Positions 1 to 64,000 of a DNA stretch of 64,000 nucleotides are shown here, one piece after another. The stretch is from Halomonas stenophila. Lineage in GTDB: Bacteria > Pseudomonadota > Gammaproteobacteria > Pseudomonadales > Halomonadaceae. A program made the translations under genes and the position numbers. The stretch spans positions 456,330 to 520,329 of the forward strand of contig NZ_JACHXR010000002.1 of assembly GCF_014192275.1 (NCBI RefSeq). Reading direction: 5' to 3'. The notes beneath the pieces were generated by a model. That model saw nothing but the letters and a program-made list of their open reading frames with translations. It was not told the DNA's origin and ran no database searches. Numbering within the stretch: position 1 is the first letter of the stretch; each line of letters opens with the position of its first letter.

Positions 1-98
1 GTCGCGTGCCGCTGGCCCCTGCCGCCCGGGCGGTGGCCTACCACGTGGAGCGGCGGGCCTTCCTGCACAAGCGCCGCACGGTGGTGTTCACCCGCTAG
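1..98 (+). CDS. 3' end of an unidentified protein
   Basis: Only the last 31 codons are present, read in the frame that starts at base 3 and ends in TAG at 96-98. The tail is basic and ends with the residues KRRTVVFTR. I do not recognise the family from so little sequence. Its stop codon lies in the palindrome CTAG (95-98), which also supplies the stop codon of the convergent EamA gene, so the two genes overlap by four bases at their ends. The clean frame, strong third-position GC and abutting convergent gene support a real coding end, but no function can be given. Confidence 0.5.
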   Translation, partial: RVPLAPAARAVAYHVERRAFLHKRRTVVFTR

Positions 99-994
99 GG
101 GCGGCCCCGCACCGCCATCACCACCCCGGCGATGGCCACGGCCATGCCGACCAGCGAGATCGCCGGGAGCCGCTCATCGAACAGCCACCAGGCCTCCAGG
201 GCGGTGGCCGGCGGCACAAGGTAGAACAGGCTCGCCACCCGGGAGGCTTCGCCGCGCTCGATCAGGGTCATCAGCAGCAGGATGGCGCTGATCGACAGCA
301 CCAGCACCAGCCAGCCCAGCGTCAGCAGGAAGGTCGGCGTCCAGTCGATCTCCCGGGTCTCGAAGGCCAGGGCGCCCAGTCCCAGCAGCGCACCGGCGCC
401 CAGGTACTGCGCCACGGTACCGCCCAGCAGGGGCATGCCGGCGCAGAAGCGCTTCTGGTAGAGCGTGCCCAGCGAGATCCCCACCAGGGCCACCAGCACC
501 GCGCCCAGGGCCGCCATGCCGAACCCCTCGAAGAGGGCCGCGCCAGGGTCCCGCTTGCCGCCCAGCACCAGGGCGACCCCGACCAACCCCACCACCAGCC
601 CCAGCCACTGCCGAGGCACCAGCCGCTCGCCCAGCAGCGGGCCCGAGAGGGCCGCCGTCAGCAGGGGCTGCAGCCCCACCAGCAGCGCGGCCAGGCTGGC
701 CGGCATGCCCAGAGCGATGCCGTAGAAGACCCCGCCCAGGTAGGCGCCATGCACCAGCAGGCCGGAGACGGCGGCATGCCCCCAGAGCGCGGGACTGCGC
801 GGCCAGTCGCCGCCCAGCAGGAGCACCAGCGGCACCAGCAGCAACAGGGTCAGGACGAAGCGAACGGACAGGAAGGTGAAGGGTTCGGCATAGGGCAGGC
901 CGAACTTGGCCCCGATGAAGCCGGTGCTCCACAGGACGACGAACAGCAGGGGCATGGCGGCCAGCCAGGCTCGCCGGTGACGTTCCCTCGTCAT
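95..994 (-). CDS. EamA/DMT-family transporter
   Basis: A 299-residue integral membrane protein with about ten hydrophobic segments arranged as two EamA-type halves, the usual architecture of drug/metabolite exporters of the inner membrane. The N-terminal part carries the family-typical WSTGFIGAKFG stretch close to the first membrane segment. The start at 994 was chosen over an in-frame ATG at 1135 because it sits about 6-7 bases after an AGGAG on the minus strand and directly precedes the first transmembrane helix; the longer version would add a proline- and arginine-rich tail with no homology sense. Substrate cannot be predicted. It stands alone, convergent with the unidentified gene at the window start. 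Confidence 0.88.
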   Translation of the reverse strand: MTRERHRRAWLAAMPLLFVVLWSTGFIGAKFGLPYAEPFTFLSVRFVLTLLLLVPLVLLLGGDWPRSPALWGHAAVSGLLVHGAYLGGVFYGIALGMPASLAALLVGLQPLLTAALSGPLLGERLVPRQWLGLVVGLVGVALVLGGKRDPGAALFEGFGMAALGAVLVALVGISLGTLYQKRFCAGMPLLGGTVAQYLGAGALLGLGALAFETREIDWTPTFLLTLGWLVLVLSISAILLLMTLIERGEASRVASLFYLVPPATALEAWWLFDERLPAISLVGMAVAIAGVVMAVRGRP

Positions 995-1171
995 GAGAGG
1001 CTCCTGGCGCGAAGGGCGAGGAGGCATCATCGCGTGAATGGGCGCCGCTGGCCAGTCCACCAAGGGTGCAGGTCTTACAAACCGTAACATCTTCGTGGTG
1101 AACCCTCGGAGGGAATGCCCGTCACAGGGAGGCATTCACCGACGCATCCCAACGTATTTTTGGAGGTATTC

Positions 1172-1576
1172 ATGCAACGATTCACCGCCCTGTTCTCCGC
1201 GGCCCTGCTCAGTGCCGGCCTGATGGGCTCCATGGCCCACGCCCAGGAGAACACCGCCGGCACCGCCGAGCAGGCGCCGGCCGAGGCCCAGGCGCAGAAC
1301 TTCTCCGATGCCCAGTTGCAGAAGTTCGCCGATGCCTCCAAGCAGATCGCCGTGATCTCCCAGGACTATACCAAGCAGCTGCAGGAAGCCGAGGGCGACG
1401 AGGCACAGCAATCAGTGCGCCAGGAAGCCAACGAGAAGATGGTCGAGGCGGTGGAAAACAGCGGTCTCGAGGTGGATACCTTCAACGCCATCGGCCAGGC
1501 GATCCAGCAGGATCCCGAGCTGATGCAGCGCGTGCAGCAGATGGCCCAGGGCAGCGCCGAAGGCCAGGGCTCCTGA
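1172..1576 (+). CDS. DUF4168 domain secreted protein
   Basis: A 134-residue protein with an N-terminal signal peptide (hydrophobic core up to about residue 20, cleavage likely after AHA, before QENT). The mature part, rich in Gln, Ala and Glu and predicted helical, matches the DUF4168 pattern: FSDAQLQKFADAS about 30 residues into the mature region and a C-terminal FNAIGQAIQQDPELMQRV segment. Proteins of this kind are periplasmic and of unknown function. The ATG at 1172 follows GGAGG (1162-1166) at ideal spacing; an upstream in-frame ATG at 1115 would disrupt the signal peptide. A single-gene unit followed by a hairpin terminator. Confidence 0.85.
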   Translation: MQRFTALFSAALLSAGLMGSMAHAQENTAGTAEQAPAEAQAQNFSDAQLQKFADASKQIAVISQDYTKQLQEAEGDEAQQSVRQEANEKMVEAVENSGLEVDTFNAIGQAIQQDPELMQRVQQMAQGSAEGQGS

Positions 1577-1615
1577 GGCGAGTCCCGGGTCACGCCCGGG
1601 CCGACGGTAACCATC

Positions 1616-1645
1616 GAGAAGGCCACCCCACGGGGTGGCCTTCTC
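1616..1645. terminator. Bidirectional hairpin terminator
   Basis: Perfect 14-base inverted arms (GAGAAGGCCACCCC at 1616-1629 and its complement at 1632-1645) lie between the convergent DUF4168 and MFS genes. The 5' arm begins GAGAA and the 3' arm ends TTCTC, so a weak U-rich stretch exists in both directions. The position 40 bases after one stop and 35 bases before the other fits a shared terminator. Confidence 0.7.
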
Positions 1646-1679
1646 GTTGGGCCGGACGACTCGCTGGCGGCGATGGCCC

Positions 1680-2870
1680 TCAGGCCTGGCCTTGGGTCAG
1701 GCGCGGTGACGCTTCCCGATCCTCGCGCAACCACCCCGACAGCAGGGCGACGGCAAGCCCCAGGCCGGCGAAGAGCAGGAAGGTGGTGCCATGGCCCTCT
1801 TTCCCGATCAACCCGCCGGCCAGCGGGGAACCGGCGACCTGGCCGACCGAGGTGGCGAGCAGCGGCAACACCGGCCCCAATGAGGGGGCATCGACCATGA
1901 TCTGGGTACTCCGGACCAGGTAGAAGCCGGTCAGGGTCATGTAGCCGGCGCCGAACAGCGCCGCGGAGGCCAGGGCCAGGGGAAAGTGTCCGGGTGCGAC
2001 GGCCAGCAGCGCGATCGCGGCGGCCATGACCATCAGGCCGGCGGCATGGCTGAGGGCCGGCCCGAAGCGCGAGATGAGGTCGCCGGCGCCAGCGCCCGTC
2101 AGCCCCCCGAGGCCGACCGCCAGCCACATCCAGGCGGTCTGGCGTGGTAGAAGTCCCCCGCCGGTGATCACCGCGTCGGGGGCGAACACCCAGTAGGCGG
2201 CGCTGACGCAGCCCATGAGCCCGGCCAGGCCACTCAGCCGGATGACCCCCAGCCATTGCGTCCGGCTCGCCTGTGGGGCCTCAGATCGGGACCACGAGGC
2301 CGTGGCGAGGCGGTTGCCCCGAGGCAGAAATAACAGGGCGGCCAGGGCGCCCAGGGCTGCCAGGGCCGCGAACCCGGTATAGGCGCTCCGCCAGGCGTCC
2401 GCCCACACCAGTACGGCGGGCATGGCCAGCGCGATCCCCAGGCTGGTGCCCGCATTGATGGTGGCGTTGACCCGGCCGCGCAGCGCGGACGGGATGACCC
2501 GGTGCACCGCCTCGGCCATGACCGGCGAGGACAGCCCGGTACTGATCCCGCACGTCAGCACGCCGACGGCGAGCAGCAGCGGCACTGGCGCATAGGCGAT
2601 GGTCAGCAGTCCGACCGCGGCGAGGCCGGCGGCGCTCACCGCGGTGGCCCGGACCCCGGCACGACGCGTCGACCAGGGGGCGGCCAGGATCGCAACGACG
2701 AAGCTCAGGAAGGGCAGGGCGCCAATCACCCCGGCCATGCTCGGCGAGATCACCATCTCCTCGCGAATCGCGGGCAGGAAGAGCCCGAACACGAAGCGGG
2801 CCAGCCCGTAGGTGATGGCGATGAGCCCGCTGCCGAGGGTCGCCATGCCAAGCGGCGTCAGGGGCCTCAT
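1680..2870 (-). CDS. MFS transporter
   Basis: A 396-residue protein with about twelve hydrophobic segments and a major-facilitator layout: the loop after helix 2 contains WSTRRAGVRA, a degenerate form of the G-x3-D-R/K-x-G-R/K-R/K motif. It probably exports a small molecule at the inner membrane. Its ATG (2870-2868) overlaps the TGA of the upstream TetR gene (2869-2867) in an ATGA arrangement, so the two are almost certainly cotranscribed and translationally coupled, with the TetR protein as the likely local regulator. Substrate is unknown. Confidence 0.87.
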   Translation of the reverse strand: MRPLTPLGMATLGSGLIAITYGLARFVFGLFLPAIREEMVISPSMAGVIGALPFLSFVVAILAAPWSTRRAGVRATAVSAAGLAAVGLLTIAYAPVPLLLAVGVLTCGISTGLSSPVMAEAVHRVIPSALRGRVNATINAGTSLGIALAMPAVLVWADAWRSAYTGFAALAALGALAALLFLPRGNRLATASWSRSEAPQASRTQWLGVIRLSGLAGLMGCVSAAYWVFAPDAVITGGGLLPRQTAWMWLAVGLGGLTGAGAGDLISRFGPALSHAAGLMVMAAAIALLAVAPGHFPLALASAALFGAGYMTLTGFYLVRSTQIMVDAPSLGPVLPLLATSVGQVAGSPLAGGLIGKEGHGTTFLLFAGLGLAVALLSGWLREDREASPRLTQGQA

Positions 2871-3433
2871 GGGTGCCGGCTCCGGACCGCGGCGAGCAGG
2901 GCGTCGATCACCCCCCGGGTATCGGACAGGGCCGTCTGCGGCCCCAGCAGGGCCACCGTCGTGTTGCTGCCCTCCAGTACCACGAAGAGCCGTCGCGCCA
3001 GGCCGTCCTCATGGTCCAGCCCGTCGCGTGCCACGGCGGCCTCGATGCGGGCCAGCAGGTCGGCCTTGGCGGCGGCCGCCAGGGCATGCAGCTCGGCACT
3101 GTGCTCGGCGAACTCGCCCATGGCCTTGGCCATGATGCAGCCATGCCGGCTGTGAAGCTCGAGCCAGCGGCCATGGGCATCGACCAGGGCCTCCGTCGCG
3201 TGGCCCGGTGGAGCCTTCGCCGTCGCCGCCTCGAGACTGGCGATGAAGCGCGCATGGCGCGCCTGCAGGACGGCGGCCACCAGGGCCTCCTTGGAGGCGA
3301 AGTGGTTGTAGAGGGTCATGCGCACCACCCCGGCCGCGGCCACGATGCGGTCGATGCCGGTGGCATGGAATCCCTGCTCATAGAAGAGTCGCTCGGCCGT
3401 GGCGAGCAGCTGGTCGCGCTTGGATGCGGGCAT
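2867..3433 (-). CDS. TetR/AcrR-family regulator
   Basis: A 188-residue regulator. Residues about 5-55 form a TetR helix-turn-helix (ERLFYEQGFHATGIDRIVAAAG, then VRMTLYNHFASKEAL); the rest is a helical ligand-binding domain. The ATG at 3433 is preferred over one at 3490 because AAGGAG lies 5-6 bases upstream and family members start 8-10 residues before helix 1. The gene precedes the MFS gene in a two-gene operon, the usual regulator-plus-exporter pairing. A short inverted repeat just upstream of the ribosome binding site suggests autoregulation. The inducer is unknown. Confidence 0.88.
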   Translation of the reverse strand: MPASKRDQLLATAERLFYEQGFHATGIDRIVAAAGVVRMTLYNHFASKEALVAAVLQARHARFIASLEAATAKAPPGHATEALVDAHGRWLELHSRHGCIMAKAMGEFAEHSAELHALAAAAKADLLARIEAAVARDGLDHEDGLARRLFVVLEGSNTTVALLGPQTALSDTRGVIDALLAAVRSRHP

Positions 3434-3448
3434 CGTCTGACTCCTTAT

Positions 3449-3462
3449 ATAGACCGTTCTAT
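3449..3462. promoter_or_regulatory. Putative TetR operator
   Basis: ATAGA-CCGT-TCTAT is a perfect 5-base inverted repeat with a 4-base spacer, in an AT-rich patch just upstream of the TetR ribosome binding site (AAGGAG). Its form (TAGACC-like half sites) resembles operators of TetR-type repressors such as NemR. Binding by the adjacent TetR protein is inferred from position only. Confidence 0.45.
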
Positions 3463-3741
3463 CTAAATATGAATCGCGCGGTCGTGTCAATGGCGATCAT
3501 GAGCCGGACATGGTCAGTGCCGTCGCACGAGGCCAAGCGAACGACGGATCGGCGAGGAGCCGCCGCGCCCTCCTTCCGTGGGTGCTCCTCCGGTCATCCA
3601 TGGCAAGGCTCCCTTCCTCGCCTCGTGACTGGTGTCCCCGTCAAGGCCAGCGGCCTTGCCCAGGCTTGGGCCACGTCCGGCTTTACAGCGGGGATGGGGC
3701 ATTACAGACTGGGCACATCCTCAACGTGCGGGAGCAAGGGC
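3463..3741. other. Intergenic region between TetR and DUF294 genes
   Basis: Together with the operator region this is a roughly 300-base gap between divergent genes. It must hold both promoters. No convincing -35/-10 pair for the rightward gene and no small gene with a ribosome binding site were found. In-frame ATGs upstream of 3742 exist but encode a low-complexity, unconserved-looking extension. Confidence 0.4.
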
Positions 3742-5646
3742 ATGGACGTGGAACTGCTGGAGATCCGTCAGCACCTGGGGCGCTTCCCGCCCTTCGAGGG
3801 GCTCTCCGACGAGCTGCTGGACGAGGTGGCCAGCCAGGTCGAGGTGGCCTATTTCAAGGCGGGCACGGATATCCTCACCCTGGGGCAGGAGCTGCACGAG
3901 CTGTGCTTTATCCGCAGCGGCGCCGTGGAGGTCTTCCGGCGTGGCGGCGAGCTCTACAACCGCCGTGGCGAGGGCGACATCTTCGGCCAGTTCAGCCTGC
4001 TCCGGAATCATCGGGTTCACTATCCCGTGCGGGCGATGGAAGACACCCTCATCTATTTCATCCCCGAGGCGGTCTTCCATCATCTCTGCAAGGTCGACGA
4101 GAACTTCGCCGAATTCGTCGAACTGCTGCGTCCCCGACTCGAGAGTGCGGTGGAGCAACAGAAGAAGAACAACGACATGATGATCACCCGGGTGCGCAAG
4201 CTGGTCACGCGCTACCCGGTGATGGTGGAGGCCTCCACCACGGTGCAGGAGGCGGCCCGCCAGATCACCGACTACCAGGCCTCGGCGGTGCTGGTGCTGG
4301 ATGCCCCTGGCGACAATCCCCGCTTCACCTTCCGTGACAGCGAGGACCGCGCCTGGCAGCTGCGCGGCATCCTCACCGACAGCGACTTCCGTAAACGGGT
4401 GGTGGCCGAGGGCCGCTCGCCGGACACGCCGGTCGGCGAGGTGATCGGCGAGCGCGTCATCGCCATCCAGTCCGACGAGTCGGTGCACGAGGCCATGCTG
4501 TGCATGCTGCGCCACAACATCCATCACCTGCCGGTCATGTATCGTCGCCGGCCGGTGGGCATCGTGCACCTCTCCGACATCATCCGCTACGAGACCCAGA
4601 GCAGCCTCTATCTGGTCAGCAATATCTTCCACCAACCCAGCATGGAGGGGCTGGCCCGGCTGGCGCCTGACGTCAGCGCGACCTTCGTGCGGATGGTCGA
4701 GGAGGGGGCCGACTCGCGGATGGTGGGCAGTGCCCTGTCGACCATCGCGCGCAGCTTCACCCGCCGTCTGCTGGAGCTGGCCGAGGACCGCCTGGGCCCC
4801 CCTCCGGTGCCCTACTGCTTCATGGCGCTGGGGTCCATGGCGCGCAACGAGCAGTCCATCGTCACCGATCAGGACAATGCCCTGGTGCTGTCCGATGACT
4901 TCGTCCCGGAGCAGCACGATGGCTACTTCCGCGAGATGGCGAAGATCGTCAGCGATGGCCTCGACGCCTGTGGCTACCCCTACTGCAAGGGCGACATCAT
5001 GGCCACCAACGAGCAATGGCGACAGCCGTTGTCGGTGTGGAAGCGCTACTTCAGCGAGTGGATCGAGCAACCCAACCCCGAGCGGCTGCTGCACAGCTCG
5101 ATCTTCTTCGACCTGGACCCGGTCCATGGCGAGAACGTGCTGGTCGAGCAGCTGCAGGATCTGGTGGCGCAGAAGGCCGCGACCCATCCGCTCTTCCTGG
5201 CGGCCATGGCCCGCAATGCCCTCAATCGGACGCCGCCGCTGGGCTTCTTCCGCACCTTCGTGATGGAGAAGGACGGCAAGCACAACAACTCGATCAACCT
5301 CAAGCGTCGCGGCACCGCCCCCATGGTCGACCTGATCCGGGTGCATGCGCTGGCCTGTGGCTCCAACGCCCAGAACAGCTTCGACCGTCTCGACGACATC
5401 GATCGCACCCAACTGCTCGCCCCCGGGGTCAGCGACCGCCTGCGCTATGCCCTGGAGTTCCTGTCGATGTCGCGCATCCACCACCAGGTCTTCGACATCC
5501 AGCACGATCAGACGCCGGACAACAATATCGAGCCGGAGAACGTCACCAGCTCCGAGCGCCACAACCTCAAGGATGCCTTCCAGGTCCTGAGTCATGCCCA
5601 GAAGTTCCTCAAGTTCCGCTATCCCATGCCCTCACGGGCCAAGTGA
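3742..5646 (+). CDS. cNMP-binding/CBS/DUF294 nucleotidyltransferase-like regulator
   Basis: A 634-residue soluble signalling protein. Order of domains: cyclic-nucleotide-binding fold (about 15-125), a pair of CBS domains (about 145-285), a DUF294 putative nucleotidyltransferase domain (about 320-455, with GSMARNEQS at 364-372 and a TDQDNA acidic motif shortly after), and a DUF294_C substrate-binding-like domain to the end. The GS...DxD signature suggests a GlnD-like nucleotidyl transfer fold. The ATG at 3742 follows GGGAGCAAGGG; longer in-frame starts add unrelated sequence. The stop overlaps a possible GTG start of the following exonuclease gene, so the two are coupled. From memory, this pair is often found together in Pseudomonas, Vibrio and Halomonas, frequently near acetate-utilisation genes, which are not present here. 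Confidence 0.87.
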   Translation: MDVELLEIRQHLGRFPPFEGLSDELLDEVASQVEVAYFKAGTDILTLGQELHELCFIRSGAVEVFRRGGELYNRRGEGDIFGQFSLLRNHRVHYPVRAMEDTLIYFIPEAVFHHLCKVDENFAEFVELLRPRLESAVEQQKKNNDMMITRVRKLVTRYPVMVEASTTVQEAARQITDYQASAVLVLDAPGDNPRFTFRDSEDRAWQLRGILTDSDFRKRVVAEGRSPDTPVGEVIGERVIAIQSDESVHEAMLCMLRHNIHHLPVMYRRRPVGIVHLSDIIRYETQSSLYLVSNIFHQPSMEGLARLAPDVSATFVRMVEEGADSRMVGSALSTIARSFTRRLLELAEDRLGPPPVPYCFMALGSMARNEQSIVTDQDNALVLSDDFVPEQHDGYFREMAKIVSDGLDACGYPYCKGDIMATNEQWRQPLSVWKRYFSEWIEQPNPERLLHSSIFFDLDPVHGENVLVEQLQDLVAQKAATHPLFLAAMARNALNRTPPLGFFRTFVMEKDGKHNNSINLKRRGTAPMVDLIRVHALACGSNAQNSFDRLDDIDRTQLLAPGVSDRLRYALEFLSMSRIHHQVFDIQHDQTPDNNIEPENVTSSERHNLKDAFQVLSHAQKFLKFRYPMPSRAK

Positions 5647-5660
5647 ACGAGGCATTGTGG

Positions 5661-6380
5661 ATGCTGATACGCCCCCGCAGGACGCAGATTCCCGACTGGA
5701 CGAGCTATCTGGCGAGCCGGGCCGGTGTCGCCCGGGACAGGCGCCTGGCGCGTTTCTTCGCCGCCGGCGCACCGGCGCCGGAGACGCCCATCGCCGAGGC
5801 GCCGCTGGTGGCACTGGACATGGAAACCACGGGCCTCGACCCCCGGCGCAACTCCATCGTCAGCATCGGGCTGGTGCCCTTCACGCTGGAACGTAGCTTC
5901 CTCCGCGAGCGCCGCTACTGGATCGTGCGGCCGAGGCGAACCTTGAACGCCAAGTCCGTGACCTTTCACCACATCACCCACGCCGATATCGCCGGGGCAC
6001 CGGAGTTCGACGATGTCCTGGAGGACCTGCTCGATGCCCTGGCCGGTCGCATCGTGGTGGTGCATTACCGGCATATCGAGCGCCCCTTCCTGAACGTGGC
6101 CGTCAAGGCGCGACTCGGCGAGGGGGTGAGGTTCCCGGTGATCGATACCATGTCCCTGGAGGCGCGTATCCACCGCCAGTCGCTGCTGGCCCGCTTCAAG
6201 CGCTGGATCGGACACCCGCCGGCCTCCATCCGCCTCTACGACAGCCGGACCCGCTATGGCCTGCCGCCCTACCAGGGACACCATGCGCTGACCGATGCGC
6301 TGGCCACCGCGGAACTGCTGCAGGCCCAGATCGCCCACCATTACAGTCCCGAGACGCCGGTGGGCACGATCTGGAGCTGA
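5661..6380 (+). CDS. DEDDh 3'-5' exonuclease (DnaQ-like)
   Basis: A 239-residue protein with a DnaQ/RNase T-type exonuclease domain from about residue 45. Visible motifs are ExoI ALDMETTGLD and ExoIII HHALTDALATAEL, which provides the His and last Asp of the DEDDh set. It probably trims DNA or RNA 3' ends, but the substrate is not known. A GTG at 5643, overlapping the preceding stop codon, is an alternative start; ATG 5661 was chosen because of an upstream GAGG and because the extra residues are few. It forms an operon with the DUF294 regulator and ends directly against the convergent cobO stop codon. Confidence 0.85.
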   Translation: MLIRPRRTQIPDWTSYLASRAGVARDRRLARFFAAGAPAPETPIAEAPLVALDMETTGLDPRRNSIVSIGLVPFTLERSFLRERRYWIVRPRRTLNAKSVTFHHITHADIAGAPEFDDVLEDLLDALAGRIVVVHYRHIERPFLNVAVKARLGEGVRFPVIDTMSLEARIHRQSLLARFKRWIGHPPASIRLYDSRTRYGLPPYQGHHALTDALATAELLQAQIAHHYSPETPVGTIWS

Positions 6381-6980
6381 TCAGTAATCGATGCCGCGGC
6401 GCGCCTCGAGGCCGGCATTGAAGCCGTGACGCACCTCCTGCATCTCGGTGACGGTGTCGGCCATGGCCAGCAGGTCCCGGTGGGCGTTGCGCCCGGTGAC
6501 GATCACCGTCTGCTCGGCCGGCCGCTGCTCCAGCGCGCGCTTGACGGTGGCGATATCCAGGTAGCCGAACTTGAGCATGTAGGTGATCTCGTCGAGCACC
6601 ACCAGATAGACCTCGGGGTCGGCGAGCAGGCGTTCGGCCTCGGCCCAGACCGCCCGGCAGGCCTGGGTGTCGGCCTCGCGGTTCTGGGTCTCCCAGGTGA
6701 AGCCGGTGGCCATGATCGCCACCTCCAGGCGGGGGTCCTCGGCCAGGCGCTCACGCTCGCCGCACTCCCAGACGCCCTTGATGAACTGCACCACCCCCAC
6801 CCGGTAGCCGTAGCCCAGGGCACGAGTCACGGTGCCCCAGGCGGCGGTGGTCTTGCCCTTGCCGTTGCCGGTGAACACCAGCAGCTGGCCGCGCTGCTCG
6901 GTGGCCCGGGCCACCCTGTCGTCGACGTGGGACTTGAGTTTCTGCATGGCCTGGCGGTGGCGGGTCTCGCGGTCGCTCAT
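6381..6980 (-). CDS. cobO: Corrinoid adenosyltransferase
   Basis: A 199-residue enzyme of the CobA/CobO/BtuR family, which transfers the 5'-deoxyadenosyl group of ATP to cob(I)alamin or its precursors in coenzyme B12 synthesis or salvage. The unusual P-loop GNGKGKTTAAWG (about 38-49) and the VVLDEITYMLKFGYLD segment typify the family, and the length is normal. ATG at 6980. No other cobalamin gene is nearby, which fits a salvage role. The upstream region is too short (about 50 bases to the next gene) for a cobalamin riboswitch. The stop abuts the exonuclease stop with no spacer. Confidence 0.93.
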   Translation of the reverse strand: MSDRETRHRQAMQKLKSHVDDRVARATEQRGQLLVFTGNGKGKTTAAWGTVTRALGYGYRVGVVQFIKGVWECGERERLAEDPRLEVAIMATGFTWETQNREADTQACRAVWAEAERLLADPEVYLVVLDEITYMLKFGYLDIATVKRALEQRPAEQTVIVTGRNAHRDLLAMADTVTEMQEVRHGFNAGLEARRGIDY

Positions 6981-7036
6981 CTCGACTCCCGGTGCGGTAC
7001 ATGACAGGGGCAGCTTACGCCAGCCGTCCCCCGTCG

Positions 7037-8536
7037 TCAGCCACCCCGGCGCCGCGCCTCCATGCGTGACAGAAAGACCGCCATGATGCGCTCGTATAGG
7101 GTGGGCCCCAGCACCGCATCCTCGATGCCGGCGTCCACGTTGGGGTTGTCGTTGACCTCGATCACCAGCACCCGGTCATCGACCTGCTTGAGGTCGACGC
7201 CATAGAAGCCCCGGCCGATCAGCCGCGTGGCGCGAAGCGCCGTCCGGACCACCGCGGCGGGGACCGCCTCGGGGGCATGGGTGGTGAAGCCGCCGCTCCT
7301 CACCCCCTTCGCGGAATGATCGTAGATCTGCCAGTGGCCCCGCGCCATGTAGTAGCGGCTGGCGAACAGCACCTGCCCGTCCAGCACGCCGATGCGCCAG
7401 TCGAACTCGGTAGGCAGCCATTCCTGGAGCAGCAGCAGCGCCGAGTCGGCGAACAGCCGTGAGGCCTCCTGGACGAGGGCCTCGCCGGAGGCGATCTTGA
7501 CCACGCCCCGCGAGAAGGAGTCGTCGGGCACCTTGAGCACCTGGGGGAAGCGCAGCGACGCGGCCAATGCCGGCAGGCCGTGGCGGTCGCCGCGCCGCAG
7601 CAGGAGGCCCTCCGGGGCGGGCACGCCGCGGGCCCGCAGCAGGGCGTGCAGGTAGACCTTGTTGGTACAGCGCAGGATGTCCTCCGGGGCATCGATGACC
7701 ACCAGGCCCTCATGCTCGGCCTGGCGGGCCAGGCGCCAGGTGTGGTGGTCCAGGGCCGTTGTCTCGCGGATGAACAGGCCGTCGAACTCGGCCAGCCGAC
7801 CCGCGTCACGGCGGGTGATCAGGGAGACGTCGATGCCCTGGCGGCGACCGGCCCGGATGAAGGCCTTGAGGGCGCCGCGATTGCTGGGCGGCAGCGCCTC
7901 GTCCGGATTGACCAGGATCGCCAGGTCGAAGCGATAGCGGCGCCGTGCCCGCGGCGTGCGCCAGACCTGGCGGGAGTGGCGGTTGAGGGCCCGGGCGAAG
8001 AGATCCTGTTCCTCGCCCTCGAGGTCGCGCAGCCGGCATGGCTTGACCCGCGCCACCCGCCAGCTTCCCCGGCGGCGTTCCAGGCGCACCTCGAGCAGCG
8101 GACAGGGCAGGCGCTCGAAGAGCCGCCGGGCGAGCCGCTCGAGCGCCGGGCCCCGGCATTCGCCGAACAGCACCCGCAGGGTATGGACATCGCCGGCCAG
8201 CGCATCCTGGCGTGACAGCTCGTCCAGCAGGGGGGCCAGGGGCGCCAGCTGCAGGTCGGTCGTGGCCTTGCGTGACAGGGCGTTGAGGGTGTCGACGCCG
8301 GGCCGGACCCGCAGCCCCCGAGCCTGGGCCAGCAGCGAGACGTAATAGCCGGTGTCCAGGTAATCGAGCTCGCTGCACAGGTTGATGACATGGCCGCCGC
8401 GGTCGCGGAGGGCCTCCCCCGGCAGGCCTGGCCGGGCGTCCAGGGCGAGGAAGGTGTCGGCGGCCATCAGGTCGTCGCTGGGATGGTAGGGCAGCCAGTC
8501 GTCGAGGCGGTCGACGACGATACGCAGGGAACGCAT
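7037..8536 (-). CDS. RimK-like ATP-grasp ligase with N-terminal extension
   Basis: A 499-residue protein in two parts: an N-terminal domain (about 1-200, beginning MRSLRIVVDRLDDWLPYHPSDD, typical of the RimK-like N-terminal family) and a C-terminal ATP-grasp domain (about 290-490) with FPQVLKVPDDSFSRGVVKI and a VIEVNDNPNVDAGIED metal/ATP-binding end. ATP-grasp ligases of this type join a carboxylate to an amino group, for example adding amino acids to a peptide or protein. The substrate is unknown. The start at 8536 matches family N-termini; an upstream ATG at 8584 adds 16 residues. It is divergent from a GNAT acetyltransferase, a pairing seen in other proteobacteria. Confidence 0.83.
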   Translation of the reverse strand: MRSLRIVVDRLDDWLPYHPSDDLMAADTFLALDARPGLPGEALRDRGGHVINLCSELDYLDTGYYVSLLAQARGLRVRPGVDTLNALSRKATTDLQLAPLAPLLDELSRQDALAGDVHTLRVLFGECRGPALERLARRLFERLPCPLLEVRLERRRGSWRVARVKPCRLRDLEGEEQDLFARALNRHSRQVWRTPRARRRYRFDLAILVNPDEALPPSNRGALKAFIRAGRRQGIDVSLITRRDAGRLAEFDGLFIRETTALDHHTWRLARQAEHEGLVVIDAPEDILRCTNKVYLHALLRARGVPAPEGLLLRRGDRHGLPALAASLRFPQVLKVPDDSFSRGVVKIASGEALVQEASRLFADSALLLLQEWLPTEFDWRIGVLDGQVLFASRYYMARGHWQIYDHSAKGVRSGGFTTHAPEAVPAAVVRTALRATRLIGRGFYGVDLKQVDDRVLVIEVNDNPNVDAGIEDAVLGPTLYERIMAVFLSRMEARRRGG

Positions 8537-8696
8537 GGGGAGGTGACCTGGCAGGGAAACGGCCTCAGCATGCGCCTGAGGCAATTGGCAGGCAATACGC
8601 TACATGAGTGAAAATATTTCATGACGAGAGCCGCTGACAGGTGCCCATGGGCTCGCCAGAATCCGGACAGGCCTAGCGAATCGAGTCGACCCCTTG

Positions 8697-9158
8697 ATGA
8701 TCCTGCGCCCCGCGGAGACCCGTGACCTCGCCGCGCTCTACCGTCTCGAGCAGGTCGCCTTCAGCGGCGACCGCTTCAGCCGACGCCAGCTCTGGCACCT
8801 GCTCAATCGTGCCAATGCCCTGACCCTGGTGGCCGAGGCAGCCGACGGCCGGCTGCTGGGTTACGGGACCCTGTTGTTCCGCCACGGCAGTGGCCGGGCG
8901 CGGCTGTACTCCTTCTGCGTGCACCCCGAGGCCCGCGGTGGTGGCCTGGGGCGTCGCATGCTGCAGTGGCTCGAGGACGCCGCCGGCCGGCGTGGCCGCG
9001 ACTGGCTGGTCCTGGAGGTGCGAGCCGACAACACGCCGGCCCTGGCGCTGTACCGCGGCATGGGCTTCGCCCCCTCGGACTGGCTGGGGGACTACTACGA
9101 GGATGGCTGTGCCGGCTGGCGCATGGTCAAGCCGCTGGGCCTGGCCCAGGCGGGCTAG
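8697..9158 (+). CDS. GNAT-family N-acetyltransferase
   Basis: A 153-residue protein with a full GNAT fold: motif [21 protein letters not shown], gives the acetyl-CoA pyrophosphate loop, followed by [20 protein letters not shown] (motif B). It resembles RimI-type enzymes that acetylate amino groups of peptides or amino acids. The ATG at 8697 is preceded directly by TTG, which could also initiate. About 160 bases separate it from the divergent RimK-like gene; a shared control region and a joint role (ligation plus acetylation of a peptide) are inference. Confidence 0.85.
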
Positions 9159-9231
9159 TGTCAACCCGGCCGCTAGGCGACGGCGTCCCGGGCCCTTAGA
9201 ATGGCGATACCTCCACCACCGGGAAGTCCCC

Positions 9232-9717
9232 ATGCCCTCCTTCGACATCGTCTCCGAATTCGACAAGCATGAAGCCAGCAACGCCGTCGACCAGGCCAAC
9301 CGCGAGTTGCAGGGCCGCTTCGACTTCAAGGGCGTCACCGCGGGTTTCGAGCTCAGCGGCGAGAGCGTTTCCCTGGAGGCCGAGGTGGACTTCCAGCTGC
9401 GCCAGATGCTCGACGTGCTGCGCAACAAGCTGATCGCCCGGGGGATCGACCCGCGCTGCATGGATATCCAGGAGCCGGAGCTCTCCGGGGTCCGCGCCCG
9501 CCAGACGGTACTGCTCAAGCAGGGCCTGGAGCAGAAGGAGGCCAAGGACATCGTCAAGCGCATCAAGGACACCAAGCTCAAGGTCCAGGCCCAGATCCAG
9601 GGCGAGCAGGTGCGGGTCACCGGCAAGAAGCGCGACGACCTGCAGCGCGTCATGGCCCTGCTCAAGGGCGAGGAAGGCCCCGACCTGCCCTTGCAGTTCG
9701 ACAACTTCCGCGACTGA
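9232..9717 (+). CDS. yajQ: YajQ-family cyclic-di-GMP/nucleotide-binding protein
   Basis: A 161-residue protein of standard YajQ (UPF0234) length. It starts [21 protein letters not shown] and contains GRFDFKG and TGKKRDDLQ, all family signatures of the two ferredoxin-like domains. Some YajQ proteins (Xanthomonas, Pseudomonas) bind c-di-GMP and act as transcriptional co-regulators; others bind nucleotides or RNA. Which applies here is unknown. A monocistronic gene, followed by a hairpin (9741-9763). Confidence 0.95.
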
Positions 9718-9740
9718 CCCGGGCGGAACCTGACCCCGGT

Positions 9741-9763
9741 CAAGGCCGCGGCGGGCGGCCTTG
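9741..9763 (+). terminator. yajQ terminator hairpin
   Basis: CAAGGCCGC (9741-9749) pairs with GCGGCCTTG (9755-9763) around a 5-base loop, 23 bases after the yajQ stop, followed by AAAA rather than a T-run. Its 3' arm overlaps the -35 element of the hsp20 heat-shock promoter. Confidence 0.5.
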
Positions 9764-9787
9764 AAAACCGCGCCGGCGCCACCAGTT
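9760..9787 (+). promoter_or_regulatory. Sigma-32-like promoter of hsp20
   Basis: CTTGAAA (9760-9766), a 13-base spacer and CACCAGTT (9780-9787) fit the RpoH consensus (CTTGAAA, 11-16 bases, CCCCATNT). It lies 64 bases before the Hsp20 start codon. The same spacing and -35 occur before htpG in this window. Confidence 0.6.
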
Positions 9788-9850
9788 CTGTTAGTGTCGC
9801 AAGGCAATCATCGCTTGTGCTCTGCGTCACGTCGAACGAGGAGGTGGCGT

Positions 9851-10378
9851 ATGGACCTGCAGAAATTCTCTCCCTGGAACTGGTTCCGCAGCGAGGGCCA
9901 TGAGGCTCCGGCCGCGGGCGAGGCCCGTGGCGGTGAGCTGGCACCGCTCACCAACATGCATCAGGAACTCGACCGCTGGATGGACGGCATGATGCGCCAG
10001 TTCGGCATGCCCCCCCTGGCCACGCGGTTTGGCGAGATGCCGGAACTGCTGCGCCCGCGACTGGATATCGCCGAGCGCGACCAGGACTACCTGATCACCG
10101 TCGAGGTGCCCGGCGTCGAGGAGAAGGACATCACGCTGAGCCTGGCTGACAATCGCCTGGTCATCGAGGGCGAGAAGCGCCAGGAGACCACCAGCCAGGA
10201 GGATCGCTACCAGCGGGTGGAGCGCTCCTACGGCAGTTTCCGTCGTCTGCTCGACCTGCCCGCGGATGCCCGGCTCGACGGCATCGAGGCCGCCTTCGAC
10301 AAGGGCGTGCTCAAGATCACCGTCCCGCGCAGCGGCGAGGCCAGGGCCTCTCGCCGGGAGATCCCCATCAACGGCTGA
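9851..10378 (+). CDS. Hsp20/alpha-crystallin small heat-shock protein
   Basis: A 175-residue ATP-independent holdase chaperone. The alpha-crystallin domain spans about 72-165: RPRLDIAERDQDYLITVEVPGV at its start and the conserved A-x-x-x-G-V-L motif as AAFDKGVLKITVP near the end. The N-terminal 70 residues are the variable oligomerisation arm. The ATG at 9851 follows GAGGAGG. A sigma-32-like promoter about 64 bases upstream implies heat induction. It is monocistronic with a strong GC hairpin 6 bases after the stop. Confidence 0.92.
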   Translation: MDLQKFSPWNWFRSEGHEAPAAGEARGGELAPLTNMHQELDRWMDGMMRQFGMPPLATRFGEMPELLRPRLDIAERDQDYLITVEVPGVEEKDITLSLADNRLVIEGEKRQETTSQEDRYQRVERSYGSFRRLLDLPADARLDGIEAAFDKGVLKITVPRSGEARASRREIPING

Positions 10379-10383
10379 GGCCC

Positions 10384-10411
10384 GCGGCGGGCGCCGAGGG
10401 GCGCCCGCCGC
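10384..10411 (+). terminator. hsp20 terminator hairpin
   Basis: GCGGCGGGCGCC (10384-10395) and its exact complement (10400-10411) enclose the loop GAGG. The 12-bp GC stem lacks a T-run, so it may act as a pause or a 3'-end stabiliser instead of a classic intrinsic terminator. Confidence 0.5.
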
Positions 10412-10538
10412 GCATCGCCCGCCATAGGCCCGACTTGCCGTGGCCATTGACGAAGGTCATTGGCAGGCGCTAGGGCGATGCGCTTCAATGAGGGTGACGC
10501 GCCTTCGTCGCCACGTCGCCACAGGGAGTGAGCGCCCG

Positions 10539-10916
10539 ATGTCCCATGCACGCCGTGCCGCTTTCATGACCCTGGCCGGAATCAGCTTCCTGCTGGGCGT
10601 GATCGGCGCCTTCCTGCCCCTGCTGCCCACCACCTGCTTCATGCTGCTGGCGGTCTGGTCGGCCTCCAGGGGCTCGCCGCGATTCGCCGGCTGGATCCGT
10701 CGCCATCCGCGCTTCGGGCCGGCGGTGACGGCCTGGGAAGGAGAGCGGGCGATTCCCCGCCATGCCAAGTGGCTGGCCGGCGCCATGCTGGTCGTCTCGA
10801 TGCTGGTGCTGGCCCTCACCGTCGGCCAGCTGTGGCTGAAGCTGGGGCTGATCGCCGGGCTCACGCTGGTGGGCCTGTGGATCGTCACCCGGCCGGAGCC
10901 CGTCGTCGAGTCCTGA
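10539..10916 (+). CDS. YbaN/DUF454 family membrane protein
   Basis: A 125-residue protein with a conserved DUF454 start: GISFLLGVIGAFLPLLPTTCFMLLAVWSASRGSPRF, then a W-I-R-R-HPRFGPAV loop and two more hydrophobic helices. It is an inner-membrane protein of unknown function. The ATG at 10539 was chosen because of AGGGAG upstream; an in-frame ATG at 10440 lacks a ribosome binding site. It stands alone between hsp20 and pepN. Confidence 0.85.
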   Translation: MSHARRAAFMTLAGISFLLGVIGAFLPLLPTTCFMLLAVWSASRGSPRFAGWIRRHPRFGPAVTAWEGERAIPRHAKWLAGAMLVVSMLVLALTVGQLWLKLGLIAGLTLVGLWIVTRPEPVVES

Positions 10917-10998
10917 GGGGTTGCCGCCGTCGCCACTTTGAGGTCCGGGCCGGGAGCGCCGTACAATGGCCGGCAATTCTCGACAGGAGCCATCCTCG

Positions 10999-13629
10999 AT
11001 GTCCGAACCGCAACCGACCTACCTGAGCGACTACCGTGCTCCCGCCTACCGGGTCACCCATACCGAGCTGACCTTCGACCTCGATCCCGCCGCCACCCGC
11101 GTCAAGGCCCGCCTGCACCTCGAGCGTCACCCCGAGCGGCAGGCCGGCGAGCCGCTGGAGCTCGACGGTGAGCAGCTCGACCTCAAGGCCATCGCCATCG
11201 ACGGCCAGCCCCTGGGGGCGGACGAGTATGCGCTCACCGAGCGCGGCCTGCGGGTGGACCGGGTGCCGGAGCGCTTCCTGCTGGATACCGAGGTGGAGAT
11301 CGCCCCCGAGGACAATACGGCGCTCGAGGGGCTCTACCGGTCGAGCGGGATGTTCTGCACCCAGTGCGAGGCCGAGGGCTTTCGCCGCATCACCTTCTAT
11401 CCCGATCGCCCGGACGTCATGGCCACCTTCTCGACCACGGTGATCGGCGATGCCGCGAGCCTGCCGGTGCTGCTCTCCAACGGCAATCCGGTGGAGCGGG
11501 GCAGCCTGCCGGGCGAGCGTCACTTCGTGACCTGGGAGGATCCCCACCCCAAGCCCAGCTACCTGTTCGCCCTGGTGGCCGGCGACCTGAAGAAGGTCGA
11601 GGACCGCTTCATCACCCTGAGCGGCCGTGAGGTCAGCCTGCAGATCTGGGTCGAGGAAGAGAACCTGGGCAAGACCGATCACGCCATGGCCTCCCTGAAG
11701 CGCGCCATGCGCTGGGACGAGGAGACCTACGGCCGGGAATACGACCTCGACCTGTTCATGATCGTGGCGGTCAACGACTTCAACATGGGCGCCATGGAGA
11801 ACAAGGGGCTCAACATCTTCAACTCGGCGGCGGTGCTGACCCATCCCCAGACCGCCACCGATGCCGCCTTCCAGCGGGTCGAGGGCATCGTCGCCCACGA
11901 GTACTTCCATAACTGGTCGGGCAACCGGGTGACCTGCCGCGACTGGTTCCAGCTGTCGCTCAAGGAAGGCTTCACCGTCTTCCGCGATCAGTGCTTCTCG
12001 GCGGACACCAACTCGGCGCCGGTCAAGCGCATCGAGGAGGTCTCCTTCTTCCGCACCGCCCAGTTCGCCGAGGATGCCGGGCCCACCGCCCATCCGGTGC
12101 GGCCGGACCATTACATCGAGATCGGCAACTTCTACACCCTGACCATCTACGAGAAGGGCGCCGAGATCGTGCGCATGCTGCGCAACCTGGTGGGCTGGGA
12201 GGCCTTCCGCCGCGGCGCCGACCGCTACTTCGCGCGCTTCGACGGCCAGGCGGTGACCATCGAGGACTTCGTGGGCTGCATGGCGGAGGCCTCCGGCCAG
12301 GACCTCGACCAGTTCATGCGCTGGTACTCCCAGGCCGGCACCCCGGAGATCGACGCCCACGGCGAGTACGACTACGCCAACGGCGTCTATCGCCTGGTGC
12401 TGCGCCAGCGCACCCCGGCCACGCCGGGCCAGCCCGACAAGCAGGCGCTGCACATCCCGATCCGGCTGGGTCTGGTCGGCACCAAGACCGGGCGCGACCT
12501 GGCGTTGACCCTGGACGGCGAGGCGCTGGGCCGCGATGCGGTGATCCACCTGCGCGAGGACGAGCAGGAGTTCGTCTTCACCGACGTGGAGGAGGCCCCG
12601 GTGCCGTCGCTGCTGCGCGGCTTCTCGGCGCCGGTCAAGCTGCACTACCCCTACTCCCGTGAAGACCTGGCCTTCCTGCTGGCCAACGACAGCGATGGCT
12701 TCAATCGTTGGGATGCCGGGCAGCGCCTGGCGCTGCTGGCCCTCGATGATTTGATCGCCGCCCATCGCAACGGCGTGGAGAAGGTCATGGACCCGCGGGT
12801 GGTGGAGGCCTTCCGGGCCCTGCTCGATACCGATACCGACGACAAGGCGGTGCTCGCGGAGATGCTGACCCTGCCCTCCGAGGCCTATATCGCCGAGCAG
12901 CAGCCGCTGGTCGACGTCGATGCCATCCACGCGGCCCGTCTCTTCGTCAAGCAGTCCCTGGCGCTGGCCCTGCGCGACGACTTCCTGCGGGTCTACGAGG
13001 CGAACCGCCTCGACGCGCCCTACGCGCCGGAGCCCGAGCAGATCGGCGCGCGCAGCCTGAAGAACGTCGCCTTGTCCTACCTGATGAGCATCGAGGACGA
13101 GGAAGGCATCGAGCTGGCCCGTCGCCAGTTCGAGGCGGATCACAACATGAGCGACGTTCGCCAGGCCCTGACCCTGCTGACCCACAGCAGCCGCGGCGAC
13201 CTCGCGGACCCGGCGCTGCGGGCCTTCGGCGAGAAGTGGGCCCATGACCCGCTGGTCATGGACCAGTGGTTCAGCATCCAGGTGATGCGCCCGCAGTCGG
13301 ATGCCCTGGATCGGGTCAAGTTCCTGATGGATCACCCGGCGTTCTCGCTGACCAACCCCAACAAGGTGCGGGCGCTGATCGGTGCCTTCGCCCAGAACCG
13401 GGTCAACTTCCACCGCCTCGACGGCGAGGGCTACAAGCTGCTGGCCGATGTGGTCATCGAACTCAATCGCCTGAACCCGGAGATCGCCGCCCGGCTGGTC
13501 ACGCCGCTGACCCGCTGGCAGCGCTTCGACGAGGCGCGCCAGACCCTGATGAAGGCCGAGCTCGAGCGCATCCGCGGCGAGGCGCTCTCGCCCAATGTCT
13601 ATGAGGTGATCGAGAAGGCGCTGGCCTGA
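10999..13629 (+). CDS. pepN: Aminopeptidase N
   Basis: An 876-residue M1-family zinc aminopeptidase, cytoplasmic, that removes N-terminal residues from peptides. The exopeptidase motif GAMEN is at 264-268 and the zinc motif HEYFH at 300-304, with the downstream Glu in LKEGFTVFRDQ. The C-terminal half (about 450-876) is the DUF3458 beta-sandwich and helical-arch region of bacterial PepN. Length matches E. coli PepN (870). The ATG at 10999 follows AGGAG (10985-10989); a further in-frame ATG at 10966 is upstream of that site. A 40-base palindrome follows the stop. Confidence 0.97.
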   Translation: MSEPQPTYLSDYRAPAYRVTHTELTFDLDPAATRVKARLHLERHPERQAGEPLELDGEQLDLKAIAIDGQPLGADEYALTERGLRVDRVPERFLLDTEVEIAPEDNTALEGLYRSSGMFCTQCEAEGFRRITFYPDRPDVMATFSTTVIGDAASLPVLLSNGNPVERGSLPGERHFVTWEDPHPKPSYLFALVAGDLKKVEDRFITLSGREVSLQIWVEEENLGKTDHAMASLKRAMRWDEETYGREYDLDLFMIVAVNDFNMGAMENKGLNIFNSAAVLTHPQTATDAAFQRVEGIVAHEYFHNWSGNRVTCRDWFQLSLKEGFTVFRDQCFSADTNSAPVKRIEEVSFFRTAQFAEDAGPTAHPVRPDHYIEIGNFYTLTIYEKGAEIVRMLRNLVGWEAFRRGADRYFARFDGQAVTIEDFVGCMAEASGQDLDQFMRWYSQAGTPEIDAHGEYDYANGVYRLVLRQRTPATPGQPDKQALHIPIRLGLVGTKTGRDLALTLDGEALGRDAVIHLREDEQEFVFTDVEEAPVPSLLRGFSAPVKLHYPYSREDLAFLLANDSDGFNRWDAGQRLALLALDDLIAAHRNGVEKVMDPRVVEAFRALLDTDTDDKAVLAEMLTLPSEAYIAEQQPLVDVDAIHAARLFVKQSLALALRDDFLRVYEANRLDAPYAPEPEQIGARSLKNVALSYLMSIEDEEGIELARRQFEADHNMSDVRQALTLLTHSSRGDLADPALRAFGEKWAHDPLVMDQWFSIQVMRPQSDALDRVKFLMDHPAFSLTNPNKVRALIGAFAQNRVNFHRLDGEGYKLLADVVIELNRLNPEIAARLVTPLTRWQRFDEARQTLMKAELERIRGEALSPNVYEVIEKALA

Positions 13630-13646
13630 CCCGTCGGCTCACCCCG

Positions 13647-13686
13647 GACACGACGACGCCGCCCCGCGGGGCGGCGTCGTCGTGTC
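13647..13686. terminator. 40-base perfect palindrome, bidirectional terminator
   Basis: Bases 13647-13686 are exactly self-complementary (arms start GACACGACGACGCCGCCCCG), with no spacer in the centre. It sits 17 bases after pepN and 11 bases before the stop of the convergent membrane-protein gene, so it can form a hairpin in both transcripts. No T-run is present. Confidence 0.65.
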
Positions 13687-13697
13687 GGCCCGTCCCA

Positions 13698-13985
13698 CTA
13701 GTGGATCAGCCAGCTGAGGACGGTCGCCCCCAGGAAGGCCCAGATCAACGCGACGATGATGGCCTGGCGCATGATCGCGCGCAGGGCCTTCCACAACAGC
13801 CAGAGGCCGAAGGCCAGCACCAGCAGGCTGAGCAGCGAGGGGGCGATGCCGAGGGTGTCGGAGGTGCCCTGGATGAAGCCGCTCACGGCCTCGTCGAGGC
13901 CGCCGAAGAAGCCGAGCAGGGCGTCGACGAGGTAGCGGATGAACTGGCCGAAGGCCTGGCCGATGAAGTCGAAGGCGTCTTGCAT
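13698..13985 (-). CDS. Small hydrophobic membrane protein, unknown family
   Basis: A 95-residue protein with an amphipathic N-terminal half (FDFIGQAFGQFIRYLVDALLG) and two strong hydrophobic segments near residues 47-65 and 72-92, separated by the basic loop KALRAIMRQ. Both features suggest an inner-membrane protein. I do not recognise a family. ATG at 13985. It lies between pepN and the Kef-type antiporter, convergent with pepN, and separated from the antiporter by a hairpin, so it is probably transcribed alone or by read-through. Confidence 0.65.
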   Translation of the reverse strand: MQDAFDFIGQAFGQFIRYLVDALLGFFGGLDEAVSGFIQGTSDTLGIAPSLLSLLVLAFGLWLLWKALRAIMRQAIIVALIWAFLGATVLSWLIH

Positions 13986-14010
13986 GGAGTCTGGGGTCCT
14001 GTGGCAGCAG

Positions 14011-14040
14011 GGGGCCGGCGGCAGGGTGGCCGCCGGCCCC
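14011..14040 (-). terminator. Terminator hairpin of the antiporter gene
   Basis: GGGGCCGGCGGC (14011-14022) pairs with its complement (14029-14040) around a 6-base loop, about 50 bases beyond the antiporter stop on the minus strand and upstream of the small membrane-protein gene. The 12-bp stem has no T-run. Confidence 0.5.
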
Positions 14041-14092
14041 GGGATCGAGGTTCAAGTATCGCGACAAGGCTTCCCGCAAGGCAAGGCGGGGC

Positions 14093-15691
14093 TCAGCCCA
14101 GCTGGCTGGTCCGCGAGGCGATGCCGGCCTCCTCCGCGGCGCTGTCGGCGAGTGCCCGGCCCGCCTCGTCGTAGACGTGGAAGACGGCGTGGGCGCCGAG
14201 CTCGCGGATCGGCTCGATCTCCTCGGGGAACTCCACCACCGCGGTGATCCGCCCCTGGAAGCGGCGCGAGCGCAGCTGCTTGAGGGCGAAGAGGTTGCCG
14301 GAATGGTGGGGCATGGCCAGCACCACCATGCGCACGTCCGGCGACATCAGCAGCTTGTCCCAGAAGTCGGAATCCACGGCATCCCCCTCCAGCACGTTGA
14401 AGCCGCGGGCGGTGAGCCGCTTGACGCTCTTGGGGTTGCTGTCGATGCCCAGCACCTGCAGGCCGTACTCCTTCTGCAGGCGGCGATAGACGCTGCGCCC
14501 GATGCGGCCCATGCCCAGCACCACCGCCTCGGCATCGCCGACCTCGATGGGCCGGTCGCTGGGCGAGAGTTCGCTGATGTCGATGGCCGGCAGGCGCGGT
14601 TCCACCCAGCGGTAGATCCGTTCGCTGAAGCCGTTGAGGATCGCCGAGGCGCCGAAGCTCAGGGCCACCGCCAGCGACAGCACCACCAGCCAGTTGGCCG
14701 GCAGCCAGCCGTTGCTGGCGGCGATGGCGGCCACGATCAGGCCGAATTCCGAGTAGTTGGTCAGGCTCAGCGTCGACAGCACCGAGGTCCGGTGGCGCAT
14801 GCGGAAGCGCAGGAAGACCCACTGGTAGAGCAGGCTCTTCAGCGGCAGCAGGAGCACCAGCAGCAGGGCGATGCCGAGCAGTTCCCAACTGGGCATCGCG
14901 GTCAGGCCGAGGCTCAGGAAGAAGCCGACCAGCAGCAGCTCCTTGAGGCTGAACATCGAGCGGGCCAGGGTCTGGGCGGCGGGGTGGGGAGCCAGCAGCA
15001 GGCCGATGATCAGGGCGCCGAGGTCGCCCTTGACGCCCAGCGCCTCGAACAGCGCATAGCCCAGCACCAGGGCCAGCAGCATGCCGAACAGCATCTGCAT
15101 CTCGCCGTGTCCCAGGCGGTCGAGCAGGGCGCGCAGGGCCGGCGCCAGGGGGATCAGCAGCACCAGGGCCAGGGCCCAGGGGCTCGGCAGGGAGCCGGTG
15201 GAGGCGGTGAGGAAGACCACCGCGAAGATGTCCTGCATGATCAGCACGCCGATGGCCAGGCGGCCATAGGCGGTCTGGGTCTCGCTGCGCTTTTCCAGTA
15301 CCTTGACCACGAAGACCGTGCTGGAGAAGGACAGCGCGAAGCCGAGCAGGGCCAGGGTCTGCCAGCCGGTATCCGCCAGCAGCGGCAGGCCCAGCCACTT
15401 GAGCAGCGAGAACAGGCCCATCATCGACAGCGTCGAGGCGAGCATGTGCAGTGAGGCGCCTCCCCAGACGTCGTTGCGCAGCAGGGTGCGAATGTCCAGC
15501 TTGAGGCCGATGCTGAACAGCAGCAGCGTGACCCCCACATCGGCCAGGATGTCGAGGAGTGGCGTGGCATCATATCCCAGGGCATTGAGCACGAAGCCGC
15601 CGGCCAGGAACCCCACCAGGGGCGGCAGGCGAAGGCTCATGGCGGTCAGGCCGCCGAGGAAGGCCGCGAGAATGAAGGCCGGATCGATCAT
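14093..15691 (-). CDS. CPA2 (Kef-type) cation:proton antiporter with TrkA-N domain
   Basis: A 532-residue protein. The first about 375 residues are a CPA2 exchanger with 11-12 hydrophobic segments, including LIMQDIFAVVFL and LVGFFLSLGLTAMPS. About residues 385-500 form a RCK/TrkA N-terminal NAD-binding domain, with VVLGMGRIGRSVYRRL and a VLEGDAVDSDFWDKL stretch. It is closest in layout to YbaL/KefB-like potassium or sodium proton exchangers; ion choice cannot be read from sequence. The ATG at 15691 follows AGGGAGA. It lies alone. In a halophile it could serve ion or pH homeostasis (inference). Confidence 0.88.
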   Translation of the reverse strand: MIDPAFILAAFLGGLTAMSLRLPPLVGFLAGGFVLNALGYDATPLLDILADVGVTLLLFSIGLKLDIRTLLRNDVWGGASLHMLASTLSMMGLFSLLKWLGLPLLADTGWQTLALLGFALSFSSTVFVVKVLEKRSETQTAYGRLAIGVLIMQDIFAVVFLTASTGSLPSPWALALVLLIPLAPALRALLDRLGHGEMQMLFGMLLALVLGYALFEALGVKGDLGALIIGLLLAPHPAAQTLARSMFSLKELLLVGFFLSLGLTAMPSWELLGIALLLVLLLPLKSLLYQWVFLRFRMRHRTSVLSTLSLTNYSEFGLIVAAIAASNGWLPANWLVVLSLAVALSFGASAILNGFSERIYRWVEPRLPAIDISELSPSDRPIEVGDAEAVVLGMGRIGRSVYRRLQKEYGLQVLGIDSNPKSVKRLTARGFNVLEGDAVDSDFWDKLLMSPDVRMVVLAMPHHSGNLFALKQLRSRRFQGRITAVVEFPEEIEPIRELGAHAVFHVYDEAGRALADSAAEEAGIASRTSQLG

Positions 15692-15830
15692 GACGTCTCC
15701 CTGTGCCGGATGTCCCGGGAAGACGGATAGTGTAAGGAAGTCATAAAGTGAATGGCATTCATCTTTTCACCGTGCCGGTCTCGCGTGAAGCGTGCATGAC
15801 CGCGGCAGGAAGCAAGGGAGCGGGAATGCG

Positions 15831-16763
15831 ATGGCCACGCTGATCCTCAACGGCAAGTCGGCCCAACTGTCGGCGGTACGCGAGGCGGTGTTCGCCTGTC
15901 GCGACGCGGGGCTGGCCCTGGAGGTCTGGGTCACCTGGGAGGCCGGTGATGCCGCCCGCCTGGCCGAGTGGGCCGGTCAGGCGGGCGTCGACCGGGTGAT
16001 CGCCGCGGGTGGCGACGGCACCGTCAACGAGGTCACCAGCGGGCTGATGCGCCTGCCGCGGCAGCGGCGACCGGCCCTCGGCATCCTGCCGCTGGGCAGC
16101 GCCAACGACCTGGCGACCGCGCTGGGGCTGCCGCTGGAGGTCGATGCGGCGCTGCGGGTGGCCCTGCAGGAGGCGGCGCGGCCCATCGACGTGCCGCACC
16201 TGGACGGCCGCCACTTCCTCAACATGGCCACCGGCGGCTTCGGCGCCGAGGTCACCTCATCGACCCCCAAGAGCCTCAAGCGCCTGTTGGGCGGCGGTGC
16301 CTACTCGCTGATCGGTGCGCTCAAGGCCTGGCAGTATCAACCCTACCCGGGGCGGTTGCGCTGGGCCGGTGGCGAGCGCCAGGCCTCCCTGTTCGTGCTG
16401 GCCATGGGCAACGGCACCCGTTCCGGCGGTGGCCAGCGGCTGACTCCCGAGGCGAGGATCGACGACGGCCTGCTGGACGTGCTGGTGCTGCGCGACTTCC
16501 GTTCCTTGCACGACATGTGGCGCATGCGCCAGGAACTGCAGGTGCGACCCGCCGAGGGTGCCTTCGTCGAGGCCTTCCGCACCCCCTGGTTGAGCTTCGA
16601 GGGCGAGCGGTCGCTGCCGCTGACGCTGGATGGCGAGCCCTGCCAGCGCCAGGGCTTCCGCGTCGAGGTCGACGCCGGTGCCCTCGACCTGGTGGTGCCG
16701 GCAGACTGCCCGCTGCTTGCCTCAGGGAGTGCTGGCCAGCCGCGGGCCGCCGCGGCATCATGA
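15831..16763 (+). CDS. yegS: Lipid kinase YegS-like (diacylglycerol kinase family)
   Basis: A 310-residue protein with the diacylglycerol kinase catalytic domain (about 1-125): ATLILNGKS at the N-terminus and the nucleotide-binding GGDGTVNEV, followed by LGILPLGSANDLATALGLP. The C-terminal beta-sandwich contains MGNGTRSGGGQRLTPEA and LTLDGEPC. YegS phosphorylates phosphatidylglycerol in vitro. The ATG at 15831 was chosen over 15792 by comparison with family N-termini; an AGGGAG lies upstream. It is followed after 33 bases by a VOC protein, which may be cotranscribed. Confidence 0.92.
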   Translation: MATLILNGKSAQLSAVREAVFACRDAGLALEVWVTWEAGDAARLAEWAGQAGVDRVIAAGGDGTVNEVTSGLMRLPRQRRPALGILPLGSANDLATALGLPLEVDAALRVALQEAARPIDVPHLDGRHFLNMATGGFGAEVTSSTPKSLKRLLGGGAYSLIGALKAWQYQPYPGRLRWAGGERQASLFVLAMGNGTRSGGGQRLTPEARIDDGLLDVLVLRDFRSLHDMWRMRQELQVRPAEGAFVEAFRTPWLSFEGERSLPLTLDGEPCQRQGFRVEVDAGALDLVVPADCPLLASGSAGQPRAAAAS

Positions 16764-16796
16764 AGCCTTCGTCCATCGACATCCGGAGATCGTGTC

Positions 16797-17225
16797 ATGC
16801 TGACTCCCTTCCATCTCGCCGTGCCGGTGCGTGACCTGGCCGAGGCCCGCCGCTTCTATGGCGAACTGCTGGGCTGCGACGAGGGGCGCTCGAGCGATAC
16901 CTGGGTCGACTTCGACCTGTTCGGCCATCAGTTCGTCTGCCACCTCGACCCGGCCCTCGGCGAGGCGCCCCAGGCGGGTCATCGCAACCCCGTCGATGGC
17001 CATGGGGTGCCGGTCCCGCACTTCGGTGTGGTGCTGGAAATGCCCGCCTGGGAGGCGCTGGTCGACCGCCTGACCGCGGCGGGCGTGCGCTTCGAGATCG
17101 AGCCGTACATCCGCTTTCGCGACGAGCCCGGCGAGCAGGCCACGATGTTCTTCCGTGACCCCAGCGGCAACGCCCTCGAGTTCAAGGCCTTCCGGGATAT
17201 CCAGGGGCAGCTGTTCGCCCGGTGA
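16797..17225 (+). CDS. VOC/glyoxalase-like protein
   Basis: A 142-residue single-domain vicinal oxygen chelate protein with two beta-alpha-beta-beta-beta repeats. The N-terminal [22 protein letters not shown] carries the first metal-ligand histidine, and the C-terminal [15 protein letters not shown] carries the last ligand glutamate, as in glyoxalase I, dioxygenases and fosfomycin-resistance proteins. The exact reaction is unknown. The ATG at 16797 follows GGAGA. It probably shares a transcript with yegS. Confidence 0.83.
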
Positions 17226-17286
17226 ACTCGCCTTGCGGTGGCGATGTCGCTCTGGTGGAATAACCCTCCACTCAAGGGAGAGAAGG

Positions 17287-17991
17287 ATGACCATGAAACC
17301 CTGGATGCCGGTTGTCCTGGCATTGGCAGTCGGCCTCGCCGCTTGTGGCGATGGCGATGACGAAAGCACTCCCGCCGAGGCGTCGAGTGAGAGCCCGGCT
17401 GCCCCCGCGCAGTCTCCCGAGGCCGCCCCGACCGACGGCGAGGCGGCAAGCGCCACGGCGGATGAGAGCGACGGCGAGGCGGCAAGTGCCACGTCGACCG
17501 AGGGCGAGACTTCGGACGAGGCCGCCCTGGACGACGCGCCGGCCGCCGACACCTTGAGCGAGGAGGCCGCGCTGCCCGGCGAGGCCAGCAGCGAAGATGT
17601 CGACAAGATCCTGGAGGAGACCGATCGTCGCTTCGAGGAGGCTCAGCGCAAGATCGACGAGCAATTCGAGGAGGTCGAGCGCCAGACACCCGAGGCGGCC
17701 TCCGAGCCGGCCGAGGGTTCCGAGCTCGACGAGGCGCTGTCGGACGATGCCGAGATGTCGGACTTCGACGAGCTGGAGGGGTCCTCGGATCCCGAGGTAC
17801 AGAAGATCCTCGAGGAGACCGAGCGACGCTTCCAGGAGGCCAGCAAGAAGATCGACGAGCAGTTCGAGCAGGCCGAGCAGGAAGTGCCCAGCGAGATTCG
17901 CGAGTCCACCGACGTCGAGGACTCCGCGACGCAGGACGACGACGGGAGCGCCTCCGACGGGGAGGCCGCGACCGGGGAGTCGACGCCCTGA
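17287..17991 (+). CDS. Acidic lipoprotein with a duplicated coiled-coil segment
   Basis: A 234-residue lipoprotein: signal peptide with lipobox LAAC (Cys20). Residues 21-100 are a low-complexity Ala/Ser/Glu/Asp region containing two DGEAASAT copies. Two near-identical 33-residue helical segments, 104-136 and 170-202, share K-I-L-E-E-T-x-R-R-F and K-I-D-E-Q-F-E cores, separated by an acidic linker. The protein is strongly acidic, as expected for an envelope protein of a halophile. I do not recognise the family. ATG 17287 follows AAGGGAG; ATG 17293 follows AGAAGG and is equally plausible. Confidence 0.75.
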   Translation: MTMKPWMPVVLALAVGLAACGDGDDESTPAEASSESPAAPAQSPEAAPTDGEAASATADESDGEAASATSTEGETSDEAALDDAPAADTLSEEAALPGEASSEDVDKILEETDRRFEEAQRKIDEQFEEVERQTPEAASEPAEGSELDEALSDDAEMSDFDELEGSSDPEVQKILEETERRFQEASKKIDEQFEQAEQEVPSEIRESTDVEDSATQDDDGSASDGEAATGESTP

Positions 17992-18006
17992 GCGACCGCC
18001 CATGAA

Positions 18007-18031
18007 AAAGGCCCGCCGATGGCGGGCCTTT
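18007..18031. terminator. Bidirectional intrinsic terminator
   Basis: AAAGGCCCGCC (18007-18017) and GGCGGGCCTTT (18021-18031) enclose a 3-base loop between the lipoprotein and cold-shock genes. On the minus strand the stem is followed by a T-run (complement of the A-run at 18005-18009), a good intrinsic terminator for the cold-shock gene. Confidence 0.8.
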
Positions 18032-18083
18032 CCTGGTGCCGATGCTGGAGATCGGCGCCGGGCGTCAACGCGGTATCACGACC

Positions 18084-18290
18084 TCAGTCGGTGACCCGGA
18101 TGTTGGAGGCCTGAAGGCCCTTCTTGCCCTGGGTGACCTCGAAGGTGACCTTCTGACCATCTTGCAGGGACTTGAAACCTTCAGCCTGAATCTCGGAGAA
18201 GTGAGCGAACAGGTCATCACCGCCGTCGTCCGGAGAGATGAAGCCATAGCCCTTGGTGTCGTTGAACCACTTGACAGTGCCAGTTGCCAT
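18084..18290 (-). CDS. Cold-shock domain protein (CspA family)
   Basis: A 68-residue single-domain nucleic-acid chaperone. RNP1 is KGYGFI (13-18) and RNP2 is LFAHF (27-31), where many family members have VFVHF. It starts [23 protein letters not shown] precedes the ATG at 18290. A candidate promoter lies about 170 bases upstream, giving the long 5' leader seen in cold-regulated members; without expression data it could equally be constitutive. Confidence 0.95.
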
Positions 18291-18457
18291 TGTCGATTTC
18301 CTTAACTAACTAAATGATGGTGCTGGGCCGGCCCGGTCGAGGGACCGCACCGCGAGCCCGTAGTGCGTGGGCAAGACAAGGAAGAAGTGCGCACCGGGTA
18401 TATCGAAGGAATCGAAGTACAACTGACGACTTTTCTGCTTGCTGACCAACGCAGCGG

Positions 18458-18486
18458 ATAGTGCATCAGCGCCAGGGTTGCGTCAA
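18458..18486 (-). promoter_or_regulatory. Promoter of the cold-shock gene
   Basis: On the minus strand TTGACG (18486-18481), a 17-base spacer and CACTAT (18463-18458) form a sigma-70-like promoter. Transcription would start near 18451, leaving an untranslated leader of about 160 bases before the start codon, typical of cspA-type mRNAs. Confidence 0.5.
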
Positions 18487-18543
18487 CCGAGTGCCGCAGG
18501 GAGACTGGTGCTTCCGCCCGCAAGGTCACTGTAGATCGAAAGC

Positions 18544-18566
18544 CCCCGGTCGTCCAGCGACCGGGG
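18544..18566. repeat. Hairpin upstream of the TM2 gene
   Basis: CCCCGGTCG (18544-18552) and CGACCGGGG (18558-18566) form a 9-bp stem with a 5-base loop about 30 bases before the TM2 start codon. It could be a leader structure of that mRNA; its role is unknown. Confidence 0.4.
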
Positions 18567-18596
18567 AGACCGGAACGGCATAAGACGAGACTCGAC

Positions 18597-19022
18597 ATGA
18601 CCCACACCCGCATCGCTTTCCAGGACACCCACAGCAAGGTGGTCGGCTACCTGCTGTGGCTCTTCGGCTTCCTCGGCGCCCACCGTTTCTACTACGGCAA
18701 GCCGGTCACCGGCACTATCTGGTTCTTCACCCTGGGGCTGCTCGGGATCGGCTGGCTGATCGACCTGTTCCTGATCCCCGCCATGGACCGCCAGGCGGAT
18801 CTGCGCTTCCAGGCCGGGCCGACCAATTACACCCTGGCCTGGCTGCTGCTGACCTTCCTCGGGGTCTTCGGCATCCACCGTTTCTATCTCGGCAAGTGGT
18901 TTACCGGCCTCGTCTACCTGTGCACCCTGGGGCTGTTCGGCCTGGGGGTGCTCTATGATTTCTGGACCCTCAACGACCAGATCTCCATGCGCCACACCCG
19001 GCGCGGCATCTTCAACGACTGA
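18597..19022 (+). CDS. Double TM2-domain membrane protein
   Basis: A 141-residue protein with two TM2 units: KVVGYLLWLFGFLGAHRFYYGK (about 13-34) and LAWLLLTFLGVFGIHRFYLGK (about 80-100), each with the G-x-H-R-F-Y-x-G-K turn and a second hydrophobic helix ending in an aspartate-bearing W-x-x-D segment. TM2 proteins are membrane proteins of unclear function. Most have one unit, so this looks like an internal duplication. ATG at 18597. The LysE exporter gene follows after 11 bases. Confidence 0.88.
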   Translation: MTHTRIAFQDTHSKVVGYLLWLFGFLGAHRFYYGKPVTGTIWFFTLGLLGIGWLIDLFLIPAMDRQADLRFQAGPTNYTLAWLLLTFLGVFGIHRFYLGKWFTGLVYLCTLGLFGLGVLYDFWTLNDQISMRHTRRGIFND

Positions 19023-19033
19023 GGCCCCCGGCC

Positions 19034-19678
19034 ATGCTCCTCGACAGCCAGTTCTGGCCGTTCCTGGTGGCCATCACCCTGCTCAGCATCACGCCGGGCG
19101 TGGATACCCTGCTGGTGATCCGCAATACCGCCCGGGGCGGGCCGGGGGACGGCGTGCTGACCAGTCTGGGGATCTGCAGCGGCCTGTTCGTGCATGCCGC
19201 CGTCTCGGCGCTGGGCATCTCGCTGATCCTGCTGCAGTCGGCATGGGCCATCGGGATGCTGAAGCTCGCCGGCGCCGGCTACCTGATCTGGCTGGGGGTG
19301 GGCGCCCTGCGCGCGGCACGGCGTGGCCAGGGCCTGCCGGTGGCGGGGGTCGTCGGCGAGTCCGCCCGGGTGCCCGCCTGGCGACCGCTGCGCGAGGGGC
19401 TGCTGTCCAACGTGCTCAACCCCAAGACGGTGGTCTTCTACATGGCCTTCCTGCCCCAGTTCATCGCCCCGGGGGACCCGGCGCTGGCCAAGTCGCTGTG
19501 GCTGGCCGGGATCCACTTCCTGGTCGCCAACCTGTGGCAGGTCGCCGTGGCGGTGCTGGTGGGACGCGCCGGACGCTGGCTGGCGAGCGCGGCCTTCTCT
19601 CGCTGGCTCAATGCGGTGACCGGCGGGGTCCTGATGGCCTTCGGGGTCAAGCTGGCCATGACGCGCGCCCCCGGCTGA
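19034..19678 (+). CDS. LysE/RhtB-family amino-acid exporter
   Basis: A 214-residue inner-membrane protein with six hydrophobic segments. The family motif ITPGVDTLLVIRNTARGGPGDGVLTSLGICSG (about 18-50) and the LLSNVLNPKTVVFYMAFLPQFI segment (about 120-140) are typical of LysE/RhtB exporters of amino acids such as lysine, threonine or homoserine lactone. Substrate unknown. ATG 19034 follows the TM2 gene by 11 bases, so the two may form an operon. Confidence 0.9.
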   Translation: MLLDSQFWPFLVAITLLSITPGVDTLLVIRNTARGGPGDGVLTSLGICSGLFVHAAVSALGISLILLQSAWAIGMLKLAGAGYLIWLGVGALRAARRGQGLPVAGVVGESARVPAWRPLREGLLSNVLNPKTVVFYMAFLPQFIAPGDPALAKSLWLAGIHFLVANLWQVAVAVLVGRAGRWLASAAFSRWLNAVTGGVLMAFGVKLAMTRAPG

Positions 19679-19701
19679 GGTCGTGCCTGCCCCATACCCT
19701 G

Positions 19702-19727
19702 ACGGCCCCGGCATCTGCCGGGGCCGT
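19702..19727. terminator. Bidirectional hairpin terminator
   Basis: ACGGCCCCGGCA (19702-19713) and its complement (19716-19727) lie between the convergent LysE and lytic transglycosylase genes. The stem is 11-12 bp; T-runs are absent. Confidence 0.6.
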
Positions 19728-19748
19728 CGCGTTGAGGGGACGGTGGTC

Positions 19749-21698
19749 CTAGTGGCGGGCCAGCAGCGAGCCGTCGTAGCGCATGCTCTGCTCCGCCGGG
19801 GTCAGCAGGGAGATCCCCTGGGTCGCGCCACCCTGGGCCAGGCTGGCGAAGATCACCCGGTAGGTCAGCACCGCCTGCACGTAGTGGCGCGTCTCACGGA
19901 AGGGAATGCTCTCGACGAACAGGTCGAAGGCCTCGGGGGCTTCCTTGAGCCAGCGGTCGACCCGATGCGGGCCGGCGTTGTAGGCGGCGGTGGCGGCCAG
20001 GCGATTGCCGCGGTAGCGGGCGAGCATCTCGCCGATATAGGTGCTGCCCAGGCGGATATTCACGGCCGGCTCCAGCACGCCATAGGGCCCCGGGTCGTCG
20101 AGGCCCAGCCGGCGGCTGACCTGGGCGGCGGTGGCCGGCATCAGCTGCATCAGGCCCCGGGCGCCGGCCGGAGAGAGCGCCTCGGGGTTGTAGGCGCTCT
20201 CGCGGCGGGCGATCCCCATCAGCAGGTAGGGATCGACGCCGGTGACCTCGCCCCAGCGCAGGAAGTGGTCGCGGTAGGCCTCGGGGAAGCGCCACTCCAG
20301 GGCATCCCACAGCTTCGCGGCGATGGTGGTCTGCACCAGGCGGGCGTGCCAGCCTTGCCGTTGGGCATAATCGGCCATGGCTCGAGCTTCCTCGAGGGTG
20401 GCCCGAGCCGCCGCGGCGTACCATTCGCTGGCGGCCAGTCCCGGCTCGCCGATCCGCAGCAGGGCCTCGGTGCGTCTGACCGGCGGCCAGTCGGCGATGG
20501 CCCGACGCCGGGCCGCGTCGAAGTGGTTGCGCTCCAGGTTGAGGGCATACGGCTGGCCGAGCCGGTCGGCGGCGGCGAAACCGTAGAAGTCGCGCTCCCC
20601 GGCGGCCCGCCGATAGGCCGCCTGGGCGGTGGCATCGTCGCCGCGCTGTTCGTGGGCGCGGGCCAGCCAGTATTGCCAGCGGGCCTCGCCGCGCGCTGCC
20701 TCGGGGAGCCGCGCGATCCAGTCGATCACGCCCGCCCAGTCGCGGTCGGTCAGCGCCACCCGGGTGCGCAGCTCGAACAGCTCGCTGTCGGCCAGCCGCG
20801 GCAGGACGCCGTCGACCCAGCCGCGGTTCTGATCGATATCGCGGACCAGGGAGTAGAAGGCCAGGTCATGCTCGATGGCCTCGCGGTGCGTGTCGTCGAT
20901 GGTCAGGCTCGGCGCCACCTTGCGCCAGGCCTCCAGGGCCGCTTCGGTGTCCGCGCGGGTGAAGCCATGCATGGCGGCGGCGAACAGCGCCCCGCTGCCC
21001 CGGCATTCGGGGCCGAGGCAGGCGGGCACCCGGGTGATCGCCGAGAAGTCGCCCTGCAGGCGATCCAGGGCGGTCCGGGCGTCGTCCCAGTCATCGCCGA
21101 GCAGGCCCCCGAGGTAGCTCACCATGCCCGTCTCGCCATCCTGCCAGGCCAGGGTCAGGCGCTCCCAGATGTCCTCCGGGCCGATCTCGCCCCTCGCCCG
21201 CAGGGTATCGAAGAGGGGGTCGCAGGCATCCGGCTGGGAACGGCCGACCGCCCACAGCCGGCGGCCACCTTCGGCGGCCGCCTGGGGCGCCTCGTCCAGC
21301 AGGGCGATATAGTAATGGCACTGGCGTGCGGTGCCCGAGGGCTCGCCGTCGGCCACGGCGAGCAGGCGCCGGTAGCGGCCGGCCTCGCCATAGGCCGAGA
21401 TGGCCTGTCCGCGCATCCAGCCGGCCAGCGGCGAGTCGGCATGGCGCTCGAGGAAGGCCCCCACCTCGCCGGGCTCGGCGGCGGGCAGGCGCGCCTTGAG
21501 GCGATGGTAGTCGACATAGCCGGCCAGGACATGGTCCTCGATGGCGGCCCGGTCGATGGCCGACCAGCGGTGCTGGCGCGCCGCCTGGAGCGAATCGCGC
21601 ATGGCGCGGTCGCCGGGCTCGGCGTGGACGGCCGCTGGCAGGCAGAGCAGGGCGGCGGTCAGCAGGGACTTCCAGGGAACAAGGGGGTACCTTGGCAT
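19749..21698 (-). CDS. slt: Soluble lytic murein transglycosylase
   Basis: A 649-residue periplasmic enzyme of the Slt70 type that cleaves peptidoglycan glycan strands to 1,6-anhydro products. A signal peptide ends near AAVHA (about residue 27). The long helical superhelix (U and L domains) fills about 30-470. The C-terminal SLT domain holds RRESAYNP with catalytic Glu500, then [13 protein letters not shown] and [13 protein letters not shown]. The start at 21698 is set by the signal peptide; an ATG at 21749 precedes it in frame. Length matches E. coli Slt (645). Divergent from the DUF1232 gene. Confidence 0.93.
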
Positions 21699-21851
21699 CG
21701 TGTCGCCTCGTGGGTTGTGCTGGCGTGGTCCGGTGGACGGGGCCACCATGGTCGCCCATGGCGGGAGGCTTGAGTAGTGTCGTCGCTGGCCGACGCCCGG
21801 CGACTCTCTTATCGTTTAGCGGCAATCCCCGTTGCCGGCAAGGAGAACGAG

Positions 21852-22190
21852 ATGGCTGGTTTCAATGGTCTGGCGCTGCTCCAGCGCCTCAAGCAGCGCT
21901 CCCGGGCGCTGGGGCAGATGCGCCGCGCCCTGCGCCTGTTCGGCCCGATGCTGGCCGACGTGGTCCGCGGCCGCTACCGGCCGGTGCCCTGGTCGGCGCT
22001 GCTGTGGATGCTCGCGGCCCTGGCCTACCTGCTCTCGCCGCTGGACCTGATTCCCGATGTCCTGCTGCTGCTGGGCCTGGCGGACGACGTGGTGGTGGTC
22101 GGCTGGCTGCTGACCCGCGTCGACCGCAGCCTGGCCGACTATCGCGCCTGGAAGGAGGGCGACGACGACGCGGCGGGGGGCGATGCTTGA
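21852..22190 (+). CDS. DUF1232 (YkvA-like) membrane protein
   Basis: A 112-residue protein with the DUF1232 core [33 protein letters not shown] (about 59-92), a hydrophobic hairpin with the conserved S-P-x-D-x-I-P-D motif. Function unknown. The ATG at 21852 follows AAGGAG at 7 bases; an upstream in-frame ATG at 21777 has no ribosome binding site. Its stop codon (22188-22190) lies inside the -35 element of the htpG heat-shock promoter. Confidence 0.88.
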
Positions 22191-22213
22191 AAAAACCGCG
22201 GCGGTCCCCATAT
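22186..22213 (+). promoter_or_regulatory. Sigma-32 promoter of htpG
   Basis: CTTGAAA (22186-22192), a 13-base spacer and CCCCATAT (22206-22213) match the RpoH consensus completely. It lies 64 bases before the htpG start and overlaps the last codons of the upstream gene. Confidence 0.85.
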
Positions 22214-22276
22214 CGACGGAAGCCAATCACCGGTGGCCTCGCCACCGCCGTTTCGTCGACAAGGGGTCCGAGACAC

Positions 22277-24181
22277 ATGACCACTGCCACCCATGAAGAG
22301 ACCCTCGGCTTCCAGACCGAGGTCAAGCAACTGCTCCACCTGATGATCCATTCCCTGTACTCCAACAGGGAGATCTTCCTGCGCGAGCTGATCTCCAATG
22401 CCGCGGATGCCTGCGACAAGCTGCGCTACCAGGCCCTGGACAACGACGCCATCTACGAGGGTGACAGCGAGCTGCGCATCGAGATCGAGCACGACGCCGA
22501 GGCCGGCACCGTCACCGTGCGCGACAACGGCATCGGCATGAGCCGCGACGAGGTGATCGAGAACCTCGGCACCATCGCCCGCAGCGGTACCGCCGAGTTC
22601 CTCAAGCAGCTCTCCGGTGAGCAGCAGAAGGATGCCCGGCTGATCGGCCAGTTCGGCGTCGGCTTCTATTCCGGCTTCATCGTCGCCGACGACATCACCG
22701 TGCGCACCCGCAAGGCGGGCGCCGACCCGGGCGAGGGTGTCGAGTGGCACTCCAGGGGCGAGGGCGAGTTCACCGTGGCCGATCTCGAGCGCGAGGTCCA
22801 CGGCACCGAGATCGTCCTGCACCTCAAGGAGGATGCCCGCGAGTTCGCCGACGACTTCCGCCTGCAGAGCCTGGTGCGCAAGTACTCCGACCATATCGAG
22901 GTGCCGGTGCGCATGCCGAAGGTCGAGAAGGCGCGCGACGAGGAGGGCAACGAGATCGAGGGCAGCGAGACCACGACCTGGGAGACCGTCAACGAGGCCA
23001 CAGCGCTGTGGGTACGCCCCAAGAGCGAGCTCACCGACGAGGAGTACAAGGCCTTCTACAAGCACGTGGCCCACGACTTCTCGGACCCGCTGACCTGGAG
23101 CCACAACAAGGTCGAGGGCAAGCTCGAGTACATCAGCCTGCTCTACGTGCCGGGCCGGGCGCCCTTCGACCTCTATGAGCGCGACGGCGCCCGGGGGGTC
23201 AAGCTCTACGTGCAGCGCGTCTTCATCATGGACGACGCCGAGCAGTTCCTGCCGCTCTACCTGCGCTTCATCAAGGGCGTGCTGGACACCCGCGACCTGT
23301 CGCTGAACGTCTCCCGCGAGCTGCTGCAGCAGGACCCGCAGGTCGAGAAGATCAAGTCGGCGCTGACCAAGCGCGCCCTGGACATGCTCAAGAAGCTGGC
23401 CAAGGACGGCGAGGCCTACCAGACCTTCTGGAACACCTTCGGCAGCGTGCTCAAGGAAGGCCCGGCGGAGGACCACGCCAACCGCGAGAAGATCGCCGGC
23501 CTGCTGCGCTTCTCCACCACCCACACCGACAGCGCCACCCAGGACCAGTCGCTGGCCGACTACGTCTCGCGCATGAAGGACGGTCAGGAGAAGATCTACT
23601 ACATCGTCGCCGACGGCTTCAATGCGGCCAAGTCGAGCCCGCATCTGGAGATCTTCCGCAAGAAGGGCATCGAGGTGCTGCTGCTCCACGACCGCATCGA
23701 CGAGTGGCTGATGAGTCACCTCACCGAGTTCGAGGGCAAGTCCTTCGTCGACGTGGCCAAGGGCGACCTGGACCTCGGCGAGATCGAGGACGAGGACGAG
23801 AAGAAGGCCCAGGAGGAGACCGCCAAGGCCAAGCAGGACCTGGTCAAGCGCGTCAAGGAGGCCCTGGGCGACGAGGTCCAGGAGGTCAAGGTGACCCATC
23901 GCCTGACCGATTCCCCGGCCTGCGTGGTGCTGCCCGAGCACGAGATGGGCTACCAGATGCGCCGCATCATGGAGGCTGCCGGCCAGCCGCTGCCCGAGGT
24001 CAAGCCGATCCTCGAGCTCAACCCCGAGCATGCCCTGGTGGCGCGCCTGGAGAGCGTCGAGGGCGACGGCTTCGGTGACCTGGCGCGGATCCTGCTCGAT
24101 CAGGCGATCATCGCCGAGGGCGGCCACCTCGACGACCCCGCCGCCTACGTGCGGCGCCTCAACGCCCTGTTGAGCGCCTGA
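22277..24181 (+). CDS. htpG: Molecular chaperone HtpG (Hsp90)
   Basis: A 634-residue Hsp90, cytoplasmic ATP-dependent chaperone. The N-terminal ATPase domain shows [41 protein letters not shown] and [11 protein letters not shown]; the middle domain starts near 230 with the conserved catalytic-loop Arg in NVSRELLQQ. There is no charged linker, as in bacterial HtpG. ATG at 22277; longer in-frame starts overlap the DUF1232 gene and are not credible. A consensus sigma-32 promoter shows it is heat-shock regulated. Two hairpins follow the stop. Confidence 0.98.
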
Positions 24182-24192
24182 AGGCCCCGCCC

Positions 24193-24218
24193 GGGACGCC
24201 ATCCACCGATGGCGTCCC
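24193..24218 (+). terminator. htpG terminator hairpin
   Basis: GGGACGCCAT (24193-24202) pairs with ATGGCGTCCC (24209-24218) around a 6-base loop, 11 bases past the htpG stop. It is followed by CTCCTT, a short pyrimidine tract. Confidence 0.65.
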
Positions 24219-24227
24219 CTCCTTGCC

Positions 24228-24253
24228 GCCGGCCGCCCCCAGGGGCGGCCGGC
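24228..24253 (+). terminator. Second hairpin after htpG
   Basis: GCCGGCCGCCCC (24228-24239) and its complement (24242-24253) form a GC-rich stem directly after the first terminator. It may be a back-up terminator. Confidence 0.4.
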
Positions 24254-24564
24254 GTGCGTTCAGGGCGCGTTCCCGTCGCCGTGACGCCGGGTCTCGCACG
24301 AGCCCCGGTACTCCCGCGCCTCCCCGGCGGTCCCCGGATCGCCTGGATACCTGCCCCAGGGCGGGCCTCGGGGATCGCCGCCGGGCCTCGCAAGACAATG
24401 CCCCTTGACGTTCGCGTCAACCTTGGCGTTGGTTTTCAGGACGATAACGACGACGTCTCCGACGCGACCGCCACCGTCATACGGCTTGAGAATCCTTAGC
24501 ATCTCAGGTATCACTGTCCGGCCTGGTTTATGCAAAATCTAAATACTATAGCGGGAGATCCATC
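24254..24564. other. Non-coding region before pntAB
   Basis: A gap of about 310 bases. It contains the inverted repeat TTGACG-TTCG-CGTCAA (24405-24420), and then becomes unusually AT-rich for this genome: 28 of 60 bases are G or C at 24481-24540. AT-rich bases 24527-24550 include a possible -10, TACTAT (24544-24549), just before the pntA ribosome binding site, but no good -35. No credible gene is present. Confidence 0.4.
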
Positions 24565-26136
24565 GTGAAGATTGGTGCACCCAAGGAGCGTGCATCCGGG
24601 GAGGCGCGTGTCGCGCTGACCCCGGAGAGCGCGCAGCAGATCCAGAAGCTGGGACACGAATGCCTGGTCGAGGCCGGCGCCGGTGAGGCCGCGGGCTTCG
24701 ACGACGCCGCCTACCGGGACGCCGGCGTCACCGTCATCGACGGTGCCGAGGCCCTCTGGGAGGCGGCCGACGTCGTCATCAAGGTCCGCGAGCCCTCCGA
24801 GGAGGAGGCCGGCTATCTGCGCAACGGACAGACCCTGATTTCCTTCTTCTGGCCGGCCCAGAACGAGGCCCTGCTCGAGCAGTGCCGCGACAAGGGCGCC
24901 AGCGTCATCGCCATGGACATGGTGCCGCGGATCTCGCGAGCCCAGAAGATGGACGCCCTGTCCTCCACCGCCAATATCGCCGGCTACCGGGCGGTGATCG
25001 AGGCCGGTAACCAGTTCGGGCGCTTCTTCACCGGCCAGGTGACCGCCGCGGGCAAGGTGCCGCCGGCCAAGGTGCTGGTGGTCGGCGCCGGCGTGGCCGG
25101 CCTGGCCGCCATCGGGACCGCCACCAGCCTCGGCGCCGTGGTACGGGCCTTCGACGTGCGTCCCGAGGTGGCCGAGCAGATCGAGTCCATGGGCGCCGAG
25201 TTCCTGTTCCTCGACTTCGAGGACAGCCAGGACGGGTCGGGCACCGGCGGCTATGCGGCGCCCTCGAGCCCCGAGTTCCGCGAGAAGCAGCTGGCGCTGT
25301 TCCGCGAGCAGGCCCCGGACATCGACATCGTCATCACCACGGCGCTGATTCCCGGTCGGCCGGCGCCCAAGCTGTGGCTCGAGGACATGGTCAAGGCCAT
25401 GAAGCCGGGCTCGGTGATCGTCGACCTGGCCGCCGAGAAGGGCGGCAACTGCGACCTGACGGTGCCGGACCAGCGCATCGTCACCGACAACGGCGTGATC
25501 GTGGTCGGCTACACCGACTTCCCGTCGCGGATGGCGACCCAGGCCTCGCTGCTGTATGCCACCAACGTCCGTCACATGCTGACCGATCTGACGCCCGACA
25601 AGGACGGCCGGATCGACCACAACATGGACGACGACGTCATCCGCGGCGCCACCGTGACCCACGAGGGCGACATCACCTTCCCGCCGCCGCCGCCCAAGGT
25701 CCAGGCCATCGCCGCGGCCAAGCCCAAGCCCAAGGAGCCCGAGCCCACGCCGGAGGAGAAGAAGGCCGCCGAGCACACCGCCTTCGTCGCCCAGACCAAG
25801 CGCCAGGCCACCCTGCTCGGGGTCGGCGGGGCGCTGATGCTGCTGCTCGGCCAGGTGGCGCCGGCCTCCTTCATGCAGCACTTCATCGTCTTCGCCCTGG
25901 CCTGCTTCGTCGGCTTCCAGGTGATCTGGGGCGTCAGTCACTCGCTGCATACCCCGCTGATGGCGGTGACCAACGCCATCTCCAGCATCATCATTCTCGG
26001 GGCGATCCTGCAGATCGGTTCGGGCAGCCTCCTGGTGGTGCTGATGTCGGCGATCTCGGTGTTGATCGCTTCCATCAATATCGTGGGGGGCTTCCAGGTG
26101 ACACGCCGGATGCTCGCCATGTTCCAGAAATCCTGA
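24565..26136 (+). CDS. pntA: NAD(P) transhydrogenase alpha subunit
   Basis: A 523-residue proton-translocating transhydrogenase subunit, which with PntB moves hydride from NADH to NADP+ using the proton gradient. Domain I (about 1-375) starts [21 protein letters not shown] and holds the Rossmann motif [20 protein letters not shown] and [20 protein letters not shown]-like segment near 310-330. A Pro/Glu/Lys linker near 390-410 leads to three or four membrane helices at the C-terminus. It is the undivided E. coli type. GTG start at 24565, set by GGGAG 7 bases upstream. pntB follows after 17 bases. Confidence 0.96.
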
Positions 26137-26153
26137 GCGGCGGAGATTATTAG

Positions 26154-27596
26154 ATGTTGGGACAAGGATTCGTATCTGCCGCCTCGATCGCGGCAAGCGT
26201 GCTGTTCATCCTCTCCCTGGGGGGACTGAGCAACCAGGAGAAGGCCAAGCGAGCCGTCTGGTACGGCATCATCGGCATGGCCGTGGGGGTGTTCTTCACC
26301 GCCTTCGGGCCGGGCATCGGCGGCTACTGGTGGATGGTGCCGATGATGATCATCGGGGCCGTCATCGGCGCCTACGTGGCCAAGAAGGTCGAGATGACCG
26401 AGATGCCGCAGCTGGTGGCGGCGCTGCACAGCTTCGTCGGCCTGGCGGCGGTGTTCGTCGGCTTCAACGCCGATCTCGAGCGTCGCCGCGTGCTGGCCAG
26501 CCAGCTCGCCGAGCAGGGCGCCGAGGGCTTCTCGGCCTTCGCCGCCCTGGTGGCGCACAAGACGCCGGCCGAGCTGACCTTCCTGCAGATCGAGGTGGTG
26601 CTGGGCGTGTTCATCGGCGCGGTGACCTTCACCGGCTCGGTGATCGCCTTCGGCAAGCTGGCCGGCAAGGTCGACGGCAAGCCACGTCAGCTGCCCGGCG
26701 GCCACCTGCTCAATGCCGCCGCGGCCGGCCTGTCGGTGGTGCTGGCGATGCTCTACCTCAACGGCGCCGGCTTCTGGACCCTGCTGCTGCTGGCGGCCCT
26801 GGCCTTCTTCATCGGCTGGCACCTGATCATGGGCATCGGCGGCGCCGACATGCCGGTGGTGGTGTCGATGCTCAACAGCTACTCCGGCTGGGCGGCGGCG
26901 GCCATCGGCTTCACCCTGTCCAATGACCTGCTGATCGTCGTCGGTGCGCTGGTGGGTTCCTCCGGTGCCATCCTCTCCTACATCATGTGCAAGGCGATGA
27001 ACCGCAACTTCGTCAACGTGATCCTGGGAGGCTTCGGCGGCAGCAAGGGCCCGGCCGCCGAGATCGAGGGCGAGCAGGTGGCCATCGACACCAACGGGGT
27101 GGCCAGCGCCCTGAACGACGCCGACAGCGTGATCATCGTGCCCGGCTACGGCATGGCGGTGGCTCAGGCCCAGAACGCGGTCAGCGAGCTGACCCGCAAG
27201 CTGCGCAGCGCCGGCAAGAACGTGCGCTTCGGTATCCACCCGGTGGCGGGGCGCCTGCCGGGGCACATGAACGTGCTGCTGGCCGAGGCCCGGGTGCCCT
27301 ACGACATCGTCATGGAGATGGACGAGATCAACGACGACTTCGCCGAGACCGACGTGGTGATCGTCATCGGCTCCAACGACATCGTCAACCCGGCCGCCGA
27401 GGAGGACCCCAACAGCCCGATCGCCGGCATGCCGGTGCTGAAGGTCTGGGAGGCCAAGCAGGTGTTCGTCTGCAAGCGCGGCCAGGGGACCGGCTACTCG
27501 GGTATCGAGAACCCGCTGTTCTTCAAGGAGAACACCCGGATGCTCTACGGCGATGCCCGCAATAGCATCGACTCCCTGGTGCCGATGATCGACTGA
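26154..27596 (+). CDS. pntB: NAD(P) transhydrogenase beta subunit
   Basis: A 480-residue membrane subunit. About eight or nine helices fill residues 1-260, and the NADP-binding domain III fills the C-terminus with [35 protein letters not shown] and [14 protein letters not shown]. Length and motifs are standard. It makes NADPH with PntA. The operon ends at a strong intrinsic terminator. Confidence 0.97.
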
Positions 27597-27636
27597 ACGC
27601 GACCGGGCCGGCGCGGCCGGCCCCACCGTTACCTAC

Positions 27637-27661
27637 AAACGCCCCGACTCGGGGCGTTTTT
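27637..27661 (+). terminator. pntAB intrinsic terminator
   Basis: AAACGCCCCG (27637-27646) and CGGGGCGTTT (27650-27659) enclose a 3-base loop, with TTTTT at 27657-27661. A textbook rho-independent terminator between pntB and gpsA. Confidence 0.9.
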
Positions 27662-27700
27662 CGTTACACTCCACGAACCAATCCACTTTCCGGGGCGACC

Positions 27701-28768
27701 ATGTCCGATGATCGCAACAGGGTGGCGGTGCTCGGCGGCGGCAGCTTCGGCACCGCGCTGGCCAGCATCGCCGCCGACAATGGCTTCGCGGTACGCCAGT
27801 GGCTGCGCGACCCCGCGCTGGCGGCGCAGATCAACCGCGAACACCGTAACGGCCGCTACCTGCCGAACTACGCCATCAACCCCGCCGTCGAGGCCTCCAC
27901 GGACCTCGGCGAGGTGCTCCCGGGCGCCGGCCTGGTGCTGGTGGCGATCCCCTCCGCGGCGTTCCGCGATGTGGTGCGCCAGGCACGGCCCTGGCTCGAC
28001 GCCGAGCAGATCCTGGTCAGCACCACCAAGGGCATCCAGGAGGAGGGCTTCAAGCTGATGAGCCAGATCCTCGAGGAGGAGACCGGCTTCGTGCATATCG
28101 GCGTGCTGTCCGGGCCCAACCTGGCCTCCGAGGTCGCCGAGCGTCAGCTCACCGCCACCGTGATCGCCAGCCACGATCCGCTGACCCGTACCCGGGTGCA
28201 GACCGCGCTGGGCTGCGACTACTTCCGGGTCTATGCCAGCAACGATCGCTATGGCGTCGAACTGGGCGGCGCGCTGAAGAACCTCTATGCCATCGCCGCC
28301 GGCATGGCCGCGGCCCTGGGCATGGGCGAGAACACTCGCAGCATGCTGATGACCCGGGCGCTCGCCGAGATGAGCCGTTTCGCCGTCTCCCAGGGGGCCA
28401 ATCCCATGACCTTCCTCGGCCTGGCGGGAGTGGGAGACCTGATCGTCACCTGTTCCTCACGGCTCTCGCGCAACTATCGGGTCGGCTTCGCGCTGGGCGA
28501 GGGGCGTACCCTGGACGAGGCCGTCGAGGCGCTGGGCCAGGTGGCCGAGGGCGTCAACACCGTGCGTCTGGTGCGCGACAAGGCGCGCCAGGAGGGCGTT
28601 TACATGCCGCTGGCCGAGGGGCTCTACCAGGTGCTCTTCGAGGGCGTGCCGGCCCGCCAGATGGCGCGCCTGCTGATGCAGGGCGAGCAGAGCAGCGACG
28701 TGGAGTTCGTGCTCTCCCGGGAGGACGTCCAGCAGGATCACCGGGAGACGGGAGGCCCCGATGGCTGA
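27701..28768 (+). CDS. gpsA: Glycerol-3-phosphate dehydrogenase [NAD(P)+]
   Basis: A 355-residue cytoplasmic enzyme that reduces dihydroxyacetone phosphate to sn-glycerol-3-phosphate for phospholipid synthesis. The Rossmann motif [14 protein letters not shown] (8-21), the STTKGIQ segment with the catalytic Lys environment, [11 protein letters not shown] and [12 protein letters not shown] are family hallmarks. ATG 27701. The last eight bases overlap the start of sixA. Confidence 0.97.
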
Positions 28769-29258
28769 GCCGCTGCTGATCATGCGCCACGGGCAGGCCG
28801 GAGCCGGCAGCCCCGACCCGGACCGCCGGCTCACCGAGCGAGGCGAGCGCGAGGCGGCCCGCATGGGGGCCTGGCTGGCGGCCCGTCGCGACCTGGACCT
28901 GAGCCGGCTGCGCCTGCTGGCGAGTCCCTATCGGCGAGCCCGCCAGACCGCCGATAGGGTGGCCGAGGCCCTGGGCCTCGCGGTGGAGACGCTGCCGCTG
29001 ATCACCCCGGACGACCCGCCCCAGGCCGTGGTCGACTGGCTGCTCGACCAGGCGGACGACCGGCCGCTGATGCTGGTCAGCCACATGCCGTTGGTGGGGT
29101 CGCTCACCGGGCTGCTGGTGGAGGGCCGTGCCGACCGCGGCCTTGGCTTTCCCACCGCCGCCATCGCCGAGCTTGCCGCCGAGGTGCGTGCCGCCGGCTG
29201 CGCCCGGCTGACTCGCGTCACCGCGCCTGCGGATATTGCCGGCCAGGAGGGAAGGTGA
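28761..29258 (+). CDS. sixA: Phosphohistidine phosphatase SixA
   Basis: A 165-residue histidine-phosphatase-superfamily protein with the catalytic RHG motif at residues 9-11 (IMRHGQAG) and the second His in SHMPLVG. SixA in E. coli dephosphorylates phosphohistidine on ArcB or the nitrogen-PTS protein NPr. Length is typical (E. coli 161). It overlaps gpsA by 8 bases and the next gene by 4, so all three are translationally coupled. Confidence 0.9.
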
Positions 29259-29575
29259 GCTATATCGTCAATAACCGCGTGTTCGTCAATCCCGGCTATG
29301 CCGACGAGTTCGAGGCCCGCTTCCGGGCTCGCGCCGGGGAGATCGACAAGCAGCCCGGGCTCAAAGCCATGCGCGTGCTGCGCCCCCAGGGCAACCAGGC
29401 ACCCTACATGGTGGAGACGGAGTGGGAAAGCCAGGACGCCTTCCGCGCCTGGGTGGGCAGCGACGACTTCAAGCGTGCCCACGCCGACCCGTTGCCGGTG
29501 GAGGCCACCGCCGAGGGCGGCGGCCTCGAGCAGTTCGAGGTGGTCGAAGGGACCGTCGCCGGGGCGTCGCGATAA
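29255..29575 (+). CDS. Antibiotic biosynthesis monooxygenase (ABM) domain protein
   Basis: A 106-residue single ABM domain: a ferredoxin-like fold with VNNRVFVNPGYADEFEARF at the start and a central YMVETEWESQDAFRAWVGSDDFKRAH segment. The pattern is that of heme-degrading monooxygenases of the HmoA/IsdG type and quinone-forming ABM enzymes. The reaction is not assigned. It starts with GTG in a GTGA overlap with sixA. A hairpin follows. Confidence 0.83.
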   Translation: MSYIVNNRVFVNPGYADEFEARFRARAGEIDKQPGLKAMRVLRPQGNQAPYMVETEWESQDAFRAWVGSDDFKRAHADPLPVEATAEGGGLEQFEVVEGTVAGASR

Positions 29576-29610
29576 TCGCTCGTCTTCACGCACGCCTCTG
29601 CCCGATCATC

Positions 29611-29633
29611 GACGGCGCCCATGGGGCGCCGTC
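29611..29633. terminator. Bidirectional hairpin terminator
   Basis: GACGGCGCCC (29611-29620) and GGGCGCCGTC (29624-29633) with loop ATG, located between the convergent ABM and AEC genes. Confidence 0.65.
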
Positions 29634-29649
29634 GGTGTTGTCGGGGCCG

Positions 29650-30612
29650 CTAGATGAGCCCTGCGGCACGCAGCGCAAAGACCCCCAGGGTCACGGTGAG
29701 GCTGGCCATCAGCGTGGTCAGGGCGATGATATTGGCGGTGAGGATCTCGTCGCCGTCCATGGCCTTGGCCATGACGAAGGCCGCCGCCGCCGTGGGACTG
29801 GCGAAGAACAGGAACATCACGCCCAGCACCGGCCCGCTGAAGCCCGCCGCCAGGGCCAGCAGCGTCGCTAGCGCGGGCACGACCACCATCTTGGCCAGGC
29901 TGGCGCTCAGGGCGGTGCGATAGCCCTTCCTGAGGGCGCGTGTGGAGAGGGTGGCGCCGATGCAGATCAGCGCCAGGGGCAGGGTGAGCGAGGCGAAGTA
30001 ATCGCCGGTGGTGGTGAGCCAGGGCGGCAGTGACACTTCATGCACGGCGAAGGGCGTGGCCACGACCACCGCCAGGATCAGCGGGTTGGTCAGGATGTGG
30101 CGGAAGATGCTGCGCCAGTCGATGCCCCTCGGCGCCCCTTCCTCGCGGGGCTGGTAGGCCGCCAGCACGATCACCGAGAGCACGTTGTAGCTCAGGATCA
30201 CCACGCCGAGCAGCAGGCCGCCCAGCGACAGCCCCGCGTCGCCATACATGCCGGCGGCCAGGGCCAGGCCCACGATGCCGCAATTGCCGCGAAAGGCGCC
30301 CTGGACATAGACGCCGCGCAGTGGGCGTCGCACGCGCAGCATGGCCCAGCCCCAGACCGCGGCGAAGCTCGCCAGGGTGGCCAGGGCGAAGAAGCTCAGC
30401 ATCCAGGGGTCGAGGGTCGCTGCCAGGTCGGCATCGGCCAGGGCGAAGAACAGCAGCGTCGGCAGGGTGGCGCGAAAGACCAGTCGGGAGGCGGTGTTGA
30501 CGAAGGCCTGGTCGATCCAGCGCAGGCGCTTCAGGCCGATGCCGATGAAGACCATGGCGAACACCGGCAGGGTGATGTTCAGCGTCGAGAGAAAGATGTC
30601 GATCAATGACAT
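29650..30612 (-). CDS. AEC-family transporter
   Basis: A 320-residue protein with ten hydrophobic segments split into two five-helix halves, as in auxin-efflux-carrier/malonate transporter proteins (MdcF-like). It starts MSLIDIFLSTLNITLPVFAMVFIGIGLKR, and the NCGIVGLALA segment contains the family N-x-G motif. Substrates of bacterial members are organic acids. ATG 30612 was chosen because the first helix starts within 15 residues; an upstream ATG at 30708 adds a proline-rich tail. It is divergent from kdgD and could be functionally linked to the aldarate cluster, but nothing in the sequence proves this. Confidence 0.87.
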   Translation of the reverse strand: MSLIDIFLSTLNITLPVFAMVFIGIGLKRLRWIDQAFVNTASRLVFRATLPTLLFFALADADLAATLDPWMLSFFALATLASFAAVWGWAMLRVRRPLRGVYVQGAFRGNCGIVGLALAAGMYGDAGLSLGGLLLGVVILSYNVLSVIVLAAYQPREEGAPRGIDWRSIFRHILTNPLILAVVVATPFAVHEVSLPPWLTTTGDYFASLTLPLALICIGATLSTRALRKGYRTALSASLAKMVVVPALATLLALAAGFSGPVLGVMFLFFASPTAAAAFVMAKAMDGDEILTANIIALTTLMASLTVTLGVFALRAAGLI

Positions 30613-30736
30613 TTGTGCGTCCTGAGGGGCCGTGGGCATCGCCGTGACGCCGGCAGGCCGAACGGCATTCGGCGGGTCCGGTGAAGGCATTGCCTCGGGG
30701 CAGTGCAACTTTAGTCTGAATCTACCATGGCGGCTC

Positions 30737-30765
30737 TTGTCAGTCTGGTGATGGGCGGCTAAGTT
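30737..30765 (+). promoter_or_regulatory. Promoter of the kdgD operon
   Basis: TTGTCA (30737-30742), a 17-base spacer and TAAGTT (30760-30765) form a sigma-70-like promoter with a good -35 and weak -10. The presumed GntR operator begins at the end of the -10, an arrangement suited to repression. Confidence 0.45.
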
Positions 30766-30787
30766 GTCATTTGTATGATGTATGACA
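30765..30787 (+). promoter_or_regulatory. Putative GntR operator upstream of kdgD
   Basis: The site has outer inverted repeats TGTCAT (30765-30770) and ATGACA (30782-30787), and two tandem TGTATGA units (30772-30785). The internal TGATGTAT (30776-30783) recurs in the promoter of the GntR gene at 42013-42020. This shared motif is the reason to assign it to that regulator. Confidence 0.5.
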
Positions 30788-30838
30788 TGAGGGGCCGGAG
30801 TCCCTCGCGTTGCCCTAGACGAGCAAGAGGACGATCAG

Positions 30839-31756
30839 GTGAGCTTTACACGCGAAGATGTCAAGAAGGCGATCGGTGACGGGCTGCTGTCCTTCCCGGT
30901 CACCGATTTCGACGCTCAGGGGCGCTTCGATGCCGAGAGCTATCGCCGGCGGCTGGAGTGGTTCATCAGCCACGAGATCTCGGCGGTGTTCGTCGCCGGG
31001 GGGACCGGGGAGTTCTTCAACCTGTCCCAGGACGAGTTTCGCGAGATCGTGCGGCTGGCGGTCAAGACCGTCGACGGCAAGCTGCCGGTGATCGCCAGTG
31101 CGGGCCTCAGCGTGGCCGCCGGCAGTGCCTTCGCGCGTATCGCCGAGGAGGAGGGGGCCGATGGCATCCTGCTGATGCCGCCCTATCTGACCGAGTGTCC
31201 CCAGGACGGCCTGGTGGAGTATGCGCGCCGGATCTGCGATTCCACTTCCATCAGCGTCATCTACTACAATCGCGGCAACGGCATCATGCAGCCGGCGGCG
31301 GTGCAGCGCCTGGCCGATGCCTGCCCCAACCTGATCGGTCTCAAGGACGGCAAGGGCGACATGCAGGCCCTGAACCGGATCATCAAGACCGTCGGTGACC
31401 GCCTGGCCTACGTGGGCGGCGTGCCCACCGCCGAGATCATCGCCGAGGCCTATCTCGCGATGGGGGTGAACACCTACTCCAGCGCGGTGTTCAACTTCGT
31501 GCCGGACATGGCGGTGACCTTCTACAAGGCGCTGCGGGCCGGCGATACCGACACCGTGCGCCGCATCACCCGCGAGTTCTTCCTGCCCTTCGTCGAGCTG
31601 CGCGACCACAAGGCCGGCTATGCGGTCAGCCTGATCAAGGCCGGCGCCGAGATCATCGGGCGTCCCGCCGGCAGCGTTCGCGCGCCGCTCGAGATGCCCA
31701 GTGCCGAGGAGCGGGCTCGACTGGAAGCCCTGGTCGAAATCGCCAAAGGCATCTAA
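30839..31756 (+). CDS. kdgD: 5-dehydro-4-deoxyglucarate dehydratase
   Basis: A 305-residue DapA-family aldolase-fold enzyme that dehydrates and decarboxylates 5-keto-4-deoxyglucarate to 2-oxoglutarate semialdehyde, forming a Schiff base with a lysine. The catalytic Lys is Lys169 in GLKDGKGD; the YYNRGNG segment holds the tyrosine. AGGTGEFFNLS and the C-terminal RDHKAGYAVSLIKAG are typical of KdgD, rather than of dihydrodipicolinate synthase. GTG start at 30839 after AAGAGG. First gene of the catabolic run; all upstream routes in the cluster feed it. Confidence 0.92.
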   Translation: MSFTREDVKKAIGDGLLSFPVTDFDAQGRFDAESYRRRLEWFISHEISAVFVAGGTGEFFNLSQDEFREIVRLAVKTVDGKLPVIASAGLSVAAGSAFARIAEEEGADGILLMPPYLTECPQDGLVEYARRICDSTSISVIYYNRGNGIMQPAAVQRLADACPNLIGLKDGKGDMQALNRIIKTVGDRLAYVGGVPTAEIIAEAYLAMGVNTYSSAVFNFVPDMAVTFYKALRAGDTDTVRRITREFFLPFVELRDHKAGYAVSLIKAGAEIIGRPAGSVRAPLEMPSAEERARLEALVEIAKGI

Positions 31757-31803
31757 GCCTGTCCTTCACCCACCCTCAACAACGACAGCGAAGAGGTGAA
31801 CCC

Positions 31804-32853
31804 ATGAGCATGCCCAACGTTCCCAAGACCCTTGGAGCCTCCGTCCTGATGGTCGGCATGGCCTTCGGCAGCGCTGCCGCCTTGGCCGCCGATGGCCCCC
31901 TGCGCGGCAACGTCCGCGTGGTGATCGGCTCGACCTCGACCGGAGGCGACACCTACCAGAACTCCAGCATCGTCGTCGATGCCCTGGCCGAAAAGCTCGA
32001 TCTCAACATGAAGGTGGATGCCGTCGGTGCCAGCTCGGCGTTCCGTTTCCTGGATCGCGATCCGCGCGGTAATACCCTGATGATCTTCCACGATCAGTCC
32101 TACCTCGGGTACCTGTACGGCGTCGAGGGGTATGACAATATCTTCGAGAAATACACCATCGGCCCGACTGTCGCCATCAACCCCGGCAACGCCTATCTGG
32201 TGCCCAAGGACTCTCCCTACGAGAACCTCGACCAGATCATCGCGGCGGTGGGCGACGGTGAAGAGGTGCGCGTGGCGATCCAGCCGGGCGGTGTCTCCGA
32301 GATCGGCTTCAGTGCCCTGAAGAATGCCATCGCCATCGAACACCCGGGAAGTGAAGACAACCTGGTGGCCGTCAATACCGGCTCCCAGGCGGACAAGAAC
32401 CAGCAGCTCTTCGATGACCAGGCGGACCTGATCAACGGCACCGTGCAGGCCAACGAGCAGTATACTCGCCTGCCCGAGGACGATCAGAAGGCCATGCGCT
32501 TCGTGTGGCTGACCGCCCGCCAGAGCACCATCGAGGAGGCGCCGGAAGAGGGCCTGGGCCAGACCAGCCGCGAGCAGCTGCTGGAGTACGTCGAGCCCAA
32601 CGTGACCGTCACCATGGGCGACGAGAACTTCACCTTCGATAAGGAATTCTTCTTCCTCTACAACAAGGACATGGATCCGGCGATCGTCGAGCAGATCGAC
32701 GAGGCACTGACCGAGATCTATGCCGAGGGCGAGATCCAGCAAGTGCAGAAGAACTCCTTCTTCATCCCCAACTTCAAGCCGTCCGACGAAGCGGCGGAGT
32801 ACCTGGAGAACAAGATGTCCGCCTACGAGGGCATCATCGAGAATATCCAGTAA
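31804..32853 (+). CDS. TTT transporter solute-binding protein (TctC-like, divergent)
   Basis: A 349-residue periplasmic binding protein with a signal peptide ending near ALAA (about residue 28). TctB- and TctA-like genes follow, so it is the binding component of a tripartite tricarboxylate-type transporter. It is a divergent member: the usual phosphate-loop-like motif of Bug/TctC proteins near residue 45 reads VVIGSTSTGGDTYQNSS here, and the length is slightly above the usual 320-330. Location in the uronate/aldarate cluster suggests it binds a sugar acid such as galactarate, glucarate or a uronate (inference). The stop is followed by hairpins before tctB. Confidence 0.8.
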   Translation: MSMPNVPKTLGASVLMVGMAFGSAAALAADGPLRGNVRVVIGSTSTGGDTYQNSSIVVDALAEKLDLNMKVDAVGASSAFRFLDRDPRGNTLMIFHDQSYLGYLYGVEGYDNIFEKYTIGPTVAINPGNAYLVPKDSPYENLDQIIAAVGDGEEVRVAIQPGGVSEIGFSALKNAIAIEHPGSEDNLVAVNTGSQADKNQQLFDDQADLINGTVQANEQYTRLPEDDQKAMRFVWLTARQSTIEEAPEEGLGQTSREQLLEYVEPNVTVTMGDENFTFDKEFFFLYNKDMDPAIVEQIDEALTEIYAEGEIQQVQKNSFFIPNFKPSDEAAEYLENKMSAYEGIIENIQ

Positions 32854-32862
32854 GAGGTGGTC

Positions 32863-32885
32863 GCCGGCGGGAAACTCTCGCCGGC
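32863..32885 (+). repeat. Intercistronic hairpin after the binding-protein gene
   Basis: GCCGGCG (32863-32869) and CGCCGGC (32879-32885) form a 7-bp stem with a 9-base loop, 10 bases past the stop. Such hairpins often protect the abundant binding-protein mRNA from 3' decay. Confidence 0.5.
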
Positions 32886-32908
32886 ATGATCCGCCGTTGT
32901 TCAACCCC

Positions 32909-32949
32909 CGATAACGTCGAAAGGCTCGCTTGAACGAAAGCCTTTATCG
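32909..32949 (+). repeat. Second intercistronic hairpin before tctB
   Basis: CGATAA (32909-32914) pairs with TTATCG (32944-32949), and AAAGGCT (32920-32926) pairs with AGCCTTT (32939-32945, sharing the edge), giving a bulged stem whose end lies just before the TctB start codon. It may limit expression of the membrane subunits relative to the binding protein. Confidence 0.4.
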
Positions 32950-32957
32950 GAGCCGCT

Positions 32958-33401
32958 ATGGAATCAGGATTGACATCCCTGCTCAGTGTTTCGATCGATT
33001 TCGAGACCTCTCACTTGTTTTTTCCGCGCATTATCCATTGGCTGATGGGAGGGCTCTTCGCACTGGTTCTGGTGCTTAGGGTGTTGCCCTTCTTCGCCGC
33101 CGTCAGGCGAGGGGAAAGGACGCTGCCGATCCTGGGCGAGTCCATGGACAAGTTCCGTTTCTTCGGCTCCCTGGCGTTGATCGCCGGCTATTTCTACCTG
33201 ATGGCGGTGGTCGGCAACCTCTTTCCCTACACGGGCTACGGCTTTCTGTTCGTCTCGATCGTCTTCGTTTTCCTGATGTCGCTGATGTACATGCACACCA
33301 GGACCACGCGTAAGGTCGTGACGGCCGCCATCAACGCCATCGTGGCGCCGAGCCTGGCGTGGTTCATCCTCGCCAAGCTGTTCCAGATCACCCTGCCGTA
33401 G
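32958..33401 (+). CDS. TTT transporter small membrane subunit (TctB-like)
   Basis: A 147-residue protein with four hydrophobic segments, the standard TctB layout (FFPRIIHWLMGGLFALVLVLRVLP at the N-terminus and a C-terminal AWFILAKLFQITLP). It partners the large TctA-like subunit that follows after 14 bases. Sequence alone would give a weak call; the context makes it firm. Confidence 0.83.
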   Translation: MESGLTSLLSVSIDFETSHLFFPRIIHWLMGGLFALVLVLRVLPFFAAVRRGERTLPILGESMDKFRFFGSLALIAGYFYLMAVVGNLFPYTGYGFLFVSIVFVFLMSLMYMHTRTTRKVVTAAINAIVAPSLAWFILAKLFQITLP

Positions 33402-33415
33402 CGGAGTCGTTCCCG

Positions 33416-34927
33416 ATGCTGGACATACTGTCGTTACTCGATATCAGCTTCTTCCTGCTGGCGGCCCTGGGTGCCCTGATCGGCATCATCTTCGGGGCGA
33501 TCCCCGGGATGACCGCCACCATGGCCGTGGCGGTGTGTCTGCCGCTCACCTACGCCCTGGGACTCCACCATGGCCTGGCGCTCCTGCTGGGGCTCTACGT
33601 GGGAGGGATCTCCGGTGGCATGGTGCCGGCCGTGCTGCTCAACATTCCCGGCACGCCATCCTCGATCACCACCACCTTCGACGGCTACCCCATGGCCCAG
33701 CGGGGCGAGGGCGAGCGCGCCCTGCGCGTCAGCGTGGTGGCCTCCGTAGTCGGAGGGCTGGTCAGTGCCGCCATTCTCTTTCTCTTTGCGCCGCTGCTGG
33801 CCGAGTTCTCGATCAAGTTCTCCTATGTGGAGAAGTTCCTGATCATCCTGCTGGCGCTGACCGTCATCGCCTCCATGTCGCGTAACATGCTGGTGGGTAT
33901 CTTCAGCGGCGTGATCGGCATCTGGCTGAGCCTGATCGGCACCTACAGCATCTCGGACGGCGGCAACGGCAAGACGCGACTGATGTTCGACTTCCTCGAG
34001 CCGTACCTGTTCGAGGGCTTCTCCCTGCTGCCGGTGCTGATCGGCATCTTCGGCATCGCCACCATCCTGCTGGAGGCCGAAGACGGCGTGAAGAGCGGCC
34101 TGTCCGGCAAGGAGATCAAGATCGGCAAGGGCGGCGGCTTCTCCTTCGGCATCTTCAAGGGGCGGCTGACCAACCTGGTGCGTTCCTCCTTCATCGGCAC
34201 CTTCGTCGGCATGTTGCCGGGGGTCGGGGGGAGTGCGGCCTCGGTGCTGGCCTACACCCAGGAGAAGAACCTGTCTCGGGACTCCAGCGAGATGGGCAAG
34301 GGGGCGCCCCAAGGACTGATCGCCTCGGAATCCGCCAACAATGCGCTGACCGGTGGCGCGCTGATCCCGCTGCTGTCGCTCGGCATCCCGGGGGACTCCA
34401 CCACCGCGGTGCTGATCGGTGCCTTCACGCTGCAGGGCATCCAGGTCGGTCCCCTGTTCATCCCGGAGAATGCCGACACCTGGTACGTGATGATGACCGC
34501 CCTGGTGTTTGCCAATGTCGTGATGTTCTTCCTGATGTTCTATGCCATCAAGCACATCGCCAAGGTGGTACTGGTGCCCCAGTACATCCTCTATCCGATC
34601 ATCGTGATGATGTGCGTGGTCGGCGCCTATGCCATCAACTACGGCATCATGTTCGACGTCTGGACCCTGCTGATCTTCGGCGTGCTGGGTTATCTGATCC
34701 AGAAGGTCGGTCTCGAGGTGGCGCCGCTGATCATCGGCTTCATCCTCGGTGGCCAGGCGGAGGTCTACTTCGTCAAGAGCCTGGAGTCCTTCGGCACCTA
34801 CTCGATCTTCTTCACCAAGAGCCCCATCGCCGTGGTGCTCTGGCTGTTGATCGCCGCCTCGGTGGCCTTCTCCGTGGCGATGGGGCTGAAGAGCCATGTC
34901 AAGCGTCGCCTGGAGACTTCCCAATGA
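33416..34927 (+). CDS. TTT transporter large membrane subunit (TctA-like)
   Basis: A 503-residue permease with about 12 hydrophobic segments. TctA signatures: [24 protein letters not shown] and [35 protein letters not shown] near the N-terminus, then [20 protein letters not shown] and [21 protein letters not shown] in the second half. It carries the substrate in symport with sodium or protons. ATG 33416 follows GGAG. Its TGA overlaps the ATG of a 13-codon reading frame leading to garD. Confidence 0.93.
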
Positions 34928-34965
34928 GTTCCGCCTACCTGAACGTACGCGAGGTGCACGCATGA
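34924..34965 (+). CDS. 13-codon bridging reading frame between tctA and garD
   Basis: The frame [13 protein letters not shown] starts with an ATG inside the TctA stop (ATGA at 34924-34927) and ends with a TGA inside the garD start (ATGA at 34962-34965). It therefore links the two genes by two successive stop-start overlaps. The GAGGTG near its end serves as the garD ribosome binding site. It may be a coupling device rather than a functional peptide. Confidence 0.3.
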
Positions 34966-36530
34966 CACAGCCGAAGCCGACTCCTCGGCTGATCCGGATC
35001 CACCCCCGGGACAACGTCGCCGTCGTCGTCGGCCAGGGAGGCCTGGCCGCCGGTGAGCGCCTCGACGACGGGATCGAGCTCCAGGCGACCATTCCCCAGG
35101 GGCACAAGGTCGCGCTGGTGGCGCTGGCGGAAGGCGATGAGGTGATCCGCTACGGCGAGGTCATCGGCACGGCCGCCACGCCCATCCCCCGGGGCGGCCA
35201 TGTGAACGAGACCAATCTGCACATGCCGACCCCGCCGGCCCTGGAGGATCTGCCGCTGGCGACGCGTCCGGCGCCGCCGGCGGAGCCGCTGGAAGGGTAC
35301 ACCTTCGAGGGCTTCCGCAATGCCGACGGCAGCGTCGGCACCAAGAACGTGCTCGGCATCACCACCAGCGTGCAGTGCGTGGCGGGCACCGTCGATCATG
35401 TGGTCCAGCGCATCAAGCGCGAGCTGCTGCCGGGCTTCCCCAACGTCGACGACGTGGTGGGGCTCAACCACAGCTATGGCTGCGGCGTGGCGATCAATGC
35501 CCCGGCCGCGGTGGTGCCCATTCGCACCCTCAAGAACCTGGCCCTGAACCCCAACTTCGGCAACGAGGTGATGGTCATCGGGCTCGGCTGCGAGAAACTG
35601 CAGCCCTCGACGCTGGTCGAGGATCGTCCGGTGAGGGTCTACGAGAATACCGAGGCCGCCGATCCCGAGGCCAACGTGCTGAGCCTGCAGGACGAGTCCT
35701 TCGTGGGTTTCGGCGAGATGATCGAGGGCATCATGGCCATGGCCGAGCGCCATCTCGAACGCCTCGATCGGCGGCGTCGCGAGACCTGCCCGGTGTCCGA
35801 CCTGGTGGTGGGCATGCAGTGCGGCGGTAGCGATGCCTTCTCCGGGCTGACCGCCAACCCGGCGGTGGGCTTCGCCACCGACCTGATCGTGCGCGCCGGG
35901 GGCAGCGTGATGTTCTCCGAGGTCACCGAGGTGCGCGATGCCATCCACCTGCTGACGCCCCGGGCCGTGGACCCTGAGGTCGGCCAGGCGCTGGTCGACC
36001 AGATGGCCTGGTACGACGACTACCTGTCCCAGGGCCAGGCGGATCGCAGCGCGAACACCTCGCCCGGCAACAAGAAGGGGGGGCTCTCCAACATCGTCGA
36101 GAAGGCGCTGGGCTCGGTGATCAAGTCCGGCAACTCGCCGATCGTCGATGTCATCGGCCCGGGCGAGCGGCTGCGCAAGCGTGGCCTGACCTTCGCCGCC
36201 ACCCCGGCCAGCGACTTCATCTGCGGCACCCTCCAGGCCGCCGCGGGCATGAACCTGCAGGTCTTCACCACCGGGCGCGGCACGCCCTACAACCTGCCGA
36301 TGACCCCGGTGATCAAGGTCTCGAGCAACTCCGCCCTGGGACAACGCTGGCACGACCTGATCGACCTCGACGCCGGGCGCATCGCCACCGGCGAGGCGTC
36401 CATCGAGGATCTGGGCTGGGAGCTGTTCCAGCTGATTCTCGAAGTGGCCAGTGGCCGTCGCCGAGTCGCCGCCGACCGGCTGGGCCTTTCCAACGATCTG
36501 GTGCTGTTCAATCCCGCGCCGGTGACCTGA
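34962..36530 (+). CDS. garD: Galactarate dehydratase
   Basis: A 522-residue enzyme that dehydrates meso-galactarate to 5-keto-4-deoxyglucarate, iron-dependent in E. coli. The sequence follows E. coli GarD closely by eye: DNVAVVV near the start, the SAF-like N-terminal domain ending in EVIG, then [59 protein letters not shown] and [23 protein letters not shown], ending in NPAPVT. Start ATG 34962 follows GAGGTG. Length matches E. coli (523). It is distinguished from altronate dehydratase by the full N-terminal domain and these motifs. Confidence 0.95.
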
Positions 36531-36573
36531 ACCCCTTTCGATTGTTCTTTCGACCGTTACAAGAGGCAATGCC

Positions 36574-37899
36574 ATGTTTCCCAAGATCACCAGGATGAAC
36601 ATCGTGCCGGTCGCCGGCGAGGACGGTTTCCTGCTCAACCTGAGCGGCGGCCATGCGCCCTGGTTCATCCGCTGCGTGCTGGTGCTGGAAGACGAGTCCG
36701 GCAACCGCGGGGTCGGCGAGATTCCCTCCAGCGAAGGCATCCTGACGGGGCTCGAGAAGTGCCGGGGGCTGGTGGAGGGCGCCCGGGTCAACGAGGTCAA
36801 GCAGGTGCTTAGCCGGGCCCGGGACCTGCTGGCCCAGGGAGGACCGGAGGAGCGAGGGCGCCAGACCTTCGACCTGCGGGTGGCGGTCCACGTCATCACC
36901 GCCATCGAGTCGGCATTGTTCGACCTCTTCGGCCAGGCGCTGGGCATGCCGGTGGCCGACCTGCTGGGCCAGTACGGTCGCCAGCGCGACGAGGTCGAGG
37001 CCCTGGGCTACCTGTTCCTGCTCGGCGACCCGGACAAGACCGACCTGCCGTATCCCAGGGTGACCGACCCGGTCGATGCCTGGGACGAGGTGCGCTACCG
37101 CGAAGCCATGACGCCCGAGGCCGTCGCCAACCTGGCCAAGGCCGCCTTTGATCGCTACGGCTTCAAGGACTTCAAGCTCAAGGGCGGCGTGCTGCGCGGC
37201 GAGGAAGAGGCCGACTGCATCCGCGCGCTGCACGAGGCCTTCCCCGAGGCGCGCCTGACCCTCGACCCCAACGGCGCCTGGAAGCTGGACGAGGCCGTGC
37301 GGGTGCTGGAGCCGATCAAGCACCTGCTCAGCTACGCCGAGGATCCCTGTGGTCAGGAGGGCGGTTTCTCCGGCCGCGAGACCATGGCGGAATTCAAGAA
37401 GCGCACCGGCCTGCCCACCGCCACCAACATGATCGCCACCGACTACAAGCAGCTGCAGCTGGCCGTACAGCTCAACGCGGTGGATATCCCGCTGGCCGAC
37501 TGCCACTTCTGGACCATGCAGGGCGCCGTGGCCGTGGGCGAGCTGTGCCACGAGTGGGGCATGACCTGGGGCTCGCACAGCAACAACCACTTCGACATCT
37601 CGCTGGCGATGATGACCCACGTGGCCGCGGCCTGCCCGGGCGAGATCACCGCCATCGACACCCACTGGATCTGGCAGGACGGCCAGCGCATCACCAGGGA
37701 GCCGTTCAAGATCCAGGGCGGCAAGCTGAAGGTGCCGACCACACCGGGGCTCGGCGTCGAACTCGACGACGACAAGCTCATGGAGGCGCACCAGAAGTAC
37801 CAGCGCCTCGACGTGACCCAGCGCGACGACGCCGTGGCCATGCAGTACCTGATCCAGGGCTGGGAGTTCGATCCCAAGCGTCCCGCCCTGGTTCGTTGA
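36574..37899 (+). CDS. gudD: Glucarate dehydratase
   Basis: A 441-residue enolase-superfamily enzyme converting D-glucarate (or L-idarate) to 5-keto-4-deoxyglucarate. The N-terminal capping domain ([27 protein letters not shown]) is followed by the barrel with KDFKLKGG (Lys acid/base), metal ligands in [15 protein letters not shown] and ATNMIAT, and the His-Asp dyad region [16 protein letters not shown]. Length and motifs are standard for GudD. It produces the same intermediate as GarD and Gci. The semialdehyde dehydrogenase gene follows. Confidence 0.95.
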
Positions 37900-37936
37900 G
37901 GCTTCTCGGCCGCCACATTCTAACCCCAAGCGACGC

Positions 37937-37950
37937 CGACACTGGTGTCG
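37937..37950. repeat. Short palindrome before the semialdehyde dehydrogenase gene
   Basis: CGACAC-TG-GTGTCG is a near-perfect palindrome 21 bases upstream of the dehydrogenase start. It could be a protein-binding site or small hairpin; it does not resemble the putative GntR sites. Confidence 0.3.
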
Positions 37951-37970
37951 CGCCAATGAGGAGACGCCCG

Positions 37971-39548
37971 ATGATTTTGGAAGGCAAGCAATTGATCGGT
38001 GCCCAGGCCGTTACGGCCCAGGGCAGCCCCATCCACGCGGTTAACCCGGCCACCGACGAGCGTCTGGAGCCGGCCTATGCCGCGGGCGGCAAGCCCGAGG
38101 TCGAGAAAGCCTGCGAGCTGGCCTGGGCGGCCTTCGCGACCTACCGGGAGAGCGGTCTCGAGGAACGCGCCCGTTTCCTGGAGACCGTGGCCGAGGAGAT
38201 CGAGGCCATCGGCGATGCGCTGATCGAGCGCGGCATGGCCGAGTCCGGCCTGCCCCGGGCGCGGCTGGAGGGCGAGCGCGGCCGTACCTGCGGCCAGCTG
38301 CGCCTGTTCGCCAATGTCGTGCGCGCCGGCGAATGGCTGGACGTGCGCCTCGACCCGGCGCTGCCCGAGCGGGCGCCGATGCCGCGGGTCGACCTGCGCC
38401 AGCGCCATATCGCCCTGGGCCCGGTGGCGGTGTTCGGCGCCTCCAACTTCCCGCTGGCCTTCTCGGTGGCCGGCGGCGACACCGCCTCGGCGCTGGCCGC
38501 CGGCTGCCCGGTGGTGGTCAAGGCGCACGCCGCCCACCCCGGCACCTCCGAGCTGGTGGGCCGCGCCGTGCAGCGCGCCGTGGCCAGGTGCGAGCTGCCC
38601 GAGGGCGTGTTCTCGCTGCTCTACAGCGCCGGCCGCGAGCTGGGCCAGGCGCTGGTGCGCGATGCGCGCATCAAGGCTGTGGGCTTCACCGGCTCGCGCG
38701 GCGGCGGCACGGCGCTGCTGAAGGCGGCCCAGGCGCGCCCCGAGCCGATCCCGGTCTACGCCGAGATGAGCTCGATCAACCCGGTATTTCTGCTGCCCGA
38801 GGCGCTGGCCGCCCGCGGCCAGGCACTCGGCGAGGCCTTCGTTGGCTCGCTGACCCTGGGCGCCGGCCAGTTCTGCACCAACCCGGGCCTGGTGATCGGC
38901 GTCAAGGGCGAGGGCCTGGATGCCTTCGTGGCCGCCGCCGGCGAGGCGGTGAAGGGCGCCGCGGCCCAGACCATGCTGACCCCGGGCATCCATGACGCCT
39001 ACACCCAGGGCGTCGATGGCCTGGTGGCCAGCAACAAGGCCCGCGAGGTGGCCCGCGGCCCGGCCGGCGAGGGCCCCCACGCCTGCCAGGCCGGGCTGTT
39101 CGTGGCCTCGGCCGAGGACTTCCTGCGTGAGGAGGCGCTGCAGGCCGAGGTCTTCGGCGCCACCTCCCTGGTGGTCGAGTGTGCCGACCAGGAGGAGGTG
39201 AAGCGCGTGGCCGAGCACCTGGAAGGCCAACTGACCGCCACCCTGCAGATGGACGACGGCGACCTGGAGACCGCCCGCGGCCTGCTGCCGATCCTCGAGC
39301 GCCGCGCCGGCCGGGTGATGGCCAACGGCTGGCCCACCGGCGTCGAGGTGTGCCACGCCATGGTCCACGGCGGCCCTTATCCTGCCACCTCGGACAGCCG
39401 CACCACCTCGGTGGGCAGCGCGGCGATCCACCGCTTCCTGCGCCCGGTGTGCTACCAGAACCTGCCCCAGGGCCTGCTGCCCGAGGCACTGCGTGACGGC
39501 AACCCGGCCGGCGTCAGCCGCCTGGTCGACGGCAAGCGCGAGGCCTGA
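37971..39548 (+). CDS. 2-oxoglutarate semialdehyde (2,5-dioxovalerate) dehydrogenase
   Basis: A 525-residue NAD(P)-dependent aldehyde dehydrogenase that oxidises 2-oxoglutarate semialdehyde to 2-oxoglutarate. Features: cofactor-binding [33 protein letters not shown], the catalytic Glu in [12 protein letters not shown] and the catalytic Cys in AGQFCTNPG. The insertion-rich form and [12 protein letters not shown] near the C-terminus are typical of ketoglutarate semialdehyde dehydrogenases. ATG 37971 follows GAGGAG. It catalyses the final step of the pathway in this cluster. A strong terminator follows. Confidence 0.93.
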
Positions 39549-39583
39549 GGCAAGACGTTCAGATTGGCAAGCAGTAAGCATTT

Positions 39584-39606
39584 GGCGGCCTTCGGCCGCC
39601 TTTTTT
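39584..39606 (+). terminator. Intrinsic terminator of the kdgD-dehydrogenase run
   Basis: GGCGGCC (39584-39590) and GGCCGCC (39594-39600) with a 3-base loop, followed by TTTTTT (39601-39606). It marks the end of the main catabolic operon. Confidence 0.9.
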
Positions 39607-39850
39607 ATGGTGCCTCGCAAGGCCCGCTCCCGACCGAGGTGCCCGTCGCGCAAGGTCGTCAGAGGGGGAAAGCCGGTAGCCAGCGTCCCCCGCAGGAAGC
39701 CAGTAGTGGTCGCCGGGATCAGCTGCAGCGAGAACTCGAGCTGTGCCCCAGGCGCATGTAGCCAAGCGGCAGCTCTGGAACCGCGTCACTGCTGTGGCCA
39801 GCTATCTTCCAGTAAGGCTCCCACGCACATCGGTCAGGCAGGACCCAACG

Positions 39851-40987
39851 ATGAAGATCGAACACGTGCTTACGCACCTTCTGGACTACCAGCTCGACGA
39901 GGCCTTCGAGAGCGCCTCGATGCGCTTCGAGCGGCGCCGGCACTGCCTGGTCGAGATCGTCTGCGACGACGGCACCGTGGGCTGGGGGGAGTGCCTGGGC
40001 CCGGCCAAGGCCAACGCCACGATCGTGGGGCTCTATGCCGGTGCCCTGATCGGGGCCAATCCGCTGGAGACCGAGAAGCTCTGGCTGGAGCTCTACAACC
40101 GGTTGCGCGATCAGGGGCAACGGGGCCTGACCATGACCGCCCTGAGCGGCATCGACATCGCGCTCTGGGACATCAAGGGCAAGTGCTACGGCGCCCCGGT
40201 CAGCGAACTGCTCGGCGGGCGCTTCCGCGAGGAGGTGCGGGCCTATGCCACCGGCTCGTTCCGCCGCGACAGGGGGGACCGGGTCCAGGACGTCGCCGAG
40301 GAAGTGGCCGGCTATGCCCGGGAGGGCTTCCATGGCGTCAAGATCAAGATCGGCTTCGACGTCGAGGAGGACCTGCGCGCCATCGCCGCCGTCCGCGAGG
40401 CCATCGGCCCCGAACGGCGGTTGATGATCGATGCCAACCATGGCTACGACCTGCTCGAGGCGATCGAGGTCGGCAAGCGGGCCGCGCCCTTCGGGATCGA
40501 CTGGTTCGAGGAGCCGGTACTGCCCGAGCAGATCGACACCTATCGTGCCGTGCGCCAGGGGCAGCCGATCCCCGTCGCCGGCGGCGAGAACTGGCACGGG
40601 CGCTACGCGATGCTCGAGCCGCTGTCGACGCGGGCGGTGGACATCGTCCAGCCCGACGTCTGCGGTGTGGGCGGCTTCAGCGAGATCCGCCGCGTCGCCG
40701 ACATGGCGGCGATGTGCGGGGTGCGCCTGGTCCCGCATGTCTGGGGCACGGCGGTGTGCATCGCCGCCAGCCTGCAGTTCATGGCGGCTCTGCCGCCCGA
40801 TCCGCCGCGCCGGCGTCCGATCGAGCCGATCCTGGAGTTCGACCGCACCAAGAACCCCTTCCGCCAGGCCGTGGTCGAGACGCCGATCGCGCACCGGAAG
40901 GGTGTCATTCGCATCCCCGATGGGCCGGGGCTGGGCATCACCATCGACCGTGATGCCCTGCAAAAGTATGCGCTGAAGGAGGCGTGA
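39851..40987 (+). CDS. gci: Galactarolactone cycloisomerase
   Basis: A 378-residue mandelate racemase/muconate lactonising enzyme that opens galactaro-1,4-lactone (and glucaro-1,4-lactone) to 5-keto-4-deoxyglucarate. The sequence agrees closely by eye with Agrobacterium Gci: FESASMRFERR, GWGECLGPAKANA, RDQGQRGLTMTALSGIDIALWDIKGK, KIKIGFDVEEDLR (Lys pair), MIDANHGYD, FEEPV and RLVPHVWGTAV (His). The length is identical to that enzyme. It lies in its own unit with udh, after the strong terminator. It serves the galacturonate branch. Confidence 0.94.
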   Translation: MKIEHVLTHLLDYQLDEAFESASMRFERRRHCLVEIVCDDGTVGWGECLGPAKANATIVGLYAGALIGANPLETEKLWLELYNRLRDQGQRGLTMTALSGIDIALWDIKGKCYGAPVSELLGGRFREEVRAYATGSFRRDRGDRVQDVAEEVAGYAREGFHGVKIKIGFDVEEDLRAIAAVREAIGPERRLMIDANHGYDLLEAIEVGKRAAPFGIDWFEEPVLPEQIDTYRAVRQGQPIPVAGGENWHGRYAMLEPLSTRAVDIVQPDVCGVGGFSEIRRVADMAAMCGVRLVPHVWGTAVCIAASLQFMAALPPDPPRRRPIEPILEFDRTKNPFRQAVVETPIAHRKGVIRIPDGPGLGITIDRDALQKYALKEA

Positions 40988-41162
40988 TGGTGTCCGAGGT
41001 TCCCGCCAACATCCGCCCCCTGCAGGGGGCATCGTCGGCGCGTCAGCCACCCCTGGAGGGCGACCGACGGGCATATCCAGGTCGAACCTGGCGGGCCCAT
41101 CATTCCCCAATGCCCTGAGGCGCTTGGACGCAGGGGCCCTCGATATCGAAGGAGATAACGTG

Positions 41163-41960
41163 ATGCTGAATCGGATTCTGGTCACCGGCGCCGCCGGTGG
41201 CGTGGGCAAGGCCATCCGTCCCCATCTCGCGTGTCTCGCCCATCGGGTGAGGCTGTCGGACGTTGCCGACCTGGGCGAGGCGGCCGAGCACGAGGAGATC
41301 GTGCCTTGCGACCTGGCCGATGCCCGGGCGGTCAACGCCCTGGTGGCGGATTGCCGCGGCGTCGTCCACCTGGGCGGCGTATCGGTGGAGAAGCCTTGGG
41401 AGGGAATCCTCCAGTCGAACATCATCGGGGTCTACAACCTCTATGAGGCGGCGCGCCACCTGGGCAAGCCGCGCATCGTGTTCGCCAGCTCGAACCACAC
41501 CATCGGCTTCTATCCGCGCACCACCCGGATCGACACTCGGGTGCCGCACCGTCCCGACTCCCTCTACGGGGTCTCGAAGTGCTTCGGCGAGGACCTGGCC
41601 AGCCTCTATCACGACAAGTTCGGCGTCGAGACGCTGAGCGTGCGCATCGGCTCGTGCTTTCCCAAGCCGGCGGATACCCGCATGCTGGCAACCTGGCTGA
41701 GCGTCGAGGACTTCGTCGCCCTGCTCGAGCGCGCCTTCGTGGCCCCCAAGCTGGACCACACCGTGGTCTACGGGGCCTCGGCCAATGCCGAGAGCTGGTG
41801 GGACAACAGCCCAGCGGCGTTTCTCGGCTGGGTGCCCCGCGACAGCTCCGAACCGTGGCGGGCCGAGGTCGAGGCCGAGGCGGGCCCCATCGACCCGGAC
41901 GACCCCGCGGTCGTGTATCAGGGGGGCAAGTTCGTGGCTCTCGGGCATCCCGATGACTGA
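41163..41960 (+). CDS. udh: Uronate dehydrogenase (NAD+)
   Basis: A 265-residue extended-SDR enzyme that oxidises D-galacturonate or D-glucuronate at C1 to the aldarolactone. The Rossmann motif is TGAAGGVGKAI (8-18), the catalytic Tyr135-x3-Lys139 lies in YGVSKCFGEDL, and the NHTIGFYPR substrate segment is typical of Udh. The length matches Agrobacterium Udh (265). ATG 41163 follows AAGGAG; a GTG directly before it (41160) is an alternative. With Gci it forms the entry point for uronates. No lactonase for glucarolactone is seen nearby. Confidence 0.94.
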   Translation: MLNRILVTGAAGGVGKAIRPHLACLAHRVRLSDVADLGEAAEHEEIVPCDLADARAVNALVADCRGVVHLGGVSVEKPWEGILQSNIIGVYNLYEAARHLGKPRIVFASSNHTIGFYPRTTRIDTRVPHRPDSLYGVSKCFGEDLASLYHDKFGVETLSVRIGSCFPKPADTRMLATWLSVEDFVALLERAFVAPKLDHTVVYGASANAESWWDNSPAAFLGWVPRDSSEPWRAEVEAEAGPIDPDDPAVVYQGGKFVALGHPDD

Positions 41961-42004
41961 ACGTCGACGCCTGCCCCGGAGGCCGGGCAGGTTCATGTGA
42001 AGAC

Positions 42005-42023
42005 TTGTAGTGTGATGTATTAT
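42005..42023 (+). promoter_or_regulatory. Putative GntR operator/promoter of the regulator gene
   Basis: The region upstream of the GntR gene includes TGATGTAT (42013-42020), which is shared with the kdgD operator, and an overlapping -10-like TATTAT (42018-42023). The surrounding AT-rich sequence TTGTAGTG-TGATGTAT stands out from the GC-rich background. Overlap of the site with the -10 predicts autorepression. Confidence 0.45.
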
Positions 42024-42097
42024 TAATAGCCGACGGTGTGCCTGTCTGCCGTCGGTGCATGGCAGTATTGATGGAATGGATGGCAAAGGGGGCTGAT

Positions 42098-42832
42098 ATG
42101 GCGATATCGAGTTCGTGGGAGGTCCAGCGCGTCAACCGTGCGGGCAGCCTGTCCCAGGCGGTCGTGGAGCAGCTCGAGCGCCGTATTGCGTCCGGGGAGG
42201 TGCCGGTGGGCAGCAAGTTGCCCACCGAGAGTGAGCTGTGCGAGGTCTTCGGGGTCAGTCGCACGGTGGTGCGCGAGGCCATCACCCACCTCAAGTCGCT
42301 GGGGCTGGTCGAGACCCGGCGCGGCGTCGGCACGACGGTGCTGCGCAACGACACGGCCGAGCCGCGACCTGCCGTGCACATCAGTCCCCGGACCGTGGAG
42401 GATATCCTGGAGGTCCTGGAGCTGCGCCTGACCCTGGAGCCCCCGGCGGCCGAGCTGGCCGCCCTGCGGCACGACGACGAGGACCGCAAGCGCCTGGAGG
42501 CCCGGCATGCCGAGTTCGTCCAGGCCCAGGCGGAGAAGTCACAGGCGCGCCGCGAGGATTTCGCCTTCCATCATGCGATCATCAAGGCCACCCACAACGC
42601 CTGCTTCGATCGTCTCTACGAACCCTTGAGCGACAGCATCATCCCCCGTGCCAAGCTGCTCAGTATCGATATCGATCCTCGCTCCACGGCGCGTTACCTC
42701 GAGCTGGTGCATGAGGAGCACACCCGGATCCTGGAGGCCATCCTCGAGCGGGATGGCCCGGCGGCCCGGGCGGCGATGCAGCAGCATCTCGAGCGCTCCC
42801 GCGATATGTACGCCCGCTATCGGGATGCCTGA
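42098..42832 (+). CDS. GntR-family (FCD) regulator of uronate/aldarate genes
   Basis: A 244-residue regulator with an N-terminal winged helix (about 17-80: LPTESELCEVFGVSRTVVREAITHLKSLGLVETRRGVGT) and a C-terminal FCD helical domain (about 105-235) with metal-binding histidines likely in FAFHHAI and HEEHTRILEAI. FCD regulators sense sugar acids and organic acids. The location and shared site upstream of kdgD point to control of this cluster. ATG 42098 follows a G-rich ribosome site; earlier in-frame ATGs at 42038 and 42080 are possible. Confidence 0.88.
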   Translation: MAISSSWEVQRVNRAGSLSQAVVEQLERRIASGEVPVGSKLPTESELCEVFGVSRTVVREAITHLKSLGLVETRRGVGTTVLRNDTAEPRPAVHISPRTVEDILEVLELRLTLEPPAAELAALRHDDEDRKRLEARHAEFVQAQAEKSQARREDFAFHHAIIKATHNACFDRLYEPLSDSIIPRAKLLSIDIDPRSTARYLELVHEEHTRILEAILERDGPAARAAMQQHLERSRDMYARYRDA

Positions 42833-42866
42833 GCACCGCGACGGGCGCGACGCCTCTCGATGGCCC

Positions 42867-42968
42867 TCAGCGGGCGACCCACAGGCCGACGGCGACGGCG
42901 GCGATCACGGTGAGAAAGAAGATGCGGTTGCGGGCGCGGGTATCGCGGGGCGGCTTGTGGGAGGACAC
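42867..42968 (-). CDS. 33-residue single-pass membrane peptide
   Basis: A short gene read by eye. It starts with GTG (42968-42966), six bases after GGAG on the minus strand, and ends in TGA. The peptide has a basic N-terminus (SSHKPPRDTRARNR) and one hydrophobic helix (IFFLTVIAAVAVGLWVA), ending in Arg: a positive-inside, single-pass inner-membrane topology. I do not recognise a family. It lies convergent to the GntR gene and divergent from the first alpha/beta hydrolase. Confidence 0.55.
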   Translation of the reverse strand: MSSHKPPRDTRARNRIFFLTVIAAVAVGLWVAR

Positions 42969-43074
42969 GCGAGACTCCGTTGAGCGGGTGGCGGAAAGAC
43001 GACTTGGCGGCCCATGGTATCCCCGTTAGCCTGCTACCACCACTCGCGGCCTTCTGCCTCAACCGGATGATGCC

Positions 43075-43887
43075 ATGCGCCGAACCGACACCCCCGTCCC
43101 CCTCCCACTGGTCTTCGCCCATGCCAACGGCTTCCCGGGCCAGAGCTACCGCAATTTCCTGTCGCCGCTGGCCGTGCGGTTCGATCTCCAGCCGCTGGAC
43201 CGTCTCGGTCATCATCCCGACTTTCCGGTGGGCCATAACTGGCTGGCGCTGCGTGACGAACTGCTCGAGCACCTGGCTCGCTTCGACACTCCGGTGATCG
43301 GTGTCGGCCACTCCATGGGCGGGGTGCTGATGGCCATGGCCGCGGAGCGGATACCGGCGCGTTTCCACTGCGTGGTGATGCTCGACCCGCCGCTCATGCT
43401 GGGGTTCGATGCCCTGGCGATGAAGGCCGCCAAGCGGCTGGGCTTCGTCGACCAGCTCACCCCGGCGGGGCGCACCCTGGGGCGGCGCGACAACTGGCCG
43501 GATCGCCAGGCCATGCGCAACTACCTGCGACGCCGGGGGCTGTTCCGGCGCTTCACCGACCAGGCCCTCGACGACTACGTGGATGGCGGTAGCCGTGAGC
43601 TCGACGATGGCCGGGTGGTGCTGCTCTACGACCCCGACATCGAGGTGGCGGTCTTCCGCCACTTGCCCGACCACCTGGACGACCTGCCCAACCGGGTGCA
43701 TGTCCCCCTGGGGGTACTCGCGGGCAGCGAGTCCGACGTGCTCACCGCGCGTCGCCGGCGCCGGCTGCGGCGACGCGGGGTACGCCTCGCCAAGGTCCCC
43801 GGGGGGCACATGTTTCCCATGGAGCAGCCCGAGGCGACCCGCCAGGCGCTGCTCTTGATGCTCGACACGCTGCTGGAGGTGCCGTGA
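43075..43887 (+). CDS. Alpha/beta hydrolase
   Basis: A 270-residue alpha/beta hydrolase. The oxyanion-loop strand reads FAHANGFPGQSYR, the nucleophile elbow is GHSMGG (Ser near 79), and the catalytic His is in GGHMFPME near the C-terminus. The HANG variant of the usual HG motif is seen in a subgroup of proteobacterial hydrolases of unknown substrate. ATG 43075. It overlaps the next hydrolase in a GTGA junction, forming an operon with it and the patatin gene. Confidence 0.87.
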   Translation: MRRTDTPVPLPLVFAHANGFPGQSYRNFLSPLAVRFDLQPLDRLGHHPDFPVGHNWLALRDELLEHLARFDTPVIGVGHSMGGVLMAMAAERIPARFHCVVMLDPPLMLGFDALAMKAAKRLGFVDQLTPAGRTLGRRDNWPDRQAMRNYLRRRGLFRRFTDQALDDYVDGGSRELDDGRVVLLYDPDIEVAVFRHLPDHLDDLPNRVHVPLGVLAGSESDVLTARRRRRLRRRGVRLAKVPGGHMFPMEQPEATRQALLLMLDTLLEVP

Positions 43888-44741
43888 CCACTCCCCGCCC
43901 GCTGGACCTCGCCGAGGGGCGTCTGGCCGGCTTGGCCTGGGGCGAGGCGGGCGCCCCCATCTGGCTGGCGTTGCATGGCTGGCTCGACAATGCCGCCAGC
44001 TTCTCGCGACTGGCGCCACGCCTGGTTGAGGCACTGGGCATCCGGATCGTGGCGCTGGACTTCGCCGGCCACGGCCAGTCTCGGCATCTCGCCGGCGACT
44101 ATGCGCTCTGGGACTATTGCCACGATGTCCTCGACGCCCTGGACGCTCTTGGCCTCGAGCGCGCGCCGCTGCTGGCGCATTCGATGGGCGCCGGCGTGGC
44201 CTGCCTGCTCGCCGCCGCGCTGCCCGAGCGGGTCGCCTCACTGACGCTGATCGATGGCCTGGGGGCGCTGACCACCGAGGCGGCCGCCGCCCCCGGGCAA
44301 TTGCGCAAGGGGCTGCGTGCCCATCGTCGCGCCCTCTCGACGCCACCGCGCTATCCTGATGAGAAGAGCGCCGTGGCGTCCCGGGTGGCCGGCGGGGCCA
44401 CGCCCATCGACGGCGAGACGGCGCGCCCGCTGGTGCGGCGCAGCCTCGTCGGGGAGCCGGATGGCCACTGCCGCCTGAGATCGGATCCGCGCTTGCTGAG
44501 GCCCTCGCCGGTGCGTTTCACGCCGGAGCAGGCGATGGCGATGCTGGAGGCGATTCGCTGCCCGGTGCTGCTGGTGGAGGGCGAGGGCGGCATCCTCGCC
44601 GGCCGTCCGGGGGCCGCGTCCGCCCGGCGGGCCATCGCCGGGCTGCGACGCCGGGTCCTGCCGGGTGGGCACCATCTTCACCTGGAGCCGGGCGCGGTGG
44701 GGGCGGTGGCCGAGGCGATCGTGGCCTGGTTCCGCGACTGA
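43884..44741 (+). CDS. Alpha/beta hydrolase
   Basis: A 285-residue alpha/beta hydrolase with LHGWLDNAASFSRLAPRL, DFAGHGQS, a nucleophile elbow AHSMGAG (Ala in place of the first Gly), and a C-terminal GGHHLHLE catalytic His. The layout resembles serine-hydrolase-like (SERHL) proteins and PNPase-type esterases. Substrate unknown. GTG start overlaps the previous stop by four bases. The patatin gene follows after 13 bases. Confidence 0.86.
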   Translation: MTTPRPLDLAEGRLAGLAWGEAGAPIWLALHGWLDNAASFSRLAPRLVEALGIRIVALDFAGHGQSRHLAGDYALWDYCHDVLDALDALGLERAPLLAHSMGAGVACLLAAALPERVASLTLIDGLGALTTEAAAAPGQLRKGLRAHRRALSTPPRYPDEKSAVASRVAGGATPIDGETARPLVRRSLVGEPDGHCRLRSDPRLLRPSPVRFTPEQAMAMLEAIRCPVLLVEGEGGILAGRPGAASARRAIAGLRRRVLPGGHHLHLEPGAVGAVAEAIVAWFRD

Positions 44742-44754
44742 CAGGGGAGGCGAC

Positions 44755-45849
44755 ATGCGCAAGTCCAACCGCAAGGGCAGGCGGGTCTCGCTGGTGCTGG
44801 GCAGTGGCGGTGCTCGAGGCTATGCCCATATCGGGGTGATCGAGGAGCTGGAGGCCCGGGGCTACGAGATCGTGGCCATGTCCGGGTGCTCCATGGGCGC
44901 CCTGGTCGCCGGCGTGCATGCGGCGGGACAGCTCGACCGCTATCGCGACTGGGTGTGCCAGCTGGACTACTTCGACGTCCTGCGCCTGGTGGATGTGACC
45001 TGGAGTCCCATGGGGGCCATGAAGGCCAGCAAGGTGATGAACAAGCTCGACGAGCTGGTCGGGGACATCCGCATCGAGGATCTGCCGATCCCGGTCACCA
45101 CCGTGGCGACCGACCTGGTGCGGCAGCGTGAGGTGTGGTTCCAGAGCGGGTCCCTGCTCGAGGCGATCCGCGCCTCCATCGCCGTGCCGGGGGTGATCAC
45201 GCCGGTCCACCAGGGCGAGCAGGTGCTGGTGGACGGTGGGCTGCTCAACCCCTTGCCCATCACGCCGACGGTGTCGACCCGGGCGGACTTCGTCATGGCG
45301 GTCAACGTGACCGCCCACAGCCCCGAGCCGGTGAGCCTGGAGTCGCTGCTGTCCCCGGACGAGGCCGCCAAGGAGCAGGCCAGGGAGGAGGCCCGCGACC
45401 GGGGCGGCGCGGTGGACTTCGGCGGCTGGATGGATGGGGTGAAAGGCGCGACCCGGCGGCTCTTCGAGGGCTTCGGCGGCGGCGCCGAGGGCGACGAGGA
45501 CGACAGCCTGGCCCGGGGGCGCCGCGCCTGGGGGCGGCTGGACATGATGCTGGCCTCCTTCGACATCACCCAGGCGGCGCTGGCCAAGTACAAGCTGGCG
45601 GGCTATCCCCCGGATGTGCTGATCGAGGTGCCCAAGACGGTCTGCGGCGCCTACGAGTTCCATCGTGCCGAGGCGCTGATCCTGCTGGGGCGCCACCTGG
45701 CCAAGGAGGCGCTGGATCGACGCGAGGAGGGGGTAGGCCTCGCCGGCAGCAGCCTGGTGGTGGAGCCGAGGGCCGATGCCGCGGACGACGAGCCGCTGCG
45801 GATCGAGGAGACAGGCACCGAGACGGTGGCGCCGGACGACCGGGCCTAG
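44755..45849 (+). CDS. Patatin-like phospholipase
   Basis: A 364-residue patatin-fold acyl hydrolase (RssA-like). The oxyanion motif is GSGGARGYAHIG (about 16-27), the nucleophile motif G-x-S-x-G is GCSMG (Ser near 47), and the catalytic Asp is in DGG (VDGGLLNP). No signal peptide is seen, so it is cytoplasmic or membrane-associated. ATG 44755 follows AGGGGAGG. The C-terminal 40 residues are acidic and poorly conserved. The stop codon TAG lies in the CTAG end of the MITE-like element. Confidence 0.9.
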   Translation: MRKSNRKGRRVSLVLGSGGARGYAHIGVIEELEARGYEIVAMSGCSMGALVAGVHAAGQLDRYRDWVCQLDYFDVLRLVDVTWSPMGAMKASKVMNKLDELVGDIRIEDLPIPVTTVATDLVRQREVWFQSGSLLEAIRASIAVPGVITPVHQGEQVLVDGGLLNPLPITPTVSTRADFVMAVNVTAHSPEPVSLESLLSPDEAAKEQAREEARDRGGAVDFGGWMDGVKGATRRLFEGFGGGAEGDEDDSLARGRRAWGRLDMMLASFDITQAALAKYKLAGYPPDVLIEVPKTVCGAYEFHRAEALILLGRHLAKEALDRREEGVGLAGSSLVVEPRADAADDEPLRIEETGTETVAPDDRA

Positions 45850-46116
45850 GGCGCGTTAACAATCGCACGCACGTTGCGCCGGAGCCGGTGGTTGTGCAGA
45901 TCGCGGCGTGAACGACGTGGCTTGGTGCTGCCAAGTGAGTCGTGAACAACAAAGAGCTGCGCAGCCACCGGCCCGGCCCTTCGGGTTGCGCCTCACCAGG
46001 CGTCATGCGGCGTTGACGGCCTGGTCAAGGGAACCACCCTTGACGGCGGCCGTCGCCTGGCCTGACGCCTGGTGAGACAGCAACGCCATCGGCGGACGAT
46101 TGTTAACGCGCCCTAG
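45846..46116. mobile_element. MITE-like element with 20-base terminal inverted repeats
   Basis: A 271-base non-coding element. Left end CTAGGGCGCGTTAACAATCG (45846-45865) and right end (46097-46116) are exact inverse complements. CTAG is palindromic, so the repeats may be a 16-base terminal inverted repeat flanked by a 4-base CTAG target duplication. Internal nested inverted repeats: 14 bases at 45992-46005 with 46063-46076; GACGGCC 46015-46021 with 46048-46054; GTCAAGGG 46024-46031 with 46037-46044. No transposase is encoded. It sits between convergent genes whose two stop codons fall inside the two CTAG copies. The ends resemble those of IS5-group elements, which often target CTAG (from memory). 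Confidence 0.7.
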
Positions 46117-46688
46117 CCCTCGCCACGGCGACGCCGCAGCAGCACATAGACCGCACCGGTACCGCCGTCGACCTCGCTGGCCGAGCAGAAGGCCAGCACG
46201 CTGGGCCACTCGCGCAGCCAGGCATTCACGTGGCTCTTGATCACCGGGTAGTCGGCGGTGCTGCCCCAGGCCTTGCCGTGGACCACCAGCACGCAGCGTG
46301 CCTGGGCCGCCAGGGCGTCGGCCAGGAAGGCCTCGAGTTCGCTGCGTGCCTCCTCCAGGGTGTGGCCGTGCAGGTCGAGGCCGGCCGCCCAGGGAATCTG
46401 GCCGCGCTTGAGCTGGCTGCGGGTGCGGTAGGGTAGGTCGGGCAGGGCGAAGTCGAGATACTCGGACGGCCGTACCGCCTCGACGCGGCCATCGGAGGTG
46501 CGACCGCCGGCGACGCCCTCGCGGGCGGCGGTGGCCGCGGCACGGCGCTCCCGGGCCGCCTCGTCGGCGCGCCGGGGGCGTCCCGGATCGGCCCGGTTGC
46601 TGTGGATCGGGCGCACGCCGGCCTCGCTCAGGGCCTGACGAAAGGCACTGATCTCGTCGGCGTCCGGGCGTTGGCGGCGTTGGCTCAT
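46113..46688 (-). CDS. Smr-domain DNA endonuclease-like protein
   Basis: A 191-residue protein with a C-terminal Smr domain (about 105-185): the [19 protein letters not shown] start and VVHGKAWGS, matching the conserved L-D-L-H-G and H-G-K-G motifs of SmrA/SmrB (MutS2 C-terminal type) nucleases. E. coli SmrB acts on stalled, collided ribosomes; SmrA is less well understood. ATG 46688 was chosen because [20 protein letters not shown] resembles the family N-terminus. Its TAG falls in the CTAG of the neighbouring MITE-like element. Divergent from prmB. Confidence 0.87.
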
Positions 46689-46812
46689 GGCTCTCTCGTG
46701 GGTCGGCGGGGAGGGGTCAGTATACCGACCCTGGCGTGGCTGTGAACCGCCGCCGAGGGTACAATCGGTGGCCGCACGCCGCTCCTCGCAACCGTCAACC
46801 ACAGGATGTCCC

Positions 46813-47769
46813 GTGGCCGAATCTCCCGCTTCACCGTCTTCCTCCTCCCTGGCGCTCACCGATGACGCCCTCGTCGAGGGCCTGGTCACCCTGAGGGATT
46901 GCCTGCGCTGGACCGCCAGCGAGTTCCACCTGGCCGGCCTGCACTACGGTCATGGCACCGACTCCGCCTGGGACGAGGCCGTGGCGCTGACCCTCGGCGC
47001 CCTCCACCTGCCCTGGGATGTCGATCCGGGGGTGCAGGACGCGCGGCTGCTGCCCATGGAGCGGGCGCGGATCGTCGGCCTGGTGCGCGAGCGCATCGCC
47101 ACGCGACGGCCGCTGCCCTACCTGCTCGGTGAGGCCTTCTTCGCCGGGGTGCCGTTCCGCGTGGACGAGCGGGTGCTGATTCCGCGCTCGCCCATTGCCG
47201 AGCTCATCGAGCATGGCTTCGGCGCCTGGTTCCCGGTCGAGCCCCCGGCGCGGGTCCTCGATCTGTGTACCGGCTCGGGCTGTATCGGCATCGCCACGGC
47301 CCTGCATCTGCCCACCTGCCAGGTCGACCTGGCCGACATCAGCCCCGAGGCGCTGGAGGTGGCACGCATCAACATCACCCGCCACGACGTCGGCGACCGG
47401 GTCCGGGCCGTCGAGTCGGACGTCTTCGACGGCCTGGCCGGCCGGCGCTACGACCTGATCGTCTCCAACCCGCCCTACGTGGATGCCCGGGACCTCACCA
47501 CCATGCCGGCCGAGTTCCGCCACGAGCCGGGCCTGGCCCTGGGCGCCGGCCGTGACGGCCTGGATATCGTGCGGCGCATCCTGCGCGAGGCCCGGGCGCA
47601 CCTCAGCGACGACGGCGTGCTGATCGTCGAGGTGGGCAACTCCGACCACCATCTGGAGGCCGCCTTCCCCGAGGTGCCCTTCCTGTGGCTGGAATTCGAG
47701 CGCGGCGGCCAGGGCGTGTTCGCCCTCACCGCCGCGGAACTCGACGCCCATGCGGCGTCCTTCAGCTGA
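46813..47769 (+). CDS. prmB: Ribosomal protein uL3 glutamine N5-methyltransferase
   Basis: A 318-residue SAM-dependent methyltransferase that methylates a glutamine of ribosomal protein L3. The N-terminal helical domain (about 15-110) is followed by the SAM fold: [17 protein letters not shown] (motif I) and the glutamine-binding NPPYVDA, typical of HemK/Prm[15 protein letters not shown] in the linker marks PrmB rather than PrmC. GTG start at 46813 after AGGATG. aroC follows after 20 bases, the common order in gammaproteobacteria. Confidence 0.94.
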
Positions 47770-47789
47770 GCAGTCATAGGAGAACGCCC

Positions 47790-48875
47790 ATGTCCGGCAA
47801 TACCTTCGGCAAGTTGTTCACCGTCACCACCTTCGGCGAAAGTCATGGCCCCGCGCTCGGCGCCATCGTCGACGGCTGCCCGCCGGGCCTGCCGCTCTGC
47901 GAGGAGGACCTGCAGCACGACCTGGATCGTCGCCGTCCGGGCTCGTCGCGCCATACCACCCAGCGCCAGGAAGCGGACCGGGTGCGCATCCTCTCCGGGG
48001 TCTTCGAGGGCGTGACGACCGGCACCGCCATCGGCCTGGTGATCGAGAACACCGACCAGCGCTCCAAGGACTACTCGAAGATCAAGGACCGTTTCCGGCC
48101 GGCCCATGCCGACTACACCTACCATCACAAGTATGGCATCCGCGACTACCGCGGCGGGGGGCGCTCCAGCGCCCGGGAGACCGCCATGCGCGTGGCCGCC
48201 GGGGCCATCGCCAAGAAGTACCTGGCCACCCGGGGCATCCGGGTCCGCGGCTATATGAGCCAGCTCGGGCCCATCGCCATCGAGTTTCGCGACTGGGACG
48301 CCGTGACGGCCAATCCCTTCTTCTGCCCCGACCCCGAACGGGTGCCGGAACTCGAGGCCTACATGGATCAGCTGCGTCGCGATCAGGACTCCGTCGGGGC
48401 CAGGATCTCGGTGGTGGCCGAGGGCGTGCCGCCGGGACTGGGCGAGCCGGTCTTCGACCGGCTGGATGCCGAGCTGGCCCATGGCCTGATGAGCATCAAT
48501 GCGGTCAAGGGCGTGGAGATCGGCGACGGCTTCGCCTCGGTGGCCCAGCGCGGCAGCGAGCACCGCGACGAGATGACGCCCGAGGGCTTTCTCTCCAACC
48601 ACGCCGGCGGCGTGCTGGGCGGTATCTCCAGCGGCCAGGCGATCATCGCCCACCTGGCGCTCAAGCCGACCTCCAGCATCACCACCCCCGGGCGCTCCAT
48701 CGACGTCAAGGGCCAGCCGGTGGAGGTCGTCACCAAGGGGCGCCACGATCCCTGCGTGGGCATCCGCGCCACGCCCATCGCCGAGGCGATGATGGCGTTG
48801 ACCCTGATGGATCACCTGCTGCGCCACCGCGGCCAGAACCAGGACGTCACCGTGACGACCCCGCGGCTGCCGTGA
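47790..48875 (+). CDS. aroC: Chorismate synthase
   Basis: A 361-residue cytoplasmic enzyme of the shikimate pathway that converts EPSP to chorismate using reduced FMN. Signatures: [18 protein letters not shown] at the N-terminus, [16 protein letters not shown], the [25 protein letters not shown] motif 2 and [14 protein letters not shown]-type motif 3. ATG 47790 follows TAGGAG. Full length. Forms an operon with prmB. Confidence 0.98.
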
Positions 48876-48936
48876 GCGCCAGGGCTGCTACACTGACCGG
48901 CATCCTCTCATTTCTCTTCGACAAGGCGGTCCTCCC

Positions 48937-49317
48937 ATGAAGATCAACGTCGAATTCGACCTGACCCCCGACGAGTTCCGCCAGGCGCTGGGCCTGCCGA
49001 ACGTGGAGGCCTTCCAGCAGGACCTGCTGGGCCGGATCCAGAAGCAGATGGAGTCCGGCGTCGAGGGCTATGATCCCATGAGCCTGATGCAGCCCTTCCT
49101 GCAGCAGCCCATGCTGCAGCAGGGGTTGTCCCAGGGCCTGTCCAGCTTCGGCAACTACCAGCAGATGATGCTGGACATGCTCACCCGTGCCGCCTCCTCC
49201 GCCGGCACCCAGGCGGGCGATTCCTCGGCCTCGGCCGAAGAGGGCAACGCGGGCAAGTCGGGCGCCGCCAAGGCGGGCTCGGCGAGTGCCCGCTCACGCC
49301 GGAAGGGGGACGGCTGA
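48937..49317 (+). CDS. DUF6489-like small protein of the PHA locus
   Basis: A 126-residue protein. Residues 1-85 form a conserved-looking domain (MKINVEFDLTPDEFRQALGLPNVEAFQQDLL, then a Gln/Met-rich amphipathic helix), and the tail (86-126) is Ala/Ser/Gly/Lys-rich and basic. From memory it matches DUF6489, which occurs next to phasin and phaC genes in Halomonas-type bacteria; an accessory role in granule biology is inference. It lies between aroC and phaP. Confidence 0.72.
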   Translation: MKINVEFDLTPDEFRQALGLPNVEAFQQDLLGRIQKQMESGVEGYDPMSLMQPFLQQPMLQQGLSQGLSSFGNYQQMMLDMLTRAASSAGTQAGDSSASAEEGNAGKSGAAKAGSASARSRRKGDG

Positions 49318-49357
49318 GGCTGGCATGCGACCTTTGGCTTAGCCCCTCGTCACTTTC

Positions 49358-49386
49358 TTGCAACAAGCGTCGTGCGAGACTACGAT
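49358..49386 (+). promoter_or_regulatory. phaP promoter
   Basis: TTGCAA (49358-49363), a 17-base spacer and TACGAT (49381-49386) form a sigma-70-like promoter about 53 bases before the phasin start. Directly downstream, TGC-AGC-GCA (49390-49398), inside the inverted repeat GTGC/GCAC (49389-49402), resembles the TGC-N-GCA type site bound by PhaR-like repressors of phasin genes. Confidence 0.5.
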
Positions 49387-49438
49387 TTGTGCAGCGCAGC
49401 ACGATTGTTGTCACCTGTCCCTATGAGAGGATTTGGCC

Positions 49439-49927
49439 ATGCAAGACAAGATGATCGAGAACTTCAACGAACAGACCCGCCAGTTCTTCGAGCCGATGCG
49501 CAAGCTCAACTCGTTGATGCTGGACAGTATGGAGCGCATGACCGAGTATCAGATGGAGTCCATGAAGCGTTACAGCCAGATGGGCACCGAGCGCATGCGC
49601 GACGCCACCGAGGTCAAGGACGCCGAGGACCTGCGTGACTTCGGCACCCGCCAGGCCGAGATGATGAACGAGCTGTCCAAGCAGATGCTGGAGGATGCCC
49701 GCGCCCTCGGCGAGATGAGCATGCAGTTCAAGGCCGAGCTGGAGAAGCTCTACGCCGAGTCAGGCCAGCAACTGGCCGAGCAGGCCCAGCAGGCCCAGCA
49801 GGCCCAGCAGGCCACCGAGAGCGCCACCGGCACCGCCCAGGAGGAGCCCAAGCCCCAGGCCGCGACCAAGTCACCGGGCGCGGCCAAGGCGACCAGCACC
49901 AGCCAGGCGGCGCGCAAGCGTACCTGA
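49439..49927 (+). CDS. phaP: Phasin (PHA granule-associated protein)
   Basis: A 162-residue helical protein of the phasin family, coating polyhydroxyalkanoate granules. The N-terminal two thirds are amphipathic helix (NEQTRQFFEPMRKLNSLMLDSMERMTEYQM and onward). The tail from about residue 105 is a low-complexity QQAQQAQQA and Ala/Lys/Thr-rich region. ATG 49439 follows AGAGGA; TTG at 49433 is an in-frame alternative. It is upstream of phaC, separated by a 16-bp hairpin. Confidence 0.88.
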   Translation: MQDKMIENFNEQTRQFFEPMRKLNSLMLDSMERMTEYQMESMKRYSQMGTERMRDATEVKDAEDLRDFGTRQAEMMNELSKQMLEDARALGEMSMQFKAELEKLYAESGQQLAEQAQQAQQAQQATESATGTAQEEPKPQAATKSPGAAKATSTSQAARKRT

Positions 49928-49945
49928 TCACCCGGATTCTCATCT

Positions 49946-49982
49946 GACCACCGCCGTCTCGTCATGCGAGACGGCGGTGGTC
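49946..49982 (+). terminator. Hairpin between phaP and phaC
   Basis: GACCACCGCCGTCTCG (49946-49961) and its complement (49967-49982) form a perfect 16-bp stem with a 5-base loop, 18 bases after phaP and 32 bases before phaC. It lacks a T-run. It may terminate most phaP transcripts or stabilise the phaP 3' end, giving more phasin than synthase. Confidence 0.6.
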
Positions 49983-50014
49983 GCGTGTCGATGGCAGCGT
50001 TACAGGAGGGGTCA

Positions 50015-51856
50015 ATGCAGCCAGGGTTTCAAGCACCGTCTCAGGCCGAGCTCGAGGTCTGGAACGAGCAGTTCAAGGCGATCGGCGAGGAGTACCAGGC
50101 CCTGATGGAGGACTTGCTCCCCCGCATGGTGCCGGATGATGCCGCGGAAACCATCTACGCGGACATGCGCGAGGCCTTCCGGGCCGGGGCCGAGTCGCTG
50201 ATGCAGGATCCATCCCTGCTGTGGCAGACCCAGGCGCGCCTGCTCGAGGACCAGTACCAGCTCTGGCAGAACGGCCTCAAGGCCATGGCCGGCGAGTCGG
50301 TGGCACCCCTGGTGACGCCCGCCAAGGGCGATCGGCGCTTCAGGGACGAGGCCTGGACCAACGATCCCTACTACCTGGCGATCATGCAGCAGTACCTGCT
50401 GTTCTCGCGGCTGGTCGAGGACCTGATCGACCGCCTGCAGGGCCTCACCGCCGACCAGAAGCGCAACCTGGCCTTCTACGCCCGCCAGTTGGTCAACGCC
50501 ATGTCGCCGACCAACTTCGTGACCACCAATCCGGAGGTCATGCGACGCACCATCGAGACCAAGGGCGAGAACCTGGTGGAGGGCCTGGCCCGGCTGCGCC
50601 GGGACCTGGCCAATTCCGCCGAGGGGCTCAATGTCACCATGACCGACCGCAGCGCCTTCGCGGTCGGCGAGAACATCGCCGTCACGCCGGGCTCGGTGGT
50701 CTTCGAGAACGAGCTGATGCAGCTGATCCAGTATGCCCCCAGCACCGAGCAGGTCTACAAGACCCCGCTGCTGGTCGTTCCCCCCTGGATCAACAAGTAC
50801 TACATCCTCGATCTGCGCGAGGACAACTCCCAGGTCAAGTGGCTGGTGGACCAGGGACACAGCGTCTTCCTCATCTCCTGGCGCAACCCGGGCCCCGAGC
50901 AGCGCGACCTGACCTGGGCCGACTACATGCAGCTCGGTCCCATCGCCGCCATGGAGGCCATCGAGCAGGCCACCGGCGAGAAGTCCGTCAACCTGCTGAG
51001 CTATTGCATCGGCGGCACCCTGGCCGGGTCCACGCTGGCCTACCTCACCAGTACCCGCCGCGGCCGCAAGGTCAAGTCGGCGACCTTCATGACCAGCCTG
51101 CTCGACTTCCGCGACCCCGGCGAGCTCGGCGTCTTCCTGAGCGAGCCGGTGCTCAAGGGCATCGAGGCCAAGCTGGAGCAGGACGGCTACCTGGATGGGC
51201 GGGTCATGGCCTACTCCTTCAACCTGCTGCGGGAGAACGACCTCTTCTGGTCGTTCTACATCAACAACTACCTCAAGGGCGAGCTCCCGGCGCCCTTCGA
51301 CCTGCTCTACTGGAACACCGACGGCACCAACCTGCCGGCCGGGACCCATGGCTGGTACCTGCGTCACATGTACCTGGAGAATCGCCTGGTCGAGCCCGGC
51401 GGCATCGAGCTGGACGGCGTGAAGATCGACCTGCGCAAGATCTCGACGCCCAGCTACTTCATCTCCACCCGCGACGACCATATCGCCAAGTGGAACAGCA
51501 CCTACTACGGTGCGCTGCTGCCCAAGGGGCCGGTCAAGTTCGTGCTGGGGGGCTCCGGTCATATCGCCGGCATCGTCAATCCCCCCCACAAGAACAAGTA
51601 CGGCTTCTGGACCAACGACGAGCTGCCGGCGACCCCGGAGCAATGGCTGGAAGGCGCCGAGGGCCACGAAGGCTCCTGGTGGCCCCACTGGCAGGCCTGG
51701 ATGACCGACAACGGCTACGCCGACGCCGAGAAGATGGTGCCGGCCCGCCAGCCGGGCGACGGGGAGCTGGATATCCTCGAGCCGGCCCCGGGGCGCTATG
51801 TCCGCATGACCATCCCCGAGGTGCTGGGCGAGACCCCGACGTCGTCGGGAGCCTGA
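50015..51856 (+). CDS. phaC: Polyhydroxyalkanoate synthase (class I)
   Basis: A 613-residue enzyme polymerising (R)-3-hydroxyacyl-CoA at the surface of PHA granules. The catalytic triad by motif is Cys331, Asp488 and His516. The lipase-like box reads S-Y-C-I-G rather than the common G-x-C-x-G. The PhaC N-terminal region covers about 70-240 and the alpha/beta hydrolase core 240-590. Length fits class I (C. necator 589), with a short C-terminal extension. ATG 50015 follows AGGAGGGG. No phaA, phaB or phaE is nearby. From memory, Halomonas synthases share this altered box. Confidence 0.95.
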   Translation: MQPGFQAPSQAELEVWNEQFKAIGEEYQALMEDLLPRMVPDDAAETIYADMREAFRAGAESLMQDPSLLWQTQARLLEDQYQLWQNGLKAMAGESVAPLVTPAKGDRRFRDEAWTNDPYYLAIMQQYLLFSRLVEDLIDRLQGLTADQKRNLAFYARQLVNAMSPTNFVTTNPEVMRRTIETKGENLVEGLARLRRDLANSAEGLNVTMTDRSAFAVGENIAVTPGSVVFENELMQLIQYAPSTEQVYKTPLLVVPPWINKYYILDLREDNSQVKWLVDQGHSVFLISWRNPGPEQRDLTWADYMQLGPIAAMEAIEQATGEKSVNLLSYCIGGTLAGSTLAYLTSTRRGRKVKSATFMTSLLDFRDPGELGVFLSEPVLKGIEAKLEQDGYLDGRVMAYSFNLLRENDLFWSFYINNYLKGELPAPFDLLYWNTDGTNLPAGTHGWYLRHMYLENRLVEPGGIELDGVKIDLRKISTPSYFISTRDDHIAKWNSTYYGALLPKGPVKFVLGGSGHIAGIVNPPHKNKYGFWTNDELPATPEQWLEGAEGHEGSWWPHWQAWMTDNGYADAEKMVPARQPGDGELDILEPAPGRYVRMTIPEVLGETPTSSGA

Positions 51857-51894
51857 AGCCCGCCCGGCGCAGCCGGGATCTCGAAGCTGGAAGA

Positions 51895-51927
51895 GAAAAC
51901 CCCCGTCGCCTGGCGACGGGGGTTTTC
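51895..51927. terminator. phaC bidirectional intrinsic terminator
   Basis: GAAAACCCCCGTCGC (51895-51909) and its complement (51913-51927) form a 15-bp stem with a 3-base loop. The TTTT near the end of the 3' arm and AAAA in the 5' arm give U-runs in both directions, suiting the convergent phaC and lnt genes. Confidence 0.85.
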
Positions 51928-51953
51928 TGCATCGGTGGAGACGAGGATATCTG

Positions 51954-51999
51954 GCTTCGAGCTTCGAGCTTCGAGCTTCGAGCTTCGAGCTTCGAGCTT
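51954..51999. repeat. Heptamer tandem repeat (GCTTCGA, six copies plus partial)
   Basis: Six exact head-to-tail copies of GCTTCGA (51954-51995) plus GCTT (51996-51999). The next bases form the TTA that is the lnt stop codon on the minus strand (51998-52000). A related, diverged sequence lies before the phaC terminator. The unit length is not a multiple of three. Confidence 0.9.
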
Positions 52000-53464
52000 A
52001 CGGCTTGCGGCGAAGTTGCAGGCCGGGCAGCACCAGCAGCGCGGCCAGGGCCCACACCGGCCAGCTGCCGGTGCGCGTGAAGGGCGTGAGCCCCTCCCGG
52101 GGCGTGATCTCGCCGGTGAGGGTCGCCTTCTCGAACTGGGGCGCCCGCTGGAGGATGCGGCCCTGGGCGTCGATCAGCGCGGTCACGCCGTTGCTGGTGG
52201 CGCGGATCACCGGCCGACCGTTCTCCAGCGCCCTCAGCCGGGCCATCTGCAGGTGCTGCAGCGGGCCGATGGAGGCGCCGAACCAGGTATCGTTGGAGAC
52301 CGTCAGGATCACCCCCGAGTGCCTGGCCTGTTCGGCCACCAGGTCGGCGTAGATGATCTCGTAGCAGATGGCGTTGCCGATGCGGGTGCCGGCCACCTCC
52401 AGCGGCGCCTGGTCGTCGAGGCCCGGGGTCATGGCCGGCATCGGCAGATCGAAGAAGGCGATGGCGCCCCGCAGCAGGCTCTCCAGCGGCAGGTACTCGC
52501 CGAAGGGCACCAGGTGGCGCTTGCGGTACTCGCCCGACGATGGGGCCGCCACGATCACGCTGTTGTAGTAGTGCCCCTGGCCATCGCGCTGCAGGATGCC
52601 GGTGACCAGGGTGCTGGTGCCCGGCAGCAGCCGGCGGGCCTGCTCGAGCACCGGCGCGGCCTGGTCCGCGAACATCGGCAGCGCCGCCTCGGGCCAGATC
52701 ACCAGGTCCACGTCCGTCTCCAGCGCGGCGGTCATCGTCAGGTAGGTGTCGATGGCGGTGCGCTGACCCTCGGGGGTCCACTTGATCAGCTGGGGCAGGT
52801 TGCCCTGCAGCAGGGCGACCTGCACGGGCTCGCCGGCGGGTCGCGTCCACTGGCCCGGCAGGGCCAGCGGCAGCAGCCACAGGGCGGCCAGCGGCAGGGC
52901 GGCCCACCAGCGGCGCTGCAGGAAGGCCACGCCCAGGGCGCCGGAGAGGGCGACGACCAGCGACAGCAGGTAGACGCCGCCGACCGGCGCCCAGGGCGCC
53001 AGGGGGGCATCGATCTGGCCGCTGCCCAGCAGCAGCCAGGGAAAGCCGGTGAACAGCCAGGTGCGCAGGGCCTCGCCGAGCACCCAGGCCCCGGCGAAGC
53101 TCAGCACGGACAGGCGTGGCCCGCAGAGGCGCCGGTAGAGGCCCAGGGTGACGGCGAAGAACAGCGCCAGGGCGGCGACGAACAGGGTCGTCAGGGCCAG
53201 GGCCAGCGGCACGCCGGTGTAGCCGTAGTCGTGGATCGACACATAGACCCAGGAGGCCCCCGACCCGAACAGCCCCAGCCCGTAGCACCAGCCCCGCCAG
53301 GCGGCCTGGCGGGCGGTCAGGGACGGCAGGCCCGCATAGACCAGGCCGGCGGCCACGGGGGCCAGCCACCAGAGCTGGAAGGGAGCGGCGGACAGGGTGG
53401 TCAGGACCCCGGCCGCCACGGCGGCCAGGTTGCCCAGGGCCCGGCGAGGGCGAGAGATCGTCAT
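51998..53464 (-). CDS. lnt: Apolipoprotein N-acyltransferase
   Basis: A 488-residue inner-membrane enzyme that adds the third acyl chain to lipoproteins. Several N-terminal helices (about 1-205) precede a nitrilase domain with the triad Glu259 (IWPEAALP), Lys315 (YRKRHLVPFGEY) and Cys367 (ICYEIIY). A last helix anchors the C-terminus. ATG 53464 was chosen because of an AAGG upstream; a few residues more (53476) are possible. Last gene of the miaB operon. The stop codon is directly next to a heptamer repeat array. Confidence 0.95.
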   Translation of the reverse strand: MTISRPRRALGNLAAVAAGVLTTLSAAPFQLWWLAPVAAGLVYAGLPSLTARQAAWRGWCYGLGLFGSGASWVYVSIHDYGYTGVPLALALTTLFVAALALFFAVTLGLYRRLCGPRLSVLSFAGAWVLGEALRTWLFTGFPWLLLGSGQIDAPLAPWAPVGGVYLLSLVVALSGALGVAFLQRRWWAALPLAALWLLPLALPGQWTRPAGEPVQVALLQGNLPQLIKWTPEGQRTAIDTYLTMTAALETDVDLVIWPEAALPMFADQAAPVLEQARRLLPGTSTLVTGILQRDGQGHYYNSVIVAAPSSGEYRKRHLVPFGEYLPLESLLRGAIAFFDLPMPAMTPGLDDQAPLEVAGTRIGNAICYEIIYADLVAEQARHSGVILTVSNDTWFGASIGPLQHLQMARLRALENGRPVIRATSNGVTALIDAQGRILQRAPQFEKATLTGEITPREGLTPFTRTGSWPVWALAALLVLPGLQLRRKP

Positions 53465-53489
53465 GCGGCCTTCCATGGTCGGGAGAGCG

Positions 53490-54359
53490 TCAGTCCTCGA
53501 GGCTCTCGGTGTCGGGCTCGACTTCCAGCAGGCGGATGCGGCGGTTGTCGGCATTGAGCACCGTGAAGCGCCAGCCGCCTAGCTCGGTATGCTCGCCGCG
53601 GCCGGGCAGGTGGCCGAAGCGCTGCATCACCAGGCCGCCCAGGGTGTCGAACTCCTCGTCGGAGAAGCGGGTGCCGAAGCGCTCGTTGAAGTCCTCGATG
53701 GGCGTCAGGGCACGGATCGCGTAGCGCGCGTCGCCCAGTTCACGGATATCCTCTTCCTCGTCGGTGTCGTGCTCGTCCTCGATGTCGCCGACGATCTCCT
53801 CGAGGATATCCTCGATGGTCACGATGCCCGCGGTGCCGCCGTACTCGTCCACCACCACCGCCATGTGGTTGTGGGTATCGCGGAACTCCTTGAGCAGGCT
53901 GTTGAGGCGCTTGGACTCGGGCACGAACATCGCCGGGCGCAGCACCTCCTCGAGCTGGAAGGGCAGGCCGTTGTCCTTGCCGTTGCGCAGCAGGGGAAGC
54001 AGGTCCTTGACCAGCAGGATGCCCTTCACCTCGTCGAGGTTCTCGCCGATCACCGGATAACGGGAATGGCCGGTTTCCAGGATCACCGGCAGGTACTCCT
54101 CGAGGGGCTGGTCGAGGGCGATGGCGTTGACCTGGGAACGCGGGATGAGCACCTCGCGGACCTGCTGGTCGCTGATGTTCAGGGCGCCTTCGATGATCAT
54201 CATGGCGTCCTGCTCGAGCTTGAGCCGGGTCGCCGCCTGGCGCAGGAATTCCAGTAGCTCGTCCCGGGAGCTGGGCTCGTCGCTGTCGCTGGACAGGGCG
54301 CTGAACAACTTATCGAGCCAGGACTTGTTGGCCTGGCCGTTCGATCGGTCTTCGCTCAT
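53490..54359 (-). CDS. corC: CorC/HlyC-family CBS-domain protein
   Basis: A 289-residue soluble protein with two CBS domains (about 65-190: [24 protein letters not shown] and [33 protein letters not shown]) and a C-terminal CorC_HlyC transporter-associated domain (about 205-285). CorC is linked to magnesium and cobalt efflux. It lacks the N-terminal membrane domain of larger relatives, like E. coli CorC/YbeX. It overlaps ybeY by four bases and precedes lnt, the conserved order. Confidence 0.95.
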
Positions 54360-54868
54360 GCGTCGGCTCTCTCGTCCTCGGTATCGGAATCGCGGTGCGG
54401 AGGGCTGGGGGTGAGATACGGGTCGGCGATGCCCAGGCCCGCCAGGATGTCACGCTCGAGGGCTTCCATGGCCTCGGCCGCGTCGTCCTCGATATGGTCA
54501 TGGCCCAGCAGGTGCAGGGTGCCGTGGACCACCATATGAGCGTAGTGAGCCGCGAGGCTCTTGTCCTGATCCCGGGCCTCGGCCAGCACCACGGGATGGC
54601 AGATCACCAGATCGCCCAGCAGCGGCAGCGTCACCCCGGGAGGGCACTCGAAGGGAAAGGACAGCACATTGGTGGGCCGGTCGCGGTCACGGTAGTCCCG
54701 GTTCAGGGTTCGGCTCTCCCCGGCATCGACGAAGCGCACCGTCAGCTCGCGGCGCGACTCCCCGGGGTGGCGCGCCAGCACGGCCGCCACCCAGGCCTCG
54801 AGTTCGGCCTGCCCGGGCAGGCCCTCGGCCTCCAGGGCCGCCTGGCGATCGACGCAGATCTCGCTCAT
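54356..54868 (-). CDS. ybeY: Endoribonuclease YbeY
   Basis: A 170-residue zinc-dependent endoribonuclease involved in 16S rRNA 3' maturation and ribosome quality control. The metal site is [11 protein letters not shown] with His115, His119 and His125. [14 protein letters not shown] is also conserved. ATG 54868 overlaps the ybeZ stop by four bases, and its stop overlaps the corC start, so all three are coupled. Confidence 0.96.
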
Positions 54869-55968
54869 GAACGCTCCTCGCCACCGTTCGGGCGGTCGCG
54901 GCGTTCCTGGCCCAACTGTCTTTCCTGGCGCAGGGCCTCGCGCTCCTGCTCCCGGGCCTCGCGCCGGGCGCGTTCCTCGGCCTCCTGCTCGGCCTCGAAG
55001 AGGTCGTAGGCCTCGATGATGCGCTGGACCAGCGGGTGGCGGACCACGTCCTTGGCGGCGAAGTGGGTGACGCCGATCCCCGGGGTGTCCTTGAGCACTT
55101 CGAGCACCTGGATCAGGCCGGAGGTCTGGCCTCGCGGCAGGTCCACCTGGGTGATGTCGCCGGTGATCACCGCCGTCGAGCCGAAGCCGATGCGGGTCAG
55201 GAACATCTTCATCTGCTCGCGGGTGGTGTTCTGGCTCTCGTCGAGGATGATGAAGGCGTTGTTGAGGGTACGCCCGCGCATGTAGGCCAGGGGGGCGATC
55301 TCGATCACCTGGCGCTCGATCAGCTTGGCCACCTGCTCGAAGCCGATCATCTCGTAGAGCGCATCATAGAGCGGGCGCAGGTAGGGATCGATCTTCTGGG
55401 CCAGGTCGCCGGGCAGGAAGCCGAGCTTCTCGCCGGCCTCCACCGCGGGGCGCACCAGCAGGATGCGGCGCACCTCCTGCTGGTTGAGCGCCTCCACCGC
55501 GGCGGCCACGGCCAGGTAGGTCTTGCCGGTGCCGGCGGGACCGATACCGAAGTTGATGTCGTGGGCGCGGATGCTCGAGACGTAGCTCTGCTGGTTGAGC
55601 CCGCGCGGCTTGATCAGCATCTTGGGGGTGCGCAGCAGGACCTCGTCGTCGTCGCCCGAGCCCTCGTCCTCCTCCAGCGCCTGGAGGCCGGATTCCTGGA
55701 GGAACAGATGCACGGTGTCCGGCGTCAGGTCGCTGGCCTCGGCCTCGCGGTACAGGTGCTCGACGACGTTGGCGGCGGCCTTGACCCGGTGGCCGGGGCC
55801 GGCCAGCTGGAAGGCGTTGCCGCGGTTGCGCAGGGTGATGCCGAGTCGGGCCTCGATCAGCTTGAGGTGTTCGTCGCGCTGGCCGCACAGGTTGGCCAGG
55901 CGGCGCGGGTCATTGGGCTCGAGGTTCAGCGTGATGATGCGGTTGGCCGGAGTGGATGGCTGGCTCAA
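54865..55968 (-). CDS. ybeZ: PhoH-like ATPase YbeZ
   Basis: A 367-residue PhoH-family ATPase. The N-terminal part (about 20-110) is a KH-like region; the PhoH P-loop domain shows [15 protein letters not shown] (Walker A) and [22 protein letters not shown] (Walker B). The C-terminal 45 residues are Glu/Arg-rich and helical. It acts with YbeY in RNA metabolism. ATG 55968. Follows miaB after about 80 bases. Confidence 0.95.
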
Positions 55969-56049
55969 GACAGGCGGGTCCGTGCGTTGATGAGTGTCGG
56001 GGTCAGCTTACTGCCCCGGCAGCCGCCGGGGCAATGCAAGATGCAGCGG

Positions 56050-57393
56050 TCAGAAGCGTTGCGGGGCGGCCAGCTCGCCGCGCAGCGAGTTGGGCAGCGC
56101 CTCGGTGATCTCCACGTCGACGAAACAACCGATCAGCTCGGTGGGGTTGGCGGCGCGGAAGTTGACCACCCGGTTGTTCTCGGTGCGCCCGGACAGCTGG
56201 CCGGGATCCTTGGGCGAGAAGCCGGTGACCAGGATGCGCTGGGTGCTGCCCACCATGCGCCGGCTGATCTGCATGGCCTGCTGGTTGATGCGCTCCTGGA
56301 GGATCGCCAGGCGTTGCTTCTTGACCGACTCCGGGGTCTCGTCCGGCAGGGCCGCCGCCGGGGTGCCGGGGCGCGCCGAGTAGACGAAGCTGAACGAGAC
56401 GTCGAAGCCGATGCGGCCGATCAGCGCCATGGTCGCCGCGAAGTCTTCCTCGGTCTCGCCGGGAAAGCCGACGATGAAGTCCGAGGAGAAGCTGATATCG
56501 GGGCGCAGCTCGCGGATGCGTTCCAGCTTCTCGACGTATTCCTCGACGGTGTGGCCGCGCTTCATGGCGGCGAGGACACGGTCGGAGCCGGCCTGCACCG
56601 GCAGGTGCAGGTGGCTGACCAGCTCCGGGACCTCGTCGTAGGCCTCGATCAGGCTGTCGGAGAACTCCACCGGATGGGAGGTGGTGAAGCGAATCCGGTC
56701 GATGCCCTCCACGGCGGCCACGCAAGCGATCAGCTCGGCCAGGTCGATCTCGTCGCCGAGCTGGTTCTCGCCGCGGTAGGCGTTGACGTTCTGGCCCAGC
56801 AGGTTGATCTCGCGAACCCCCTGGTCGGCCAGGTGGATGACCTCGTCCATCACCGCCTCGAAGGGCCGCGAGATCTCCTCGCCGCGGGTATAGGGCACCA
56901 CGCAGAAGGTGCAGTACTTCGAGCAGCCCTCCATGATGGAGACGAAGGCGGTGGCGCCGTCCGAACTCGGCTGCGGCAGGTGATCGAACTTCTCGACCTC
57001 GGGAAAGGTGACGTCGACCACCGAGATCTGGTCGTCCCGGCGCGCGTCGAGCATCGACGGCACCCGGTGCAGGGTCTGGGGACCGAATACCATGTCCACG
57101 TGGGGCGCACGCTTGCGCAGCGCCTCGCCCTCCTGGCTGGCCACGCAGCCGCCGACCCCGATCACCAACTCGGGGTTGGCTTCCTTGAGCTTCTTCCAGC
57201 GGCCCAGCTGGTGGAAGACCTTTTCCTGGGCCTTCTCGCGGATCGAGCAGGTATTGAGCAGGATGACGTCGGCTTCGCGCTCGTCGTCGGTGAGCTCCAG
57301 CTGATGGGATTCGCCGAGCAGATCCGCCATGCGCGCGGAATCGTACTCGTTCATCTGGCAGCCGTGCGTCTTGATGAAGAGTTTCTTCGCCAT
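56050..57393 (-). CDS. miaB: tRNA-2-methylthio-N6-dimethylallyladenosine synthase
   Basis: A 447-residue radical-SAM methylthiotransferase modifying A37 of tRNAs. UPF0004 domain with GCQMNEYDS (11-19), the radical-SAM cluster motif C-x3-C-x2-C as CSKYCTFC, and a C-terminal TRAM domain. Start ATG 57393 ([13 protein letters not shown]) fits family N-termini; an earlier ATG at 57483 adds an arginine-rich extension. First gene of the miaB-ybeZ-ybeY-corC-lnt operon. Confidence 0.97.
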
Positions 57394-57485
57394 AAGAATA
57401 GGTCGTGGCGTCTTGGCCCGACGGATGCACCGGTGGATGGACGTTCGCAGGCAGGAGGCCGACAGGCCTTCCGATGAGGGCATCG

Positions 57486-57514
57486 ATTATACGCACCCCC
57501 GGCGGGAGGGGCCA
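57486..57514 (-). promoter_or_regulatory. Putative miaB operon promoter
   Basis: A perfect -10, TATAAT, lies on the minus strand at 57491-57486. With a 17-base spacer the -35 position (57514-57509) reads TGGCCC, a poor match. It lies about 95 bases upstream of the miaB start. Confidence 0.45.
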
Positions 57515-57801
57515 GGGCCGACCGCCGCCGGTGGCGGCCGACTGTGGTACCCTTGGCGCCGCCGGGGGCGCGGCACGGGCCGTCGACTGGTCAGCGAGTG
57601 ACCGAAGTGTCGCGGCGGCGATAGCCATGCCCCCTGGCCGACGGTTTCCAGCGGTTTTCCCGACACTTGTCCACAGAAGCTGTGGACGACGGGCGGGAGG
57701 GCCGCCTTCATCGCGGCCGTTGCTGGAACGGGAGGGCCGACCAACCGCCGCCATTGGCGAAGAGCAGCGCAAACAGAGCCTTGGACAGCCAGGAAGATGG
57801 C
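57515..57801. other. Non-coding region between miaB and the SH3 protein gene
   Basis: With the miaB promoter this makes a gap of about 400 bases between divergent genes. It contains the inverted repeat GTCCACAG-AAG-CTGTGGAC (57669-57687), which includes TTGTCCACA, one base from the DnaA-box consensus TTATNCACA. No gene with a convincing ribosome binding site was found; long open frames here are arginine- and proline-rich by-products of high GC. Confidence 0.4.
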
Positions 57802-58437
57802 ATGACGATGCAACGATGCAAGACACTGACAGTGGGCGTGTTACTCGGGGCCCTGGCCCTGCCGTTGCAGGCCCAGGAGAACGAGGCCGCGGACGCCACC
57901 CGCTGGGTCTCCGATGAACTCACCACCTATGTGCGCAGCGGTCCCACCGACGGCTACCGGATCGTCGGCACCCTGACCGCCGGTGCGCCGGTGGAGGTCC
58001 TCGAGACCAGCGGCGACTATACCCGGGTGCGCAGCGAGAGCGGCGACGTGGTCTGGGTGCCGAGCAGCGAGCTGCAGGACAGCCCCAGTGCCCAGGTCCG
58101 CCTGCCGGAGCTCGAGGCGCGGGTCCAGGCGCTGTCCGAGGAGCTGTCCGGCATCAACGAGACCTGGGAGAGCCGCATGGCCTCGATGTCCGAGACCCTG
58201 GACGTGCGGGAGCAGCGCATCGCCCAGCTCGAGGCGCGCAACCACGAGCTCGAGGCGGAAACCGAACACTCCCGTGGCACCCTTCGCGAGCTCCAGGCCC
58301 GCCTGGATACCCAGGAGGAAGACCTGCTGATGCGCTACTTCATGTATGGCGGCGGAGTGGCCGGTGCCGGCCTGCTGGTGGGCCTGATCGTGCCGCACCT
58401 GCCGCGGCGGCGTCGCAAGCGCGACCGCTGGTTCTGA
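57802..58437 (+). CDS. SH3/coiled-coil membrane protein (TIGR04211/YgiM type)
   Basis: A 211-residue envelope protein: signal peptide (to about residue 23, ALPLQAQ), bacterial SH3 domain (about 32-92, VRSGPTDGYRIVGTLTAGAPVEVLE and VRSESGDVVWVPSSEL), a coiled-coil (about 98-170), then one transmembrane helix (VAGAGLLVGLIVP) and a basic tail of arginines and lysines. YgiM has the same layout; its function is unclear. ATG 57802 follows AGGAAG; ATG 57808 is an alternative. tpm follows. Confidence 0.86.
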   Translation: MTMQRCKTLTVGVLLGALALPLQAQENEAADATRWVSDELTTYVRSGPTDGYRIVGTLTAGAPVEVLETSGDYTRVRSESGDVVWVPSSELQDSPSAQVRLPELEARVQALSEELSGINETWESRMASMSETLDVREQRIAQLEARNHELEAETEHSRGTLRELQARLDTQEEDLLMRYFMYGGGVAGAGLLVGLIVPHLPRRRRKRDRWF

Positions 58438-58449
58438 GGGGCCCGGCCC

Positions 58450-59088
58450 ATGGACAACGAATGGCTGCAGCGCTGGCGGCAAGGGCGCCTCGGCTTCCAC
58501 CGGGATGCCGTGCATCCCGCGCTGAAGCGGCACTGGCCCGGCCTCGGCATCCAGGCCGACACCAAGGTGCTGGTGCCGCTGTGCGGCAAGAGCCTCGACA
58601 TGCGCTGGCTGGCCAGCCACGACCATCCGGTGCTCGGCATCGAGCTCGCCGAGCCGGCCATTGAGCAGTTCCTGGCCGAGGGCGTGGGCGAGGTATCCCG
58701 GTATCATCACGACAGCTTCGCGGTGTGCCGCCAGGGCAGCGTGGAGCTGTGGTGCGGGGACTTCTTCCACTTCCATATCCAGCAGGCGGCGGAGGTCGGG
58801 GCCTTCTATGATCGGGCGGCGCTGATCGCCCTGCCCGAGGCGACCCGCCAGCGCTACGCCTTCCACCTGGCCCAGCTGCTCCCCCCGGGGGCCCGGGGGC
58901 TGTTGATCAGCCTGACCCGGGCGCCGGGCGACGAGGGGGGGCCGCCCTACAGCGTCCATGCCGACGAGCTGGACGCACTCTTCTCGCCGAACTTCGAGCT
59001 TCGTCACCTCGAGGATGGGGCGCCCGAGCCCGGCAGCGGCTTCCGGGAGAGCGTCTGGGCACTGACCCGCCGCGGCCCCAAGGTCTAA
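58450..59088 (+). CDS. tpm: Thiopurine S-methyltransferase-like protein
   Basis: A 212-residue SAM-dependent methyltransferase of the TPMT family. It starts with W-L-Q-R-W-R-Q-G-R-L-G-F-H and contains VLVPLCGKSLDMRWLASHDHPVLGIEL, the SAM-binding motif I of this family, and YDRAALIALP. Bacterial members methylate thiopurines and, in Pseudomonas, tellurite or selenite. It follows the SH3-protein gene by 12 bases and may share its transcript. Confidence 0.93.
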   Translation: MDNEWLQRWRQGRLGFHRDAVHPALKRHWPGLGIQADTKVLVPLCGKSLDMRWLASHDHPVLGIELAEPAIEQFLAEGVGEVSRYHHDSFAVCRQGSVELWCGDFFHFHIQQAAEVGAFYDRAALIALPEATRQRYAFHLAQLLPPGARGLLISLTRAPGDEGGPPYSVHADELDALFSPNFELRHLEDGAPEPGSGFRESVWALTRRGPKV

Positions 59089-59258
59089 GCAATGTCTGAC
59101 AAGTGTCTGCGCTCGGCAATACGGCGTTAAACATTAGCTCAAAAGTGCTCATTTACTAACTGTAAACTCCGCATTTTCACTAATGATGGTTGCCTTGTCT
59201 TGCCTTCGCTCGTCGACTTTTCAGGCATGGCTAGGGGCGCAGTATCGTCGGGAACCAT
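59089..59258. other. AT-rich non-coding stretch
   Basis: Bases 59101-59220 are 53 of 120 G or C (about 44 percent), far below the surrounding genes. No reading frame with a ribosome binding site was found. It separates tpm from the convergent yajG-like gene. It may be a remnant of acquired DNA or a regulatory region. Confidence 0.45.
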
Positions 59259-59290
59259 CGCCGAGGGCGCCCCATGGGGCGCCCTCGGCG
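59259..59290. terminator. Perfect palindrome, bidirectional terminator
   Basis: CGCCGAGGGCGCCCC (59259-59273) and its complement (59276-59290) with AT between them form a 32-base perfect palindrome 14 bases before the YajG-like stop codon, placed between convergent genes. Confidence 0.6.
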
Positions 59291-59303
59291 TCTGCGCGGG
59301 GGC

Positions 59304-59891
59304 TCAGCGGGCCAGTAGTCGGCCGAGCTCAGGGTCCTTGAAGGCTCGGTCGAGGCCGTCGGAGAGCAGTCCCTGGATCATCTCGAGGTTGGCCTCCTGG
59401 TTCGGGCGTACCGCGTATTGCTGGGTGCGTCGCGAGGTGTAGGTGCCGGTGTAGGTGGTGCCGTCGTTGTGGGCCTCGGCCACCAGTACGGCCTCCAGCC
59501 GGGCGCTGCCGACCAGCGGCGGGCTGTCGCCGCGCTCGTAGCCCAGGTGAGCCAGGGTCAGGGTCAGGCTGGGGCGGTCCGGTGCGGCCTCCCGGGTGGG
59601 GGAGAAGCCCATTTCCCGCACGGCCCGCTCGGCCTCGGCCTGCAGGCGGGGCTCCAGGGTCGCCGGATCGACGATGATCACCGCGGTGGACATGGCGCTG
59701 CCGCTGCGGGTGCCGATCACCGCCTCGTCACGGCTGTCCACGGCGGTCACCGTCACGGCCTGGCCCTGGCCGGTGACCGGCACGGCGACGGTGCGCTCGG
59801 GCGCGGGCTGGAGATAGTGGGGGCCGGCGCAGCCGGCGAGCCAGCCGGTCGCCAGCAGGATCATCGAGGCGCGCAGGAAGCGGCGTGGCAT
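59304..59891 (-). CDS. yajG: YajG-family lipoprotein
   Basis: A 195-residue lipoprotein with signal peptide and lipobox LAGC (LATGWLAGCAGPHYL). The body shows ...VDSRDEAVIGTRSG and RPSLTLTLAHLGYERGD, typical of YajG (DUF3313-type envelope lipoproteins). Function unknown. The ATG at 59891 follows GGGAG, and the signal peptide fixes the start; longer frames on this strand are not credible. Divergent from the GNAT gene. Confidence 0.87.
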   Translation of the reverse strand: MPRRFLRASMILLATGWLAGCAGPHYLQPAPERTVAVPVTGQGQAVTVTAVDSRDEAVIGTRSGSAMSTAVIIVDPATLEPRLQAEAERAVREMGFSPTREAAPDRPSLTLTLAHLGYERGDSPPLVGSARLEAVLVAEAHNDGTTYTGTYTSRRTQQYAVRPNQEANLEMIQGLLSDGLDRAFKDPELGRLLAR

Positions 59892-60014
59892 GGGCGATTC
59901 TCCCGAAACAAGTGAGCCTCGAGTATATCGTCCCCGTGCCGCGGCCTGCAGCATTGGGTAGGCCGAGCGGGGCAGGACGGCATACACTGCAAGCATCAGC
60001 ACAGGAAAGTCGTC

Positions 60015-60464
60015 ATGATCCGACCCGCCATACCGGAGGATATGCCGGCCATCGTCGATATCTGGCGGCGTGCCTCCCGCCTGGCCCATCCCTTCCTGGA
60101 CGAGGACGCCTGGGCCGCCCGTGCCGAGGAGATGACTCGGCAGTGCCTGCCCGACTGCCGGATCCAGGTGCTGGACGCCGGCGGTCGGGTGGTCGGCTTC
60201 GCGGCCATGCGCGGCGAGCACCTCGAGGCGTTGTTCGTGGATCCCAAGGCTCAGGGCTATGGGCATGGCTCGGAACTGATGGCCCACGTCATGGCGCTCA
60301 GCGAGCGCATCACCCTGCGGGTCTTGTCGCGTAACGTGCGCGCCGTCTCCTTCTACCGGCGGCTGGGGTTCCATGCCTACCTGGAAACCGAGGATTCGGC
60401 CAGCGGCGAGCCCGAGACCCTGATGATCTGGACCCGCCGCCGCAGCGGTCGCGGCCGCGCTTGA
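60015..60464 (+). CDS. GNAT-family N-acetyltransferase
   Basis: A 149-residue acetyltransferase. The acetyl-CoA loop is VDPKAQGYGHGSELM, preceded by LEALF and followed by VLSRNVRAVSFYRRLGFHAY. The N-terminus (MIRPAIPEDMPAIVDIWRRAS) resembles YiaC/PhnO-like enzymes. Substrate unknown. It is convergent with ggt. Confidence 0.86.
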   Translation: MIRPAIPEDMPAIVDIWRRASRLAHPFLDEDAWAARAEEMTRQCLPDCRIQVLDAGGRVVGFAAMRGEHLEALFVDPKAQGYGHGSELMAHVMALSERITLRVLSRNVRAVSFYRRLGFHAYLETEDSASGEPETLMIWTRRRSGRGRA

Positions 60465-60496
60465 GGCGCGCCGGCTGGTGGCCCGGGCGGGGCCGG

Positions 60497-62227
60497 CTAG
60501 AGCCCCATGGCCGAGGAGGTGGAGCGGCGCGGGTCCGCCCCGCCGTAGAAGCGGCCGTCCTCGATCACGATCGACTGGGCGGCGCCCATCGCCGACTCCT
60601 GGCTGACGGTATGGCCCTTGCCCTCCAGCAGCGCGCGGGTGTCGGGGCTGAAGCCGGCCTCGATGCGCAGCTCGTCGGGCAGCCACTGGTGGTGGATCCG
60701 CGGGGCGCTGACCGCCGACTGGATGTTCATGTCGTGGTCGATGACGTTCATCAGCACCTGCAGGGTGGTGGTGATGATCCGCGAGCCGCCGGGACTGCCG
60801 GTGATCAGGAAGTTCTTCCCGTCGCGCTTGACGATGGTGGGCGTCATCGACGACAGCATGCGCTTGCCCGGCGCGATCTTGTTGGCCTCGCCGCCGATCA
60901 GGCCATAGGCGTTGGGGACGCCGGGCTTGGCGGAGAAGTCGTCCATCTCGTTGTTGAGCAGGAAGCCGGCGCCGTCGACGGCGATGCCCGAGCCATAGCT
61001 GAAGTTGATGGTGTAGGTGTTGGAAACCGCCAGGCCGTCGTCGTCGGCGATGGAGAAGTGGGTGGTCTCGTTGGATTCAAAGGGCAACGGGTTGCCCGGC
61101 GCGATCCCGTCGCTCGGGGTGGCCCGGTCCATGGCGATCTGGGCGCGCAGCTCGTCGGCATAGCCCTCGGAGGTGATGCCCTCGAGGGGGACCTCGACGA
61201 AGTCGGTGTCGCCCAGGTACTCCGAGCGGTCGGCATAGGCGCGCTTCATCGCCTCGGCCATCACGTGCATGGTATTGGCCGCGCCGAAGCCCATCTGGCC
61301 GATGTCATAGGCCTCGAGGATGTTGAGCATCTGCACGATATGGGCCCCGCCGGAGGAGGGCGGGCTCATGGCGTAGACGTCGTAGCCGCGGTAGTTGCCG
61401 TGACTCGGCTCGCGGATCACCGGCTGGTAGCCGGCCAGGTCCTCGAGGGTGATCAGGCCGTCGTGGCGTTCCATCTCGGCGGCGATCAGCTCGGCGGTCT
61501 CGCCCTCGTAGAACTCCCGGGGGCCCTGTTCGGCGATGCGCCTGAGGGTCGCCGCGAGGTCCGGCTGGCGGAAGGTGTCCCCCACGTCGTAGGGGCTGCC
61601 GTCCTCCTTGAAGAACATCGCCCGGGTCGAGTCCCACTTGGTCAGTCGCTCGCTGGCCTCGCTCACGCCATCGACGAAGCGCTGCGGGACCGCGAAGCCT
61701 TCCTCGGCGAGGCGGATCGCCGGGGCCAGCGCCTCGGCCAGGCTCAGGGTGCCGTACTGCTCCAGGGCCAGCGACAGGCCGGCCACGGTGCCGGGCACCC
61801 CGGCCGCCCGGTGGGTGAAGCGCGACCACTCGGAGACGGCGTTGCCGTCCTCGTCCTGGAACATGGTCTCGGTGGCGGCGGCCGGGGCGGTCTCCCGGTA
61901 GTCGATGGCGATGACCTCGCCGCTGTCCTCGTCGGAGATCAGCATGAAGCCGCCGCCGCCGATGTTGCCCGAGCGGGGCTGGGTCACCGCCAGGGCGAAG
62001 CCGGCGGTCACGGCGGCATCCACGGCGTTGCCGCCCGCGGCGAGGACCTCGCGGGCGACCTGGGACGCCAGGAAGTGGCTGGTGGCCACCATGCCCCGGG
62101 ACCCTTCCTCGGGGTGGAAGCGCTCCCCCTCGAGGATCGCCGGCTGGGCGAGCAGCGGCGGAGCGCAGAGCAGGGTGCCGGTGAGCAGGGCGGCGCCCAG
62201 GGGGCGGGAAAATCGCTGGGGCATCAT
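60497..62227 (-). CDS. ggt: Gamma-glutamyltranspeptidase
   Basis: A 576-residue periplasmic precursor that self-cleaves into two subunits and hydrolyses or transfers the gamma-glutamyl group of glutathione. Signal peptide ending near LLAQP (about residue 28). The self-cleavage threonine is in [10 protein letters not shown] (second Thr), and substrate loops [10 protein letters not shown] and GSPGGSRI are present. ATG 62227 follows AAGGAG; a second ATG is the next codon. A single-gene unit. Confidence 0.96.
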
Positions 62228-62367
62228 GACGTCTCCTTGTCGCGGATGGGCACGAGCCCTCACTATCGGCCGGGAGCGGCGATCCCGCAAGGCACACGAG
62301 GGGCCCCCGGATGCTGTTAGAATGCCGCCCATCGTGCCCATCGACTCTCACAGGACCGATCGTCGCC

Positions 62368-63066
62368 ATGACCGACTCCCGACCCGATTTCCAGATCGCC
62401 CCCTCCATCCTTTCCGCCGACTTCGCCCGCCTCGGCGAGGAGGTCGACGACGTGCTCGCCTCCGGCGCGGACATCGTCCACTTCGACGTGATGGACAACC
62501 ACTATGTCCCCAACCTGACCATCGGCCCCATGGTCTGCGAGGCCCTGCGCAAGCATGGCGTGACCGCGCCCATCGACGCCCACCTGATGGTCAGGCCGGT
62601 GGACCGGCTGATCGGCGACTTCATCCAGGCCGGGGCCACCTACATCACCTTTCACCCCGAGGCCTCCGAGCACATCGACCGCTCCCTGCAATTGATCCGC
62701 GACGGCGGCTGCAAGGCGGGGCTGGTGTTCAACCCGGCCACGCCGCTGTCCTTCCTCGACCACGTGATGGACAAGGTCGACATGGTGCTGCTGATGAGCG
62801 TCAACCCCGGCTTCGGGGGGCAGTCGTTCATTCCCGGGACCCTGGACAAGCTGCGCGAGGCGCGCCGCCGCATCGATGCCTCGGGCCGGGATATCCGCCT
62901 GGAGATCGATGGTGGCGTCAAGCTGGACAACATCGCCGAGATCGCCCGGGCCGGGGCGGACACCTTCGTGGCCGGCTCGGCGGTGTTCAAGGCGCGCAAT
63001 ACCGCCGACCCGCACCGCTACGACAGCGTCATCCGCGACTTCCGTCGGGCCCTGGCCGAGGTCTGA
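62368..63066 (+). CDS. rpe: Ribulose-phosphate 3-epimerase
   Basis: A 232-residue TIM-barrel enzyme interconverting ribulose-5-phosphate and xylulose-5-phosphate. Motifs: [31 protein letters not shown] (metal His and Asp), [11 protein letters not shown] and VDGG-type [10 protein letters not shown] (catalytic Asp), [11 protein letters not shown] 62368. In many Proteobacteria gph and trpE follow, but here it is followed at two bases by a GIY-YIG gene. Confidence 0.97.
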
Positions 63067-63068
63067 GG

Positions 63069-63344
63069 ATGGCCGGGACGGCGCCAGCGGACTGGCACCT
63101 CTACGTGATCGAGACGGCCAGCGGCGCGCTCTATACCGGCATCACCACCGACGTCACCCGACGCCTGGCCGAGCATCGCACCGGGCGCGGGGCCAAGGCC
63201 CTGCGTGGCAAGGGGCCGCTGGTTCTGCTATATCACGAACGCGTCGGCGAGCGCGGCGAGGCGCTGCGACGGGAGGCCGCCGTCAAGCGTCTCTCCGCCG
63301 CGGCGAAGCGGCAGTGGCTGGCCCGTCGCCGGGCCGGCGAATGA
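63069..63344 (+). CDS. GIY-YIG nuclease-superfamily protein
   Basis: A 91-residue single-domain UPF0213/YhbQ-type protein. The GIY-YIG core reads [26 protein letters not shown], with the Arg and a later Glu ([13 protein letters not shown]). Enzymatic activity in this small group is not well established. ATG 63069 starts two bases after the rpe stop, so the genes are cotranscribed. Confidence 0.9.
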
Positions 63345-63389
63345 CCACAACGGAGGCGGGGCCCGGCCTCGCCGGCACAGGGAGCACCC

Positions 63390-64000
63390 ATGGATAGCCA
63401 ATGGATCACCGATGTCGTCCAGATGCAGGGCACGAACTTCGTCATCAACCTGGTGGCGGCCGCCGCCATCTTCGTGGTCGGGCGCTGGGCGGTGAAGCTC
63501 GTGCACCGGCTCTCGCTCAAGGCCATGCAGCGCGGCAAGCTCGACCCGCTGCTGGTGACGTTCCTCGGCAACATCCTCTATGCCCTGCTGATGATCTTCG
63601 TCGTGCTGGCGGCGATCAGCCAGGTGGGCATCCAGACCACCTCGCTGATCGCGGTGATCGGTGCCGCCGGCCTGGCCGTCGGCCTCGCCCTGCAGGGGTC
63701 GCTTGCCAACTTCGCCGCCGGGGTGCTGGTGATCATCTTCCGCCCCTACAAGATCGGTGACTACGTCGAGGCCGGCGGCGTGGCCGGGGTGATCGATGAC
63801 GTCCAGATCTTCACCACCGAGCTCAAGACCGCCGACAACCGCAAGGTCATCGTGCCCAACGGCCAGATGATGAGCGGCGCCATCACCAACTACTCCAGCC
63901 ATGCCACCCGGCGGCTGGACCTGGTGGTGGGCGTCGGCTACGACGACGACATCGATACCGTGCGCCGGGTGCTGCAGGGCGTGGTGGCCGACGATCCCCG
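63390..64000 (+). CDS. Small-conductance mechanosensitive channel (MscS family), 5' part
   Basis: The first 203 codons of a channel gene that runs off the window. Three membrane segments are visible: VINLVAAAAIFVVGRWAVKLV, LYALLMIFVVLAAISQVG and the pore helix IAVIGAAGLAVGLALQGSLANFAAGVLVIIFRPY, with the Gly/Ala-packed TM3 of MscS. The beta domain follows (DYVEAGGVAGVIDDVQIFTTELKTADNRKVIVPNG). The channel opens under hypoosmotic shock. ATG 63390 follows AGGGAG. Confidence 0.94.
   Translation, partial: MDSQWITDVVQMQGTNFVINLVAAAAIFVVGRWAVKLVHRLSLKAMQRGKLDPLLVTFLGNILYALLMIFVVLAAISQVGIQTTSLIAVIGAAGLAVGLALQGSLANFAAGVLVIIFRPYKIGDYVEAGGVAGVIDDVQIFTTELKTADNRKVIVPNGQMMSGAITNYSSHATRRLDLVVGVGYDDDIDTVRRVLQGVVADDP

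Follow-up and report, generated by a model that had tools for sequence, protein, structure and literature searches.

We identified a 265-bp element between two convergent genes in the genome of Halomonas stenophila. With a probability of about 0.8, it is a non-autonomous miniature element (MITE) with IS5/IS427-type ends that is moved by a transposase acting in trans into targets that are mostly CTAG. The element is short, lacks a transposase gene, possesses terminal inverted repeats and is present in several copies, and its empty sites, together with the accompanying target duplication, were found in relatives. The window, which is the whole stretch of 64,000 nucleotides that was analysed, comes from a genome of 4.34 Mb in 34 contigs (the own genome, G000); all other G numbers denote compared genomes.

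Ends, boundaries and target duplication

The earlier note had described a repeat-bounded non-coding element between two convergent TAG stops, and this description was confirmed. The 20-base ends, CTAGGGCGCGTTAACAATCG (from 45846) and CGATTGTTAACGCGCCCTAG (up to 46116), are exact inverses of each other, and no open reading frame of at least 60 amino acids in the ORF list of the window lies wholly within the element. The sequence also folds strongly: single-strand folds of the 271 bases fell far below those of shuffled sequences (z = -13.8 and -13.0 on the two strands), with 0 of 200 shuffles equally low. At the window locus, the third base of both TAG stops comes from the element, one from each end (Table 1). 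Gene ends were taken from a simple codon-based caller, not from an annotation, and the Smr domain was assigned by profile (PF01713, E 3.2e-25).

Table 1. Positions in the window of the element, its parts and its flanking genes
Feature	Position	Strand	Remarks
Mobile element proper	45849..46113	.	265 bp, GGGCGCG...CGCGCCC; bounds from filled/empty comparisons at other copies
Left target dinucleotide copy TA	45847..45848	.	
Right target dinucleotide copy TA	46114..46115	.	
Left terminal inverted repeat GGGCGCGTTAACAATCG	45849..45865	+	
Right terminal inverted repeat	46097..46113	-	Identical 17 bases on the minus strand
First inner hairpin	45874..45984	.	Alignment columns 28-139; RNAalifold and pair counts
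Second inner hairpin	45985..46084	.	Alignment columns 140-240; RNAalifold and pair counts
Patatin-type gene (putative, name from the earlier note)	44836..45849	+	TAG stop 45847-45849; its final G is the element's first base
Smr-domain gene	46113..46688	-	Ends with the TAG complementary to 46113-46115; gene and element share their last base

Because CTAG stands at both element ends, the window locus alone is compatible with a duplication of either CTAG or TA. The copy in G051 is bordered by GTAG on the left and CTAG on the right, and the empty relatives of this site read GTAG (G010 and G036) or ATAG (G012), with GTGG in G031. The mismatch between the two sides, together with the GTAG and ATAG of the relatives, indicates that the right C and the left final G belong to the element. 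The G047 copy on contig 10 has GC on both sides; this site is likewise occupied in the own genome, and it is empty with a single GC in G050 and G075. These two copies therefore define an element of 265 bp (45849-46113) and a target duplication of 2 bp (TA, once GC), and not of CTAG as had been proposed. CTAG is the usual target, in line with the earlier note, and targets were Py-TA-Pu with a TA duplication except for one copy at GC and one at GTAG. At the GC site, the gene ends in MARALA in the empty relatives vs MARAR (our own reading of the sequence) where the element is present, the new stop being a TAA in the element end. In some copies of the wider superfamily described below (L108, L208 and L210), the bordering dinucleotides are not TA/TA but CA/TG or GA/TC, which form inverted repeats with each other.

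Copies, empty sites and the stops of neighbouring genes

A genome search detected four full copies (97-100% identity), one split copy and one shrunken copy in the own genome, which bears out the earlier description of the element as MITE-like. The halves of the split copy lie at two contig ends and were counted as one copy because G047 has the same copy whole. Within the genus, a match was found in 9 of 90 genomes, the own genome included, and four of the nine (G017, G018, G042 and G088) contained only short or distant matches to the wider family. The shrunken copy (G000:C1:800957-801014, L007) is ~55 bp long, consists of the ends only and is located between divergent genes, away from any stop. 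Its counterparts with similar flanks, L016 and L023, are short in G075 and longer but deleted in G050, and the arms differ between species yet stay complementary.

We compared the window locus with that of the relatives. It is empty in G047 and G050, where a single CTAG is the stop of the patatin-type gene only and the TGA of the Smr gene follows 3 nt beyond; empty sites, which the earlier note had suggested looking for, were also found elsewhere for other copies. In G075, the element occupies the same CTAG in the same orientation and is followed by CCTTCA, and the Smr gene keeps its TGA. The left element end of G075 was later split by an IS481-type IS (PF13011), which according to our own reading of the sequence duplicated ACTAGG. 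Compared with G075, the own genome is missing seven bases, GCCTTCA, between GCC repeats, and because of this loss the Smr gene ends on the element's TAG; its product keeps the final residues RRRRGEG, as in G075. The simplest order of events is probably one insertion followed by the 7-bp loss, with independent insertions or homogenised copies as possible alternatives. The distribution of filled sites speaks against this order, as it does not follow a tree: G000 and G075 carry the element at the window site, and G000 and G047 carry it at the GC site.

The earlier note had instead suggested an empty site with one CTAG common to both stops, copied by a 4-bp CTAG duplication. Had the 7-bp loss preceded an independent insertion in the own lineage, the site before insertion would indeed have been a CTAG common to both genes. 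Only 2 substitutions and a 19-bp loss separate the G000 copy from the G075 copy, vs a 3.8% difference between the Smr genes, which would fit an independent, recent insertion into the same CTAG, and shared CTAG stops occur elsewhere in relatives (in G047 at the C1 site and in G031 near the G051 site). However, in all three nearest relatives, whether filled (G075) or empty (G047 and G050), the Smr gene ends in its own TGA beyond the CTAG, and the G051 and G047 contig-10 copies are incompatible with a duplication of 4 bp. We therefore consider this view unlikely for the window locus, and return to an insertion into the stop of the patatin-type gene with a subsequent loss. The shared site was found instead for the copy at C1:327 kb, where the empty site in G047 is a single CTAG ending both convergent genes; in G075 and G010 this site has GTAG and a separate TGA. 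Thus, the element is neither a single copy nor devoid of empty sites in relatives, two outcomes that the earlier note had named as telling against it, and the third, flanking genes that do not meet at CTAG in relatives, was seen at the window locus but not for the C1 copy.

A single CTAG serving as both stops of convergent genes was observed at L327:575-578 (G050), at L326:3077-3080 (G047) and in L134 near 1639 (G031). The earlier note had also pointed to such a pair at 95-98 of the window. The minus-strand gene does end there with TAG, but the plus-strand 'gene' is a short tail, reaching to 98, that directly follows a run of N and repeats the end of the gene preceding the gap, which makes the pair a doubtful example. 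The run of N is a scaffold gap just before position 1 of the window (upstream in G000:C2, L322), and the pair may be an assembly effect.

At the G051 site, the convergent gene stops early because of the element, and in G010 the same gene runs four residues further (YDES). The copies on C16 and C21 each adjoin a single gene at its TAG. In G047, C5 carries a deleted copy at the TAG of the left gene, and the facing gene ends on a TAA in the element end; in G000 and G050 this facing gene continues ~15 codons beyond that CTAG. Among the sites of the window subfamily, three have both stops on the element (window, C1 and G051), three have one (C16, C21 and G047 C5), and the remaining two, namely the GC site and the shrunken copy, have none. 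Both stops at once were seen in the window subfamily only, vs 64 sites of related elements. The suggestion that insertion at convergent stops is harmless holds at the window locus, where both proteins keep their ends, but it is not general: two convergent genes are shortened (G051 and G047 C5), and the G005 IS described below lies inside at least one gene. Other short inserts were also noted. At a CTAG where G000 and G047 have the element, G050 has a different palindromic insert of ~155 bp (G050:C44; L324, L004 site), and G039 contains elements of ~147 and ~248 bp (L052 and L071) with ends GGGAGCGTTAACAAT, the interior of the second being partly N.

We determined the frequency of CTAG in 464 kb of the own genome, comprising 20 stretches of 20 kb and the window. 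CTAG was observed 156 times vs 1376 expected from base composition, making it about nine times rarer. The 154 CTAGs outside the element included 21 inside coding sequence, 35 at one stop and 1 at a shared stop, the other 97 being intergenic. All five CTAG sites of the window subfamily are at a stop, compared with 36 of the 154 sampled CTAGs (p = 9e-4), and so are all four when the discovery site is left out (p = 0.004). Of 64 superfamily sites elsewhere, 12 coincide exactly with a stop vs 22 of 741 Py-TA-Pu sites in the same flanks, and a strict count, from which three sites with a right side other than TA plus purine were removed, gave 9 of 61 vs 22 of 429 non-coding sites. The p values for this superfamily bias (3e-6, 5e-4 and, for the strict count, 0.009) are too good, because sister species in several cases contribute one and the same site to the 64, and the sites are not independent. 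The context count left out L007, L016 and L023 (shrunken or deleted) and L213 (cut by a contig end) and included L119 and L122, which are partial copies with hand-set bounds. These results indicate that the end-of-gene bias is real but modest. The rarity of the target in genes, together with survival, can explain much of it, and the bias may reflect survival rather than targeting.

Candidate transposase and proposed route of insertion

A full IS with the same ends was sought, as the earlier note had advised. No transposase gene with the exact 17-base ends was found in the own genome or among the printed ends of the inspected transposase relatives, but an IS5-type IS with similar ends is present in G005. 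This IS is 831-838 bp long, with ends GGGTGCGTTAACAATTG and GGGAGCGTTAACAATTA (end type GGGWGCGTTAACAATT), and has a two-ORF transposase with the domains PF13340 (DUF4096) and PF01609/PF13586 (DDE; DDE_Tnp_1). Compared over 19 bases with the element, it has 2 mismatches in one end and 3 in the other. Ten of its 12 one-end matches were inspected; the target was CTAG in nine and CTAA in one. Two of these ten copies lie at a TAG stop (one of them that of a weakly scored ORF) and six between genes, and one lies clearly and another doubtfully inside a gene. Among the relatives of this transposase, 60 of 80 from named genomes were inspected, and only ends with TA were considered; inverted repeats of at least 11 points were found at 37 of the 60 loci, mostly beginning TAGGG and spanning 811-878 bp. 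Relatives of the G005-type IS occur in Vreelandella and Halomonas. The own genome contains only three weak relatives of the transposase (29-33% identity), two of which show other ends, and a further mark of a MITE, an autonomous IS with the element's ends, was not found in this genome. Compared at the sequence level, the ends of the element are similar, not identical, to those of ISs with DUF4096 and DDE_Tnp_1 domains, which are of the IS5 family, IS427 group type. Inserts of ~1-2.3 kb at the L003 site were considered as the autonomous partner and rejected: those of G047 and G050 hold extra genes, and the gap of G075 contains neither a called gene nor a searched end pattern.

IS630/Tc1-mariner-type transposons duplicate TA and favour CTAG. 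The TA duplication and CTAG target of the element would fit membership in this type, and a Halomonas IS630-type element duplicating TTAA, as described in PMC3606827, was counted for it. Such membership is nonetheless highly improbable, as the full-length IS found through the end pattern has an IS5-type transposase (DUF4096 and DDE_Tnp_1), not one of IS630, and relatives of that transposase have ends similar to those of the element.

From the observed copies, targets, duplication, empty sites and stops, we propose that an IS427-type transposase supplied in trans would insert the element into Py-TA-Pu, mostly CTAG, duplicating TA. Because the element ends begin with G, each junction reads TA+G, that is TAG, on the inward strand. 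An in-frame target TAG or TAA would thus be rebuilt as TAG, a gene arriving from the opposite side in the matching frame would also gain TAG, and a gene in another frame would meet the TAA in the element end (GGGCGCGTTAA). CTAG is rare in this genome, above all within genes, and roughly one in four of its occurrences is a stop codon; surviving insertions would therefore often be found at gene ends, and survival is presumably the main cause of the stop bias. At the window locus, the target would have been the CTAG stop of the patatin-type gene, with the TGA of the Smr gene adjoining, and the 7-bp loss, probably later, would have put the Smr end on the element. The rule that follows is simple. 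Since Py-TA-Pu itself comprises two overlapping stop codons and TAG is restored by the element's first base, the element can enter a stop codon on either strand and leave the protein unchanged, and every IS5-type element offers a case for examining this rule.

The wider superfamily, its fold and known systems

A superfamily consensus of ~269 bp matched genomes both in the taxonomic family (63 of 275, in 7 of 24 genera) and in a sample of the class (53 of 369, in 44 of 272 genera), the own genome being included in both counts and many of the class matches covering only part of one hairpin. Only the best two candidates per genome were scored in the family- and class-wide searches, so the superfamily copy numbers are lower bounds. 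Relatives that span the full consensus are carried by plasmids in Azotobacter chroococcum (77%), Pseudomonas aeruginosa (78%) and Halomonas sp. PA16-9 (84%); nothing is annotated beneath these three matches, and the consensus had no match in a phage collection. Full superfamily copies are mostly 266-272 bp long with both TAs, with exceptions of 250, 255, 284 and 296 bp. Apparent end-switching in the g46 genomes (L360, L362 and L363) was dismissed, as the outer bases show the usual TA-GAGCCTRTC-type end.

We examined the fold in an alignment of 23 hand-picked sequences, in which 96.6% of the cells were paired. Both-side changes were detected in 48 of 88 pairs (237 cells); shuffled controls gave 28 pairs (60 cells), and sliding the partners gave 11-20 pairs (21-44 cells). 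Twelve sequences from across the class showed both-side changes in 66 of 97 predicted pairs, a count made without a shuffle control. Among the 70 pairs common to the predictions for the two strands, 29 cells held G.T and 24 held A.C; this fair count replaced a first one of 137 to 29, which carried a bias since the structure prediction had used that same strand. Since G.T and A.C are nearly equal in the both-strand pairs, neither strand is favoured as RNA, and the RNA reading was dropped. As far as the G.T/A.C test can say, the fold is kept at the DNA level. Besides selection, arm-to-arm palindrome correction could be a source of the covariation pattern.

The very stable fold on both strands and the both-side changes are what one would expect if the sequence were a structural RNA or a bidirectional terminator between convergent genes, repeated by chance. 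This is improbable in view of the copies at unrelated places with clean empty sites and the lack of a favoured strand. Moreover, searches of the element for terminators with a T run and for promoters found none, and no Rfam family scored above its gathering score with the window copy or with one relative (L110). Sub-threshold hits to Rfam microRNA models were taken as chance matches on long hairpins. The mobile element thus remains our reading, and we tentatively extend it: the window element may be a branch of an undescribed mobile family of near-fixed length that is spread over much of the Gammaproteobacteria, its two-hairpin fold kept by compensatory change on both strands and serving as a working DNA part (a hairpin or cruciform substrate), its ends drifting with the transposases and acting as portable stop codons. 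We found no description of the superfamily in the literature on Halomonadaceae, on IS5/IS427 or covarying MITEs, on convergent stops and on stop-codon MITEs, a literature taken mostly from outside subscription journals. If this extension is true, the fold is a working part and not the leftover of an IS. The superfamily also raises the question of what preserves length and fold, in so many genera, in a miniature element that is supposed to be passive.

Among known systems, the element is like the MITEs of the IS5 family, IS427 group in its TA duplication, its Py-TA-Pu target, its ends of the form TA-GGG..GT.., its lack of genes and its location mostly outside genes. IS5 is described as preferring Py-T-A-Pu, with CTAG most often used (PMC5493358), and the IS427-group ISs covered in PMC3281130 have 2-bp repeats in most cases and lengths of 832-865 bp, some with two overlapping ORFs. 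Unlike these MITEs, the element has no IS with identical ends among those found and an interior unmatched to any IS seen here, and it combines a length near 269 bp (with both TAs) with a fold conserved over many genera. Among bacteria, MITEs that have TA at their termini and transcripts forming hairpins are well documented (PMC2229807, PMC10969869). The Correia/NEMIS repeats of Neisseria are likewise small, with terminal inverted repeats and TA termini and with transcripts predicted as long stem-loops (PMC2229807), but they belong to another host group and measure about 107-155 bp, as compared by description and Rfam. YPAL/RU-2 and ERIC share with the element the character of palindromic mobile repeats; YPAL differs in having termini without TA and duplications of 3-26 bp, according to the account in PMC2229807, and ERIC insertions at gene 3' ends are reported in PMC10969869, along with another MITE mainly in 3' untranslated regions. 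For REP sequences as IS targets, harmlessness has likewise been argued for sites between convergent genes (PMC1525189). In the REP case, however, an IS enters a palindrome, whereas here the target is the stop codon itself, rebuilt by the element end.
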